Assembly (NCBI GenBank): GCA_963920575.1
Contig: OY986972.1
Span: 19,167,271 to 19,231,270, forward strand
From: Narthecium ossifragum
Taxonomy: Eukaryota > Streptophyta > Magnoliopsida > Dioscoreales > Nartheciaceae
DNA: 64,000 bases
Reading direction: 5' to 3'
The translations under genes were made by a program, and so were the position numbers. Within the stretch, counting starts at the first letter, position 1; every line of letters begins with the position of its first letter. The notes beneath the pieces are model-generated. The model saw only the letters and a program-made list of their open reading frames with translations. It ran no database searches and was not told the origin of the DNA. Below, in pieces: positions 1-64,000 of the stretch.

Positions 1-77
1 GTGTTGTCTTCCATTTCTCACCAATAGAAGGGCCAACTGTCCCCGAAGCAAATGCATATCCCCCTGACCGAAGCCGC

Positions 78-144
78 TTATTTCCCAGTGTTTGAAATTT
101 GTAACTGCTCCTCATACTTCAGGATAAATACGCCGCAGTCGAGG
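78..144 (-). other. Terminal exon with catalytic Cys of C48 protease
   Basis: After a 90-bp GT-AG intron (145-234) the frame continues as LDCGVFILKYEEQ, the canonical (S/L)DCG(V/I)F motif around the nucleophilic cysteine of Ulp1-type proteases. It ends at TAA (78-80 on plus). Joined to the preceding exon this gives a full H-D-C triad, although more N-terminal exons are broken. This exon is too short to stand out as an ORF and is recognised only through the motif and the splice sites. Confidence 0.6.
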
Positions 145-234
145 CTGTTGACAAAATTGAAAGTGTGAAAGGGTATTCAGTATAGTGTGCGTGGTGGAGT
201 GCACAAAAAGATTATGTACTGAAAGAAAGCTTAC

Positions 235-559
235 GATCCACGTTGACTGGGTATGGCTTGCTCCCGCACGTAAGACCACCCGGAGCCTTGCATCCCTCTA
301 GCATACAGCTTTGGTACCCAAGTCTGCAGTGCCCGCCCAACCCATTTTGTCATGTACTCCGCTTCTTCTTCGTAACTGCGAGCCCACGACGAGGTGTATT
401 GCCGACAAATCCCTTCTTTGAGGTCAACTGCAAGCAAGTGCCAGTGAAAGCCGGAGTGCAGTGGGATGAACCACACATCAACACTCGGCAGTGAAGAAAA
501 GGTATTGGCACCATGCAGGAGTGAGTCGCGAAGGGAATGACGGTCATGAACAATTGCGG
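235..559 (-). other. Exon with His and Asp of C48 protease
   Basis: Penultimate exon. It reads WFIPLHSGFHWHLLAVDLKEG, the conserved Ulp1/C48 strand with the catalytic His (GFHWH) and the Asp a few residues later (AVDL). The donor is at 234/235 (GATC|GTAAGC on minus) and a plausible acceptor is at 559/560 (CTGCAAG). The reading frame is open throughout. Upstream, a further intron at 560-639 has a good GTAAGT donor, and the next exon spans 640-814. Confidence 0.6.
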
Positions 560-639
560 CTTGCAGTAACAATAGTTAATCAGTAACAAGTGTGAAATAC
601 TTCAGTCTGTGACCCTCAAAACTATTCGAATCCACTTAC

Positions 640-814
640 ATGGAGGCGGGTGCTTGAGAAAAAACAGCGTCAACCCCCCTCTGCTTGAATCGGGCGGACA
701 GAAAAAATTCTTTGGATGGCGTCAATGAGGTCCCCTTCTATCTCCTGGTTGTTTATGACAGCCATCAATTGCCCCCTCGTACAGCATCCCATAGTATGGG
801 TGAATATTGTAACT
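640..814 (-). other. Internal exon of the C48 gene
   Basis: Minus-strand exon between a donor at 639 (CCAT|GTAAGT) and an acceptor at 815-817 (ATATGCAG). It encodes a stretch containing NNQEIEGDLIDAIQRIFSVRP. This is a plausible linker just before the protease core, but no motif is recognised. It is bounded on its upstream side by the repeat-filled intron 815-1110. Confidence 0.4.
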
Positions 815-1110
815 CTGCATATAAAATAATAAGAAAATACCTTAAACACGAGTAGAAATAAGATTAAACACGCGTATAGAGAACAAAAAACACGCGTATA
901 TATTACCTTAAACACGCGTAATAAATTAAAACATCGCATCTAAATAGAATTAAACACGCGTATGAATAAGCATAAAGACGCGTGTAAAAAACTCTAAACA
1001 CGCGTATCATAGTTTATAACAAATCTAAACTCAGTATAAACGCATATCAAATCACCGAATAAACACGCGTAGGATGAATCAAAAAATCGCGTATAATAAC
1101 ATTTAAGTAC
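815..1110 (-). repeat. Intron largely built of 22-bp ACGCGTA-core repeats (array A)
   Basis: Cores of the form ACGCGTA or close variants start at 848, 870, 892, 914, (934), 956, 978, 1000, 1040, 1065, 1087 and 1109. Most steps are exactly 22 bp and all copies have the same orientation. The spacer is A/T-rich (AAAC or TATAAA words). The array covers most of a 296-bp inferred intron. The last core overlaps the inferred 5' splice site (ATGC|GTAC on minus), and the acceptor is ATATGCAG at 815-820. Spacer sequence has drifted while the phase and the core are kept. Confidence 0.7.
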
Positions 1111-2609
1111 GCATGGAAAGAAAATCTAACTCGTCATCCAGCTGGTCGATGTAGCGCAGTTCATCCTTCTCCTCCTCGCTTAAGGTTTTAATGACGTCCT
1201 TCGAGTCTTGTAGGTAAGGTGTTTGATTGACAATGTGCCTGGAAATATTCCCACTTGCATGACCCAAGTTTGCCGCGGTCTGGTATTCCTTCTCGACCAA
1301 CTTTATCTTCTCCGCAAGGGCTCCAGGAGTGGCATGTAGCTCACTTATCTCGATCCAGCTGTCTTTTTCCTGGACCTCCACTTCCACAGTGGAGTCTTCA
1401 AACACATGCGCAGACTCCTAAGAAGGTGGAGACATCGAAGCATACTCGTCACCTTTAACGGCGGTCACGACCTCGTGGCGCGGAAAATACTTCACGCCCT
1501 CGCTCTGCACCACACCAGTAAGGTCTACTTCTACAACATAACTGTCGAGTGACCTCTCAACTGACACCTCCTCCATCGCTTCTCCAACGCCGCGGCCTTC
1601 AGTGTCATCCTTCCCCTCGATGACCTGACCAGTTGTATTAATGCCCGCGATTTCCACATGTTCAACTGTGGCATCCTCGGGACGGACACCACCCTCCTCG
1701 ATGACAGTCGCAGGGGCAACGCCGGTGTCTCGATCTGTGCGGACACCCCCCTCCTCGCTGACAGACGGAGGTACCTCGATGACATTCTCCTCGGGCATTG
1801 GATCCTTCGGCACGTCGATGACATTTGAAGGTGCCTCGCCAATGACTCCGTCTGTGCGGACACCATCCTCCTCGATGACCTCCTCTTCGGGCACTGGGTC
1901 CACCGGCGCACAGACGTCTTGCACCGTCGCTTTATCCCCGGCGCCTGTATCCACTGACTCTTCCTATCTAGCCCCCCCTTCGACGCCCGAATATGCATTG
2001 ATTGTGTCCATTATAACTCCCGACACAGCAGTGTACTCTTCTGTCACAACAATGTCCGGGTCACGAGTAGGAGTGTCGACCATGCTCCGCTTCTTTGGTG
2101 CTGCCTGCTTTTGCTTTGGCTTTTTCGACCTCAGACCATATGGACTACGAGCCCATGCTCTATTGACTCTGACTCCTTCCTTCGCAGTTTCAGCTTGCTC
2201 TTCAACAACTTCTTCAGCAACGGCCGTATCAGCCGTCTGAATGTCCGGCCGGATATCATCTTGCCCGAGATCACCCGGCCCGGCATCCCTCTTCATGATC
2301 ACATCCTCCTTTTCTTGACTCTGACTCCGAGGTGTTCTCCTTTTTCTTGCAACTGATCCTTCGAATGAGGGCGCCGCTTTCTCCTTCTCCAAAACATCCT
2401 CTCGGAAGGACACACTCCGCGGTGTCTTCATGATTGAAGGTGTCCGCGACTTCGCTTTGAGCCATTCAATTTCTTGTTCGGCTTCAGCGAGCCGCGCATT
2501 CGTTGCCCGCCAATTTCAATCTCAATTTATTGTTCTGGATGTTCATCGTCCTCACAGCATCGTCCTGGGCCACAATCCTCCGAGTCAATGTATCGACGTC
2601 CGATCTCAG
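1111..2609 (-). pseudogene. Central acidic/low-complexity exon of the C48 gene, with stops
   Basis: Minus-strand exon between the acceptor at 2610-2615 (CTCCAG|CTGAG) and the donor at 1110. It starts with a heptad-like segment (residues LRSDVDTLTRRIVAQ). It then has a basic stretch (RSKKPKQKQAAPKKR) and imperfect internal repeats of an EEGGVRTD-like unit, and it ends in another charged helix. The frame is broken by a one-base shift near 2480 and by TAG codons at 1964-1966 and 1418-1420. Long plus-strand frames here (for example 1641-2240) are antisense shadows of this biased sequence. Confidence 0.5.
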
Positions 2610-2988
2610 CTGGAGACAAGAGTGGGAAAAAAAAATGTTAAGTGCGCACGAAAAATACTTGTCAAAAGACACGAGTATAATAAGACACAAACACGCGTAT
2701 TACTAAAAGTAAAGACACGTATAATAGATCAAAAAGACGCGTATTTATACTAATAAACACGTGTATTATAGCTAATAAAGACGCGTATTAGTAATATTAA
2801 ACACAAGTATGATAGATCAAAACTACGCGTACTTATACTAATAAACACGAGTATGATAGCTCTAAAACACGCATATTTTGAGTAAAAAACACGAGTATAT
2901 TAGATTTTCATTCATAAAAACTTAACAGTTACCGAGTATCACACGTAATTAAATCTAACGACGAGTAATATCAATTCTAACGACGTAC
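2610..2988 (-). repeat. Intron largely built of 22-bp ACGCGTA-core repeats (array B)
   Basis: The most regular array. Cores (ACGCGTA, ACGAGTA, ACGTGTA, ACAAGTA, ACGCATA) start at 2671, 2693, 2717, 2737, 2759, 2781, 2803, 2825, 2847, 2869 and 2891. Eight successive steps are 22 bp or nearly so, and seven are exactly 22. Weaker copies lie near 2932 and good ones at 2961 and 2983. The core at 2983 forms the inferred 5' splice site (GAG|GTACGT on minus). Only about 60 bp at the acceptor side, including a pyrimidine-rich tract and CTCCAG, lies outside the array. Confidence 0.7.
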
Positions 2989-4107
2989 CTCAGCCAGCTT
3001 AGTCTCAATTCTTGGGCTGGCATGGGCATTCTCGGTCGACCGCGGCATGGTCATGAATTGAACACGCCTAGGGGGTGCGTCTTCACGAGAGGACAGTGCA
3101 TCAGAAGTCCCAGCCACCGTTGTATGTCTTCGTGATTGCTCGGCTTGCGTGGAATGCCTCAGATACAAGGTACATTCCACATCGATGTAGACAAGCTGGA
3201 AATTATAGAAAACCAACAGTTGGTTAGTAGACATTCCAAACTAGACGGCCATAAAGAAATCCGAACAGTATTTTAGCTCGACATTACCCGTGTAGTCGTT
3301 CCTTGTGTAACAGTGTCGGTGAGGTTCTTTCTCCTCACCAGCTGTACATGACCCCACCTCATCATGCGTGGGATACTGTTCGCGAAGGTTGGTGCCCTGC
3401 AACCGGTAATCTCATAATATCATATGAGCAGAACATCAGTGCACCCGCAGACATAAGTACATGCCCTTGATGGCGCCCTCCACTGTCTGTGAGCCATGGC
3501 GACCTCCGTCTTAAGGTGCTCGTGAACTGCGGTTGCCCAGTCAATATTCTGCAGTGAGTAGAGATCTTCCAAAAGGGGCACCAGGTATGAAGGGGCGGTG
3601 TAGTTGGACCTCGGGAACAAGAAGACGGTGAACATGTAGAGAATAAAGAAGTGGCAGAAATCTGCAATGTCCTCCACTTCACTCTTGCCCTTGAGATCAT
3701 CCAAGATCCCATCGATATGACTAGACTGCAGGTCTAGCTCCTTGGTATGTCTACTGTAGAATGATATACTCCTGAGCTGCTACCGCATCTTCTTCCGCTT
3801 CGGCCGAGAACCGCCCATAGGTAGACCGAGGATAACTGCTATGTCTTCTGCTTTTAGCTCGATGTTGCTACCTTGGACAGTGAACCGTAAACCTCCATTG
3901 TAATTCCTCATCATGTGGTCCAAGAGGACACTGTCAGGTCTTATCTTTGACAAGTCGAGCATATGGACGAAAGGTGTCTCGCAAATTTTGGTTGCATGGG
4001 CCGACGTCATATATTCGCGGCGGCCTCCTATATCTTATGCGCGAAGCACCGGCTTGAGAACGGAGTGCGGCCGACCTCCAGTAAATTGTCGTCACCACTG
4101 CTTGTCT
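2989..4107 (-). pseudogene. Plant-mobile-domain-like exons of the C48 gene
   Basis: Minus-strand pieces. 3780-4010 reads through a segment with FVHMLDLSKIRPDSVLLDHM and IELKAEDIAVILGLPMGG, typical of the N-terminal domain found with plant Ulp1-like transposon genes. 3420-3704 continues with FILYMFTVFLFPRSNY and YLVPLLEDLYSLQNIDWATA, the next conserved block. 2989-3234 is a less conserved exon ending at the GAG|GTACGT donor. Small introns lie near 3713-3779 and 3235-3360. The acceptor near 4108 (CCGCAG) is plausible, but the frame that follows meets a stop, so the N-terminus is damaged. Confidence 0.5.
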
Positions 4108-4154
4108 CTGCGGTTCACACGAGATAAGAGTTGGAGTTAAATAGCGCAAATAAA

Positions 4155-4660
4155 CAGCTTAACAACGGGTAGACGCAACAAAAAGTACGCATATAAACAA
4201 CATTAAGAACACGTATAAACACCAATGCATAGAATACACCATATCAACGCATAGAAACAACCAAAAGTACGCGTATAAACAAGTAAATGTGCCAATCTAC
4301 ACAACGAAGTTGAATAGCGCATATAAAACCCATTAAATACGCGTAAAAACTACAAATAGTACGCGTATAAATGAGTAAATGTGCCAACCTACAATAGCGC
4401 GTATAAAAGAGTAAATAGCGCGTATAAAACACCTTAACAACGCGTATATAAAACAATAAGTACGCATATAAAAGAGACAAAGTACGCGTAAAAACTAGTA
4501 AATAGCGCGTATAAAAGACCTTTACAACGCGTAGAAACAACCATAAGTACATGTAAAAACAACCATAAGTACGCGTGTAAACAAGAGCGCATAGAAAACA
4601 CCAAAAAGACACTTAGAAAGAACAAAAAGTACGCGTGTGAATGCTACATTTCTTAGCGCA
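4155..4660 (-). repeat. 22-bp ACGCGTA-core repeat array in first intron (array C)
   Basis: Cores (ACGCGTA, GCGCGTA, ACGCATA, ACATGTA) start at 4165, 4187, 4209, 4247, 4269, 4317, 4339, 4361, 4397, 4418, 4440, 4462, 4484, 4505, 4527, 4549, 4571, 4587, 4609 and 4631, with most steps 21-22 bp. The array fills most of the inferred intron 4108-4804 but begins about 150 bp from its donor (CCG|GTAAGC at 4804). The minus-strand frames here with repeated FYTRYL-like words are only translations of this repeat. Confidence 0.7.
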
Positions 4661-4804
4661 AAAAATTATGTAGGATACGGGGACGAAAATAATGGTATTT
4701 ATTTTTTCCACAATAGATGAGAGGAGAACACACCGCCTTGTGCCAAAAAAAAAAATTAAAAAATTAAAATTAAAAGGATTAAGTCGGGATGAATAAGGGC
4801 TTAC

Positions 4805-4919
4805 CGGAGTCCATGTCCGAAGATCCAGCGCCGGCATCCACCTCCGCCTCTTTTTTCGTCCACTTTGGTCCCTCGGCTTTTCTCGCTTTCCCCTTGGATT
4901 TGGTGGATTTTGCCTCCAT
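4805..4919 (-). other. Probable first exon of the C48 gene
   Basis: The ATG at 4917-4919 (minus) opens a short lysine-rich exon (MEAKSTKSKGKARKAEGPKW), a common type of N-terminus for plant-mobile-domain transposon proteins. It ends at a good donor, GACTCCG|GTAAGC, at 4804. The exon is 115 bp, leaving one base for the next codon. The start is inferred from the motif and the splice site, not from transcript data. Confidence 0.4.
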
Positions 4920-6260
4920 CGATGGAAATGGAATGGGTGGAACTCGGAAAAAGGTCTAGGGTATGAGAAACCCCTTTTGTCGCGATGGAAATCGAACGCA
5001 ATCTCTCGATCTCTCGATCTCTCGATCTCTCGGTGAAGATTGGAAGGGTAAGTAGAAGATTTGAAAAGCCGCATTCAAATCCCATTTTTATGTGTATTTA
5101 TCCGACGCGTCATTTCATCTTCGCGTCGCCTGCAACCGCCGTATAACTGGCTAATAGCGTCTTGCCACGTGTGGGGTGATGAACGCGACAGAGACTTGAT
5201 TTCTGGGAAGTTATTATTATAACATACATGCCATGCCACGTCATGTGGCAGGGCATGGCATGTATGTGGTGTCATATGGGCATGGGTTAAGTGAGGGGTA
5301 AGATGGGGTTTTCCATGTCCAGGGGGTATTAAATTGCAAAAAAACAAGGCAAATGTATTAAACCGGAAAAAGTGAACTTTGGGGGTACTAAAATGCAAAA
5401 ACTTCTGCATTAGCGGGTGGTTTGTGTGGAATGATAGTCTGGGTCTAGCTGTTCGTGATGTATGTAGGCAGGTTGCTCCGTTTTCCTGGGTTTCGTTTCA
5501 TTCCGTTCTATTCCGCGGGAGCAGGTGTCCGTCCTTAGCGGACACTAACTCGTTTTGTTCGGGGTTAGGGTTAAGGGGGTTAAGTGGAATATGGGGCTAG
5601 AAAAAGTGAAGGTAAGAAAAAATAGAGAGGAATGTGATAGGTGGAATAGTAGTAACCCCGTAATCATTGTTTTGATATTTGGTGAAAAAATAGGGATAAA
5701 ATGAGGGTAGCCCCCTTAACCCTGTTGCCAGACAAGGGCGTCGAAGTTGGTTACGAGGTTGGCTAGGGAGGGGCGTTGGACACAATCCTGGGTGTTTGAT
5801 TCTGGTCATTTGGTGGGGTTCCTCCGGTTGGGTTTCTTCTTCTTCTTCTTTTTTCGTTGCAGTGTGATTGTGTTTTTTTTTTCAGATAATTGGTGTTTAG
5901 GTCCATAGTAAGGAAATATTTATCCAAAACTCCATATACATTTTCCTTAAGGTGTTTAATACCTTGTTGTTTAGCTGTATTTTTTTAATGTCTAAAATAC
6001 CCTCCTATGACTCTTGGGCTTCTTGTAGAGAGACTTTAATCACATATGTGTGATGGACCCGCAAGCATACACAAGCTCAATTGCATTTATGAATCCCTCT
6101 AACTACTTCTCTCCTCTCCACTCCAATCCCTGTACACATCTCATTCTCTCTCTCTCACTACTTCTCTCCTCAATTGCATTTAATGCGTACACATCTCTTT
6201 CTCTCTCTCACTATTTCTCTCCTCAATTGCATTTAATGTCTGCGGCCATCATCTCACCTT
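4920..6260. other. Non-coding stretch with simple repeats
   Basis: No convincing gene. It contains a short (CTCGATCT)n run at about 5000-5035, a 16-bp inverted repeat at 5222-5267, A/T-rich filler, and a roughly 60-bp imperfect tandem duplication at about 6120-6240 built of CTCTCTCACTA and CTCAATTGCATTTAATG words, ending at the assembly gap. Confidence 0.5.
5222..5267. repeat. Perfect 16-bp inverted repeat (hairpin)
   Basis: ACATACATGCCATGCC (5222-5237) is followed after 14 bases by its exact reverse complement (5252-5267). A second short stem, CCAC/GTGG, lies at the base of the loop. It could be the core of a foldback or MITE-like element. No target duplication was found. Confidence 0.6.
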
Positions 6261-6460
6261 NNNNNNNNNNNNNNNNNNNNNNNNNNNNNNNNNNNNNNNN
6301 NNNNNNNNNNNNNNNNNNNNNNNNNNNNNNNNNNNNNNNNNNNNNNNNNNNNNNNNNNNNNNNNNNNNNNNNNNNNNNNNNNNNNNNNNNNNNNNNNNNN
6401 NNNNNNNNNNNNNNNNNNNNNNNNNNNNNNNNNNNNNNNNNNNNNNNNNNNNNNNNNNNN
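6261..6460. other. Assembly gap (200 N)
   Basis: Exactly 200 consecutive undetermined bases. Both flanks are simple or low-complexity sequence (CT-rich on the left, GGCGAGGTCG-type GC-rich repeats on the right), which probably explains the gap. The reading frames that cross it are meaningless. Confidence 0.98.
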
Positions 6461-6703
6461 GCGAGGTCGATGGAGTCGTGCGACGGCGTGTGGGTTGGGT
6501 GGTCGGGGATGGGTGAGGGGAAAGAGAGGGAGAGGTCGGGCAAGGTAGGCATCGACGCGGCTGAGGGCGAGTTCGGCGTGGGGAGAGGTCGACGACGGCG
6601 CGAGGTCGGGCGAGGTCGGCGTCGGCGCGGCTGAGGGCGAGGTCAGCGTAGGGAGAGGAGAGGGGATGGGTGAGGGGAAAGAGAGGGAGAGGGGACGGGG
6701 ACA
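6461..6703. repeat. GC-rich low-complexity repeats
   Basis: Imperfect repeats of GGCGAGGTCGGCGTCGGCG and GGGAAAGAGAGGGAGAGG words. Similar sequence resumes on the far side of the solo LTR (11204-11260) and again near 28260-28460, so this looks like a family of low-complexity non-coding sequence rather than a gene. Confidence 0.5.
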
Positions 6704-7916
6704 GCCGGTGTCGCGCCCCGACCCGCGTAGGCCCAACCGAGCCGGGCTACACGAACCGGAACCTAACCTACTGCGAAAATTTTGGCGAGGTTTTCCTCTA
6801 ATCGTAGTGGTTACCCTAGCAAAACATAACCATCCTGTATTATACAAATATTACAAACCCAGAGACTGAAACTGGATATTTATATACAATCCTCAAATAG
6901 GGAAATTATATATTTATCACTCCCGTAGGAGACTATCTATAACAAAAAGGTATAAAACTGTAAGATCGCCACCTCTCAAGCATCGCCAGACGCCACCACG
7001 TCACCAAACACCGGCTCGGTAGGGGCGACCGAAGAAGAGCTAGTGCCAGCACCTGCAAAACGCAGCCCGAGTAGGAGTGAGCAGTAAGCTCAGTAGGGAC
7101 ACTACACTACGACACTCAAAAGGGAGGGAATACAACAGTGTCGCCTTCAAGTAAGACCTGGGTGTATACAGGGGTTTCATAACCCCACCAGGTGTCCCAC
7201 GTGTTCCGATGAGGCCCAAAACCAGCACTACTGTCTCACAGCAGTAAGCCAACACTGCTGGCGGGGTCGTCACTCCTAACCAGAGCCGACACCACTGAGT
7301 AGGCACACCCTCACTCAAGAGACATGGAACATCAGACACCGGCTACACCTCAGCATCCGACTCGAGGCCGACACTGTCGCGCCTCGGCGCAGGAAACCCA
7401 CCCGGACCGGGACACGAGGGGGAACCTACATCTACCGACAACAAGCTGGCGGAAACAGATACAAAAACAAACAAAGGACAACAGTAATCTAACCATTACT
7501 GAACCAAAACTGTATTTACAACAATAATTACATTAACAGGGTTATACAAAAAAATTACATCATCTGAGGTTTCCGCAAAAGTACAGACAAAGCCGTCCTA
7601 GCCCTCAAACATGGTCAGCTGGCGACGCGCTGCCACAGGATGAACACCGGGGGGTCACAGGGGAAGTGTTGGTACCTGTACCTACAAACACCGCGGTCCA
7701 GGTAGGAATGAGCAAAGGCTCAGTAAGGTTCTACTCTACGACACACACAAGGAAGGGCGACTCCAACCGTACTAAGTCTGTGCCAAGTGCTAAGGCTTGC
7801 CAAGGACCCCTAGGGTTCCAGCGGTAGTCACCCAAACGAACTGGACCCACACTGGTCGCCACTGCGGGCAGGAACAGACACTGCCAGGGCTGGGCTTACT
7901 CCGATGGCCCCTGGGC

Positions 7917-8166
7917 TTCCTGTCCATAGTATGTCCCTCCGACGGGCACTGTTCAGGGGTGGTCCTCCTCCGACAGTCCCTGACACAGGGTGGACAATGA
8001 CAATACTAGAGAGCCCCCAAATCCCTTTGATACCCCCAGGGTTCCTGTCCATAGTATGTCCCTCCGATGGCCACTGTTCAGGGGTGGTCCTCCTCTGACA
8101 GTCCCTGACACAGGATGGACAATGACCATACCAATAGGACACCCATACCGGGGTAACGACAGCCAA
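7917..8166. repeat. 125-bp tandem duplication inside the inner LTR
   Basis: The block starting TGTCCATAGTATGTCCCTCC at 7921 recurs at 8046 with only scattered differences, giving two units of about 125 bp. Small frames on both strands here come from the repeat and have no recognisable product. Confidence 0.7.
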
Positions 8167-8423
8167 CACTTAGCCTAACATGCCTCTAACGCACAGGAAA
8201 GCAAGACAATAATAAAACAATAGAATAAACATGCAGATAATAAACAAATATTGACAGACAGATGATAAAGTAGTAAAGCAGATAAGTAAAACAGTAAAGC
8301 ATGCAACAAACAAGACAGTATAAGCAAGCAAATAATATAACAATATAAACAAATATCATTTATAGCAATACCACTAACATGCCATTCCATGTTGCCCTCA
8401 GATACTGTTCCTGGGAAAACCCT

Positions 8424-8606
8424 GGATCGATCCAAACATACCCATGGATCGATCCGACAGCCCTCAATGAACAGACCATCTTGGTGCAACCTGGATCGAT
8501 CCAACATACCCATGGATCGATCCTGCCTGAAGTCGGATCGATCCAACTTGCCTGGATCGATCCCACTAAGTAGTCCGATCGATCGGACTCACAGTCCGAT
8601 CGATCC
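8424..8606. repeat. Array of GATCGATC palindromes (inner LTR)
   Basis: Eight copies of a 10-bp element centred on GATCGATC start near 8424, 8446, 8493, 8515, 8535, 8554, 8576 and 8597. Steps are about 19-22 bp, with one double step of 47. Flanking bases are often complementary (GGATCGATCC; TCCGATCGATCGGA), so many copies are extended palindromes. A further pair lies at about 9696-9720. Confidence 0.75.
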
Positions 8607-10576
8607 CAACACAGATAATTATCAATATAAACATGCAACAACCAGGGCACATCTTCGGCCCATAAATACTAAACATTCCCCAAAAACCGCTAATGAACAG
8701 TAGAGAAATATAATATTATATTCTGGCATATAATATTATATTCCAAACATCAAATATTCTCTACATGGCAGCTGTTTGATCTGTCGATCCGATGTCCAAC
8801 CGAGGCCGGATTTGAGATCCAAGCTAGACCCTAGTAGATCTATAAGCATGGATCAACATACCCAAAATCCAGATTCATCCAACGGTTAGATTAACGGAAA
8901 AACACAAATCAAAACCACTAATTAAACTAACTTACCAGTTAATTACTGCAATGCAGCCCACCAGCGATTAATTCATAAAAATTCGTAGGAAAATTGTAAA
9001 AATGCAAACTAAGATGGCATGGAGAGCTAACTCATAGATCTACAACTCTTGTATTCAACAAAACCCAAGATCATTCTCGTACAAGCCGGAAATCTCGCCA
9101 AAAGCTGGCTGTTCTTCATGAATAACAGAAAATCGGAAAATCCGTGATTAATCTTGCATAAATCCTACTCAAAACTCATCCAAAGATTATGAAACTTAAA
9201 ACAGAAACTCTACTAGGCCAGATGCTTCTAATAGCATGAAGATCAACAGATCCAACGGTTGGATTAAGAGAATCCCATTAAAGAGTGTAAGTAGGTAGAA
9301 CACCTACCGAAGCCGCTAATCCTTGGATGATCCCCGCTAAACCGCTGCTAACCAAGCTACTAAACCACGTCCAAGATCGTCCTCACGTCGCCACGATTCC
9401 AACGAGCCTTCAAGCTCCCAAAATGGTGGCCGGAGGAGGGAGAACGACGAAGGAGAGCGGGCTGCCGGAAGAAAACAGAGCAAGCTCTGCTTGCGGGAAG
9501 AAGAACCAGGAAAGGAGAAGGAGAGAAGAGAAGAGAAGGGAAGGAGGGGAAGAAAAGAGGAAGGAGGAGTAGGGGAAGGCTGGGAAAGCCGGGGAAAAGG
9601 AGGTGAGGCCATCCCCTCGCTGACAAAGGGAGTGACGGCCACGACGGGCGTCATCGCGGAGGAAAACAGGGCCGACTCACTCATGAGTCCGATCGATCGC
9701 TCCCATGCTCGATCGATCGCTCACGGGCCGCCAGCTGCCCAAAAGCAAGTTTCTGCGCGCCCGAGCTGGGATCTTCCGATCCCGGGTCCACCTAGCCATT
9801 CTATTCAAACACATACACCAAAACAAGGCCTGTGTGTGCACACGGGTGTGAAACAAACCAACAAGGTGCAATTTACCAAATTGCCCTTGCGGTCAACCAC
9901 GAGCCACAGGAATAGAGGGACGGGTCCTCACAGACACGACCTCTACACATCGAACAACATGTATTCAGGTCATCTAACCCTATCATCGAAAGCGACTGAA
10001 TACTACAAATTGAGTCCTGGACCAAACTACCCGCAACGGTCCTAGAGATAGATCCGGACTACCGAAAGCCCTGGATCGGCGATCAACCCATCGCCAGCGT
10101 CCTACACGGATGCAACTAATGCGCAACACAATGCATGATATGAACATGCGCAGGATAATACATGTAAGCATGCAACAATATGTGATGATATATCAAATAA
10201 GGTCTCGGTACGGCACCCTGCCGGCCCGGGGTGGTGAACATGATAATAAGGTCCAGGGAGCTGCTGCAGTGGTACCACCACCAACTGCCAGCAGTCCACC
10301 ATAACACCTGCACCGGGAAGCAGCCCCGCAAACAACAGCTCACAGATAACATAGATAAAGCCCTCGGCGCACGCCGGCATGCAAGGCTAGGAAAAGCTGT
10401 AGGGCTACCCGCCCGTTTATTCTAAACATCCCGGGAGTCATCACTCCCCCGGTTCACCACTGCCCTATTATAGGGCTAACATGCTTAAACATATGTACAA
10501 GGTATAAAGTTGTAAAGAGAACGATACATGCAAAGCCCCGCGGGCAAAACAAGACAAATTCCTCTCTCTGCCATAA

Positions 10577-10990
10577 TCGGATCGATCCCTCTCCCAAGGG
10601 AGGATCGATCCCTCTAATGACAGAGAACGAACTCTCCATACTGCGCCGAGTCCGATCGATCCGTCCTCCCAGGATGATCGATTCGACTCGGGACGGATCG
10701 ATCCCACTCACAACGAGGGGATCCCATGCTATCCAAGGAGACCGATCGATCCAGCCAAGAGAGCGATCGATCCAGCCAAGGAGACCGATCGATTCAGCCA
10801 AGGGAACGATCGATCCAACCAAGAGACCGATCGATCCATCTCCGAGTCCGATCGATCCATCCCAAGAGACCGATCGATCCGTCCCAAGAGACCGATCGAT
10901 CCGTCCCAAGAGACCGATCGATCCTTCTCAACGATCCACGTTCCTGTCATTGAGCGATCGATCCTTCTAGTAAGGAAGGATCGATCCCTC
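10577..10990. repeat. Array of GATCGATC palindromes (outer LTR)
   Basis: About 16 copies. Nine consecutive cores start at 10743, 10764, 10786, 10807, 10828, 10849, 10871, 10893 and 10915, with steps of 21-22 bp and spacers related to CCAAGAGAC. Other copies lie at about 10577, 10601, 10651, 10675, 10694, 10952 and 10977. The long frames here with repeated DRSI and IDPS words are translations of the repeat and are not listed as genes. Confidence 0.75.
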
Positions 10991-11203
10991 TTTCGCAGGA
11001 AGCTGGACTTGGGTTAAAACTTAAACCCAAGTCCGGATCTTTCGATCCCGGGTCCCACTAACCATTCTAGCCAAACATTACCATAAACATGGTCAGTGTT
11101 TGCACACGCGAGTGTGAAACAAGCCGACAAGGCGCAATTTACCAAATTGCCCTTGCGGTCCATGACGAGCCACAGGAGTAGAGGGACGGGTCCTCACAGC
11201 CGG

Positions 11204-11893
11204 ACAGGGCATGGGGATGGGTAGATGGAGAGGGGACGGGGGAGAGGGATGGGACGGGTGTCCCATCCCTCTCTCTCTCTCTCTCTCTCAGTTGAAATCT
11301 CTCTCAGCTGGAATTTTGAGCAGGGCGGGTATGCGGGTGGCTGAGTGGGTGGGTGGGTGAGAGGAAGGAAGTTTGGGCGGGAGTTTTTGATGGGAATGAA
11401 ATTTTGGGTGAAGATTATATACATGTAAATAAACTAATAAGAGGTAAACGATTGTAACCGTTTATAAGGTTGATATATAATATTATAATAGTTGATAAGC
11501 TAGTGGGTGAAGATTATAATATTTGAATTAACTATTAAATTAATTCAAATATATCTACGTAAGGTGTATAAAATATATAATATTATAACAGTGGGTAAGC
11601 TAGTGGGTTAAGATTATAATATTTGAATTAATTATTAAGTTAATTCAAATGTTTATACGTGAGGTGTATAAAATATATAATATTGCCTTTGAAGTTAATT
11701 CTAGATCTTATTTTGTTGCATATTGGTTTGCAGCTAATTCAGTAAAGTTCATCCAGCAGAAGAAGTAATTTTTCTCAAATAAAGGACACTTTAAATACTT
11801 TCATCATGATTTTTGGAAGTGATTTGATGATGCATGTGCTTCTCATCACTATACTGAATTCGCAGTTTATTCTTGTTTCATTCCATATGGCAG
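11204..11893. repeat. Low-complexity DNA and 100-bp tandem repeat
   Basis: Continues the GC-rich low-complexity sequence interrupted by the solo LTR, then a (CT)n run at about 11263-11290. From 11477 an A/T-rich unit starting ATAATATTATAA repeats at 11577 and begins again at 11677, a period of exactly 100 bp. No gene is seen before the possible exon at 11894. Confidence 0.6.
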
Positions 11894-11980
11894 GCAATCC
11901 TCTCCGAAGCTCTCTTGTGCTTTGGTGCAAGTTCTGCTAGTATGGATGAAGAGAGTACAGATGAGGATCTGGATGAGGTT
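11894..11980 (+). pseudogene. Isolated exon resembling plant L11 methyltransferase-like protein
   Basis: After a good acceptor (ATATGGCAG at 11885-11893) the frame reads AILSEALLCFGASSASMDEE followed by an acidic tail, then a possible donor (GAG|GTTAAT). The EALLCFGASS segment resembles the N-terminal part of plant PrmA-like ribosomal L11 methyltransferase-related proteins as I remember that family. No other exon of such a gene is visible within several kb, so this would be a stranded or captured gene fragment. It could also be chance. Confidence 0.35.
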
Positions 11981-12679
11981 AATACTATCTGAAATATCCG
12001 AGTTTTTAATAGGCTTATCCGCTGCTTAACTCTTAGAGTTTGTTTGTTGTTGTGATGCTGCTACTTTTCTTGGTTTACCTTGGTACAACCATATGATATA
12101 TAAGGATGGGAGATTAGCTTCTCTTTTTTTGATTAATTGAGCCTTTAAGTTTAACTGCTTTTCACTCTTCCTCTTGAAGTTAATGAGTCAGTATCTACAC
12201 CCATTTTTGTCTGGTTGCTACACTACTGATTAAATAGGAGTCATTTTGCCTTTGAAAGTATTGCAAAGTACAACATTTTTTACTGTTGCATGCCTTTGGA
12301 AACATATTCATCTGCCTCAATTAATTTACGAGTAGGATCATTTTTCTTAGAGGATCTAAGTTTACTATGTGTACTATGGTGTCAGATTATTGACTCCTTC
12401 GTCCAACCTTTCAAGTTAGACATGATAGGTATTGGCTTGATACATTTGCTCTCTTTCGGGGATGTGCATCGACTTAACTGCGTGTAGTAGTTAATTTGCC
12501 CTTCTCCCTCCTTCGACCCAGATGACCTTTGGGGCTTATATTAGGGTTTGAAATCAGGAGAGTGTCCACCTTCCTCTAGCGAGCTATTTCCACCTTGGCA
12601 GCAAATTTCTTTTGATTCCCCTTGATTTCGATCGATTTCATTTATCAATAGGTCAATTTCAATGACTTTATTTATGATT
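11981..12679. other. A/T-rich DNA without recognisable features
   Basis: About 700 bp of A/T-rich sequence. The small open frame 12290-12487 has no recognisable motif, start context or codon bias. It may be intronic remains of whatever gene the exon at 11894 came from. Confidence 0.4.
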
Positions 12680-13402
12680 GACGAGCATAGCAAACAAAAT
12701 CACAAGGGAAGAGTTCTGGCTTATGCAATGACTTCCACATGTGTGCCGACTGCTGTGATAAGGAAGATGTAACAATTATGTCGTGATTTCTTGTGACAAG
12801 GGAAGAGTTCTAGAGTTAGCTCAGTAGCTTGGAAGACGGTATGCCTCCCGAAGGAAGCTGGTGGACTTGGGCTACGAGATTTGAGCTCTTGGCAGTGTGT
12901 GTTGAAGATGCGGAGGATTGCTTCCTTCTTGGAGCCCACTCAAACGGTTTGGGACTTGTTAGCAAAAGCCAAATACTCATGGAAAGAAATCATTCCCTCT
13001 TTAAGGGATTTTAAAAAGGTTTCTGTGCATTGGAAGCATGTCTGTGATGTTGCCGATGAGATGAGGTAAGGATTTGTGTTTGAACTCAGTCGTGAATGTC
13101 CTAGCTAATGCTTGGGTGTTGGAGGATCCATTGGAGAAACGTCTTGCCTTTTGCAATGTACATAGTAGGCTTGAAAGCCTTGTGGTTGGTGATCTTGTTG
13201 GTGATGGGGCTTGGAATGTTGACAGACTTCATCAAGCTTTCCATCCCTTGTTGGTTGAACGCGCATTGGAGGTTGGACTGCGTAGCACGGAGGAAGGCCG
13301 TTGCAGATGGGCTTGCTGCAAAACAGGGCAGGTGTCTTGTTCATCGTCTTATCTCCTAACTATGCGAGGGAAACTCAGTGGTTTGACACAGGAGGATGCA
13401 CA
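12680..13402 (+). mobile_element. LINE (L1-type) ORF2 fragment, decayed
   Basis: Read with frame changes, this encodes the region after the reverse-transcriptase core of a plant LINE: LCRDFLW, then SSVAWKTVCLPKEAGGLGLRD, SWQCVLKMRRIASFL, VHWKHVCDVADEMR, and a segment with NVDRLHQAFHPLLVERAL. It aligns piece by piece with 33600-34220 of the long LINE downstream (CRDFLW; AWRDVCMPKEFGGLGVRD). It carries frameshifts and stops. It ends at the copia LTR (13403), whose insertion apparently cut it, and the matching distal part is not found after the copia sequence. Confidence 0.7.
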
Positions 13403-14535
13403 TGTTGATCCTAACCCTGTTTTGATGATGCCAATATACATTAAATGATAAAATATATGGTTAACATTTATTACCCCTTTAATTGGAAATCTTAAATTCA
13501 ATATTTAAGTTAATTTTGTACTGACGATCGATGCAAGGATCGACCGTGGGAATGTGACGGTCGATCCATGGATCGACCGTGTTGAATGCAAATATGCGTT
13601 ATTGGCTCACGGTCGATCGGTGCATCGACCGTGGGAAGCGTTTTTCTTCACAGAGCCTCTCGGTCGACCGTGGCGCATTAATAAAGAAAGTGAAGAAACG
13701 ACGGTCGATCGGTGCATCAACCCTGGGAAGCATAAAACTTCACAGAGCCTGACGGACGATGCGACGGTCGATGCGGCGGTCGACCGTGGCGCATGTATGA
13801 AGAAAAATCAAGTAGCGACGGTCGATCCGAGCATCGACCCTGGGAAGCGACTTTCTCAACAGAGGCTCACGAACGATGTGATGGTCGATGTCACGGTTGA
13901 CCGTGAGAGTGACGGACGATGCGTGGATCGACCGTCGATCAAAAAGGTTGAGTTTTTATACGTGACGGACGATGCATGGATCGACCGCCAACAACGCGCA
14001 GAGTAAAAAACTAGCCGTTGAGAGTTGCAGAGAGCCGTTGGAGCTCCTTGTTGAGCTGGTTGAAGCCCATGTATAAGTAGTTCCTTCATGTAAACTTACA
14101 AGAACTTTTATCATTATTATTGAGATCATCTGAGCAAGTGTTAGAGAAGTTTTCTACTTATTCTTTTTTGTGTTACAACCTTTGTAAGCCTTCTTCAAGT
14201 GTGAAGAGGTATCTTGAGAGATAGTCAACAGCAAGTGACTGTGAGTGTAAGGTCACCAAACACCAGAAAGCTTGGAGGAAAAGCTTGTAAGAGATTTGCA
14301 AGTAGTGGAACCTCAAGGGAAGTCTTGAGAGAAGTGGACGTAGACCAAGAGTTGGGTCGAACCACTATAAAATCGGTGCAATCTCTCTAACCCTCTTAAT
14401 TATATTCTTGTATGCCTCTTTTCTTTAGTTTCATCTCATCTTCAAGCATTTAAAGTGTTAATTCTCTCCAACCTGGTTTTTTCATTAAACTAGATTTTCG
14501 AAAAGAGTCCAATTCACCCCCTTCTTGGACCTTCA
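13403..14535 (+). mobile_element. 5' LTR of a Sirevirus-like Ty1/copia element
   Basis: Starts TGTTGATCCTAACCC after the target sequence GCACA (13398-13402) and ends CCTTCA, two bases before a primer-binding site. It is about 1.13 kb. The upstream third is dominated by long palindromes of GGTCGATC/GATCGACC type. A possible TATA element (GTATAAGTAG) lies near 14070. No 3' LTR partner was found, so the right boundary rests on the primer-binding site alone. Confidence 0.65.
13526..13985. repeat. Long GGTCGATC...GATCGACC palindromes in the copia LTR
   Basis: Repeated units place GGTCGATC and its complement GATCGACC a few bases apart. 13557-13580 is a perfect 24-bp palindrome centred on CCATGG. 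Imperfect relatives recur at about 13607-13632, 13700-13730, 13760-13790, 13816-13842, 13880-13935 and 13967-13985, often separated by GGGAAGC. Sireviruses are known to carry conserved palindromic repeats in their LTRs. The motif here has its own sequence but would play the same structural part. Confidence 0.65.
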
Positions 14536-14537
14536 AT

Positions 14538-14552
14538 TGGTATCAGAGCTAG
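14538..14552 (+). promoter_or_regulatory. Primer-binding site, copia element
   Basis: TGGTATCAGAGCTAGG two bases after the LTR end matches the 3' end of plant initiator-Met tRNA, the usual primer for this group. It fixes the right end of the 5' LTR. Confidence 0.85.
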
Positions 14553-14599
14553 GTCTCTATTTCAGTGGTTTAACAACCCTTAGAGGATTCTATTTAGAG

Positions 14600-16348
14600 A
14601 TGGAAAACATAGAGGGACAAGCTACCAATAGGCCACCCTACTTTAATGGTTTAAACTATAATTACTGGAAAACAAAAATGGAAATTTTTGTTCAATCAAT
14701 GGACTATGAGGCATGGTTAGTAATAGAGGATGGACCTTATGTCCCTACTAAAATTGTTGATGGGAAAGATGTCCTAAAGACAAAGAGTGACTACACCCCA
14801 ATTGACCACAAGAACCTTCAAACTAATGCCAAGGCCAAAAGCTTTCTATTTTGTGCCCTTAGCCCTAGTGAATTCAATAGGGTCTCGACATGCAAATCAG
14901 CAAAAGAGATATGGAACAAACTTGAGGTTACATACGAGGGAACAAGTCGTGTTAAAGAGTCAAAAATCAGTATACTTGTACATGACTATGAAACTCTTTT
15001 GCATGAAGAATGATGAAACTATTAGTGAGATGTTTATACGTTTTACTAACATATTAAATATGCTTGAATCTCTTAGAAGAATTTATGCTAATGATGAGAT
15101 TGTGAGGAAGATTCTTAGGTGTCTACCTAAGTCGTGGGATCTTAAAGTGACAGCGATCGAAGAAGCCAAGGATCTATCCAAATTATCACTAGATGAGCTC
15201 ATGGGTTCCCTCACGACCTATGAGATGAACTTGAAGAGAAGCAACGAAGAAGGAGATAAAAAGAAGAAGATGGTTGCCTTCAAGTCGTCTAACAAAGACT
15301 CATCCGATTCAAGTGAAGGAGATGACGATGAGGAGTTGGCGATGATATCAAGAAGAATACAAAAGATCTTCAAACACCAAGGAGGAAAGAAATTCTTCAA
15401 GAAATAGTTCTTCAAAGGTGAAAAGTATAATCCTACCTCTTCTAACATAAATGAAATCATATGTTATGAGTGTAGAAAACCCGGACACTACAAGTTCGAT
15501 TGTCCTCAACTCAAGAAGCCAACAAAGAAGGAGTTCAAGAAAAAGAAGGCAATGATGGCTACTTGGGGAGAAAGTGATGTGGAGACTTCATCCGATGAAG
15601 AAGAATAAGAGGTAGCCAACATATGCCTAATGGCACATGGATATGAGGAAGAAGAAGAAAATGAGGTAGAGGATGAGCTTGCATTTGAAGAACTTTTTTA
15701 TGCTTATCATGCTTTAGCTAATGATTTCAAAGTCCTTACAAAAAATACTATGCTACTTATAAGGACTTGAAGAAAGTAGAAGAAGAAAAAGTAGATGGCA
15801 TACATAGGATTGGAATTCTGGAAAAAGAAAACAAAGGTATGCTAGATAACAAGTCTTGTGACACAAATGACACACTTGAGGATGAACTCAAGGACACTCA
15901 ATATGAGCTCACCATATTGAAGAACACAAACTATGATATGCAAAGGAAACTCATCTTCTTGATGAAATCCAAGAGAGATCTCACTCTTGAGGTGAATGAC
16001 TTAAAAATCACTATAGCAAAATTCGTGAAGAGTAGAGATAAGTTAGATGAGATTCTTGATAGCCAAAGGAACTCCTTAAACAAGAAAGGAATTGGCTACA
16101 ACTCTAGGAAGGTGAACAACCAAAAGAATACTAACTTTGTTAAAGTTTCTTCTCATCCTCCTAAGGTAACACAAGCACCTATATGTCATTATTGTTGCAA
16201 AGTAGGTCACATTGCACCTAGTTGCTATCTAATGAGGAATGCTAATGCTAAGAAAATTTGGGCACCTAGACATTCATCTTCTTCTCTTATGCATAGTACT
16301 AATGCAAATGGGCTCAAAAAGATTTGGGTACCAAAAATCAAGGTTTGA
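14600..16348 (+). pseudogene. Copia (Sirevirus-like) gag, frameshifted
   Basis: The ATG at 14600 opens a UBN2-type gag (RPPYFNGLNYNYWKTKMEIF). One base too many near 15003 shifts the frame, which continues with MKNDETISEMFIRFTNILNM. Further stops lie at 15405-15407 and near 15606. It has two CX2CX4HX4C zinc knuckles, at 15462-15503 (CYECRKPGHYKFDC) and 16184-16225, separated by a long predicted coiled coil (15767-16080). Two knuckles with a long coiled-coil gag fit the Sirevirus/Maximus lineage. The protein would coat the element's RNA in virus-like particles, but this copy cannot make it intact. Confidence 0.75.
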
Positions 16349-16368
16349 TATCATATTTGTAGGAATGC

Positions 16369-19300
16369 ATGAGATCCAAGATCAAGACCAACACAAAGGC
16401 TAAAAGATGGTACCTTGATAGTGGATGCTCAAGAAATATGACGGGTGAAAGGAGCATGTTCTCAACCTTTCAATCTAAAGATGGAGAAATAGTGACTTTT
16501 GGAGATAATGGAAAAGGAAAAATTATTAGCATTGGCAATATTGGTAAAACCTCTCCCATTATTATTGAAAATGTTCTCTTAGTTGAAGGTTTGAAACATA
16601 ACTTGCTTAGCATTAGTCAATTATGTGATAGAGGTAACAAAGTTATTTTTGAAGATTCAAAATGCTATGTTAAGAATGCTCTTAGTGATAAAATCTTGCT
16701 AGTAGGTCATCATGATGGTAATGTATACATATTATATCTTGATGATCTTGTTTGCCATTATGATGTATGCTTTAGTGTCTTAAATGAAAATTCTTAGTTA
16801 TGGCATAAAAGGCTTGGACATGCTCACATGGATTTAATTTCCAAACTCTCTCGAAAAGACCTTGTTCTTGGACTTACCAAGATCGAATTCGAGAAAGATA
16901 AGATTTGTGATGCATGTCAAAGAGGAAAACAAGTAAAATCATCTTTCAAGTCTAAAGATATTGTTTCCACCACAAGAGCATTAGAACTCATTCATATGGA
17001 CTTTTTTGGGCCTACTAAACCAACTAGCTTAGGTGGTAGCTCATATGGATTTGTTTTAGTAGATGAGTATACTAGATACACTTAGGTGATTTTCCTTGCA
17101 CACAAAGATGAAGTCTTTGAGGAATTCACCAACTTTTGTAGAAGAGTCCAAAATGATAAAGGTATTCTCATTACATGCATTAGAAGTGATAATGGAGGAG
17201 AATTCAAGAATTCCCATCTAGAAAAGTTTTGTAATGACAACGGGATTTCCCATAACTTCTCTTTACCTAGAACCCCTCAACAAAATGATGTTGTTGAAAG
17301 GAAAAATAGAACCCTACAAGACATGGCTAGAACTTTATTATGTGAAAATAATCTTCCTAAGTATTTTTGGGCCGAAGCATTTAATACTTCTTGTCATGTG
17401 ATAAATAGAGTAACTTTGAGACCCATTTTGAAGAAAACCCCTTATGAGCTTTGGAAATGAAGAATTCCAAATATTGGGTACTTTAGAGCCTTTGGTTGCA
17501 AATGTTTTATCTTGAACAATGGCAATGATAGTCTTGGAAAATTTGATGCTAGATCCGATGAAGGAGTCTTTTTTGGATATTCGGGAAGAAGCAAAAGTTA
17601 TAGAATCTTCAATAAAAGGATCTTGGTGGTTGAAGAATCAATGCATGTTACATTTGATGAAATGATTTTAATTCCTAGTAGAATTGATAATGGTAAAGAA
17701 GAGGAAATCCCAAATGACAAATCAAAAGACTTATTGGATGAAACCCAAAATGATGTTGAAGAATTGAATATTAGATTTGAGGAATCCCTTGAGATTATAC
17801 CTAGTGATCAACATCATGATTTGCCAAAAGATTAGAAGTATGTATCTTCGCACCCAAAGGAATTGATAATTGTTGAACCATCAAGAGGAATCCAAATTAG
17901 ATCTGCATTAAATACATGTGCAAATCTAGCCTTCCTATCTCAAATTGAGCATAAAACAATTGAGGAAGCACTAGAGGATGATCATTGGATCTTAGCAATG
18001 CAAGAAGAGTTGAATCAATTTGAAATAAATAAAGTTTGGAATTTGGTACCTAGACCTCATGATCATCTCGTTATAGGTACTAAATGGGTTTTTAGAAACA
18101 AAATGGATGAATCGGGAACAATTACAAGGAATAAAGCTAGACTAGTTGCAAAAGGTTTCAATGAACAAGAAGGAAATGATTTTGATGAGACTTTTACACC
18201 TGTAGCTAGACTTGAGGCAATAAGACTACTTCTAGCTTTTGCATCTTACAAAGATTTCAAATTATATCAAATGGATGTTAAAAGTGCCTTCTTTAATGGT
18301 TTACTAAAACAAGAAGTCTATGTTGAACAACCCCCCGGTTTTGAAGACTATAAATTGAGAGATCATGTATTCAAACTCACTAAAGCTTTGTATGGATTAA
18401 AACAAGCTCCTAGAGCTTGGTATGAAAGGCTTAGCAAATTCTTGATGGATAATGATTTTTGTAGAGGAAAAATTGATACTACATTGTTTACCAAATCAAA
18501 AGGCAAAGATTTGCTCTTGGTTCAAATTTATGTTGATGACATTATTTTTGGTTCTACAAATGATAAACTTTGTGAAAAATTTGTCACATGTATGCAAAGT
18601 GAGTTTGAGATGAGTTTAATGGGTGAACTCAATTATTTTCTTGGTTTACAAATCATGCAAACTCGAGGAGGAATCTTTATTAATCAAGCCAAATACACTA
18701 GAGACCTACTCAAGAAATATGATTTTGTTGAATCCAAAATTTATAGAACCCCCATGTGTACAACACTCAAATTAGACAAGGATGAAGATGGGAAACCCGT
18801 TGAACAAACACTTTATAGAGGGATGATTGGTTCTTTACTCTATTTGACCGCTAGTAGAGCAGACATCATGTTTAGTGTTTGCCTTTGTGCTAGATATCAA
18901 TCTTGTCCTAAGGAATCTCATTTGGTTGCGGTCAAGAGGATCTTTAGATATCTAATAAGAACCCAAAATTATGGTTTGTGGTATCCTAGAAGATCATTTT
19001 TTGATCTAATTGGCTACTCCGATGCGGATTTTGCCGGATGTAGACTTGATAGAAAAAGCACAAGTTGTACATGACACTTTCTTGGTCATGCACTTGTTTC
19101 TTGGTTCTCCAATAAGCAAAATTCAGTTGCTTTATCCACCGCCGAAGCGGAATACATTTGCGGCGGGTAGTTGTTGTGCACAATTACTTTGGATGAAAAT
19201 GCAATTGGAAGATTACAACATACATGTAGGCAAAATGCCCATTAAATGTGACAACACTAGTGCCATAAACTTATCTAAAAATCACATCCTACATTCTAGA

Positions 19301-19549
19301 ACAAAGCACATGGAAATTAGGCATCATTTCCTTTGTGATCATGCACAAAAAGGAGATATTACACTTGAATTTGTTAGCACCGCACATCATATTGCGGATA
19401 TTCTAACCAAACCCTTGAGTGAAAACAGAATTCTCTATCTATTAAGGGAGCTTGGGATGTCCAAAATAAAGGAGCTAAAAGGCAAAGATATGGTCACCTC
19501 TTTATCTGTTTTTCATACCATATCCAACTTGAATGCTAAATTTTGGTAA
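16369..19549 (+). pseudogene. Copia (Sirevirus-like) pol: protease, integrase, RT, RNase H, with stops
   Basis: Domain order is the Ty1/copia one. Aspartic protease with D-S-G at 16417-16425. Integrase with its HHCC part (LWHKRLGHAHM, then CDACQRGKQ, 16798-16930) and catalytic core 16980-17460. Reverse transcriptase with YVDD at 18529-18540. RNase H ends near 19440 (TKHMEIRHHFL). The frame is broken by stops at 16795-16797, 17083-17085, 17458-17460, 17833-17835 and 19072-19074, and by a one-base insertion near 19157. Several stops lie where tryptophan is expected. The element is dead but its domains are easily read. Confidence 0.85.
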
Positions 19550-19838
19550 ATTAAGTGAATATCATGATTGATGAGTGATTTTTGTCTCATAATATTTAGT
19601 TACACGTGCATGCAAAGTTTTGTGATGTTTTGATTTAAAAATGATTTTAAATTGAATTTCAAAACTCACTTTCTGGAACTGACGGTCGATCCATCATTCT
19701 TGACGGTCGACCGTGCGTACATTCGCACTGGACGGTCAACCGCCAACTTCCTCGGATCAACCGTGGGATTTTATTTTTATACCCATTGTGTGTCACGGTC
19801 GATCGCCAACTTTAAGTGACAGAGCTGAAGTTAATTAT
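19550..19838. other. 3' untranslated part of the copia element, no 3' LTR
   Basis: Follows pol directly and again contains GGTCGATC/GATCGACC-type palindromic words (19681-19810). The sequence then changes abruptly near 19839 to GGGCTC-rich DNA. Neither the TGTTGATCC LTR start nor a GCACA duplication was found to the right, so the element is 3'-truncated. Confidence 0.5.
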
Positions 19839-20590
19839 TTGGGCTCCTGCTGGGCTCGGGTTATGTCCCTAAAACCGAATCCAGCACGGCACAGAGCCCA
19901 ACCACAGCGGGACACGGGCTGGGTTGGGCACGGCCCACCAACCCGACAACGGCCCATAATAGCCAACGTACAACTATTAAATTGCTACCATCGTTGTTAT
20001 CGGCGCCGGAGAAGAACCGGAGACAGGGAAAAAATGAACAAAGAAGAGATCGGAGATGGAGGCTTATAGATCAAATGCTCAATGTTGAGAAATGGATAAA
20101 AAAACGGTAGATTTGGAGTTCAAGGATTGGAACACTGGAGATTGGATGGACGACGAAGGAGATTTTGTTGCCTTCGCGATTAACCCCACCGCCCACCTCG
20201 TCATGGCTCCAACCCCAGCGATTTCGACGACTCCAACGAAGACCTGCTCGATCAACGGCTTCCTTGAACAGCTGCGAGGCAAAGGTCCGGAACTCGGCTG
20301 GGCTTAGAGAGAGAAAGAGTTAATAGGGATAGGAAATAGGAGTAAGACAGGGCTTTTGTGGGCCGGGCCTAAGTGAACTCATGCCGTGCGGTGCTCGTGC
20401 TTTAGACGGCCCTGTGCACGGCCAGCCCGATGAGCCCAAACACAAGCCCAGAACATTGAACTGGTGCGGGCCATGCTAGGCGCGGCCCAACATGTGCTGG
20501 ACTAGGCCGGGCCAAGCATGCCACGAGGTGTTCAGGGCGGGGGTGTGCTTGGGCTGGCCCGGCCTATTTTACACTAAGAGAAGAAGGGGT
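19839..20590. repeat. GGCCC-rich non-coding element, unclassified
   Basis: Both ends are rich in GGCCCGGCC and GGGCTCGGG words in inverted relation (19842-19960 and 20345-20575), with a middle of about 350 bp. This resembles plant non-autonomous elements with GC-rich subterminal repeats, but I could not define terminal repeats or a duplication. The internal frame 20092-20307 (71 codons) has no recognisable motif. Confidence 0.3.
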
Positions 20591-20699
20591 TTAGATCAGC
20601 TTTCGGTCGGAATTCACAAGTACTATTATATAATATTGATCTTATGACAGAGTTATCCAAAACAGTGTAGACGTAGATCACAATTAAATAATAAAAAAT

Positions 20700-21260
20700 A
20701 TTATGTAATTTGAGGTAACAGTTGAATAATTTCTTCTATCATATCAAGTCAATTGAGACAGGTCTTTTTTCTCTTTATTTTTTATGTGATGGCTAAATCC
20801 TCGGATGCTCGCTCCCCTACTTCGTACCTAGATGACAACTGGCAAGAATAGATAACCCACGTGGTTCATGAATTCGTCAGCAGCTATCAATGACATCAAG
20901 TCAATGAATACAAGTCTTCTTTTTTTTTATGTGATAACTAAGTCCTCAGAAGCTTGCTTGATAACCCTCTTAATTCTGAGTTCGTATGTAGCTATGATGT
21001 CAATTCAATTAATGTAGGCAAGTATTTTCTTATATGATAATTGAGTCCTCATATGCTTACTCCCCTGCTTCGTACCTTCATGGTAACAATGAATAACCCT
21101 GGTAGTTGAGTTCGTCATACTAGCAATGATATAAGTCAATGGAGATAAGTTTTTTATTATATTATATGATAACCATGTTCTTATCGTATGCTTATGCTGC
21201 TATTAGACTAAATTAATATAGACATGTCCTCACCAATTAGGGACCTATATTAATATAGAC
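20700..21260. repeat. Degenerate tandem repeats
   Basis: A loosely repeated block of about 100-150 bp with the words TCAAGTCAAT..ACAAGTC, ATGTGATAACTAAGTCCTC and GCTTCGTACC recurs at about 20744, 20896, 20999 and 21131. A 37-bp unit (TTAATATAGACATGTCCTCA) is directly duplicated at about 21212-21270. No coding potential. Confidence 0.5.
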
Positions 21261-21315
21261 ATGTCCTCACCAATCTTGGACAATTGATAAGTCTATATTA
21301 TTATAAAGATATCCA

Positions 21316-21543
21316 TCTATATAAGATAGGGTTTTACTTACATTGGATGGCCTATAAGAATTTAGAAGATTTATATCTGGTGGTTTAGAATCACTCCCAT
21401 CACACAAACTTAATTATTTCTAAAAATAACTGAATTCATTCGTATATGAAGAGTTGGGTGTGGTGGGGGTGGTTACGGAAGAGAGATAATGAGAGAGGTG
21501 GGTGTGATTGGCAAACCGTGCAATTTACACGGGGATCTGCTAG
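21316..21543 (+). mobile_element. Helitron-like element 1 (non-autonomous)
   Basis: Begins TCTATATAAGATAGG after an A (21315) and ends GATCTGCTAG before a T. A hairpin (CCGTG..CACGG) lies 7 bases before CTAG. These are Helitron hallmarks: 5' TC, 3' CTRR, subterminal hairpin, insertion between A and T. It is 228 bp and non-coding, and it shares most of its length with element 3. Confidence 0.6.
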
Positions 21544-21752
21544 TCTATTATATAAGATCCAGTATATTTTATCATACGGATAATGATGTCCGATTTAAAT
21601 TAAGTACGAATATATCAGACAATCGATATGAAGTCACCTGGAAGGGAACAATGGAAGGTGGTGGTTAGCATGTGGTTAATATAGAGAGAAAGAGAGGAGT
21701 ATGTGGGTAGTAGTTATCCGTATCAATGCCAGGTGACACGGGCCTCACCTAG
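21544..21752 (+). mobile_element. Helitron-like element 2 (non-autonomous)
   Basis: Directly abuts element 1. It starts TCTATTATATAAGATCC and ends in the hairpin GGTGA(8)TCACC plus CTAG. It is 209 bp and its interior differs from elements 1 and 3, so it belongs to another family with the same termini. Similar 3' ends (GGTGACAC..CACCTAG) recur near 29050-29140. Confidence 0.55.
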
Positions 21753-21987
21753 TCTATCTATATAAGAGTGGGTTTTACTTACATCGGATGGCTATAAGAG
21801 TTTAGAAGATTTATATCTGGTAGTTTATAATCACCCCCATCACATAACATGAATTTAGTTATTTCTAAAAATAACTGAATTCATTCGTATATGAAGAGTT
21901 GTGTGTGGTGGAGTGGTTACGGAAGAGAGATATTGAGAAAGGTGAGTGTGATTGCAAACCGAACAAATTTGCACAGTGATCCGCTAG
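21753..21987 (+). mobile_element. Helitron-like element 3 (non-autonomous)
   Basis: Starts TCTATCTATATAAGAG immediately after element 2 and ends GATCCGCTAG before T (21988). It is 235 bp and a close relative of element 1 along nearly its whole length (shared TAACTGAATTCATTCGTATA, for example). Confidence 0.6.
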
Positions 21988-22374
21988 TTGACATATATGT
22001 CAGTCAATATATCCTATTTTACATGTATCCCGCTGTATTTTTCATATAGGCCACTAAATTGATGAGATGCTTTCATATAAGCTCCTCAAACAATGAGAAG
22101 GTAAAAAGGTAACAACATGCGGGGAATTCAACAAAATACACTTGGTTAGTACGCAGAAGATGTGAGGTTATTTAAGTAAAATTTCTTTCACATCTTATTC
22201 TCTCTCTCTTGATTAGATGAGTGCAAAGGCTTAGATAGATAGGGAACAACTAACTCACACAAGTCACTCATTTCAACCAAAAAAAACACAATCCCACTAC
22301 AACGAAAAAAAACACAATCACACTACAACGAAAAAAAAAGGGACAAGGGTCAATAGGGACTAAACAAAAATAGG
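21988..22374. other. A/T-rich spacer, no gene seen
   Basis: Contains a (CT)n run at 22200 and the directly repeated phrase AACGAAAAAAAACACAATC near 22290-22330. No coding potential. Confidence 0.4.
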
Positions 22375-23621
22375 CTACGGTAGTAGGGCATCATTTGTTT
22401 TCCATTTGCCAATATACTCCTTCATATATTGGATAGGATATGCCTTCGCTTCCTTCAACACTCCGTTGAAACTCTCGACCATGTTCGTTGATAACATTTT
22501 GCATCTTCCACCTGGGAAGCAGTGGGTTGCCCATTTTTCTTTCGGAATTTCCATAACGTACTGGTACTGCTTCGGATACAACTCCTTCATGGTGTCCATG
22601 GCCCGTTTGAAACGAACCTCAGTGTGCGCTCTCGCAGCCGCCCAGAACAGGTTGTATGGCGCTGATCTCCTTCCTGCATTCACCAGATTACGCGACAAGT
22701 GCACCATGCAAAACCCATGGTTTGCTTCCGGGAACACATCCTCCACGGCCTTCAGTATCCCTTTGTGCCGGTCGGATATTATAGTCAACTTCGCAAACGG
22801 ACTAATACATGTGCGGAGGCGTGAGAGAAACCATGTCCACGACTCCGCCGTCTCTTTGTCCGCAACTCCAAAAGCCACAGGAATTATATGATTATTGCCA
22901 TCTACCCCAATTGCAGTAAAAATTATCCCCGGATACTTGCCAGTGACAAATGTGCCATCTATACCAAGAATTGGCCGCATGTAATTTTTGTAGGCATGGA
23001 TGCATGCGCCGAAGGCCCAGTATATGCGTAGGAAACGGTTCTCGCAATCTAACTGAAGTGCCGTCACTGTGGTCGGGTCTCTCATCATCAACTCCCGCAT
23101 GTAGGGTCTCAACAAAGTGTAGGAACGCTCGAATGTTCCACGGACCTGTTTGCATGAGAAACATAATTACAGGAAAATTCATGCGCAACCCAAAATGAAG
23201 AATAACATAGGTTCCGCTCTCACCTGGGAGAGAACTCTCTGCTTGGCACAGTACGCCTTCCAGTATGACACCTTCGCGCCGTATCTTTTCAAAATCTCGA
23301 TTACAATCATCTTCACAGTGTATTTCTCATTTGATGCGACCTGCTCTTTTACCTCTTCAGCGATAAAAGAGCATGTCAGTTGCTTGTGGCAACGACTGAT
23401 AATTGGCTTGTTACATGTGTGGTCATTGACAAATTTCCTTATCCGAAAAGTGGGAATACCGGGCACCTTCCTAGCAATCACCTTCCAATGACAGTTTGTT
23501 TCCACACAAAGCACTAGAACCTTCCGTTCAGTATATTTTTTCGTGATATACTCGAAACGGCGCGTGATTGCGTATCGTGCGAGTGCAAGTCTTAGTTTTT
23601 TCTTATCCGGAAAGGACTGAT
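22375..23621 (-). pseudogene. MuDR-like (MULE) transposase, 5'-truncated
   Basis: Two minus-strand exons, 23224-23621 and 22375-23145, joined by a 78-bp intron with CCCAG|GTGAG donor and GCAAACAG acceptor. Exon 1 has the MuDR DNA-binding-type segment (SFPDKKKLRLALARYAITR) and a zinc-binding-like part (CVETNCHWKVIARK). Exon 2 holds the catalytic domain: ILGIDGTFVTGKYPG with the first Asp, TIISDRHKGILKAVEDVFP with the second, then FCMVHLSRNL. The coding region ends at TAG (22375-22377), and no SWIM finger follows. The 5' end is cut at 23621 by LTR sequence, so the N-terminus is missing. The remaining exons are open, suggesting moderate age. Confidence 0.8.
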
Positions 23622-24472
23622 TGTGAGGAACCGTACCTCCAACCTGATCCGACCGCGTTAGGTCGAGGGTCTGGGTTTGTGGTTTGGCTCGGTTGGCCTT
23701 GGGATGCGATCGGTTGATCGCATCGCTGTTTTTGACCCCAGTGGAATTTTGATAAATATGCTCCCTGGTGGTCAGTTTCACACCCGCGTTGCACACATGG
23801 CCTTTGATTGATGTATGTGTTTGATTAGAACCTTTAGAGGGCTTCCGATCGGAAGATCGGAGCTTGATCGGGAGAGATCGAACCGGACGGCTGCGATGGG
23901 TTCCAGTTTTCTATTTAAGCCCTCCTTCTCTCTCTCTTTCTTTCTTTCTTCTTCTCCTGCGTTCTTTCTTCTCTCTCTCACCTGCGGCTGGGTGCTAGGG
24001 CATCGGAGTGCGGACTTCGAGGAGCGCTTTCCGGCGATCGGAGTTGGAGGATGCGTGGAGGAGCTGCCCTGCTTCATCAAGTAGGTGTTTCTACCTCGAT
24101 CTTAGGATCGGGTTCTCCTAGGATAGGTTTATTGTATTTTTGCTGTAGGAGTACTTATTAGAATGTTGTGTAACTTGTAGCATGTATGTTGTGGATGATT
24201 TCAAGTATTCCTACCTCGCGATTTCCGTATTTTATCGGTTGAATCTCGTATTATCGCCGTTTATTGGTTTTCGGCCGTTTTGACCTAAATTGGAGATTTA
24301 ACCGTCAAACATATGATTTCTTTGCACCATTGGTTTCCCCATCGTTAATTACACATGTTTGCAAAGTTTCATCGAATTCCAACTTGATTTGATCCTTGAA
24401 ATCCAAGGAATTGGATTTCCGGCACTGTTCTGATGAACTGTGCCTAAGGCTCGACGGTCGATCGGTGCATCC
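23622..24472 (+). mobile_element. Truncated gypsy LTR, plus orientation
   Basis: Starts TGTGAGGAACCGTACCTCCA, matching the first roughly 100 bp of the 2.6-kb LTR at 58700 (TGTGAGGACCCGTACCTCCA). A TATA-like CTATTTAAGC lies at about 23911, followed by a CT-rich leader. It lies in the MuDR gene and is cut at about 24472 (CGATCGGTGCAT), where it joins an oppositely oriented LTR fragment. The 5-bp left flank CTGAT (23617-23621) is not repeated after 25492. Confidence 0.6.
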
Positions 24473-25492
24473 ACTGCCCTATTATAGGGCTAACATGCTT
24501 AAACATATGTACCAGGTATAAGGCGGTAAAGAAAACCGTCATACAAAGCCATGCGGGCAAAACCCACTTGAAAACACCCCTTAGCCACTAAGAGATCGAT
24601 CTCTCTCCCAGAGAAGATCGATCTTCTTAGTGCTTGGGAATGAATTCGTCCATGTCAAGCGAAAGAGATCGATCTCTTCCTCCAGAAGGATCGATCTTCT
24701 TCATGACAGGGAACCCTCCATACTCAACCCAGCACGGATCGATCTCTTCCTCCAGAAGGGTTGGGCATGACACTCCATAAGAGATCGATCTCTCCTCAAA
24801 AGAGATCGATCCGAATGGGTTCTCCGGCGACCGGACGGCGAGAAATACCGCCGAAAAACGCTACCAAACCCCCTAAAACTCTGGGATCTGGTAGATCAAG
24901 GGACCACGAGTCCAAAATCAGTGGAATCACAGCAAACAAACATGTATACTAACAGATCTAAGCAAAAGATCACAATCAAACCAGAAAAACTTCCAAAAAC
25001 CCGAAAAGATGTAGGTAGGATCCCTACCTTAGCAATAGCAGCTTCAATCCTAGCTGCTAGGCCTTGGATCTTCCTCAAACTCTTTCAAAATCGGTAGATT
25101 TGTGCTCCAGATCCATGGATTTCAAAAAGATTCAAGGAAATTCGCCGAGTCCGCTTTATAGGCGGACGAACCGACCTATGAGGGATCGATCTCTTCTCAA
25201 AAGAGATCGATCTCTCATGACGAACTCAGCTTGACTTTTTGGCACAAGAAGATCGATCTCTTAGCTAGAGAAGATCGATCCGATTTGTCCAGAAAGCTAG
25301 TCTTGGGCAAGAATTTAAGCCCAAGTCCGGATTTTTCGAACCCGGGTCCCACTAACCATTCTAGCCAAACATTACCACAAACATGGTCAGTGTGTGCACA
25401 CGCGAGTGTGAAACAAGCCGACAAGGCGCAATTTACCAAATTGCCCTTGCGGTCCACAACGAGCCACAGGAGTAGAGGGACGGGTCCTCACA
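24473..25492 (-). mobile_element. Truncated gypsy LTR, minus orientation
   Basis: Begins CCACTGCCCTATTATAGGGC, identical to 10457 in the outer solo LTR, and ends GGGTCCTCACA at 25492, so it is the 5' part of a minus-oriented LTR of that family. It carries GATCGATC palindromes in the variant AGATCGATCT. Its left end is a junction, not a terminus. Confidence 0.65.
24590..25282. repeat. AGATCGATCT palindrome copies
   Basis: Copies near 24593, 24616, 24667, 24690, 24737, 24782, 24803, 25189, 25204, 25250 and 25271, often in close pairs 15-24 bp apart. The flanks are extended palindromes (GAGATCGATCTC; GAAGATCGATCTTC). Compared with GGATCGATCC in the other LTRs, both outer bases changed together. 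Confidence 0.65.
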
Positions 25493-25575
25493 AACATATT
25501 GGCCATAGCAATACGAAGCAATGGAAACATGCTCTTGCAGCTCACACGATTACCACGTAGAAATCCATGTCAAAC

Positions 25576-25576
<1 letters not shown>

Positions 25577-25627
<51 letters not shown>
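25577..25627. repeat. (ATT)n microsatellite
   Basis: About 16-17 uninterrupted ATT triplets followed by G. The frame on minus with a run of Asn is an artefact of it. Confidence 0.95.
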
Positions 25628-26400
25628 GTAAGAGAGTAAATCCCTAGAATAAAAAGAAAAGATGTTAGCTTGAACAAATAAATAAACATAGAGGAAAAAT
25701 AAGTGTTCATGGAAAATTAAAGAGAAACTAAAGCTAATAGCTGAAATCAGGTAGATCAAAAAGACTAAAGCTTTAGATAAAAAAAAACCTAAAGTAGATA
25801 AAAAAGACTTTCAGAAACTGTTCTACAGCTTTAGATCAAATACAAAAATTAATTGAAGAAAGAAAAAGACTGAACTGATCTAATCACCGAATCATGACAT
25901 AGGAGCTAAAGAAAGAAAAAAGAAAAGACACGCATGTCAGATGTTAATTGAAGAACGGGCTGATAGAGAAGGTTGAAGTTATATTTAATAGTCTAACAAT
26001 TGATATTCCAAGCAATATTAACATCCAACTATTCGAGAAAAAAATAGCAGATTAGGAGATAATAGCTGGGTTTATCAGATAAGATGATGTCTTTACCATG
26101 GACATGGCTTCAGCTCATTCCTAACTCTAGAAGAGCTGACGGTCATCAAATCCCCCATGAGCTTGCTGGAGCTCTAAACCATAGAGTAGTAGTAGCAGCT
26201 TATATGACTCACTCAGCAATACTACTTCATATATCATGACAGCTTCATATCCTCTTGTTGTACAGTATATGCCATGTAATCAGGTATAGTTGTATAAAAA
26301 ATTGGTTAATGCAACTAATGTGAAGTGAGAACCTTATATCTACTTACCACAATCATAGTATGCAGTTTGGTATCTGAACCAAAACTTTCATTTTATCTTC
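25628..26400. other. A/T-rich DNA, nothing recognised
   Basis: About 770 bp with no convincing frame, repeat or RNA gene. Confidence 0.4.
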
Positions 26401-28030
26401 AATCCCATTACTTTTGATAGTGGAGGAAGAGGTGGCCCCGATGCAGAGAGGAGGCAACATGGAAGAAGACCTCTCCGACGTCAGAGAAGAAACTAAGACT
26501 TGCCGTCGATCAAGTCGCTGCCAAACTTCACTGCCACAGCCGTCTTCCTTTCCCCCAACGCCCGATACCTCCTGGAGAGACAAAACAACCGGCCGGAGTT
26601 TAGAGGCAAATGAAGAAGAGCCAAGAAGAAAGAAGCAAGCAGATGAAGGAAAACGGAGCAGAGAAAAAAGAAACGAAGAAAGGAAAAAAAGAAGAAGAAG
26701 AAGAAACCAAAAAAAAAAAAAGAAGAGCAGAAGAAACAGAGGAAGATGAAAGCGAAAAAAAAAGAAGGAAGAAGGAAGAGGAGGGAGCCGCTGACCCTCG
26801 CCTGACTTGCACCGGGCCCCTTCTTCTTCCCCATCGGGTGCGTTGCCCAAAGCCCCCGATGGTTCTTCTCCTTCTCCACCAAAGAACTCGACGGAGAGGG
26901 TGTCGAAAGAGGAAAAAAAGAGAGAGAAGAAAAAGGAAGAGGAGAAGAGGGAGACGCCGCGATGCTTACCTTCACTTTCGCCAAGCCCGAGGGTCCTTGC
27001 CGTCAACCTGTCGGCCTTTCCCACAGCCTGCTTCCTTTCCCCCACCGTCCGATACCTCTCGGGGAGACAAAACAACCAGCCGGAGTTTAGAGGCAAATGA
27101 AGAAGAGCCAAGAAGAAAGAAGCAGATGAAGGAAAACAGAGTAGAGAAAAAAGAAGCGAAGAAAAAAAAAGAAGAGTAGAAGAAACAGAGGAAGATGAAA
27201 GCGAAAAAAAAGAAGGAAGAGGAGGGAGCCATTGACCCTTGCCTGACTCGCGTCGGGCCCCTTCTTCTTCCCCATCGGTGACGTTGCCCAAAGCCCATGA
27301 TAGTTCTTCTCCTTCTCCACCAAAGAACTCGACGGAGAGGGTGCCGAAAGAGGAAAAAAAGAGAAAAAGAAGAAAAAGGAAGAGGAGAAGAGGGAGACGC
27401 CATGACACTTGCCTTCACTGCCGCCAAGCCCGAGGGTCCTTGCCGTCGACTTGCCGGCCTTTCCCACAGCTTGCTTCCTTTCCCCCACTGTCCGATACCT
27501 CATGGGGAGACAAAACAACCAGCCGGAGTTTAGAGGCAAATGAAGAAGAGCCAAGAAGAAAGAAGCAAGAAGCAGATGAAGGAAAACAGAGCAGAAAAAA
27601 GAAGCGAAGAAAAAAAAAAAGAAGAGTAAAAGAAACAGAGGAAGATGAAAGCGAAAAAAAGGAGAAGGAAGAAGGAAGAGGAGGGAGCCGCTGACCCTTG
27701 CCTGACTCGCACCATGCCCCTTCTTCTTCCCCATCGGTGATGTTGCCCAAAGCCCCCGATGGTTCTTCTCCTTCTCCACCAAAGAACTCGACGGAGAGGG
27801 TGCCGAAAGAGGAAAAAGAGAGAGAAAGAAGGAAAAGGAAGAGTAGAAGAGGGAGACGCTGCGATACCTTCACTGCTGCCAAGCCCGAGAGTCCTTGCCG
27901 TCGACTCGCCGGCCTTTCTCCTCCCCCGTCGGCTTTCTTTCCTCCACAACCGATCCCTCTCTCGCCCTCCACCCATCGACTGGAGCTCCTTTCTCCCCAC
28001 TACCACTACTTTCGCTACTGTCGAGCCCTA
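26400..28030. repeat. Tandem array of about 450-bp purine-rich units
   Basis: The anchor GCCGTC (within CTTGCCGTCGA) recurs at 26502, 26998, 27442 and 27897, giving units of about 496, 444 and 455 bp. Each unit has the same order: GAAGAAGAG-rich tract, GGGCCCCTTCTTCTTCCCCATC, AAAGAACTCGACGGAGAGGG, another GAAAAAG-rich tract, and CGATACCTC..GGGGAGACAAAACAACC. Strand-asymmetric purine content keeps several frames open on both strands (for example 26353-27408 minus). These frames have Ser/Phe- or Lys/Glu-only composition and shift against one another between units, so I do not call them genes. Confidence 0.7.
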
Positions 28031-28721
28031 GATGGTTTTTCCCTTCTCTTCATTGAGCAGGACTCATGGAGAAAGGTCCCGAAAGAAACGGAGAAAAAGA
28101 AGAGAAAGAAGAGAGCAGAGGAAAGAGGAAAGATGTCGGTCCTTACCTGAGCTTGCCTAGTCGTCTCCGCGCTGAACTTCATCGCCGTCGCCCAAAGCTG
28201 CTCACGGATCCCTGTTGCTTCCCTCCTCCACCGCCCCCGCATGGGGCGATGATGTGCTTCGCGTAGCCGACGGTGGGTTGGGCGTGGCCGACGGTGGGTT
28301 GGGCGAGGCTGATGGGGTTCAGCGAGCGACTCCTCTCCTCTCTGGTTCGGGGAGGCCGATGGGGTTGGGTGAGCAGCTCGGATGGGATGGCAAGGTCGAC
28401 GGCGTAGGGAGAAGAGAAGGGAGAGTGAGAGTGAGAGAGGGAGATGGGAGATGAGTGGAGGGGGATGGGATGGCTGGCTTTCTTCAGTCACATCCCGTCC
28501 ACCCCCCCCTCCCCCCCCCCCCCCCCCCGCGCTCTCTCTCTCTCTTCAAAAATTGGTGGGAGTTTGGTGGAAATTTTGGGTGGGAATCTAAATTTTGGTG
28601 CGGGAATCTTGATGTTGTTGATGGAATCTGGACCGTTGGATGTGTTTGGAGATGAATCTGGACCGCTCTTTATGTCTTATAGTTGAGACATTTCAAAAAC
28701 CGTTCTTCCTTATATAATAGA
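28031..28721 (-). mobile_element. Sequence ending in a Helitron-like 5' terminus
   Basis: On minus, 28721 begins TCTATTATATAAGGAAG preceded by A, the Helitron 5' end type also seen at 21544. Leftwards the sequence runs through a GGTGGGAGTTTGG segment, a (CT)n/(C)n run at 28500-28545 and GC-rich words shared with 6461-6700. The 3' CTRR end was not located, so it is unclear whether the purine-rich array belongs to the same element. Confidence 0.35.
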
Positions 28722-28912
28722 TATGTAAGTAGCAGCTAGGTTATTATCCAAGCCGTCCGATTTCGCTTTCCTCTAATCCAACGATAGTGATTAATTCTTG
28801 GTATTTACTTGATCAAACTTGATGTGACTTGAGCCAATTTGATCCCACTTGATCCAATTTGCTTGAATTAGTCTTGTATGAACCATATACCCAATCTAGC
28901 TAATTTAAATAT
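28722..28912. other. Spacer with TTGATC word repeats
   Basis: Short non-coding stretch with repeated ACTTGATC/ATTTGATC words (28808-28860). Confidence 0.4.
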
Positions 28913-29620
28913 TAAATCAATAAAATTTGTCAACTTATATGGAATCTTAACATGATTTCTTACAAAGATAGATGTTGCGATAGCGAGTTCGGTTGGGAGA
29001 AGTTAGGGGGGGGGGAGAGGGGGTAGTGGTTAGTTACGTGTTAGATGACACGAGGGGCACACTAGTCTATCTTGTAAGGAAAGATGTGTATGTGGCCGGT
29101 TGTTATCCATGTCAGGTGACACAAGGGGCCCACCTAGGTACTTATAAGCTACTCGAAGGCTGCATGCAATCGGCATACTTGCCGATAAGAGCACTAGTAA
29201 AATGAATTAAAAATAAGTTTGGATTATAGTCATGCAGTAAAGTAAAATGAATTAAAAATAAGTTTAATTAAATCAATAAAATTTGTCAACTTATATGAAA
29301 TCTTAACATGATTCCTTACAAAGATAGATGTTGCGATAGCGAGTTCGGTTGGGAGAAGTTGGGGGGGGAGAGAGGGGGGTAGTGGTCAGTTACGTGTTAG
29401 ATGACACGAGGGGCACACTAGTCTTTCTTATAAGGAAAGATGTGTTGTCTTTGTGTTATCGTATGTGGCCGGTCGTTATCTATGTCAGGTGACATAATGG
29501 GCCCACCTAGATACTTATAAGCTACTCGAAGGCTGCATGCAATCGGCATACTTGCCGATAAAAGCACCAGTAAAAGGAATTAAAAATAAGTTTGGATTAT
29601 AGTCATGCAGTAAAATTTAA
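28913..29620. repeat. Direct duplication of about 355 bp with Helitron-like 3' ends
   Basis: The block AATCAATAAAATTTGTCAAC...GTCATGCAGTAAA is present at 28913-29264 and again at 29271-29610 with small indels. Each copy contains two CTAG ends preceded by GGTGACAC or GATGACAC and a CAC (29062-29065 and 29134-29137 in copy 1). The first CTAG is followed by TCTATCTTGTAAGG, a Helitron-like start. No gene is present. Confidence 0.6.
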
Positions 29621-30349
29621 TATTATTTACTACCTCTAATTATAGGATTAATTTCAATTTAGGCTTCAATTACATTAATGCCCGCAAACCTAAAGTGGTG
29701 ACACCATGTGACTGGTGTCTGGTCAACAGAACTTATCGAGATCTACGATCGATCTATATTAACACCGTTTCAAAAATCTAGTATCTTAAGTAATACCTTT
29801 TGAACTATATAATCTAAATTCAAATATCCTAAAATCGAGGATAATCAAGCCTATTTTGCGTACAATTAGGCTTCCCCCCCCCTCCCCCACTCTATTCTGC
29901 GACGGCGACACGCGTTCTTCAAGGTTAGTGAATATTTCACATCGACCTATCCAGCGATGATGCGATATCGTAACGAACCCATCGGCATCGGAAATTTCAA
30001 AGCGGCTGTTGCCCCCCGCGGATTACTTTAATTAAACTAATACCGATGTCAACGGTTGATGCATGGACTCACGTAATAGCAATACCAAACGCGCGGCACG
30101 AGATTGGATCCATTAAAAAAATCCGAGGACTGTTTCAGCCAATGACACATTGCCACGTCATTGTCTAAAGTTTACCCATCATCCTCCAGTGAGTAGCTGT
30201 CGTTTTCCCCAATGCTATGATCCCGCTTTAAAAGAAAGTCGTCGATCTCCTCCGCCCGCGGCGACCTCCTCCTCGATCCTGTTCCATCGCTGAGCACTCC
30301 AAGAGCTCGCAGAGCTCTGTCGCTATCCCTCGTATAGGGATCGGAGAGG
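29621..30349. promoter_or_regulatory. Upstream region of the LACS fragment
   Basis: Non-coding. The last 180 bp (30170-30349) are GC-rich with CTCCTC words, as in a plant 5' untranslated leader. I cannot point to a convincing TATA box. Confidence 0.25.
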
Positions 30350-30924
30350 ATGACGACGATGAAGCACCTCATTGAGATGGAGAAGGGGCGGGATGCTGTC
30401 GGCGATTCCCCCTCCGTTGGCCCCGCCTACCGCAGTGCCTTCGCCAAAGATGGCTTCCCGCAACCCGACCCCGGCGTGGATAGCTGCTGGGATGTCTTCC
30501 GGTATGTCAACGTTCTTTGGTGATACGGTTCCTATCATATAAGGGCATTTAGATACGTACATAGGTGGTGTTCTATTGGGGGACACTTGAAAGATCTTAT
30601 TTTGTTCGTGGTTTGATTCAGTATGGCTGTGGAAAAGTATCCTGGGAACAGAATGCTCGGGCGGCGAGAAATTGTTGATGGGAAGGTCCGTTCTCCTGGT
30701 TATTTGCAAGAAAAATCCGAGTTTGAGAAGTCGTTGACCTTTGTTTATTGTTGGATTTCCTTTTATGGTAAATTGAGAATAGTCAATGGAGTTTAGGATT
30801 GAGGTTAATTGAATTTGTTGATGTATTACCGCAGGCTGGTGATTATGTTTGGTCGACTTACTCGCAAGTGTATGAGCTTGTGCTGAAAATTGGGGCTTCC
30901 ATTCGCAGTTGTGGGGTAGAACAG
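30350..30924 (+). pseudogene. Long-chain acyl-CoA synthetase (LACS), first three exons only
   Basis: Exon 1 is 30350-30501, exon 2 is 30622-30685 and exon 3 is 30835-30924, with GTATGT/TTCAG, GTCCG/ACCGCAG and GTGAAC splice sites and consistent phases (2, 0, 0). The 102 encoded residues contain SVGPAYRSAFAKDGFPQP, SCWDVFRMAVEKYPGNRMLG and RREIVDGKAGDYVW, the conserved N-terminus of plant LACS enzymes, which activate fatty acids to acyl-CoA. The next exon (GDxCGIYG region) and all AMP-binding motifs are absent before the next gene, so this is a truncated gene. LINE insertions lie right behind it. The ATG at 30350 is the first in frame. Confidence 0.7.
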
Positions 30925-31117
30925 GTGAACTCTTTTCTCTTCCAAACATAATATTTAGTTCATGCATGAATCCTAAAGTCTAAAAGGTTCCTAGTTCCTC
31001 CCATGCATCTATTTTGGTTCTACTGACATAATCCCCAGTCTTTGCATACATTAGATTCACCAATTGGCCAGCATTTGAAATACCATTCTCTGTTCTGTAC
31101 TTTCCTTGTTGGTTCAG

Positions 31118-31805
31118 GTGGGAGACAGAAAGTGAAGCTGCAGAGAGTTTATTTGGCCATCAGTTGTTGGGAGGTTTGGAAGGATAGGAATGAGATTGTA
31201 TTCAACGACCATGGAGGCACGGCCATGGCGATCGCGTGCAGAATTAGGAGGCTCGCAAAAGAGGTTACGGTCGGTCACGGGGTACCGGAGAGCTTGGTTG
31301 AGCGAAGGAGTGGCTCCGTTGTGGTACGTGTGGACGCATCCGTTGATCCTACATCTGGGCTAGCGGGGTTTGGAGTTGTTGGTGGAGCAGAGGATTGTGG
31401 TTGGGAGTGGGCCTTTGGCGCACCACTAGGGAATAGCACAGTTCTTCAAGGCGAGATGATTGCCATTGATCGAGCTATGCGGGCTGTTTGTGCTCGAGGG
31501 ATCAAAAACGTCGTGGTGGAGTCTGATTCACTGGACACGATCAGGATTTTGAATGGGGTGCGGGGGGTGGCCAATGGAGGTATAGGGCATAGCAAAGGAT
31601 ATTTGGTTACTTGCTCTACAGTTTGATTACATTTCTTTTCTTCATATTTCTAGAGATTGTAATGTCAGAGCGGATTGTATCGCTCGGTTTTGTCGATCGT
31701 CTAGGGTGCCTTTCTGTTGGACCTATGACGACAGGGTAGAGGTCTTGGATCGCTTGATGTAAACCTTTTTGTACTAGCCTTTGGGCTCATCTCATCAAAA
31801 AAAAA
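31118..31805 (+). mobile_element. 5'-truncated LINE fragment with RNase H domain
   Basis: Encodes CWEVWKDRNEIVF and then an RNase H domain (VRVDASVDPTSGLAGFGVVG; VVESDSLDTIRILNG), homologous to 34590-35010 of the long LINE. The frame breaks at about 31580-31626. It ends in AGCCTTTGGGCTCATCTCATC plus A(9), a LINE-type tail. Its 5' start is taken where homology begins, and no target duplication could be defined. Confidence 0.7.
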
Positions 31806-32199
31806 GATTGTATGAGACTAAAGTAAGAGAAATTATGATATTCTCGACAAAAAATAATGCAATTAGTTTGATATAAAAGTACATCAACTCAGATGTGGTA
31901 TTGAATTATACAGCATGTATTGGGAAACCAAATGCCTTGTTACAATGACACTGTATAATTTTACTCTATACATCCCCTTATACAGCAAATAAAATGGGCC
32001 ATTACCCTTTTCTTAGTAGCTTCAGGAATCAATTTGTTTTGGATAGGTAGAAGGCTTTCAAATTCATTTATACCTACCCTCTATTTTTCATCTCTTTAGC
32101 CGTCTTTCTAATAGGTTTTGGTTTCATAGACTTGGTCTAATCTGGGTTCATTCTAATCTGGTGCAAGTTGAATTAGTCTCCCTTAATAGTGTGTTTTTT
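31806..32199. other. Spacer between two LINE copies
   Basis: A/T-rich, without recognisable coding sequence. Probably remains of the LACS intron or unrelated intergenic DNA. Confidence 0.4.
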
Positions 32200-35100
32200 T
32201 TGTCCTTTGGGAGGATTTGGTATCTTCAGTGTGAATCAGCCTACTTCCACCGTCTTGTTGCCGGGAGATCATGTAGATCCAAGGTCAAAGAAGTCATTGG
32301 AGCTGATGGTGAGGGAGTCACTGATCCAATTATAATGGGAGATGTCTTTGTGGACCATTATGCCAAGCTCTGGTCGCAAGATTCTCATGCCCACCCTAAA
32401 CTTGAGCTGCCTACATTACCGATGGTTGATGTGGACTCTTTTGAGTCACTGCTGGCTGAGGTCACAGAGGCAGAGGTCTTGGAGGTGCTGAAGAATATGG
32501 GTCGGAATAGGGTACCAGGTCCAGATGGCATGCCTGTCGAATTCTACCTTGAATGCTTGGAGGTTGTGGGGCAAGACTTCTTGGAGCTGATCCGTAAATT
32601 CTTCCACTCTGCTTGCCTCCCCCCTAGCTGGAATGATACCTTCATCTCTTTCATTCTAAAATGCAAATTTTCAAAGAGGGTGAAGGACTTCAGGCCAATT
32701 AGCCTATGCAACGTGGGATACAAGGTTATCACCTCTATTCTTGCCAACAGAATGAAACCTGTCCTGGATGATCTCATTGGCATCGAGCAGTCGGCGTTCC
32801 TCTCGGATAGGTGCATCCACGATAATATTGACACTGCCAAGGAGGTCCTTCATTCCATGCACGTCGCTCCGAAGACCAGATGCTTAATGGGACTTAAGGT
32901 GGACCTTCGCGCTGCTTTTGACAGTGTGAACTGGGATTTCCTTAGGGCGGTTCTGGTGGCCATGAACTTTCCTGCTAGGTGGATTGAATGGACCATGGCA
33001 TGTGTGGTGGCCCCTCGTTTCTCCTTCATTCTCAACGGTGGGCTACATGGCCGGCTGACCTCTACTCGTGGCATCCGGCAAGGGGATCCCCTATCGCCAT
33101 ACCTGTTCCTAGTTGCACAGGAGGTGCTGTCCAGATTGCTCAAGGATCCTTCCTCCGGCCTTCAAGGTTTGCGATTTAATGACCCCAGCTTCTCTCTCTC
33201 TCATCTACTGTATGCAGACGACTGTCTGGTGGTGTCGACGGCGACTTGCTTAGAAGCTAGGAGACTCAAGCAGCTTTTGATCTCTTTCAAGGAATTATCA
33301 GGACTTGAGATGAATGTGGCCAAGTCAAGCATTCGTTTTTCGCCGAGCACCCCTCCGGAGCGCAGGAGTACGATTTGCCACATTCTTGGACTCATGGAGG
33401 ATACGGGTTCTTGGTCCTATCTTGGTGCACCCCTATGCGTTGGTAGGGTTACGATGGCAGATGTGTCGGAGTTGCTTGATAAGATGGTCAACAGGATAGT
33501 TTCCTGGCAGGGGAAGTTGATCTCTGAATCCGGCCGAGTGGTGCTCCTCAAATCTGTCTTACAGGCCATCCCTGCATTTGTCATGTCCACTACACATCTT
33601 CATGTTGGTGTCATTGCGAGGATGGAAAGGATTTGCCGCGACTTCTTATGGGGTGGACGTCGGTCGGGGGTTTCCAACATCGCGTGGAGGGATGTCTGCA
33701 TGCCCAAAGAGTTCGGAGGTCTAGGGGTGAGAGACTTCAATATATGGCAGAAGGCCTTAAAAATGAAGAGGGTGGCCTCCTTCCTTGATGATGGCACTAA
33801 TGTCTGGAAAGAATTCGCAAAGGCTAATTATCATTGGTCAGGCCCCCTTCCTCTCCTCACAGGTAGTCGGACGGTGTCGTTGCACTGGCGTCACATATGC
33901 TCTGCAGCGACGGAAGTGAGGAAAGGCATTAGCTGGTCGGTTGGCACCCAGAGCAGAATCAACGTTCTCCATGATGCCTGGTGTGGTGATGTCTCCTTCT
34001 CCAGATGGCCCACTTTCATTGCTGTTGACTCAATACCAGCCCGGCTGCTCGTCGATGGCTTCCAGGAGGACCAGGTATGGAATAGATCAAGACTGCTGGA
34101 GTCTTTTCACCCGACGCTTGTGGATAGCATCCTCGCAATCCCAGTTAGAAGAGGCTTGGACAAATCAAGGTGGGAGTTCAACGGCTCCGGCTGTGTTACC
34201 TCGGCCTCAGCCTACTTGATGTTACTCCAAGAACAATTTCCGCTGAGGTTCAAAGAAGATGGTCCCTGGTCTGCCGTCTGGAGGTTGCCAATAGGCCCTC
34301 GGTTGAAGCAGTTCTTCTGGAAGGTCCTTAGAGGCAGGATTGCGGTCTACAACCATCTATGGAGACTTCATCTCACCTCGGATCTGGACTGCCCAAGATG
34401 CAGGGGAGAGCCAGAGACGATAGCTCATGCACTCTTTGGCTGCCCCTTTGCGCGAAGGGTGGCGCAGATTGCCTTTGCCAGGGAAGGCTTGCCTCTTCCA
34501 GGATGGGATCCTGATAGCCTATTGCAGCTCATTTTGGCCTCTTCTTCTCGAGATGAATGCAAGACGACGAAGTCTTTACTGTGCTATGGAGCTTGGCTGG
34601 TTTGGAAGGACCGAAATGAGCTTGTGTTTAATGGCAATGGAGGTACGGCTGAAGCTATGGCTTGTAAGGTTCGGAGGCTAGCAATGGAGTTCCTGGAACG
34701 TAAGTCCAAGGAGGAAAGGCCAGCACGAGGGAGGACTGGTTTGCATGTACTACAGACTGATGCATCTTTTGACAGGTTCTCTGGCTTAGCTGGTATTGGG
34801 GTGATTGGCCTGGGAGATTCTGATGCACCCGCGTGGATGGTGGGACTACCAGTCGTTGCATATTCCCCTCTTGCAGGTGAGATGGAGGGTGTGGCTACTG
34901 CGCTAAGGGAGGCTCGTGCAAGGGGGCTATCTAGACTTGTGGTGGAATCTGATTCATTGGCGACAGTTCAGATCCTAAACGGATCTCGACTGTGCCCTAA
35001 AGAGGTTGAGGGGCTGGCTAAGCAGATCTGGCTCCTAGTCTTGGGTTTTGATTCGGTACTATTCCTCCATATTCCAAGGTCTTACAATATTAGAGCGGAT

Positions 35101-35228
35101 CATGTCGCTCGTTTTTGTCGCATCTCTAGGAAAGAGTTTGTTTGGTCCATTGAGGATGGACCAAATGCCCTACTGGGCAGTTTGTAGTCTGTAACCTAGT
35201 CTTGTGCTCAACTCTTCAAACAAAAAAA
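32200..35228 (+). mobile_element. L1-type LINE, 5'-truncated, ORF2 largely intact
   Basis: One frame is open from before 32200 to TAG at 35185-35187, about 1,000 codons. It covers the end of the endonuclease-RT linker (SAYFHRLVAGRSCRSKVKEV), reverse transcriptase (DFRPISLCNVGYKVI; GIRQGDPLSPYLF at about 33073; YADD at 33211-33222), the zf-RVT domain (CPRCRGEPETIAHALFGCP, about 34393-34450) and RNase H (TDASFDRFSGLAGIGVIG; VVESDSLATVQILNG). It ends with a short A-rich tail near 35217. The apurinic endonuclease and ORF1 are missing, the usual result of incomplete target-primed reverse transcription. The frame has no stop, so insertion is recent. Protein from this copy would lack the nuclease. 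Confidence 0.85.
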
Positions 35229-36563
35229 AATATATCCGTTTGACCCTTCTTTGAGTCTATGTAACTCTTTGGTTCCAGTCTGCTCAACTGATTAACAAAA
35301 CCAAAAACAAAAAATCTTTCCATGTCAAGTTGGTCTTTTAATTAACAAAAATATAGTTGCTTTCTAATAGATTGGCTTTATGGAGCTAACCAATTTTTTT
35401 TTTCCATGTCGTGTCCCACTTGCCACTAACAGCTGTGGTTTGTGTTTGTTTAGTTTTGTGTTGACCTGCTTTCTATTGAACGAGTAAGCTCAATAATTTA
35501 GGATTCTAATTCTGCAGACACCGATCAGCTCACATGATCTATTGCAAATCTTGATTTGATTTGACGTATTCGTTTAAGAATTTTATGCGCTAATCATAGA
35601 GTGCATATGTCTGGATTGGGGTTGAACTAAGAATACTTATTTGAGGTCTTCAGAACTCCAAGCTGCGTCAATCCATTTTATACTTTGATCTCAAGTTATA
35701 ATTACTTATACTGATGATTTTGTGTATTTGCTTTTTTGGTTTTTTAAAATAAAGAAAATATTCCGTGAAAACTTATCAGTCTGTGTCAAGCTCCACGTAG
35801 TGAATGACACATCAATATCTTCAATCTTTTGTCGGATGAATTACCACGGCATCATGTTTGTTTTGCTAAATTTCATTAAGAATTTGATATCAGTTCATTT
35901 TTTTTCTGAGATTTTATTAGAGTTTTTTTTCCCATTTAATCTTTATTGGAATCAAAATGTGATGGTGTAGCTACTCACTCAACAAGATAATAAAATGCTG
36001 ATGTCATTGAGTTGACTTTGTTACGAGTTGACGCGATGCCAAAGCTGCCACTGTATATTTTCGTACATGTGCCAAGTTGCATATGAATATTATTTCAGTA
36101 TTTCATAAGTGATCCTTGGCTATCGCGACCGGGTGTCCATGAGGATCAACTCTCTAATTATTAAGGAAAATTTGAAGCAATTTGTATAAATTATGCAAGT
36201 AAACTGTCTTTTTCGTTGTATCGGTCTTCGGTCTCAACTAATAAAAAAAACAAAAAAAAAACCGTGATCATTGTTCTTTGCAATTTCCTACCAGCCCTGA
36301 CATAAATTGTAAAAAGTACCCCTGGATTTTCTTATTTGGACATAAGTATAAAAATTATTGGAGCAATAAAACGGTGCATGACCGGCAGGTGATGTGAAGG
36401 GGTTCATAAGCAAACTAGGATCTTCCAAATGTGCAACACTAAGGCTCTGTAGTGCAATTCGAGAGCATATGAAGGTCTTATTTGCAAACAATCTCCGGTT
36501 TAACAGCACACCAGCACTAGTTCTAAACTTCCAGCCAAGTAAACTACCTCGCTATCTTCTCCA
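35229..36563. promoter_or_regulatory. Intergenic region upstream of the lectin receptor kinase
   Basis: About 1.3 kb of A/T-rich DNA with no gene recognised. No LACS exon is found here. It should include the receptor-kinase promoter, but I see no unambiguous TATA box within 100 bp of the ATG. Confidence 0.35.
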
Positions 36564-37311
36564 ATGGCACCCAACAAAACACAAATCTATTCTATTCTTC
36601 CTTCCTTCGTCTTCATGTACTTCATCATCTTCTTCTTGTCCGGCTTTATCTTCCCGGCGGCGGTGACCGCCCTCGACTTGAGTTACACCAGCTTCGACAA
36701 GGATCCCAACTGCAGCTCCGACCAGGCCACCCAGTGCATCACCTACCAGAACGATGCATACTACAGCGCCAACGCCATCCACATCACCACGGACGCCGCT
36801 TACCAGAGCGTCGGCCGAGCTGTGTACAAGGAGCACCTCCCCCTCTGGGACCGGCAAAGCGGCAACGTCACCGACTTCACCACTCACTTCTCTTTCGTCA
36901 TCGAAACCGCTAACCAAAACCAGTCCGGCGATGGCTTCGCCTTCTTCCTCTCCACTCCGCCTTCGGTCATCCCGAATGGCTCTCAGGGGTCATATCTTGG
37001 CCTGTTCAATGGAAACGAAAGGATTGCGAGCACGGTGGCTGTGGAGTTTGACACCTACTACAATATCGATTGGGATCCGAGTTCCGATCATGTTGGTATC
37101 AACGTCAACAACATCAAGTCGGCGGTGACATTGAATTGGAATTCAAGCATGAAAGCCGGTAAACTTGGTAATGCATGGATTAGTTACAAGGGAAGCACAC
37201 AGACATTGAGCGTCTTCCTCACTTACGCAAGCAATCCGGTCTTCACCGGAAATACAAGCCTTTCGTATGTCATCGATCTCCGGCATTTCTTGCCGGAGGA
37301 GGTAGTGTTTG
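36564..37311 (+). pseudogene. L-type lectin receptor kinase, piece 1 (signal peptide and lectin domain)
   Basis: The ATG at 36564 starts a protein with a hydrophobic signal peptide (about residues 1-36) and a legume-type lectin domain. It includes GDGFAFFLSTPP, the metal/carbohydrate-site segment VAVEFDTYYNIDWDP with HVGINVNN, and WISYKGSTQTLSVFL. The family consists of plasma-membrane receptors with an outside lectin domain and an inside Ser/Thr kinase; genes are normally intronless. The frame is native to residue 249/250 (LPEEVVF), where a retrotransposon LTR starts (37312). Beyond it the ORF reads a few LTR codons and stops at 37332-37334. By itself this piece would be a secreted lectin fragment lacking the last strands. 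The bases 37307-37311 (GTTTG) are the 5' copy of the target duplication. Confidence 0.9.
37307..37311 (+). repeat. Target-site duplication, CRM-like element (left)
   Basis: GTTTG here and ATTTG at 42509-42513 flank the element, differing in one base. Removing the element plus one copy joins TTT-GGC-TTT in frame. Confidence 0.85.
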
Positions 37312-37688
37312 TGATACAGATCATGTGGCCATGAACTACATGAAGAAGTTTGAGAATAGGCTGCTTTAAAATATGGGTTTGGGTCAGCTATGAGGTCGTA
37401 GCATTTTAATGGGTTATGAACTTTGTTTGATTTGAATTTATGATTTGTTTATTTAACTTTAGGTGCAAGGGTTATTTGGTCATTTGGTTTGTTTAGGGTT
37501 TTGAAGGTTGTTATATATTTATAACTCCGTAGCCGAAAGGGGGATGATGGATGGAGTCTTATAAAAGAATGTTCCTGAGAGAGTTTTCTCTTTTCCCTAT
37601 ATTCCTAGATCTGTGTAACCTAGGTCTATAGAAGAGTTGAGTTATTGTGTTTGCAGATTCTGCTTCCTATCCATACTGCGCTGCATCA
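37312..37688 (+). mobile_element. 5' LTR of the CRM-like gypsy element
   Basis: 377 bp, TGATACAG...CTGCATCA. A TATA element (CTTATAAAAG) lies at about 37558. Compared by eye with the 3' LTR, it has 5 substitutions and one 1-base indel, about 1.3% divergence. Confidence 0.95.
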
Positions 37689-37690
37689 GT

Positions 37691-37708
37691 TGGTATCAAG
37701 AGCCAGGT
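37691..37708 (+). promoter_or_regulatory. Primer-binding site, CRM-like element
   Basis: TGGTATCAAGAGCCAGGTT, two bases after the LTR, matches the initiator-Met tRNA site TGGTATCAGAGCC with one extra A. Confidence 0.85.
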
Positions 37709-37720
37709 TCCTGTTCCGTC

Positions 37721-38854
37721 ATGGCACCTAGAGGAGCCCGTGGGGGACGGCACGCAACGATGGGCGAGGTGTTCGAACGCGATGAGGCGGCACGTATAGC
37801 ACAACTAGAGATGGGATTCCAACGCGTGGATACGGGATTGCAACGCGTGGATGGCCGACTTGATCAGATGGGCAATCAGTTTGATGCCCTTGCTGAGCAA
37901 ATAGCCGCGCTAGCCGTTGGCAATCGGCGACGACGTCTTGAAAATCATGGTTTGGAAGATAGTTTTGATGCGGATAGTGATGAAGGAGAGGATCTCAATC
38001 CGTTTGCATATCATGGGGAAAGAACGAGGCGTCCTTTGGCCCAGAATAATGCTAACAGATGGGAGAATGGCTTCAAACTCGATATTCCAGAATTTCACGG
38101 TGGTCTCAAGCCTGAAGAGTTTCTAGATTGGATTGCTGCAGTGGAAGAGATCTTGGAGTTCAAAGAGGTACCTGATGAACGCAGAGTTCCTTTGGTAGCA
38201 ACCAAGTTTAGAGGACGAGCTGCGGCGTGGTGGCAACAAACAAAGCAGAGTAGAGTCAGACAAGGCAAGTCCAAGGTACATAGTTGGGAAAAGCTTTTGA
38301 AACTCATGAGAGCAGCATTCTTACCTTATAACTATGTGAGAACAATGTATCAACAACTTCAGAATCTCAGGCAAGGTTCAAGGTCTATAGATGATTATAC
38401 TGCAGAATTTTATAAATTCATAACACGTGTGGATCTAGCTGAATCTGAAGATCAGTTGGTGTCACGATATATTGGAGGCATGAGACAGCAATTTCAAGAT
38501 TCTCTAAATTTTTTTGATCCCATGAATGTATCTGAAGCCTATCAAAGAGCCTTGCATTTGGAGAAAACCTTGTCGAGGAGGACATGGGGTGTTGGAGGAG
38601 GAACTAACGGTGGTGGTGATCGTACAAATCAAACAGTCTCTGGAACACGTAATACAGTTCCAAGATCTACACAAAATAAAGGGCAACCAAATACACAACC
38701 TAGCAAGGGGGCATCGTTTAGTTCTCAAACTCGCTGTTTTAAGTGCGGTGAGCAAGGTCATAGGATGGTTGATTGCAGGAAAGGTGATAGGTATGGTAAA
38801 GGATTGTTCATCGATTCCGAGGAACCGGATGGTAACAATCTGGTGGAATTTTAA
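37721..38854 (+). CDS. gag: Gag of the CRM-like chromovirus
   Basis: The ATG at 37721 opens a 377-codon Gag. It has an N-terminal heptad-like helix (RIAQLEMGFQRVDTGLQRVD), a retrotransposon capsid domain (FLDWIAAVEEILEFKEVPDE; RGRAAAWWQQTKQ) and a zinc knuckle CFKCGEQGHRMVDC at 38735-38776. It ends in TAA at 38852-38854, exactly in the frame of pol. Gag assembles the virus-like particle and packages the RNA. The upstream in-frame codons to 37637 are LTR and leader sequence, so the ATG after the primer-binding site is preferred. Confidence 0.85.
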   Translation: MAPRGARGGRHATMGEVFERDEAARIAQLEMGFQRVDTGLQRVDGRLDQMGNQFDALAEQIAALAVGNRRRRLENHGLEDSFDADSDEGEDLNPFAYHGERTRRPLAQNNANRWENGFKLDIPEFHGGLKPEEFLDWIAAVEEILEFKEVPDERRVPLVATKFRGRAAAWWQQTKQSRVRQGKSKVHSWEKLLKLMRAAFLPYNYVRTMYQQLQNLRQGSRSIDDYTAEFYKFITRVDLAESEDQLVSRYIGGMRQQFQDSLNFFDPMNVSEAYQRALHLEKTLSRRTWGVGGGTNGGGDRTNQTVSGTRNTVPRSTQNKGQPNTQPSKGASFSSQTRCFKCGEQGHRMVDCRKGDRYGKGLFIDSEEPDGNNLVEF

Positions 38855-41800
38855 CAAGGGCCCATTTATGATGTTGAAGAGGAACTTGCAGAGGAACTGG
38901 TTGCAGGGGATGAGGGTCCCTTATTAGTAGTGAGGCGGGTTTGTTTGGCACCTCGTAAAGCTGATGGCGACGATTGGCGGCGCAACAACATATTTCAATC
39001 TACATGCACAATTGGAGGAAAGGTTTGCCGGCTTGTGATTGACTCTGGGAGTTGTGAGAATGTAGTTTTTGAGGAGGTTGTTAAAAAGCTTAGGATAGAG
39101 ACAGAGACACATCCTAGTCCTTACAAGTTGGCTTGGCTCAAGAAGGGAAATGAAGTAACAGTTTCTAAACGTTGTTTGGTGTCATTTTCTATTGGAGCTA
39201 AGTATCAAGACAAGGTTTGGTGCGACGTTGTCACTATGGATGCTTGTCACCTTTTACTAGGTAGACCTTGGCAATACGACAGGGGTGCTATGCATGATGG
39301 TAGACAAAACACTTATAGTTTTGTTTTTAATGCAGTGAAGATTATTCTTTTGCCTAGTAAAGAAGTGGAGCCTAAATCTCTTGTGGGAGAGGGAAAAAGT
39401 TTGCTGGCAAAAAAAGAGTTTGTGAATGAGATACGGGAATCTGGGGTTGTCTTTGTGTTGCTGGGAAAAGATTATAGCAATGGTGCAGAAGCACCAGAGC
39501 TTGTACAGAGTTTATTAAAAGAATTTTCTGATGTATTTCCCAATGACTTACCTGATGAGTTGCCGCCATTGAGGGATATACAACATCAGATTGATTTGGT
39601 GCCGGGTTCAAATTTACCAAACCGCCCACATTACCGGATGAGTCCTCATGAACATGAGGAGCTAAGACATCAAATAGAGGCGTTGCTATCTAAGGGCCAT
39701 ATTAGAGAAAGTCTCAGTCCATGTGCAGTGCCAGCGCTGCTTACACCCAAGAAGGATGGTTCATGGCGGATGTGTGTGGATAGTCGCGCCATCAACAAGA
39801 TCACAGTCAGGTACAGATTTCCTATTCCTCGATTGGATGATTTGTTGGATCAACTAAGTGGTGCTAGGGTGTTTACAAAATTGGATTTGAAGAGCGGATA
39901 TCATCAGATTCGTATTCGCCCGGGTGATGAGTGGAAAACTGCATTCAAGACTAGAGAGGGGTTATATGAATGGCTAGTAATGCCTTTCGGGTTGTCGAAT
40001 GCCCCTAGCACGTTCATGCGTGTGATGAACCAGGCTTTTAGGCCATTTATTGGTAAATGCCTTGTGGTATATTTTGATGATATTTTAATATACAGTGCTA
40101 GTGTAGAATTGCATCTTCAACAATTGAGGGAGGTTTTAACTGTTTTGCGCCGAGAGAAGTTCTTTGCAGCTTTGACTAAATGTGCCTTCATGACAGAGTC
40201 GGTTTTATTTTTGGGTTATGTAGTATCCAAGGATGGCTTGTCAGTAGATTATTCCAAGGTGGCTGCTGTGAAACAGTGGCCAATTCCAACATCTATTCAG
40301 GAAGTGCGCAGCTTCCATGGATTAGTATCCTTTTATAGGCGTTTTATTCCCAATTTTAGTACCATTGTGGCGCCAATCACAGATAGCATGAAAGCTGGAA
40401 AGTTCCTGTGGACAGTTGAAGTAACGAAGGCATTTGAGCAACTCAAGGAGAAGCTAACAACTGCTCCTATTCTAGTGTTGCCAGATTTTTCTCAACCTTT
40501 TGAATTGCACTGTGATGCTTCTAAGGTGGGCATTGGAGCTGTATTGAGCCAAGGGGGTAAACCTGTCGCTTATTTTAGTGAGAAGTTGAATGGGTCCAGA
40601 CTCAACTATAGCACTTATGATGTTGAGTTTTATGCTGTGGTTCGTGCTTTGAAACATTGGAGTTCTTATTTGGCATATAATGAGTTTATCTTGTATTCAG
40701 ATCATGAAGCCTTGAAGCACCTTCATAGTCAAGATAAACTCTCTTCTAGACATGCTCGTTGGGCAGCTTACACACAACAATTTTCCTTCACACTCAAACA
40801 TAAATCCGGAGTTATGAACAAGGTGGCTGATGCTCTTAGCCGGAAGACATCATTGTTATTGACCATGCGAGCCAAAGTAGTGGGATTTGATCTCTTTCGA
40901 GATTATTTATCTACTGACCCATATTTTGGTCCTATTATGAGTGATATAACGGTGGGGTGTCAGAATGACTATACCATGCATGATGGATTTTTATTCAAAG
41001 GAAACCAAGTGTGCGTACCGGCCAGTAGCCTGCGCTTGCAAATTATTCGAGAGCTACATAACGAAGGGCATGTGGGGCGTGATAAGACTCTGAGGCTTGT
41101 AGCATACCGTTTCTTTTGGCCTAGCATGCGAAAGGAAGTTGCCAGGTTTGTCGAGGGGTGTAGAATTTGTCAGATATCCAAAGGACACTCTACTAACGCA
41201 GGCCTTTATATGCCTTTGCCTATTCCAGAGGGGCCTTGGTCTAATGTTAGCATGGATTTTGTATTGGGATTGCCACGTACACAACGTGGGTGTGATTCTA
41301 TTTTCGTGGTGGTGGATAGATTCTCAAAGATGGCTCATTTTGTAGCTTGCAAGAAGACTTCAGATGCAGTTAATGTGGCACAACTTTATTTTCGAGAAAT
41401 CTATCGTTTACATGGTTTACCTTTGTCCATTGTATCCGATAGAGATACTCGTTTTCTCAGTCACTTTTGGAGGTGCTTATGGCGCTTGTCTAACACCAAG
41501 CTAGCTTTTAGCAGTGCTTATCATCCTCAGACGGATGGACAAACTGAGGTTGTCAACCGTTCTTTGGGAGATTTATTGCGATGTTTGGTGGGCGATCACT
41601 TGAAATCCTGGGATCAAAAGTTATTTCAAGCAGAGTTTGCATACAATCGTTCTAACAATCGGAGCACAGGTTTCAGTCCTTTTCATGTCAACTATGGGTA
41701 CAATCCTCGAGCACCACTTGATTTGGCTCCTGTCCCTGATTTGAAGCGGGCTAATGTCAAGGCAGAAGATTTAATTACCCAAATCCAGCAAACTCATCAG

Positions 41801-42190
41801 GAAACTGTCAAGCACTTGCAAGCATCTATTGACAAATATAAGTTGGTTGAAGACAAGAAACGGCGCGCCGTGGAGTTTGACGTGGGTGACTTTGTTTGGG
41901 CTATCTTGACTAAAGATAGATTCCCTGTAGGTGAATATAATAAGCTTGCTGCAAGGAAGATTGGACCTTTGGAAATAATTGAGAAGATCAATCCTAATGC
42001 CTACAGATTGAAGCTTCCAAGTCATATCAAGACAAGTGATGTGTTTAATGTCAAAAATCTGGTTTTATATCACGACGAGTCTTCTATCGACTATACGAAT
42101 TTGGGGGCAAATTCTGTCCAACTCGGGGAGGATGATACAGATCATGTGGCCATGAACTACATGAAGAAGTTTGAGAATAGGCTGCTTTAA
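38855..42190 (+). CDS. pol: Pol of the CRM-like chromovirus (protease, RT, RNase H, integrase)
   Basis: Open and in phase with gag from the codon after TAA (38855) to TAA at 42188-42190, about 1,111 codons. Order: aspartic protease (D-S-G 39041-39049), reverse transcriptase (RMCVDSRAINKITV; YFDD 40070-40081), RNase H (CDASKVGIGAVLSQ, about 40511), integrase with HHCC finger (about 41047-41170) and D, D, E at about 41252, 41438 and 41542. A GPY/F-like module follows (KIGPLEIIEKINPNAYRLKLP). RT before integrase makes it Ty3/gypsy. The last 19 codons lie inside the 3' LTR, a feature described for CRM-clade elements, and no standard chromodomain is evident. There is no internal stop, so the only obvious defect is the gag-pol stop. 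Confidence 0.85.
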   Translation, partial: QGPIYDVEEELAEELVAGDEGPLLVVRRVCLAPRKADGDDWRRNNIFQSTCTIGGKVCRLVIDSGSCENVVFEEVVKKLRIETETHPSPYKLAWLKKGNEVTVSKRCLVSFSIGAKYQDKVWCDVVTMDACHLLLGRPWQYDRGAMHDGRQNTYSFVFNAVKIILLPSKEVEPKSLVGEGKSLLAKKEFVNEIRESGVVFVLLGKDYSNGAEAPELVQSLLKEFSDVFPNDLPDELPPLRDIQHQIDLVPGSNLPNRPHYRMSPHEHEELRHQIEALLSKGHIRESLSPCAVPALLTPKKDGSWRMCVDSRAINKITVRYRFPIPRLDDLLDQLSGARVFTKLDLKSGYHQIRIRPGDEWKTAFKTREGLYEWLVMPFGLSNAPSTFMRVMNQAFRPFIGKCLVVYFDDILIYSASVELHLQQLREVLTVLRREKFFAALTKCAFMTESVLFLGYVVSKDGLSVDYSKVAAVKQWPIPTSIQEVRSFHGLVSFYRRFIPNFSTIVAPITDSMKAGKFLWTVEVTKAFEQLKEKLTTAPILVLPDFSQPFELHCDASKVGIGAVLSQGGKPVAYFSEKLNGSRLNYSTYDVEFYAVVRALKHWSSYLAYNEFILYSDHEALKHLHSQDKLSSRHARWAAYTQQFSFTLKHKSGVMNKVADALSRKTSLLLTMRAKVVGFDLFRDYLSTDPYFGPIMSDITVGCQNDYTMHDGFLFKGNQVCVPASSLRLQIIRELHNEGHVGRDKTLRLVAYRFFWPSMRKEVARFVEGCRICQISKGHSTNAGLYMPLPIPEGPWSNVSMDFVLGLPRTQRGCDSIFVVVDRFSKMAHFVACKKTSDAVNVAQLYFREIYRLHGLPLSIVSDRDTRFLSHFWRCLWRLSNTKLAFSSAYHPQTDGQTEVVNRSLGDLLRCLVGDHLKSWDQKLFQAEFAYNRSNNRSTGFSPFHVNYGYNPRAPLDLAPVPDLKRANVKAEDLITQIQQTHQETVKHLQASIDKYKLVEDKKRRAVEFDVGDFVWAILTKDRFPVGEYNKLAARKIGPLEIIEKINPNAYRLKLPSHIKTSDVFNVKNLVLYHDESSIDYTNLGANSVQLGEDDTDHVAMNYMKKFENRLL
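42125..42132 (+). promoter_or_regulatory. Polypurine tract, CRM-like element
   Basis: GGGGAGGA immediately before the 3' LTR start TGATACAG. It lies within the pol coding region. Confidence 0.75.
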
Positions 42191-42508
42191 AATATGGGTT
42201 TGGGTCAGCATGAGGTCGTAGCATTTTAATGGGTTATGAACTTTGTTTGGTTTGGATTTATGATTTGTTTATTTAACTTTAGGTGCAAGGGTTATTTGGT
42301 CATTTGGTTTGTTTAGGGTTTTGAAGGTTGTTATATATTTATAACTCTGTAGCCGAAAGGGGGATGATGGATGGAGTCTTATAAAAGAATGTTCCTGAGA
42401 GAGTTTTCTCTTTTCCCTATATTCCTAGATCTGTGTAACCTAGGTCTATAGAAGAGTTGAGCTATTGTGTTTGCAGATTCTGCTTCCTATCCATACCGCG
42501 CTGCATCA
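42133..42508 (+). mobile_element. 3' LTR of the CRM-like gypsy element
   Basis: 376 bp, ending CTGCATCA, followed by the target duplication ATTTG. It encodes the C-terminus of pol (to 42190). A TATA element at about 42378 points towards the kinase half of the receptor gene, so a chimeric LTR-initiated transcript is possible, though no such transcript is shown here. Confidence 0.95.
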
Positions 42509-42513
42509 ATTTG

Positions 42514-43673
42514 GCTTTTCGGGTTCCACGGGAGGCGGGACGGAGAACCACAGGATCCTCTCCTGGGTCTTCAATTCAACTCTGGAGGGTAAACCAACTC
42601 CACTAGAGTTTGGAAAGAAGAGCAGCAATCTTGGGCTGGTCGTCGGACTAGTCACCACCGGTGTAGTGGTCTTGGTTGTGATCTCAGCCTTGTTACTTTT
42701 CGTCCGATGGAGGAGAAAGCGAGGAATCAGAGAATCTGATCATGAGGCCATTGATTTCGACTTTGAGAAGGGAAGAGGACCGAGGAGTTTTCGTTACAGG
42801 CAACTCGCCAGCGCTACCAACAACTTTGCAGAAGAAAGGAAGCTTGGCCAGGGAGGTTTTGGATCAGTGTACAGAGGTTTCTTGAGTGATTTGAATCTTG
42901 AGGTGGCCATCAAAAGAATCTCAAGGGAATCTAAACAAGGGAAGAAGGAGTACATCTCCGAGGTGACGGCCATCAGCCGGCTTCGGCACCGGAGTCTACT
43001 TCAGCTCGTCGGCTGGTGCCATGAACGCCAGGAATTCATGCTAGTGTATGAGCTCATGCCAAACGGAAGCCTCGACAGGCATCTCTACAACCCGGCAAGC
43101 TCACTCCCTTGGCCAGTGCGATACAAGATCGCCATCGACCTCGCCAGTGCACTGTTCTATCTACATGAGGAGGGTGACCAATGTGTGTTGCATAGAGACA
43201 TCAAGCCGAGCAATGTGATGCTAGACTCTAAATTCAATGCCAAACTCGGGGATTTCGGCCTGGCAAGGCTCATTGATCGCGACCAGGAATCGCAAACGAC
43301 TACCCTCGCTGGAACTCTGCCATACTTGGCACCGGAATGCTTCGCCACCAGAAAGGCGAGCAAAGAGTCTGATGTCTATAACTATGGCATTGTTGCACTT
43401 GAGATTGCATGTGGGAGGCGGCCTGTGGATACTTTGGCGGAGGAGAGCCAGGTAAGGCTGGTGAACTGGGTTTGGGAGCTCTATGGACGAAAAGAGCTAA
43501 TGGAAGCTGCTGATGTGAGGTTGGACATGGATTTCCATGAAGAGCAGATGGAAAGGTTGATGGTGGTCGGCTTAGCGTGTGCCCACCCGGATTGCGGACA
43601 CCGGCCAAGGATGAAACAAGTGATCAACATGCTAAACTTCGAAGCACCATTGCCGGAGATTCCATCGGAGGTG
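42514..43673 (+). pseudogene. L-type lectin receptor kinase, piece 2 (end of lectin, TM, kinase)
   Basis: Continues exactly at the base after the duplication: GFSGSTGG finishes the lectin domain, then a stalk, a transmembrane helix (VVGLVTTGVVVLVVISALLL, about residues 290-313 of the ancestral chain) and a complete Ser/Thr kinase. Motifs: glycine loop GQGGFGSV (about 361-368), VAIK lysine (about 383), HRDIKPSN (about 476), DFG (about 496) and APE (about 523). All catalytic residues are kept. The RD-type kinase and sequence fit the plant LecRK family. The open frame extends upstream into the 3' LTR from 42465 but has no ATG there. It ends at GTG (43671-43673), where the next retrotransposon supplies TGA. 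No stop or frameshift within the piece. Confidence 0.9.
43669..43673 (+). repeat. Target-site duplication, second element (left)
   Basis: AGGTG at 43669-43673 equals AGGTG at 48040-48044, a perfect 5-bp duplication around the element 43674-48039. Confidence 0.95.
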
Positions 43674-44066
43674 TGATGCGGACATCAGATCCAAATCAAT
43701 CCCAATTCCTTAACAGATGAGTCCAACCCGTTCATGTTTTAATTGTTGTTTAGTCAGAGTTGTTTTTGAGTTAGTTTTGCTTATTTAGCATTGAGTCATT
43801 TTACTATTGTGATCGAGTTTAGGTGTTATTCGAGTTTGAGTCTATTTGTACTTAGTTGGTTGAGTCGGTTCCCTTCTCCTATAAAAGGGAAACCCTAGGT
43901 TCTGTTTTGGGATATTGATGATTAATGATAAAAGCTGCTGATTGCTGCCTCCTTCTTGTCTTCTTCCTCATCTTCTCCTAGCTTCTTCTCTCCCTCTCAA
44001 AGCTTCTTCTCTCTTTCTTAAAGCTTCACCTCTCTTTCTCCTCTTCTTCTGATGTGTCCTACATCA
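43674..44066 (+). mobile_element. 5' LTR of non-autonomous Gag/IN-remnant element
   Basis: 393 bp, TGATGCGG...CCTACATCA, with TATA (CTATAAAAGG) at about 43879. By eye it differs from the 3' LTR at 7 positions (1.8%). Its first three bases, TGA, are in frame with the receptor kinase and end that ORF. Confidence 0.95.
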
Positions 44067-45716
44067 ACTTTGGTATCAGAGCGAGGTTGCCTATGTTTCT
44101 ACTTGGCAATCGGTCCCTCTCAATGAACCTCTCCATCAACCATTCTCCAAGTCTTCTTTACCATCCACCCTTCCGTGAGTTTTTTTGGAACATTAGTCTT
44201 TAAAGAAAAAAAAAAACAAACAGCTTTCCCTGGTTTCAGTCAAAAAAAAAGAAAAAAAAGAAAAAAAAAAAGGGAATAAGAAGAAGAAGAAAAGAAACCC
44301 GGAAGCTGCCACTGTTCTCCTTCTCCTCCCCTTTTTCTCTATCTTTTTCCCTTGTTTCTCCTTTCCCTCGTTCCTCTCATTTTCTTTGATCTGTTTTGTT
44401 TCCCTTTCCCCGGTCTTCTCCATCTCCGGCAGTGATCAGCACTACGACTACCGCCGCCTCCAACGCTTCAGATCTCCATCGCTATCCGACTCCACCTTCG
44501 GCTTTGTTCGCCGCCGTTCATCTTCGCCGACGCCTGATTTCGCCACTGCCCCCCCGTTTCATCACTCCTGCTAGCCGCCGTCCATCTTCATCATCACTGT
44601 AGCACCACGCTTCCACCGTCGTTGTCTTGCATCGTCCGTTGCTGCCGTCATCGCCGACTGCCACCGCCATCGCCATCCCTAGCCGCCGTGGTCCCCGCGA
44701 TCTCCGAGTCGCCGACCGCAACCACCACCATCGCTATCACCAGCCGCCGTGGTCCCTGCGATCTTCGCGTCGCCAACCGCCGCCACCGCGATCTCCGTGA
44801 TCACTGCGATTTCTGCGAGCTTCGCGATCACCGCGATCTCCGCGAGCCGCTCCGCTCGTTCAAGCGATCTTGATCTACCTGGCTCAATTGGATCCAACTG
44901 ATTTGATCAGATCCGATCTAATTTGACCCGATCAAGTCAGCAATCTAGCCATCAGAGTGGAAAAGATCTGATCCTATAAGTCAGCAATTCAGATCTCGTC
45001 TGACCTGAACCGATTGGGTTATCCAGACCAGATCCGGGCAACCTTACATCTGATCAGGCCCGATCAGATCCGGACCGCCCAGCCCGATCTGCAGGCCTTG
45101 ATCCAGGCCAAGGCAGTCTCAAAGCAAATCAAAACAGACCGGACCAACTCAGGCTCACTCCAGGATCAGAAACAGCCCAGCCCAATCTACAGGGCATGAC
45201 TTAGCACAGGACAGACACAAGCCCATAACAGAGTGGATTCAGACCACATTCAGATTGACTTAGCCCATTCAGGACACACGGATCCAATCCAAGTGAATTA
45301 GAGGTCAGGCTATTTTCATTGCTTTCAGATCTATTCTACTTATTTAAAATTACATCCATTACTCTTAATGTGTGGGCTACCTACCCTTTGAAGTACCTAC
45401 TCTTTGAGAGCATTGATCCAAAACCAAAGTAAAGCAAGGCCTAAACACCTTAGTTCTACACTGTCTCATATATATTTGTGTGACACTTTTGAACTCCTAA
45501 TACTATTGGCTTGCAACACTGCATAACTTTCAATTCGGATTCATTTTGCCAAGATAATCTTCACCTTATATTCAATTTTATTGCTGAAATTATTTTTGGT
45601 GATCTCTGTTATCATTTTCATGCATATTTGATGTTATTACGAGTTTGATATCCTAGCATTATAGGCTCATTTCATCACATGCATTTCATTGCATACACAT
45701 TTAGAGCTATTGTGTC
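44067..45716 (+). other. Leader region of the non-autonomous element
   Basis: The primer-binding site TGGTATCAGAGCGAGG is at 44071. Then come A-rich and CT-rich low-complexity stretches, and at 44430-44880 a GC-rich zone with imperfect repeats of CCGCCGTGGTCCC and GCGATCTCCG. It ends before the ORF at 45717. Frames on both strands in the GC-rich zone look like composition artefacts. Confidence 0.6.
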
Positions 45717-47468
45717 ATGTCTTCTTCAAAATCCCAATTTGATGTGAACCCAACCATGGAAACCTTAATGAAGGCTATTCGAGAGTTGCAAACAAGTGTT
45801 CAAGACTTGACTCAAAAGGGTGATCGAATCAACACTAGATTAGATCGAGTTGCGAAGGGACATAGCAAGCAAGAAGGTTGTGCCTTCCGTATTGATTTAG
45901 GATGTCAAGAGTATGCTCAAGGACGATATTTACAAAACGATTCCGTTCCAAGCCGCCCTTACATCTCCCAACAGTGTAAGCCTAGGCAATGTTGTGATTT
46001 TAATGAGCAGGTGAGGTTAGGTTTCCCAATCGAGGCCCCTACCTTTGATGGTTGTCGTGACCCTCGGATTTTTACTGATCGGTTGCATGAAATGGAACAT
46101 TTTTTTGAGTTGATTAACCTATCTAATGACAGAAAGGTTATGTTTGCTCGTATAAAGCTCATAGGACATGCAAAGCGCTTTTGGGATGATACTGAACGAC
46201 TCCTACATAGGAAGTATCAACCACCAATAACCCATTGGGAAGAAATGAAACTAAGGCTCAAAGAAAAATACTTACCTGAAAGTTTCCAACCTTTAGGAAC
46301 TAGATCACATTTGGGCTCCACGTCACCCAAAACCCCTCCCACTACTGGCTTAGGTCGGAAATACAAAAGCCTACTCGAGGCCCCCCCTAAACAAAACTCT
46401 CGAATTCAATGCTATAAATGCCACTGCTTTGGTCATGCCACAACCAACTGCATGCAAAGCATTAAAGAACTAATCTACAGGCCTAATCTCGATGACATCA
46501 ATGATATCGATGATGAGTGTGAGGAGAATCCTAACATTTATAACAGTATTTGCCTCTCCCCACTAACATCTGAATCTCAGGAGACTGAATCTAATTGCCT
46601 TACGGATGTGGTTACATGTGATGTTTCACAACCCCTAGAAGTTGATGTGAGCAAGGAAAATGATGAGTTTAGAGATGAGAGTCATCATATCATCATTCCA
46701 TTTAAGGTTGACAATATTGTGATAGCAGAAATCTATCGCCTTCCACAACCTGTTAAATTGTTTGATCTTCCAAAAGCTAGCTTGTGTGATTGGAATGTTT
46801 GTTTCATGACGTATTTCTGGAGGACTATTTGGCATTTACTTGGTACGAACTGCAAGTTTTCTAATGCCAATGTGAACAACCAACTAGAAATTGTGGTTTC
46901 AAATCTTGGTAATTTTCTAAGATTTCTTATGGGTGACAGTCCACATATTTGGGATTCTATGCTTCTCCTGCATCAGTTTGCATGTTGCATCATAATTAGT
47001 AGGTTTATCGGGATGTGTCTATCAGAAGTCATGCATGGTTGCAATATTAGAAAACATCTCGATCTCATATCTAGGAATTTCTCTTTTCATGCATGTACAC
47101 ATTACATTCATAATTTGCATTCAGAGATCAGTAAGAATACTCACTCAAATAACCTTGAATATGAGTTGCAGAATAATTCTCATGGGCATTTGAATGAATT
47201 TCAAATTGGAAATTATGTGATGAGATTGCAGGATTATAGTATTCGGCCATCTAAAGTGTTGCATGATACTAGAATATATTCCTTCGATTTCTTCATCTTG
47301 CTATATTACAATCTAAGCCCTACAAACGCTTTAGCATGTCTCCTTGATCTCATTGTTTATCGGATCTCATCCTTTACCCTTGACGATCCCTTTATTGAGC
47401 CACCACTTAAGCCACCACTTGAGCATGTACCTCATCCTACATCCTTGCCTCTTCCACCCACAAAATAA
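45717..47468 (+). CDS. Gag fused to an inactive integrase remnant
   Basis: The 583-codon open frame starts MSSSKSQFDVNPTMETLMKA. A capsid-like part (EAPTFDGCRDPRIFTDRLHEM; LKEKYLPESF) is followed by a zinc knuckle CYKCHCFGHATTNC (46410-46451). Protease, reverse transcriptase and RNase H are missing. After an acidic linker the frame reads FWRTIWHLLGTNCKFSNANV, GNFLRFLMGDSPHIWDSMLL and NEFQIGNYVM, which aligns to the integrase C-terminal part of gypsy pol (FWRCLWRLSNTKLAFSSAYH; GDLLRCLVGDHLKSWDQKLF; EFDVGDFVW), but the HPQTDGQTE catalytic stretch is gone. The element must depend on enzymes from a partner. That the frame stays open without catalytic residues is unusual. The GTG-like context upstream does not matter; ATG 45717 is used. 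Confidence 0.7.
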   Translation: MSSSKSQFDVNPTMETLMKAIRELQTSVQDLTQKGDRINTRLDRVAKGHSKQEGCAFRIDLGCQEYAQGRYLQNDSVPSRPYISQQCKPRQCCDFNEQVRLGFPIEAPTFDGCRDPRIFTDRLHEMEHFFELINLSNDRKVMFARIKLIGHAKRFWDDTERLLHRKYQPPITHWEEMKLRLKEKYLPESFQPLGTRSHLGSTSPKTPPTTGLGRKYKSLLEAPPKQNSRIQCYKCHCFGHATTNCMQSIKELIYRPNLDDINDIDDECEENPNIYNSICLSPLTSESQETESNCLTDVVTCDVSQPLEVDVSKENDEFRDESHHIIIPFKVDNIVIAEIYRLPQPVKLFDLPKASLCDWNVCFMTYFWRTIWHLLGTNCKFSNANVNNQLEIVVSNLGNFLRFLMGDSPHIWDSMLLLHQFACCIIISRFIGMCLSEVMHGCNIRKHLDLISRNFSFHACTHYIHNLHSEISKNTHSNNLEYELQNNSHGHLNEFQIGNYVMRLQDYSIRPSKVLHDTRIYSFDFFILLYYNLSPTNALACLLDLIVYRISSFTLDDPFIEPPLKPPLEHVPHPTSLPLPPTK

Positions 47469-47646
47469 GAATATTTTGATGCAATTTTGAATAATTGGAT
47501 AGTTTCTATTAGTGGTGAGTATAGTCAGATCTTTGGTTTCTTGGAGTGGATTCAGTTTTTGCAGGTCGACTCAGACTTCTAGAGCACTATCAGACCCATG
47601 TTACATCATACTCGACGGAGTCGAGTTCTTTTCACCCCAGGGGAGT

Positions 47647-48039
47647 TGATGCGGACATCAGATCCAAATCAATCCCAATTCCTTAACAGATGAGTCCAAC
47701 CCGTTCATGTTTTAATTGTTGTTTAATCAGAGTTGTTTTTGAGTTAGTTTTGCTTATTTAGCATTGAGTCATTTTACTATTGTGATCGAGTTTAGGTGTT
47801 ATTCGAGTTTGAGTCTATTTGTACTTAGTTGGTTGAGTCGGTTCCCTTCTCCTATAAAAGGGAAACCCTAGGTTCTGTTTTGGGATATTGATGATTAATG
47901 ATGAAAACTGCTGATTGCTGCCTCCTTCTTGTATTCTTCCTCCTCTTCTCCTAGCTTCTTCTCTCCCTCTCAAAGCTTCTTCTCTCTTTCTTAAAGCTTC
48001 ACCTCTCTTTCTCCTTTTCTTCTGATGTATCCTACATCA
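47647..48039 (+). mobile_element. 3' LTR of the non-autonomous element
   Basis: 393 bp, preceded by a purine-rich stretch (AGGGGAGT) and followed by AGGTG (48040-48044). The sequence 47469-47646 between ORF and LTR is short and non-coding. Confidence 0.95.
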
Positions 48040-48044
48040 AGGTG

Positions 48045-48290
48045 CCAGTCATGTTGTTTGGTCAAACAATGGATGAAAGTGGGCTTAAATACACATCAAC
48101 AACTGGGGCTTCTGGCAGTACTGCAACCCGTACCAACAACAGCTTTGATGCTGCATATAGCTCTTCCAAATCTTCCATCTCTCCTGGCTCATCTCCTTCT
48201 GCTGCTTTGTTGAAATCGAAAAATTCCGAATCTGGTGTCGAACTTGTAAAGAGGTCTAGTATCAAGTATTCCTCGTTCATCAATAATTAG
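48045..48290 (+). pseudogene. L-type lectin receptor kinase, piece 3 (C-terminal tail)
   Basis: After the duplication, the frame of the kinase piece continues (PVMLFGQTMDESGLKYTSTT, then a Ser/Thr-rich tail ending SSFINN) to TAG at 48288-48290: 81 codons plus stop. It follows the ...PEIPSEV end of piece 2 as the usual variable C-terminal tail of LecRKs. With piece 1 (748 bp) and piece 2 (1,160 bp) the total is 2,154 bp, or 718 codons including the stop, in one frame. The match of frame and duplication sequence shows the three pieces were one gene. Confidence 0.9.
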
Positions 48291-48902
48291 TCTTATTTTG
48301 AGTGTTTGTAATTTGAAAGGGGATTTCTGAATCTATTCTGTCTAAAGCCAGACACAGCTTGTTGGCTAGCTGTTGCAATTATTGAAATGAAACGAAAGAA
48401 TAGCAAATGAAGGTTCTTTGAAAAAATGAGTTGCTTGTCATGTTGTCTTTCACCTGTTTAAAAGTATCATTTGGCTTCAGATATATTATGGCCATCAAAG
48501 TTGACATCTAGCCTCGAAAACCAGTGGATACATGATCTAGTTTCTTATGGATACTACTTTATTAAAAATCAATATAGACTACGTTCCAAATAGCGTGCAA
48601 AATACTGTTTACAAACTTCTACTTCTGATTTTCTAGTCTTTCAGATTAAAAGAATAAGCCATTTGGTAATAATCTGTTTGAAACATTGAATCTCATCCAA
48701 CAATCCCGATCATCTGAATCTCAATATTGTATTAATGATTTGAACCGTGAGATTTGGACCGTCGGTAAGTTGGTATGATGATGTGAGATAAACAGAGCCT
48801 AGAAAAAGGGTTGAATCTGGCTCTTTGCGTTGACACGGTCAGCTTTAACTGCTGTAGTAGTATTATGGCATCCATAATGTCATCTGGTAACTAAACATTA
48901 GA
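48291..48902. other. 3' flank of the receptor kinase gene
   Basis: A/T-rich DNA, presumably the former 3' untranslated region and intergenic sequence. No gene recognised. Confidence 0.4.
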
Positions 48903-49576
48903 TTTTTGGGCTAATCTCAAATTTCACCCTAACTAAATCTCACATTTCACATTAAAGTCCTGAGATTATCATTTGTCTCCATTAAAACATAGGAGTTGTC
49001 TTTCTGTGCCATTAATTGCCTTAATAATGATTGAAATTCCAGCCAAAACTGTGAAAACGTTTTGGTTGATATATGACATTGTGAAGATTACTTGGTGAAA
49101 TGTAATATAACTGTGTGAAATGTGATATTAATGGTATATTTTGTAATAGATTGAATTTTTAAGCTAGTGAAATGTGAAATTTGTCATGTCTACAATATAA
49201 GGAAACTAAATCAACAAGCTGTCATTGAAGATGATTGAGTTGATAAGGATACTCCAATCAAAGATCAATGAGCTGAAAATGAAACTCCAATTAAATATCA
49301 AGGATTTGATAAGGACACTGCACCATTATGGAAAGATTAAATCTAATGGCAATTGTTTAGGATTTTGATTCTGATTATAATTATAATAATAGGTGAATGT
49401 ATTCATCTATATATGTACAAGAATGCATAGCTCTCGGTTAAGGAGAGTTCTCTAAAAAATTCCTCCGCTGCTCTCTTTCTTCATACAACCCTTGCTATAA
49501 AGTTGTGAAAGCACAAATAAAAGCCGTAGAATAGAAGAACTTAAGAAGAAAAGTATGCCCATGAGAACTTTCCATG

Positions 49577-50640
49577 TGTTAGTCAAAATAATGGCTAACC
49601 AATCAATGATTGACATGTCAGTGTAATAACTATGGCCGATAATCTTTCAAAGGCAATTGAACGATGGCATTCTAAGATAAACAAAAGATCATCGGCCAAA
49701 AAAAGAAAGTTATCATTTAAAGACAATGATCGTCCTCGCGAAAAGAAATCATCGGCCATGAACGATGATGATTTAAAGACATGAAAGATATCAGCTAAGG
49801 ACGATGAAGATAGATGCAAGAAGAAAATATTGACCAAGAAGGATGATGATACAACAACAAAACTCATCAATCAAACAGAACCTTCATCGACTATACCGTG
49901 ATATGAAGAAACAAGGAAACAACGGAGAATGTGGGACACACGGCTTATCGAGAGTGAAAGATGAAAAATAACAGAGAACGTGCTGAGCGGAAGGTAGCCA
50001 ACTGCTCTAGTACAAATAGTCTTCTTCCTTCGCTGTGTAATCTCTCTCCCAAAACAAACACACAGAGCCTGCGCGTCTGGATTTCTTACTTTCAGAATAT
50101 TTCATGTTCATGTATGTTAGTTTTATTCAATAAAATCATCATGTTTCTTTTACCTTTAGCCTTTCTCTTCTACATAATGTAATTTAGATTATTGTTCTTA
50201 GATGGATAATATAATATTAGATTTATGATGTTTTCTTCATCGTGTTCTTTAAAGCTTTCTTTACTGTTTTCTGTAGAGTAATTTAACTAATGAGTTTTCA
50301 TATCTTAATCTAGATTAAATTAAGCAATAAATTTAAATACATATCTTCTCTGATTTAAGTAATTTAGGATGATCTTTATTGCTTTTTAGATTAAATTAAT
50401 AGTTTTAGATAATTTCCTATTTACACTAGATTAAGTTAAGAATAACATAGGTTTAATCCTGAGAATTAACTTTATTAGATTATTTAATTACGTTCAATCC
50501 AGATTTCTGTTTAACTTGACACCTCTGTTCGAACATAGTTTGAAGGAGTTGAACTAAACCACAATCTCCTGATTCTTGAGTGTTACGTAATTTTGACCTT
50601 GATTATTTGACCGGACAACGGTTAAATTTTCACGTTAACA
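49577..50640 (+). mobile_element. Solo LTR (copy in unit 1)
   Basis: 1,064 bp, TGTTAGTC...GTTAACA, flanked by CCATG at 49572-49576 and 50641-50645. No internal region. The promoter-like AGTACAAATAGTC at about 50010 is AGTATAAATAGTC in the other copy. Family not determined; length and termini would fit copia. Confidence 0.8.
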
Positions 50641-51283
50641 CCATGTAATAGCACATGATGGATGGTGGTTATCACCTGTATGTGTGTTAGAAATATTCTA
50701 AGTGAGATCATGGGTTTCTATTAATCACGCGATTTGTTTTGTCTATGATTTAATAGCAAAGCATTTGACCCTCCTAAATGAAGATTAATACGGAAAATTT
50801 AAAAAATTATAGCGGTTGAATCCAATTGGATCAAAATATTAAATTCTCCCAGTGCTTAAACCCATAAGAGAGGATGATTAATCTAATCACATATTGTAAC
50901 ATGCTAGATAGCATTTGTACTATTCAATCGGAGACTGAAATAGAGCTCGCAGAAGCTCAAATTTTTGGGCTAATCTCAAATTTCACCCTAACTAAATCTC
51001 ACATTTCACATTAGAGTCCTGAGATTATCATTTGTCTCCATTAAAACATAGGAGTTGTCTTTCTGTGCCATTAATCGCCTTAATTATGATTGAAATTCCA
51101 GCCAAAACTGTGAAAACGTTTTGGTTGATATATGACAGTGTGAAGATTACTTGGTGAAATGTAATATAACTGATTGAAATGTGATATTAATGGTATATTT
51201 TGTAATAGATTGAATTTTTAAGCTAGTGAAATGTGAAATTTGGCATGTCTACAATATAAGGAAACTAAATCAACAGCAACCTG

Positions 51284-51763
51284 TCATTGAAGATGATTGA
51301 GTTGATAAGGATACTCCAATCAAAGATCAATGAGCTGAAAATGAAACTCCAATTAAATATCAAGTATTTGATAAGGACACCGCACCATTATGGAAAGATT
51401 AGATTTGATGGCAATTGTTTAGGATTTTGATTCTGATTATAATTGTAATAATGGGTGAATGTATTCATCTATATATGTACAAGAATGCATAGCTCTCATT
51501 TAAGGAGAGTTCTCTAAAAAAATTCATTGAAGATGATTCAGTTGATAAGGAAACTCCAATCAAAGATCAATGAGCTGAAAATGAAACTCCAATTAAATAT
51601 CAAGGATTTGATAAGGACACTGCACCATTATGGAAAGATTAGATTTAATGGCAATTGTTTAGGATTTTGATTCTGATTATAATTGTAATAATGGGTGAAT
51701 GTATTCATCTATATATGTACAAGAATGCATAGGTCTCATTTAAGGAGAGTTCTCTAAAAAAAT
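51284..51763. repeat. 240-bp tandem duplication within unit 2
   Basis: CATTGAAGATGATT starts at 51284 and again at 51524. The intervening 240 bp (through TCTAAAAAAAT) is repeated almost exactly. Unit 1 has it once (about 49225-49465). Confidence 0.8.
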
Positions 51764-51879
51764 GCCTCTGCTACTCTCTTTCTTGATACAAACCTTGATA
51801 TAAAGTTGTGAGAGCACCAATAAAAGCCGTAGAATAGAAGAACTTAAGAACAAAAGTATGCCCATGAGAACTTTCCATG

Positions 51880-52943
51880 TGTTAGTCAAAATAATGAATA
51901 ACCAATCAATGATTGACATGTCAGTGTAATAACTATGGCCGATAACCTTTCAAAGGCAATTGAACGATGGCATTCTAAGATAAACAAAAGATCATCGGCC
52001 AAAAAATGAAAGTTATCATTTAAAGACAATGATCTTCCTCGCAAAAAGAAATCATCGGCCATGAACGATGATGATTTAAAGACAGGAAAGATATCAGCTA
52101 AGGACGATGAAGATAGATGCAAGAAGAAGATATCGACCAAGAAGGATGATCATACAACAACAAAACTCATCAACCAAACAGAACCTTCATCGACTATACC
52201 GTGATATGAAGAAACAAGGAAACAACGGAGAATGTGGGACACGCGGCTTATCAAGAGTGAAAGATGGAAAATAACAGAGAACGTGCTGAGCGGAAGTTAG
52301 CCAATTGCTCTAGTATAAATAGTCTTCTTCTTTTACTGTGTAATCTCTCTCACAAAACAAACACATAGAGCATGCGCGCCTGGATTTCTTACTTTCAGTA
52401 TGTTTCCTGTTCATGTATGCTAGTTTTATTCAATAAAATCATCATGTTTCTTCTACGTTTAGCCTTTCTCTTCTACATAATGTAGTTTAGATTGTTGTTC
52501 TTAGATGGATACTATAATATTAGATTTATGATGTTTTCTTCATCGTGTTCTTTAAAGCTTTCTTTACTGTTTTCTGTAGAGTAATTTAACTAATGAGTTT
52601 TCATATCTTAATCTAGATTAAATTAAGCAATAGATTTAAATACATATCTTCTCTGATTTAAGTAATTTAGGATGATCTTTATTGCTTTTTAGATTAAATT
52701 AATAGTTTTAGATAATTTCCTATTTACACTAGATTATGTTAAGAATAACTTAGGTTTAATCCCGATAATTAACTTTATTAGATTATTTAATTAGGATCAA
52801 TCCAGATTTCTGTTTAACTTGACACCTCTGTTCGAACATAGTTTGAAGGAGTTGGATTAAACCACAATCTCCTGATTCTTGAGTGTTAGGTAATTTTGAC
52901 CTTGATTATTTGACCGGTTAACGGTTAAATTTCCACACTAACA
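51880..52943 (+). mobile_element. Solo LTR (copy in unit 2)
   Basis: 1,064 bp, same termini (TGTTAG...CTAACA), flanked by CCATG at 51875-51879 and 52944-52948. It carries an intact TATA-like ATAAATAG at about 52315. Confidence 0.8.
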
Positions 52944-53261
52944 CCATGTAATAGCACAGGATGGATGGTGGTTATCACATGTATGTGTGTTAGAAATATT
53001 CTAAGTGAGATCATGGGTTTCTATTAATCACGTGATTTGTTTTGTCTATGATTTAATTGCAAAGCATTTGACCCTCCTAAATAAAGATTAATACGGAAAA
53101 TTTAAAAAATTATAGCGGTTGAATCCAATTGGATCAAAGTATTAAATTCTCCTAATGCTTAAGCCCATAACAGAGGATGATTAATCTAATCACATATTGT
53201 AACATGCTAGATAGCATTTGTACTATTCAATCGAGGACAGAAATAGAGCTCGCAGAAGCAA

Positions 53262-53867
53262 ATGTGTCAAATGAAAAGACTGGATTTCCATGCCTTTCTA
53301 ACATTTACGTTAGACTTTATAATTTTCTAATCTAGGTTGATTTCGTTGGAAGCTGGTCAGAAGCACAAACCGAACTCCGTAGAGATCATTTAAAACATGA
53401 AAAGGGGAAGGGGAAAAAAAATCCTGGCCAATTCATGCACCCATGAATCAAAGAACACATCTTGGCTATGATACATCAATCTCGCGTGACATGAGAAAAG
53501 AAGTTGAAGGAGACGAAGCTTGTGAGATAAAGGAGGTTGAGGAATAAGCTGCATAATTACAATTATTATCGGAAACCACACTCCTCCCACTGGGAACCGA
53601 AGACGAAGTGTTTATGTACACCAGAAAAATCGTTTCTTTTGTATGCAAGTAAATCATAGGAATGCAGAAGGATATCGTTTACAATGGCTTCAACACGCGA
53701 AAGAATTGTATTGGCGAAAATGCAACCACGAACGGAAACCCTAATGTTATTAATGAAAAGAGAAGCAAGACATAGGGCGGAATAGGGGCTGGTACTCCAG
53801 CCATCAGAGCAGCTTCTAGAAGGCTTTGGGCGGCACAGTCCGCGAAACGGAATTCTGATACCAAGTT
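53262..53867 (-). mobile_element. Possible remnant of internal region of minus-strand LTR element
   Basis: On minus, the bases next to the LTR at 53868 are ACT followed by TGGTATCAGAATTCC, a primer-binding site in the right place. The rest down to about 53262 has no gag or pol similarity that I can see, and no second LTR is found, so only a stub remains. Confidence 0.4.
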
Positions 53868-54852
53868 GATACGATGCACCTTCTATAGGGCTTTCGTACC
53901 TGGTCTCTTGCCTTGTCTCAAATCCTCTTTAGCCAAATCTATGACTAGGTCGAGAGATACCTTTAGGGTTTTAGGAGAAGGACCCTAGGTATTCGACGAG
54001 GAAGACGAAGACTAGAGGAGGAGACGGATGAGAAGATGGATACCTTGCAGCTCCTCTAGGGTTTGGCTTCTCTTGGAGATCCAAGCCTTGGAGAACGTGG
54101 TGGAGGGAGGCACGGCAACCAAGGGGGGTCGCCGGTGATGGGGACGTGTACTGTAGATGACAGCGGTGGACGATGATGGATGGTGGCCGGCTGGTGGAGA
54201 GAGAATCCGGCAATAGAGAGAGATGAAGGCTGCTGGGGAATTTGTGGAAGATTAAGTTACAGCTACTCCTAGGGTTACAACTACTCCTAAATTATCCTAC
54301 TAATAACTCTATTTTATTCTCATAATATGTCATGCATCCCTAATACAAGCTATGGAGGTCCTTTTATAGAGGCCTCAACAAGATCTAATCAGATAACTAC
54401 TATCTTGCTATAATCCGCAAGTTACAATCCTTTCCTAATAAGACTCAATCAAGATAACTACTAATAGAAAACTGACTCAATCATAATCCAAACTAATAAA
54501 TCAATGAATAACCAACAAAGAAAGTGATCCAGCTAGGGATTAGGATCCCTAATGCCGGATTAGGCTTGGGACCTGGTTCCAAGGTCGGGACTATGGATCC
54601 ATGCTTGGGTGTGGACTTGGTCTTGACTTGGTCCATGGTCGGGTCAGCTAGGAGGTGGGGTCCGACCTGCGTGGGACCTCCTTAGTTCCTCCTGGGCGTG
54701 GGTCCTGCTCCTTGGTCCAGCCCATGCTCGGGCTTGGGCTTGAAGCCAGTTTAGCTAGGGCTCGGCTTGCACATCTAGGACTAGACTCGATCAACTCCTT
54801 CCTTGGCGTGGGTTGGGTTGGCCCAGGCTGAGCTTGGTTCGACCTCGTATCA
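53868..54852 (-). mobile_element. LTR in minus orientation
   Basis: 985 bp bounded by perfect inverted ends TGATACGA (53868) and TCGTATCA (54845-54852). A minus-strand TATA element (CTATAAAAGG) lies at 54361-54371. The neighbouring primer-binding site on the left shows it is the 5' LTR of a minus-strand element. The flanking 5-mers (CAAGT, AAAAC) differ, so it is not a simple solo LTR. Confidence 0.65.
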
Positions 54853-54991
54853 AAAACCGACCAATTAGAACTACTCAGTCAGGTAAGTTTTCTAAATTCA
54901 AAATTTTTCGTTTCGATCATTATTTTCTGGGTTTTGTACTCTCCTCTGAATCTTCTGTTTTTTTTTCTTTTTTGTCTATGATTTTGCATGC

Positions 54992-56194
54992 ATGGCCGAA
55001 TATAATATGCCACCGGGTGATACATCATGGGATTATCATACTCCCTCGACCTATGCACCTGCTTATATTAATGACACATATGGTTGCTCGAACCCGTCCT
55101 ATGATTTATATTCCCACCATTATAATCTGGATTTTAGAAACCATAGATACCTCAGTTGGCAATTTGAAGGTTATCAACTTCCTAACGTTCAACTATGGAA
55201 CACAGAAACACCGGCTTAAAATTTTGAACCTAATTTTGAACAGCAATATCCTCCACAAGCATCCTCTGAGCTGGCTTTGGACACAATCATAAGTACACTT
55301 GTCAAGATGAATGCTAGTATGAATAACATCAATACTAGTATGAATAACATGAATGCTAAGATGGAAAAAATTGGAAGAGATGTTAACTCTAATGACCAAT
55401 CAATTAAGAAAATAGAGACACAAATAGAACAACTAACCCACAGGGTTGATTTATATTATGAGAATGAGGATTATGCAAATAATTATGTTCCTGTTGCTTG
55501 TGATGAAAATGTTGGTGAAGTATATCTTTCTAATGATGTCGATGCATGCTATAATGCTTATGATGCTTTGCCTGTTCATGATGCTATTAATAATGTTTTA
55601 TCGGCTGCTGAAAATAAAATTGATGAATGCTACCCGGTTTTACATTCTGGGCCTTATATGCATTTCGGTCATTCTTATGAAGTAAATTTTTTTGATGATA
55701 GTGATGATGAGGGTTGTTATGCTAAATTGCCGGTTGTTCATGATGAGTTGAATGATGATAATATGTCTAGTTACAATGATCATAATGAGGATGAGCAGAT
55801 TAGTGAGACCCACTGTCGGGAACCTCACGTTGAACTTCTACATGATGAGTTGAATGATGATGATGTGCCTATTAGTGATAAACATAATAAGGATGAGGAT
55901 GTTAGAAATATTCCTTGTCTAGAGCCTCAGTTTGAGATTCTACCTTTAATATCATTCCCATTAGTTGAACGTTGTGAGCAGGAGACCCTTGTTATGAGTG
56001 AAGACCATGCCAATTCCTATCGTCTCTTACTCAAAGATCGTATCAAAATTTCCATTTCTATGCATATTTTGTTTGCTAATGACTTCTTTTTATTCTTTAA
56101 TGAAGCATGTCTGCATACCTTCACCATGATTCAGGCCGTGTATTTCTTCACATGGAATCATCGGCCTCATAAATCTTGTTTCAGGAGTGTCTAG
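54992..56194 (+). pseudogene. Gag-like ORF of a LARD-type element, one in-frame stop
   Basis: The ATG at 54992 opens a frame (MAEYNMPPGDTSWDYHTPST) that meets TAA at 55217-55219. It continues in the same phase to TAG at 56192-56194, about 400 codons in all. A repeated Met/Asn segment (MNASMNNINTSMNNMNAKME) and IKKIETQIEQLTHRV form a likely coiled coil. The rest is acidic. No zinc knuckle, protease or RT is present. Such long gag-like N-terminal frames without pol occur in large retrotransposon derivatives. The assignment is tentative. Confidence 0.45.
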
Positions 56195-57513
56195 CGAAAA
56201 ACGTAAACTTACGCGCTTTTTCGGAGGCAATCCAATTTTTTGGATTTTTCCTTAGCTTTTTAGAATTTTATTTAATTTTTATGATTTTCCCTTGATATTT
56301 AGGATTTTTCCCATATTTTCCTGGAATTTTTATCCACCTTCTTCCTATTTTTCCTTATTTTCTACCAGATTTTCTCTCTCCTCCCCCACTGTTCCTCGAT
56401 TGCTGCTCATCGTGCCAGCTCATCGGCTTGTCCCCGAGCCGTCACCCACCGCCGCCCGTCGCCACCTCTCCGGTCATCCCCGTCCCTCCAAACCACCACC
56501 TACATCACCACCATCCTCTCCTCTACCTCCTCACGACCTCCTATTCCCCCATTTCTCCTCCGACGACGTCGGTGAGCCCCCACTCTTCCGTTGGCCGTCT
56601 CCGATCTCCTCATCCCGTGCCTCTCGTCACCCATTAATACCTAAAGAACCTTCCTCCGGACACCACGAAGCTTCCGCCACCATCAAATTTTTTCCTTGCC
56701 GCCGGGATCATCGGCTTCAAACTCCGACGAAACCACCTATCCGACCGTCTCCAATCCACCGTCGGGAGCCACCAATCCATCGATCAGACACCGTACATAA
56801 CCTCCTTGAGCTTCCACGATCCCATCCCTACCATCCCCGTCCTCCGTCGATGTCATTTCACTGACAGTCCATGACAGTCCACCGCCGGCGAGCTCTCAGC
56901 CGTCCAATTGCTGCTGGACATGATCAAGGTGTTCCAATGCTCATATTTTTGATCCGAGGGTACTGATCGTCGATCAAGACCATAATAAGCAATGTAGGCC
57001 ATCCAGATCATTCAGAGCATTCATGGGTGTTCACTTTTCTATTTCTCCACCAATTTTGCATCCGATCTCGCCGCAGGCGGCCGACTGTAGATTCGACGAA
57101 CATTTAAATGGATGATGAATAATTTAGTGCTCTACTTGAATGAATTGATGTACTGCTATTATGTGCTCTAATTTAATGCTTGCTATCTATGTTTTATTTT
57201 ATGAGATGTACGTTTGTACAGGATTCATATATCATGCAAATACAAAGGAGACTCTTTCGAAATTTTCTATGATTCTTATACCTTTTTGAACTTTTATGTG
57301 TTATATTTGATTTTTTTGGAAAGGTATATATTTTTGTGACAGGTTGTGGTGGGGAAGGAAGTATTTAGTCAATGATGGCGGTGTCTAAACTTAAATTGGA
57401 AGAGCGAGAAATCTATTTTTGGGGCCTTCATTATGGTTATCTCTAGCCCTTATTCTTTGCTTTATTTTTATGACTTAGTGTAATTGGGGACAATTACATT
57501 TAAGTTGGGGGGT
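56195..57513 (+). other. Non-coding part of the LARD-type element
   Basis: After the ORF come an A/T-rich part and a CT/CCG-rich part (56330-56870) whose open frames look compositional. It ends near 57503-57513 in AAGTTGGGGGG, a typical polypurine tract of gypsy elements. The expected TG start of an LTR right after it is not clear (TATCATTC follows). Confidence 0.4.
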
Positions 57514-58699
57514 ATCATTCATAAATTTCATGCTCATATGTTTTTATGGTAACCAAATATTATACTTCCCTTGAATTATGTCAAAAGAATGAAATTATGA
57601 TATGATTTGACAAAAGTACATGTTTTAGAAATTTATTTTATGAATTATTCTGAGACTTGTATGTCATATAAGGGATAGTAAATTTTTGCTATGCATGATA
57701 TTATTTCTATACTTTAACACTTTTACCATGATTTACGGATAGCTTGACATATCCTAATGTACATGTTCACTTCCACATCTGAAAGAGTTGAGATTAGATT
57801 TTAAACATGATATTATGATAAATTTACAATTTTATATCATGTCATAGAATATACATGAACACATGCAATTATCTAAATATGAAAAAAGGAAAAAGTGGGT
57901 TTTCAACTTAGTAACCGGGCAATGTGCCTAACCAGCGTCGTGTTCGCGTAAAACAGTTGAAATTCCTAAAAAGCAATAAATGGATTTTCATACTTAGTAA
58001 CCGGGCAAGGTGCTTAACAAGGTGTGTTGTTCGCGCAAAGTAGTTGAAATTTCTGCAGAAAAAAAATAAAAAGAAAAATGAATAAAAACAGAGATTGCTA
58101 TATGATAAGTGGAAAATATGTGCTTGAATAGGATTGTAATCTTGAATAGTTGAAGTGTTTAGATATGATTGATAGTCTGAAGCATGTAGAACCCCATTCA
58201 CATACAGGAGTGTTAAAGTTATTTTTAAGGGGTTTTTACATTTTAATACCCTATAGTTTAGTGTAATGACAGTTTACTACCATATTGTTTTACAAATTAT
58301 GTTTACTACCTTATATTTTATGCGACAGCACGATTTAGGGCATGCCCCTAGACGACGTTATCTCTCTTGACGGAAAACAGGTCACGTGTCAAGCATTTTG
58401 CATTTTGATACATTATAGTTTAGTGTAATGGCAGTATACTATCCAATAGTTTGAAAAATGTACTTTACTACCATATATTTTATGCGACGGCATGATTTAG
58501 GGTTTGAGCCCAAAAGGCATTATCTCTCTTGATGAAAAACCGCTCACGTGCTTGGCACGTGAGCGTCTTTCCTCTCCCTCTCCGCGATCGATGAGACGGT
58601 AAATGCTAGATCGACCGTTCGACCGTGAAGTTTGAAAGCTGCATTTTGAACTCGACGGCTGAAGCGACGGTCAATGCATAGATCAACCTGGGATGCATC
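57514..58699. repeat. Tandem-repeat-rich DNA before the Tekay-like LTR
   Basis: An 86-bp unit containing CTTAGTAACCGGGCAA is duplicated at 57907 and 57993. A 162-bp unit (TTTTAATACCCTATAG / TTTTGATACATTATAG) is duplicated at 58241-58402 and 58403-58560. From 58585 there are GATCGATG and GATCGACCGTTCGACCG words like those in the copia LTR. No gene is seen. The first part may be the 3' LTR of the LARD-type element. Confidence 0.5.
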
Positions 58700-61315
58700 T
58701 GTGAGGACCCGTACCTCCAACCTAGTCCGACCGTTTGGGTCGAGGGTCTGGTTCTGTTAGTTTTGGGCTCGGTTGGCCTTGCTTTGCGATCCCCGCTGAT
58801 CGTTGGATTTTAAAAATGATACTATGATAAATTTACAGTTTTATATCATGTTACAGAAAATACATAAACACATGCAATTATGTAAGGGCCTTAGTGTAAT
58901 TTCCGGGTTTTATGTAAATTTTGAGGGGTTTTCGTGTAATTCGGAGTTTTGCAGGGGCTTTTCTGCAAAACTCCCCACCCACTCCACTGACCTTCTCTTC
59001 TCCCTGATATTTTTCTCTCCCATCTTCATCTCACCTCACCTCACCCAGCCGGACCTGTGAGAGAGAGAGATCCAGAGAAGGAGATTGGGAGGGAGATCGG
59101 AGGAGAGAGAAGGGAGAAGGGAGAGGGAGTGGGAGGAAGAAGAGGGATTGCTGGCACCGGAGAAGGAAGGGGAAGGAAGGAGGAAGAAAACCGGAAGGAG
59201 AGGTGGTGATCGCCGGAAAAATAAGATAGATCCGGCGTGGTCTCCGTCGGATTTCGTCCTCTTATTGCTCAGGTGAGCTCCTCTCTTCTTTTCCCACCTT
59301 CGATCTCTTCTTTTCTGGTTTCTCCGGTGGGTTTTTTTTGGGGTTTCGCGGTTTCCGGCGATGGGTCGTCGGAGAAGAGGCCATGGACGGCGTTGGGGAC
59401 CTCCCCCGGCGACTACAGTGTCGGAGGAAGGACCCCCGTGGTCTGGGGTCTCTCTCTCCGACCCTGTCCGGGCATTTCCCATGACAAGGGATCGTTGATC
59501 CTCCTCCCTGCCATGGATTCCGGCGAAGGTCCGGCCGGCTTTCCTTTAGCCATGGTCGTTCGCCTCCCTTGGGGACCCGGAGCTTGGGGCAGCGAGCAAG
59601 CTCCCCACGTCACCGTGGTGGCTGTCCGGCAGCTAAGCCCGAGATCAGTGGAGCTCCGGCGACCCTTCTTGGAGGAAGGGTGCGCGTCATCGGGGCTGGG
59701 TCGTCGCAGATGCATCGTAGACGCGGCAGTTTTCGTTGCTGGTGTGGCAGTTTTCTTCGCTGGCGCGGCAGAGTCCGTCGCAGACTCGTCGCTGATCCTT
59801 CGCAGACGCGTCGCGAGCGAGGCAAGTTGCAGCGGCGATGCAACGTCGGAAACGTCGGGGGGCTGGTCCACCCGTGGGAGAAGTCGGTGCGCGCCTTGGC
59901 GTGCGGGGCGCCGACATCCGATTTCGTTGATCTTTGCGTCGTTTCGACCGGTTTTCCGAACTCTATATGTTTCTAATAGTTTCAACCGTGTTTGGAGCCC
60001 TACCTGACCGCTTTCCTTGTTCTTGTTCTTTAGGCGATCGGGTGGGTGACCGTCAGAGTTCAGAGCGTGACGTGGACCCCAGGGCTTAGGGATTTCACGT
60101 CAATCGCCTTTTGAGGTAGGAGTTACCTCTTAGGAATTTTATAAATTATGTTATGATATGCTTGCTAATGATCTGTTGTTGTGCATGTTGTGTTTCTTAT
60201 GATATGTAATTTGTGTGACTGGTGATGTATGTATGTGTATATGTGATGCTATATATGCCATGATAGTGTTATGATGTGTTGGACTAGTTGAGCCCTATAC
60301 TTGCTTAATCATGTTATGAAATGTTATGCAAAGCTTTTCATGTATTGTATGCATATATGAGAACTTATGAACCATTATATTTGTTTATTATTATGTATAT
60401 GGTTTATGCATACATGCTAGGAATGTCAGGTTGTCTTAGGACAGGGATTGTGATAGGGTCTAGTCAGGTCCTGTAGCTAGACTAGTCGGAGTCTAGGGGC
60501 TATGTCGATTGAGGACTTTGACCTGACATGAGGACTTGTCTGATTGAGGATTTGACTTGAGAGTGTATTGCCTATACTAGTATACTGAGGCATGTATAGA
60601 GTCTATAGGGGTCTGGGTGAGCGTTGGCGGCCGGACGCGGTGCTGTGCATGTAAGACTGCCCAGACTAGCCAGACCATACTAGGATCAATAAACTAGGAT
60701 AGGTGGATGTTGTACCTATACTAGTATATTGGGGCCGGGTATAGAGTCTATAGGGGTATGGGCTAGCGTTGGCGGCCGGACGCGGTGCTGTGCATGTAAG
60801 ACTTACCCATACTTGCCAGACCATACTTGGGCAGTATACTAGGATAGGTGGGTGTACATCAGCGTCCTAGAGTGTGTCAGGTGACTCCTACTGGGCTTTC
60901 GAGCTCATTTTCCTTGGGTTTTGTTGTGCAGGAGGTGGGCCTGAGACCAGTGCACCACATGGAGGTGGTCAGCGGTGACGAGGCGTCAGTTTTTGTACAT
61001 GTTGAGTGAGAGTTACTTTTGTAGTAGGTAGAGGGCTGTGGGTTGTATCCCAATTTCTTTTTGTACTCTACCTTAACTCTCCAATTGTATATTGTAGTCT
61101 CGTGGCTAAAACATGTATTTGATGACTGAAACCCTATATACTTGAATGAAAAAAGGATGTGAATGTTGTAAATATTAGATGTGTTATCATAGAATGTGTA
61201 GTTGTATCCTTTGACAGGATGTAATAGTGATCTCACGTGCCTGTGCCCAAGGGTCATGTCAAAATTTTTTAGAAATTTTGGGATATTTTATATTAAATTG
61301 GGGTGGGGCGTGACA
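58700..61315 (+). mobile_element. 5' LTR of a Tekay/Del-like gypsy element
   Basis: 2,616 bp, TGTGAGGACCCGTACC...GGGGCGTGACA, preceded by GCATC. The long LTR and the primer-binding site TGGTATCAGAGCCTAGG at 61319 fit the Tekay/Del chromovirus group. The middle (59050-60010) is GC-rich with frames open on both strands that look compositional. Around 60430-60860 a block with AGTCTATAGGGGT and GTTGGCGGCCGGACGC is present twice. Bases 58804-58885 repeat 57796-57872. Confidence 0.75.
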
Positions 61316-61318
61316 GGT

Positions 61319-61335
61319 TGGTATCAGAGCCTAGG
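61319..61335 (+). promoter_or_regulatory. Primer-binding site, Tekay-like element
   Basis: TGGTATCAGAGCCTAGG, three bases after the LTR, matches initiator-Met tRNA. Confidence 0.9.
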
Positions 61336-61493
61336 CTGTAGGTCCTAGGGTGAGATAGGGTGGTTGAGAGTATAGAGATATAGGTGGGCTAGATTGAGTC
61401 CTCAGATGCATCCTTGCATTTTTAGTTGTTGATTTGTGCTTGATTTGTTCAGTTTTTGGATAACCCTAGATATAACTTAATCTCTCTACGCAG

Positions 61494-63026
61494 ATGCCTC
61501 CCAGATTTCGTGGAGGTGGTTCTCGCGCCTCTAGCGGCTCGGGTAGGGGTGGTCCCCGCACCCGAGGACTAGAGGATATTTTGCGAGAGACAGAGGAGGG
61601 CCATACTGTTGAGACCTCAGACGAGTTCTCAGATGAGTCCCCTGACGAGAGTGAGCCAGAGATGGCCGAGTCAATGGCCATGTCAGTTACTAGAGTTCCG
61701 CCTCGACGGCAGCCGTTGCCGAGGGCACCAGATCTTGTGGCTCCAGTAGGTGACTCAGTGCCAAGGGCAGCTCGGGAGCTCACCGAGTTTTTGAAGCTCA
61801 ACCCCCCGAGCTTTGCTGGTGTAGAGGGAGCAGTGGCAGCTGAGGACTGGCTGGCGGAAGTGGTCAAGAACTTCACAGTTCTTGACTATGTTGCTGACAC
61901 TACTAGAGTCCGCCTAGCGTCATGTCTGTTGACTGGGCGAGCGGCGGACTGGTGGAACATGGAGCGCCTCAGTAGAGATGAGAGGACCCTCTCATGGGAT
62001 CAGTTTTGTGCTCTCTTCCTTGGAGAGTACTTTTCGAGGACTGAGAGGATGGCGCGAGTGCAGGAGTTTGTCTCTCTAGTTCAAGGCAGTAGCAGTGGGT
62101 CAGAGTATGCCAGTCGGTTTACTCATTTGTCGAAGTATGCTCTGGCGATGGTGGCTCTGGAGGCAGATAGGGTGAGCCGCTTCGAGCAGGGTCTTCGGGA
62201 GGATATCCGAGTACAGGTGGCCTCGCGCTGTCTGATCACCTATGCTGCGGTGCTAGACAGTGCACTTGCCACTGAGAAGACTCTAGAGGACTGCCGCCGT
62301 AGTAGAGTTCAGGGAGCAGCAGCGCCAGTGGTGGTAGAGTCCAGTGCAGGGCCATCTAAGGGGCCTTTCAGGAGGAGTTTTGGGAAGAAGCAGAGACCAC
62401 ACCCGGGACAGCGGCTTACGCAGCAGTACCAGCAGTCGCAGTCACATCAGCAGCATCAGCAGCAATCCCAGTCGGGAGACGACAGTCGACAGTCCCAGAT
62501 CGGTAGAGGTCAGAAGAGAAGAGTGGAGAGGGGACCTCCTGTGTGTTTTGGGTGTCAGCAGCCCGGACACATCAAGAGGTTTTGCCCTTTTGCTCAAGGG
62601 GGACAGCCTTCTGCTCAGGCATCAGTTACATCGGCCCAGGAACCGCACAGGGGAGCAGGCCCTAGTGCGCAGGGCAGCGGCAGTCAGGGAGTCCGACAGG
62701 GTAGAGTGTTTGCATTGCCAGAGACTGTGACCCCAGCGGAGCCATCGGTTGTTGGAGGTACCATTTTGCTTTTTGGTGCCCCTGTCTCAGTTCTTTTCGA
62801 TTCTGGCGCGTCGCATTCTTTCATTTCAGCCTCTTGTGTGCGACTTTTGGGGTTAGAGCCAGTAGCCTTGGAGACGGTGATTCTTGTGGGGTCACCTGTC
62901 GGGAGTGGGGCCCGAGTGGATTCAGTATGTCAGGGATGTGAGTTAGAGCTTGGGGATATTCGACTGGAGGTGGACCTGTGTGTCCTCGAGATGACGGGAT
63001 TTGATGTTATCCTTGGTATGGATTGA
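61494..63026 (+). pseudogene. Gag and protease of the Tekay-like element
   Basis: The ATG at 61494 opens a basic Gly/Arg-rich N-terminus (PPRFRGGGSRASSG). It is followed by a retrotransposon capsid domain (RLASCLLTGRAADWWNMERL; FLGEYFSRTERMARVQEFVS), a Gln/Ser-rich linker, a zinc knuckle CFGCQQPGHIKRFC (62544-62585) and an aspartic protease (LFDSGASHSFI, D-S-G at 62799-62807). It ends with TGA in the expected tryptophan position of GMDW (63024-63026), a G-to-A change that cuts the polyprotein. Confidence 0.8.
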
Positions 63027-64000
63027 CTCGGATCCTACCGAGCGCTGATTGACTGCTACCGGCGTAGAGTCACAGCTTGTACTCCTGAGGGCAATTGCTT
63101 TAGCTTCTTTGGGGATAGACATATAGCTGAGCCCACAGATTTTGCTGAGTTGAGGCGTGGGTGCCAGTTGACTGCTTTGTTGGCGAGCCTCAGTTTGTCC
63201 GAGTCTGATGGGACTCAAGATATCAGCTTGCCCCGAGTTGTGTGTGAGTTTTCTGATGTTTTCCCTGATGATTTGCCGGGATTGCCGCCTCGTAGAGAGA
63301 TAGATTTTGAGATAGAGCTTCTGCCGGGTACTACACCTATCTCTCTATCGCCATTCAGGATGGCACCAGCTGAGCTGCGAGAACTTAGGGCTCAGCTGGA
63401 TGATTTGTTGGGGCTATGATTCATTCGGCTGAGTGTGTCACCCTGGGGAGCGCCCGCACTTTTTATAAAGAAGAAGGACGGATCCCTCCGGATGTGTATT
63501 GATTACCGGAAGCTAAACAAGGTGACTGTGAAGAACAAATATCCCCTGCCCTGGATCGATGATCTGTTTGATTAGCTGAGAGGTGCCAAGGTGTTCTCAA
63601 AAATTGATCTGAGATCTGGCTACTACCAGCTGAGGATTCGGGAGAGTGATATTCCGAAGACGGCCTTTCGGACTCGATATGGTCACTATGAGTTTGTGAT
63701 GATGCCTTTTGGTATGTCGAATGCGCCCGCGACCTTTATGGATTTGATGCAGAGGGTGTTCAGACCCTTCCTAGATCAGTTTGTCGTTGTCTTCATTGAC
63801 GACATTTTGATCTATTTCGCATACTGATGAGGAGCATGCACAGCATTTGAGAATAGTGTTGCAGTTGCTCAGAGATCATCAGTTGTATGCTAAGGCATCA
63901 AAGTGTGAGTTCTGGTTAGCTGAAGTGGGCTTTCTGGGCCATGTGGTGTCTGCAGCTGGAGTGGCAGTTGATCCATCAAAAGTCCAGGAAGTATTGCAGT
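63027..64000 (+). pseudogene. Reverse transcriptase of the Tekay-like element, decayed, cut by window end
   Basis: Continues in frame after the TGA: RYRALIDCYRRRVTACTPEG, DLPGLPPRREIDFEIELLPG, then RT motifs ([48 protein letters not shown] near 63792-63815). Further defects are TGA at 63417-63419, TAG at 63573-63575 (CAG expected) and a one-base insertion near 63814, after which the frame reads [20 protein letters not shown] to the end. RNase H, integrase and the 3' LTR lie beyond the window. Confidence 0.8.

What the first reader, a model, noticed from the sequence alone, without database searches (positions are those of the whole stretch)
815..4660. Three introns of one gene filled by the same 22-bp-phased ACGCGTA repeat
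Inferred introns 815-1110 and 2610-2988, and most of 4108-4804, consist of same-orientation repeats with an ACGCGTA-type core. In array B the cores at 2737, 2759, 2781, 2803, 2825, 2847, 2869 and 2891 are each 22 bp apart. Array A has runs of exact 22 bp (848-914, 956-1000, 1065-1109), and array C is mostly 21-22. The spacers have diverged while the phase and the self-complementary CpG core remain. In A and B the array runs to the 5' splice site, and the first core is or overlaps the donor (GTACGT in B). I know of no described intron class built this way. One reading is introns grown by tandem copying of donor-side sequence; another is a selected helical phase (two turns of DNA) or a target-size preference.
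Basis: partly seen in the sequence, partly recalled or inferred. Interest (0 to 1): 0.88.

Follow-up and report, generated by a model that had tools for sequence, protein, structure and literature searches.

The report
Motif arrays filling transposon-gene introns
Three predicted introns of a broken, probably transposon-derived plant gene are packed with one short DNA motif repeated in the same direction mostly every 22 bases, and these arrays likely served as docking sites for a protein that would shield the transposon from the plant's DNA silencing, much as known arrays do in Arabidopsis.

Summary
All 16 exact ACGCGTA sites on the + strand of the 64-kb window lie in the three named stretches. 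These are the three long predicted introns (697, 379, 296 bp) of a minus-strand gene; its three short predicted introns (80-92 bp) hold none. Spacing is mostly 22 bp, and in two introns the array runs in phase into the 5' splice site. The gene encodes a weak plant-mobile-domain (PMD) match and a Ulp1/C48 protease domain, and is decayed: four in-frame stops plus frame breaks.

Arabidopsis VANDAL transposons carry dense same-orientation motif arrays in introns and other noncoding DNA; their own protein VANC binds them and removes DNA methylation (PMC5735166, Results read). Some VANC genes carry Ulp1 (PMC13317346, passages).

Best explanation: a VANC-like self-recognition array in a PMD-Ulp1 transposon gene. 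Binding and demethylation are inferred. No DUF1985 (a VANC domain) was found, so I do not file it as VANC. Main rival: neutral minisatellite growth. The window's own genome could not be searched.

The parts
815..1110 (-). Predicted intron 4 (296 bp) with array A, 10 cores with up to one mismatch at 848-1093; array in phase with the donor at 1110
2610..2988 (-). Predicted intron 3 (379 bp) with array B, 12 cores with up to one mismatch at 2671-2967, 44/88-bp higher-order copies; array in phase with the donor at 2988
4108..4804 (-). Predicted intron 1 (697 bp) with array C, 16 cores with up to one mismatch at 4165-4637, 87-bp higher-order copies; 4638-4804 next to the donor is not array
4805..4919 (-). 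Predicted exon 1, from ATG
3288..4107 (-). Predicted exon 2, weak plant-mobile-domain match (E=1.3e-5, under the curated cut-off); in-frame stops at 3780-3782 and 3420-3422
2989..3195 (-). Predicted exon 3
1111..2609 (-). Predicted exon 4, acidic variable region with a coding tandem repeat at about 1683-1907; in-frame stops at 1964-1966 and 1418-1420, frame break near 2510
640..814 (-). Predicted exon 5, frame breaks inside
235..559 (-). Predicted exon 6, Ulp1/C48 protease match, with the HW and VD motifs
1..144 (-). Predicted exon 7, C48 DCG motif; cut by the window edge, frame break inside
3196..3287 (-). Predicted short intron 2 (92 bp), no core
560..639 (-). Predicted short intron 5 (80 bp), no core
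145..234 (-). Predicted short intron 6 (90 bp), no core

Best explanation
The three long predicted introns of this decayed PMD-Ulp1 gene hold same-direction arrays of an AAAnACGnGTA-type motif that likely worked as a recognition array for a DNA-binding protein made by the same transposon family, which would have countered DNA methylation of the element. Shown by sequence: the arrays, their orientation, their restriction to the long introns within the part of the gene that the window holds, motif retention over spacers (clear in array B), array-specific amplification (22, 44, 87/88 bp), in-phase joining to two splice donors, the Ulp1 domain and the decayed state. Inferred: that the gene is transposon-borne (probably Mutator-like), that a family member's protein, probably the PMD-Ulp1 protein itself, binds the motif, and that binding lowers methylation as VANC does on VANDAL arrays. 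On this model introns suit such arrays because they lie inside the element, are spliced out of the mRNA and tolerate T-rich tandem growth as long as the donor and the last stretch before the acceptor (33, 61 and 57 bp are core-free here) are spared.
For: Dense arrays of one motif in one orientation, only in the three long introns (16 of 16 exact sites; 0 in three short introns). In array B, with all in-phase units kept, the 88-bp copies differ at 5 of 49 core and 33 of 105 spacer positions (p=0.005), and the core window ranks 1, 1 and 2 of 22 phases at lags 88, 44 and 22. Different arrays share the core (78-85%) but hardly the spacers (35-36%, background 30-32%). CpG observed/expected is 3.0, 2.4 and 1.8 in the introns against 0.74 in the window. 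Ulp1/C48 E=5.3e-12, PMD E=1.3e-5. A coding tandem repeat in exon 4, as variable regions of VANC proteins have. Precedent: VANC21 binds same-orientation motif arrays in tandem repeats in introns of VANC21 and VANB21 and in other noncoding DNA and causes methylation loss (PMC5735166, Results); some VANC genes carry Ulp1 (PMC13317346, passages); PMDs are listed for many plant MULE groups (PMC6446971, passages), and an anti-silencing use of MULE-captured PMD proteins was already speculated (PMC5418596, passages).
Against: No DUF1985 match and no VANC21 or VANC6 motif in the introns. The PMD match is under the curated cut-off. No element end or transposase could be tied to the gene; the nearest transposase found is a MULE 17 kb away, and PMD and Ulp1 also occur in other elements and PMD in host genes. 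No array in the 1.3 kb upstream, only scattered single sites, whereas VANC21 targets also include intergenic and terminal regions. Core retention is not significant for the 87-bp copies of C (5/35 vs 18/66, p=0.21), and in A and C units were chosen by motif, which favours the core. A second array of similar phase with another core lies elsewhere in the window. No relative was found.
Confidence: 0.45

Rival explanations
1. Neutral minisatellite growth: a short stretch, at the donor side in at least two of the long introns, was copied head to tail by slippage or unequal exchange; the introns share the motif by common origin or by copying between introns, and it has no function.
For: Tandem copies at 22, 44, 87 and 88 bp; arrays run in phase to the donor in A and B; two donors share a 10-mer and an 11-mer with arrays; the gene is dead; core retention is clear only in B.
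Against: In B cores decay less than spacers of the same age although they hold CpG sites; arrays in different introns share the core but hardly the spacers; array C stops 167 bp short of its donor.
Confidence: 0.3
2. Array bound by another transposon protein, such as a transposase or accessory factor (as CACTA subterminal repeats are, recalled), for transposition rather than anti-silencing.
For: Ulp1 domains also occur in CACTA elements of grapevine and in rice proteins with Tnp2 (PMC2528002, passages); dense directional motif arrays are typical protein-binding layouts.
Against: The arrays are internal, in introns, and none was seen in the 1.3 kb upstream; the other element end is outside the window, so this is not excluded.
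Confidence: 0.12
3. RNA-level role: the repeats act in the pre-mRNA through T-rich, self-pairing units that help splicing or shorten the intron by folding.
For: The sense strand is 44-47% T in the array introns against 35-39% in the short ones; A (z -2.4) and B (z -3.8) fold better than shuffles.
Against: C folds no better than shuffles (z +0.46; 15 of 20 shuffles fold at least as well); the self-pairing core is broken in 9 of 13 listed units of B; the short introns of the same gene have none of this.
Confidence: 0.06

Closest known systems
VANC-target arrays of VANDAL21 and VANDAL6, Mutator-like elements of Arabidopsis (Hosaka et al. 2017, PMC5735166, Results read)
   Same: Short motif at high density in one orientation, in tandem repeats, within introns of the transposon's own genes; VANC proteins have variable regions with tandem peptide motifs.
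   Different: Motif differs (YAGTATTAY; AGTTGTCC/AGTTGTAC); VANC has DUF1985 and DUF287, not found here; VANC arrays also lie in intergenic and terminal regions; binding and demethylation are shown there, not here.
[quoted passage not shown]
   Same: Ulp1 domain in a fast-evolving transposon gene; said there to recognise motifs in noncoding parts of their own elements.
   Different: PMD-like N-terminal part here instead of a VANC domain; element type not settled.
PMD genes carried by plant MULEs (PMC5418596 and PMC6446971, passages)
   Same: PMD-type protein in a plant transposon setting; an anti-silencing use was speculated.
   Different: No motif arrays in introns are described in the passages I saw; the PMD match here is under the curated cut-off.
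Intron gain by tandem duplication (listing only: PMC2891723; general idea recalled)
   Same: Donor-side sequence is part of a tandem repeat in A and B.
   Different: Acceptor sides are not repeated; the copies are 22-bp units inside introns, not an exon stretch carrying both splice sites.

Membership tests
VANC/VANDAL anti-silencing system | dense same-orientation short-motif arrays in introns of the element's own genes | tested here: met
VANC/VANDAL anti-silencing system | motifs amplified as array-specific tandem repeats | tested here: met
   TRF periods 22, 44, 87, 88; spacers differ between arrays
VANC/VANDAL anti-silencing system | DUF1985 (and DUF287) in the protein | tested here: not met
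   no match up to E=10 among two read-through pieces; weak matches can be lost by HMMER's filters
VANC/VANDAL anti-silencing system | the described VANC21 or VANC6 motif | tested here: not met
   0 in the three introns; 1 and 2 in the whole window. Motifs are family-specific, so this only rules out those two families
VANC/VANDAL anti-silencing system | protein variable region with tandem peptide motifs | tested here: met
   coding repeat at about 1683-1907 in exon 4
VANC/VANDAL anti-silencing system | element with a Mutator-type transposase | tested here: inconclusive
   gene cut by the window edge; a MULE transposase 17 kb upstream is not tied to it
VANC/VANDAL anti-silencing system | encoded protein binds the motif and lowers methylation | not testable with these tools
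   needs EMSA/ChIP and methylation data
Ulp1-bearing transposon genes (KIU-like) | C48 Ulp1 domain | tested here: met
   Pfam E=5.3e-12, 46.5 bits against a cut-off of 20.7; SENP1 alignment with HW, VD, DCG
PMD proteins | PF10536 above its curated cut-off | tested here: not met
   24.9 bits against 34.9, E=1.3e-5; PMD-like only
Neutral minisatellite | core and spacer decay alike between copies of one age | tested here: inconclusive
   B lag 88: 5/49 vs 33/105, p=0.005 (not alike); C lag 87: 5/35 vs 18/66, p=0.21
Dispersed satellite of the genome | same array outside this gene | tested here: inconclusive
   no exact core elsewhere in the 64-kb window; the rest of the genome could not be searched

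The most novel reading that the evidence does not exclude
A self-targeting anti-silencing system built on a plant-mobile-domain/Ulp1 protein instead of DUF1985-VANC: a transposon that keeps its recognition sites in the long introns of the very gene that makes the recognising protein, at a spacing of about two DNA turns and with a CpG-bearing motif that could read methylation directly.
Probability: 0.25. Interest if true: 0.8.

Novelty: new variant of a known kind. Interest (0 to 1): 0.55.

Why it matters
If right, sequence-specific anti-silencing by transposons is not confined to DUF1985-VANC genes. The plant mobile domain, shared with the host silencing proteins MAIN and MAIL1 and listed for many plant MULE groups, would gain a testable role: a DNA reader paired with a motif visible in its own gene's introns. 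Protein and target could then be matched family by family from sequence alone.

Tried and rejected
Prokaryote and virus collections: a three-core pattern hit one viral contig (L001) that has a GC-rich repeat of another kind, taken as chance. A 119-aa PMD piece found no relative in viral contigs (11 pattern matches, none confirmed) or genome contigs (70, none confirmed). Protein search with the read-through protein: none at E<=0.001 among the 7,994 candidates scored and, for residues 85-300, none at E<=1 among 5,265. Organism: for the kinase at 42444-43673, 120 of 6,276 matches were listed and every listed row whose name gives an organism is a flowering plant; near full-length matches reach 62-63% in Musa and 63-64% in Tetracentron and Magnolia, and the three grasses that I noted among the listed rows have 43-58%. 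So the lineage stays open. RNA structure as the cause: C folds no better than shuffles. tRNA and Rfam scans of the window: no match. An intron first suspected at 3460-3397 was dropped, because the PMD frame reads through it with one stop. The column-permutation test for a contiguous core in B was not significant (p=0.09); the AAA left of the core is conserved too. Bacterial promoter/terminator scan upstream: at chance level, of little meaning in a plant. Of the two-mismatch sites printed, six were added to the unit list; the others, overlapping or off phase, were left out.

Papers: Results of PMC5735166 read; abstract and passages of PMC10398659; passages of PMC5418596, PMC13317346, PMC6446971, PMC2528002; PMC9016345 not held. 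No description of this array turned up in the ten listings, which cover open-licence PMC papers only.
Full report
What is there. The 64-kb window has 16 exact ACGCGTA sites on the + strand and all 16 are in the three named stretches, 1,372 bp in all. Sites with up to one mismatch number 10, 12 and 16 in arrays A (815-1110), B (2610-2988) and C (4108-4804), against shuffle means of 2.0, 1.8 and 3.4; 21 more are scattered over the rest of the window, 2 of them in the exons of this gene. Tandem Repeats Finder reports period 22 in all three, with 44 and 88 bp in B and 87 bp in C. Of successive spacings, 6 of 9, 8 of 11 and 8 of 15 are exactly 22.

The gene. All three lie in one minus-strand gene with predicted exons 4919-4805, 4107-3288, 3195-2989, 2609-1111, 814-640, 559-235 and 144-1, cut by the window edge. 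The array introns have GT-AG borders, and the frame carried over each junction stays open for 25, 41 and 15 residues before a frame break. The three other predicted introns, of 92, 80 and 90 bp, hold no core with up to one mismatch. So within one gene the three long introns are array-filled and the three short ones are not. Exon 2 gives a weak plant-mobile-domain match (E=1.3e-5, 24.9 bits, under the curated 34.9) and exons 6-7 a Ulp1/C48 match (E=5.3e-12, 46.5 bits, over its cut-off of 20.7); the C48 part aligns with SENP1, including HW, VD and DCG. The copy is dead: in-frame stops at 3782-3780, 3422-3420, 1966-1964 and 1420-1418 and several frame breaks. I take it as transposon-derived because PMD and Ulp1 genes are known cargo of plant MULEs (PMC6446971, PMC13317346, passages). 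This is inference: PMD also occurs in host genes and Gypsy elements (PMC5418596, passages), Ulp1 also in CACTA elements (PMC2528002, passages), no relative was found, and no element end or transposase was tied to the gene.

What is conserved. In array B, where all 11 units in strict phase can be kept without choosing them by motif, the 88-bp copies show 5 mismatches in 49 core positions and 33 in 105 spacer positions (p=0.005). Over the 22 possible phases the core window ranks first at lags 44 and 88 and second at lag 22; the columns without any mismatch at all three lags are one A of the left AAA and the A, C, T and A of ACGnGTA. The central base varies, so the palindrome is not the conserved thing in B. 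Exact ACGCGTA is in 4 of 13 listed units there, 6 of 10 in A and 6 of 21 in C (44 units in all, six of them added at two mismatches). In A and C the comparison is less clean because units were picked by motif: A lag 22, 8/46 vs 88/159; A lag 44, 10/33 vs 79/138; C lag 22, 35/112 vs 132/296; C lag 87, 5/35 vs 18/66, not significant. A permutation test for contiguity of the conserved columns in B was not significant (p=0.09). Between arrays the spacers match at 35-36%, near the background of 30-32%, and the cores at 78-85%, again with units picked by core. CpG observed/expected is 3.0, 2.4 and 1.8 in the array introns A, B and C against 0.74 in the window. Of 34 changes in the 44 cores, 14 are G to A at the two CpG sites and 3 are C to T. 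That looks like CpG decay read mostly from one strand; I have no explanation for the bias.

Donor overlap. In A the last core (1087) is followed at exactly +22 by ACGCATG, which covers the 5' splice site of intron 4. In B the last core (2961) is followed at +22 by a stretch that runs into the GTAC of the intron 3 donor. The intron 4 donor shares an 11-mer with array C and the intron 3 donor a 10-mer with array B; the other four donors share no more than 6. Random donor-like 17-mers share 11 or more in 123 and 10 or more in 500 of 20,000. By total matches over 17 bases the donors are not outstanding. The acceptor-side 33, 61 and 57 bp of A, B and C are free of cores. Array C stops 167 bp short of its donor. 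This fits arrays that fill whatever intron space splicing leaves free, in two introns from or into the donor.

How it most likely works. VANDAL transposons are a worked case of the same anatomy: VANC21 binds YAGTATTAY motifs that lie in one orientation at high density, in tandem repeats, in introns of the element's own genes and in other noncoding DNA, and causes methylation loss there; VANC6 does so with other motifs; VANC variable regions often carry tandem peptide motifs (PMC5735166, Results), as exon 4 does here. Some VANC genes carry Ulp1 (PMC13317346). The authors of PMC5418596 already speculated that MULE-captured PMD proteins serve anti-silencing. I therefore think the arrays are a recognition array for a protein of this transposon family, probably its PMD-Ulp1 protein. 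Binding, demethylation and membership in a MULE are inference. By the tests made it is not a VANC: no DUF1985 and no VANC21 or VANC6 motif in the introns. It may work like one.

Against it. No relative was found in two protein searches or two contig scans; the own genome was never reachable; the 1.3 kb upstream holds only scattered one-mismatch sites and no array; and a second, unrelated array with CGATCG cores at 21-22 bp steps (10743-10915) shows that such phasing is not special to this gene. Neutral growth of a donor-side minisatellite remains a serious rival (0.3). RNA-level roles are unlikely, since folding exceeds shuffles in A and B but not in C.

Verdict. Observation confirmed; interpretation partly supported; likely a new variant of a known kind. 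The most direct next step is to find intact copies and ask whether protein and motif change together.

Noticed in passing
10743-10915 (also about 8.4-8.6, 9.7 and 10.6-11.0 kb; related block 25251-25492): A second, different array: nine CGATCG cores spaced 21, 22, 21, 21, 21, 22, 22, 22 bp, among scattered GGATCGATCC-type palindromes; 10956-11198 is 88% like 25251-25492.
   Followed up: partly
13520-13990: Repeated CGGTCGATC / GATCGACCG stretches just 5' of a copia-type gag at 14489-15404.
   Followed up: no
22378-23910, minus strand: MULE transposase: DBD_Tnp_Mut and MULE domains in two frames. A 36-bp T-rich stretch beside it (22305-22340) matches 5845-5880, upstream of the array gene, at 94%.
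   Followed up: partly
cores of arrays A, B, C: Changes at the core CpG sites are lopsided: 14 G to A against 3 C to T on the + strand, that is, mostly C to T on the gene's sense strand. Unexplained.
   Followed up: no
5222-5267: A 46-bp self-complementary stretch (83%) about 300 bp upstream of the gene's ATG; possibly a small inverted-repeat element.
   Followed up: no
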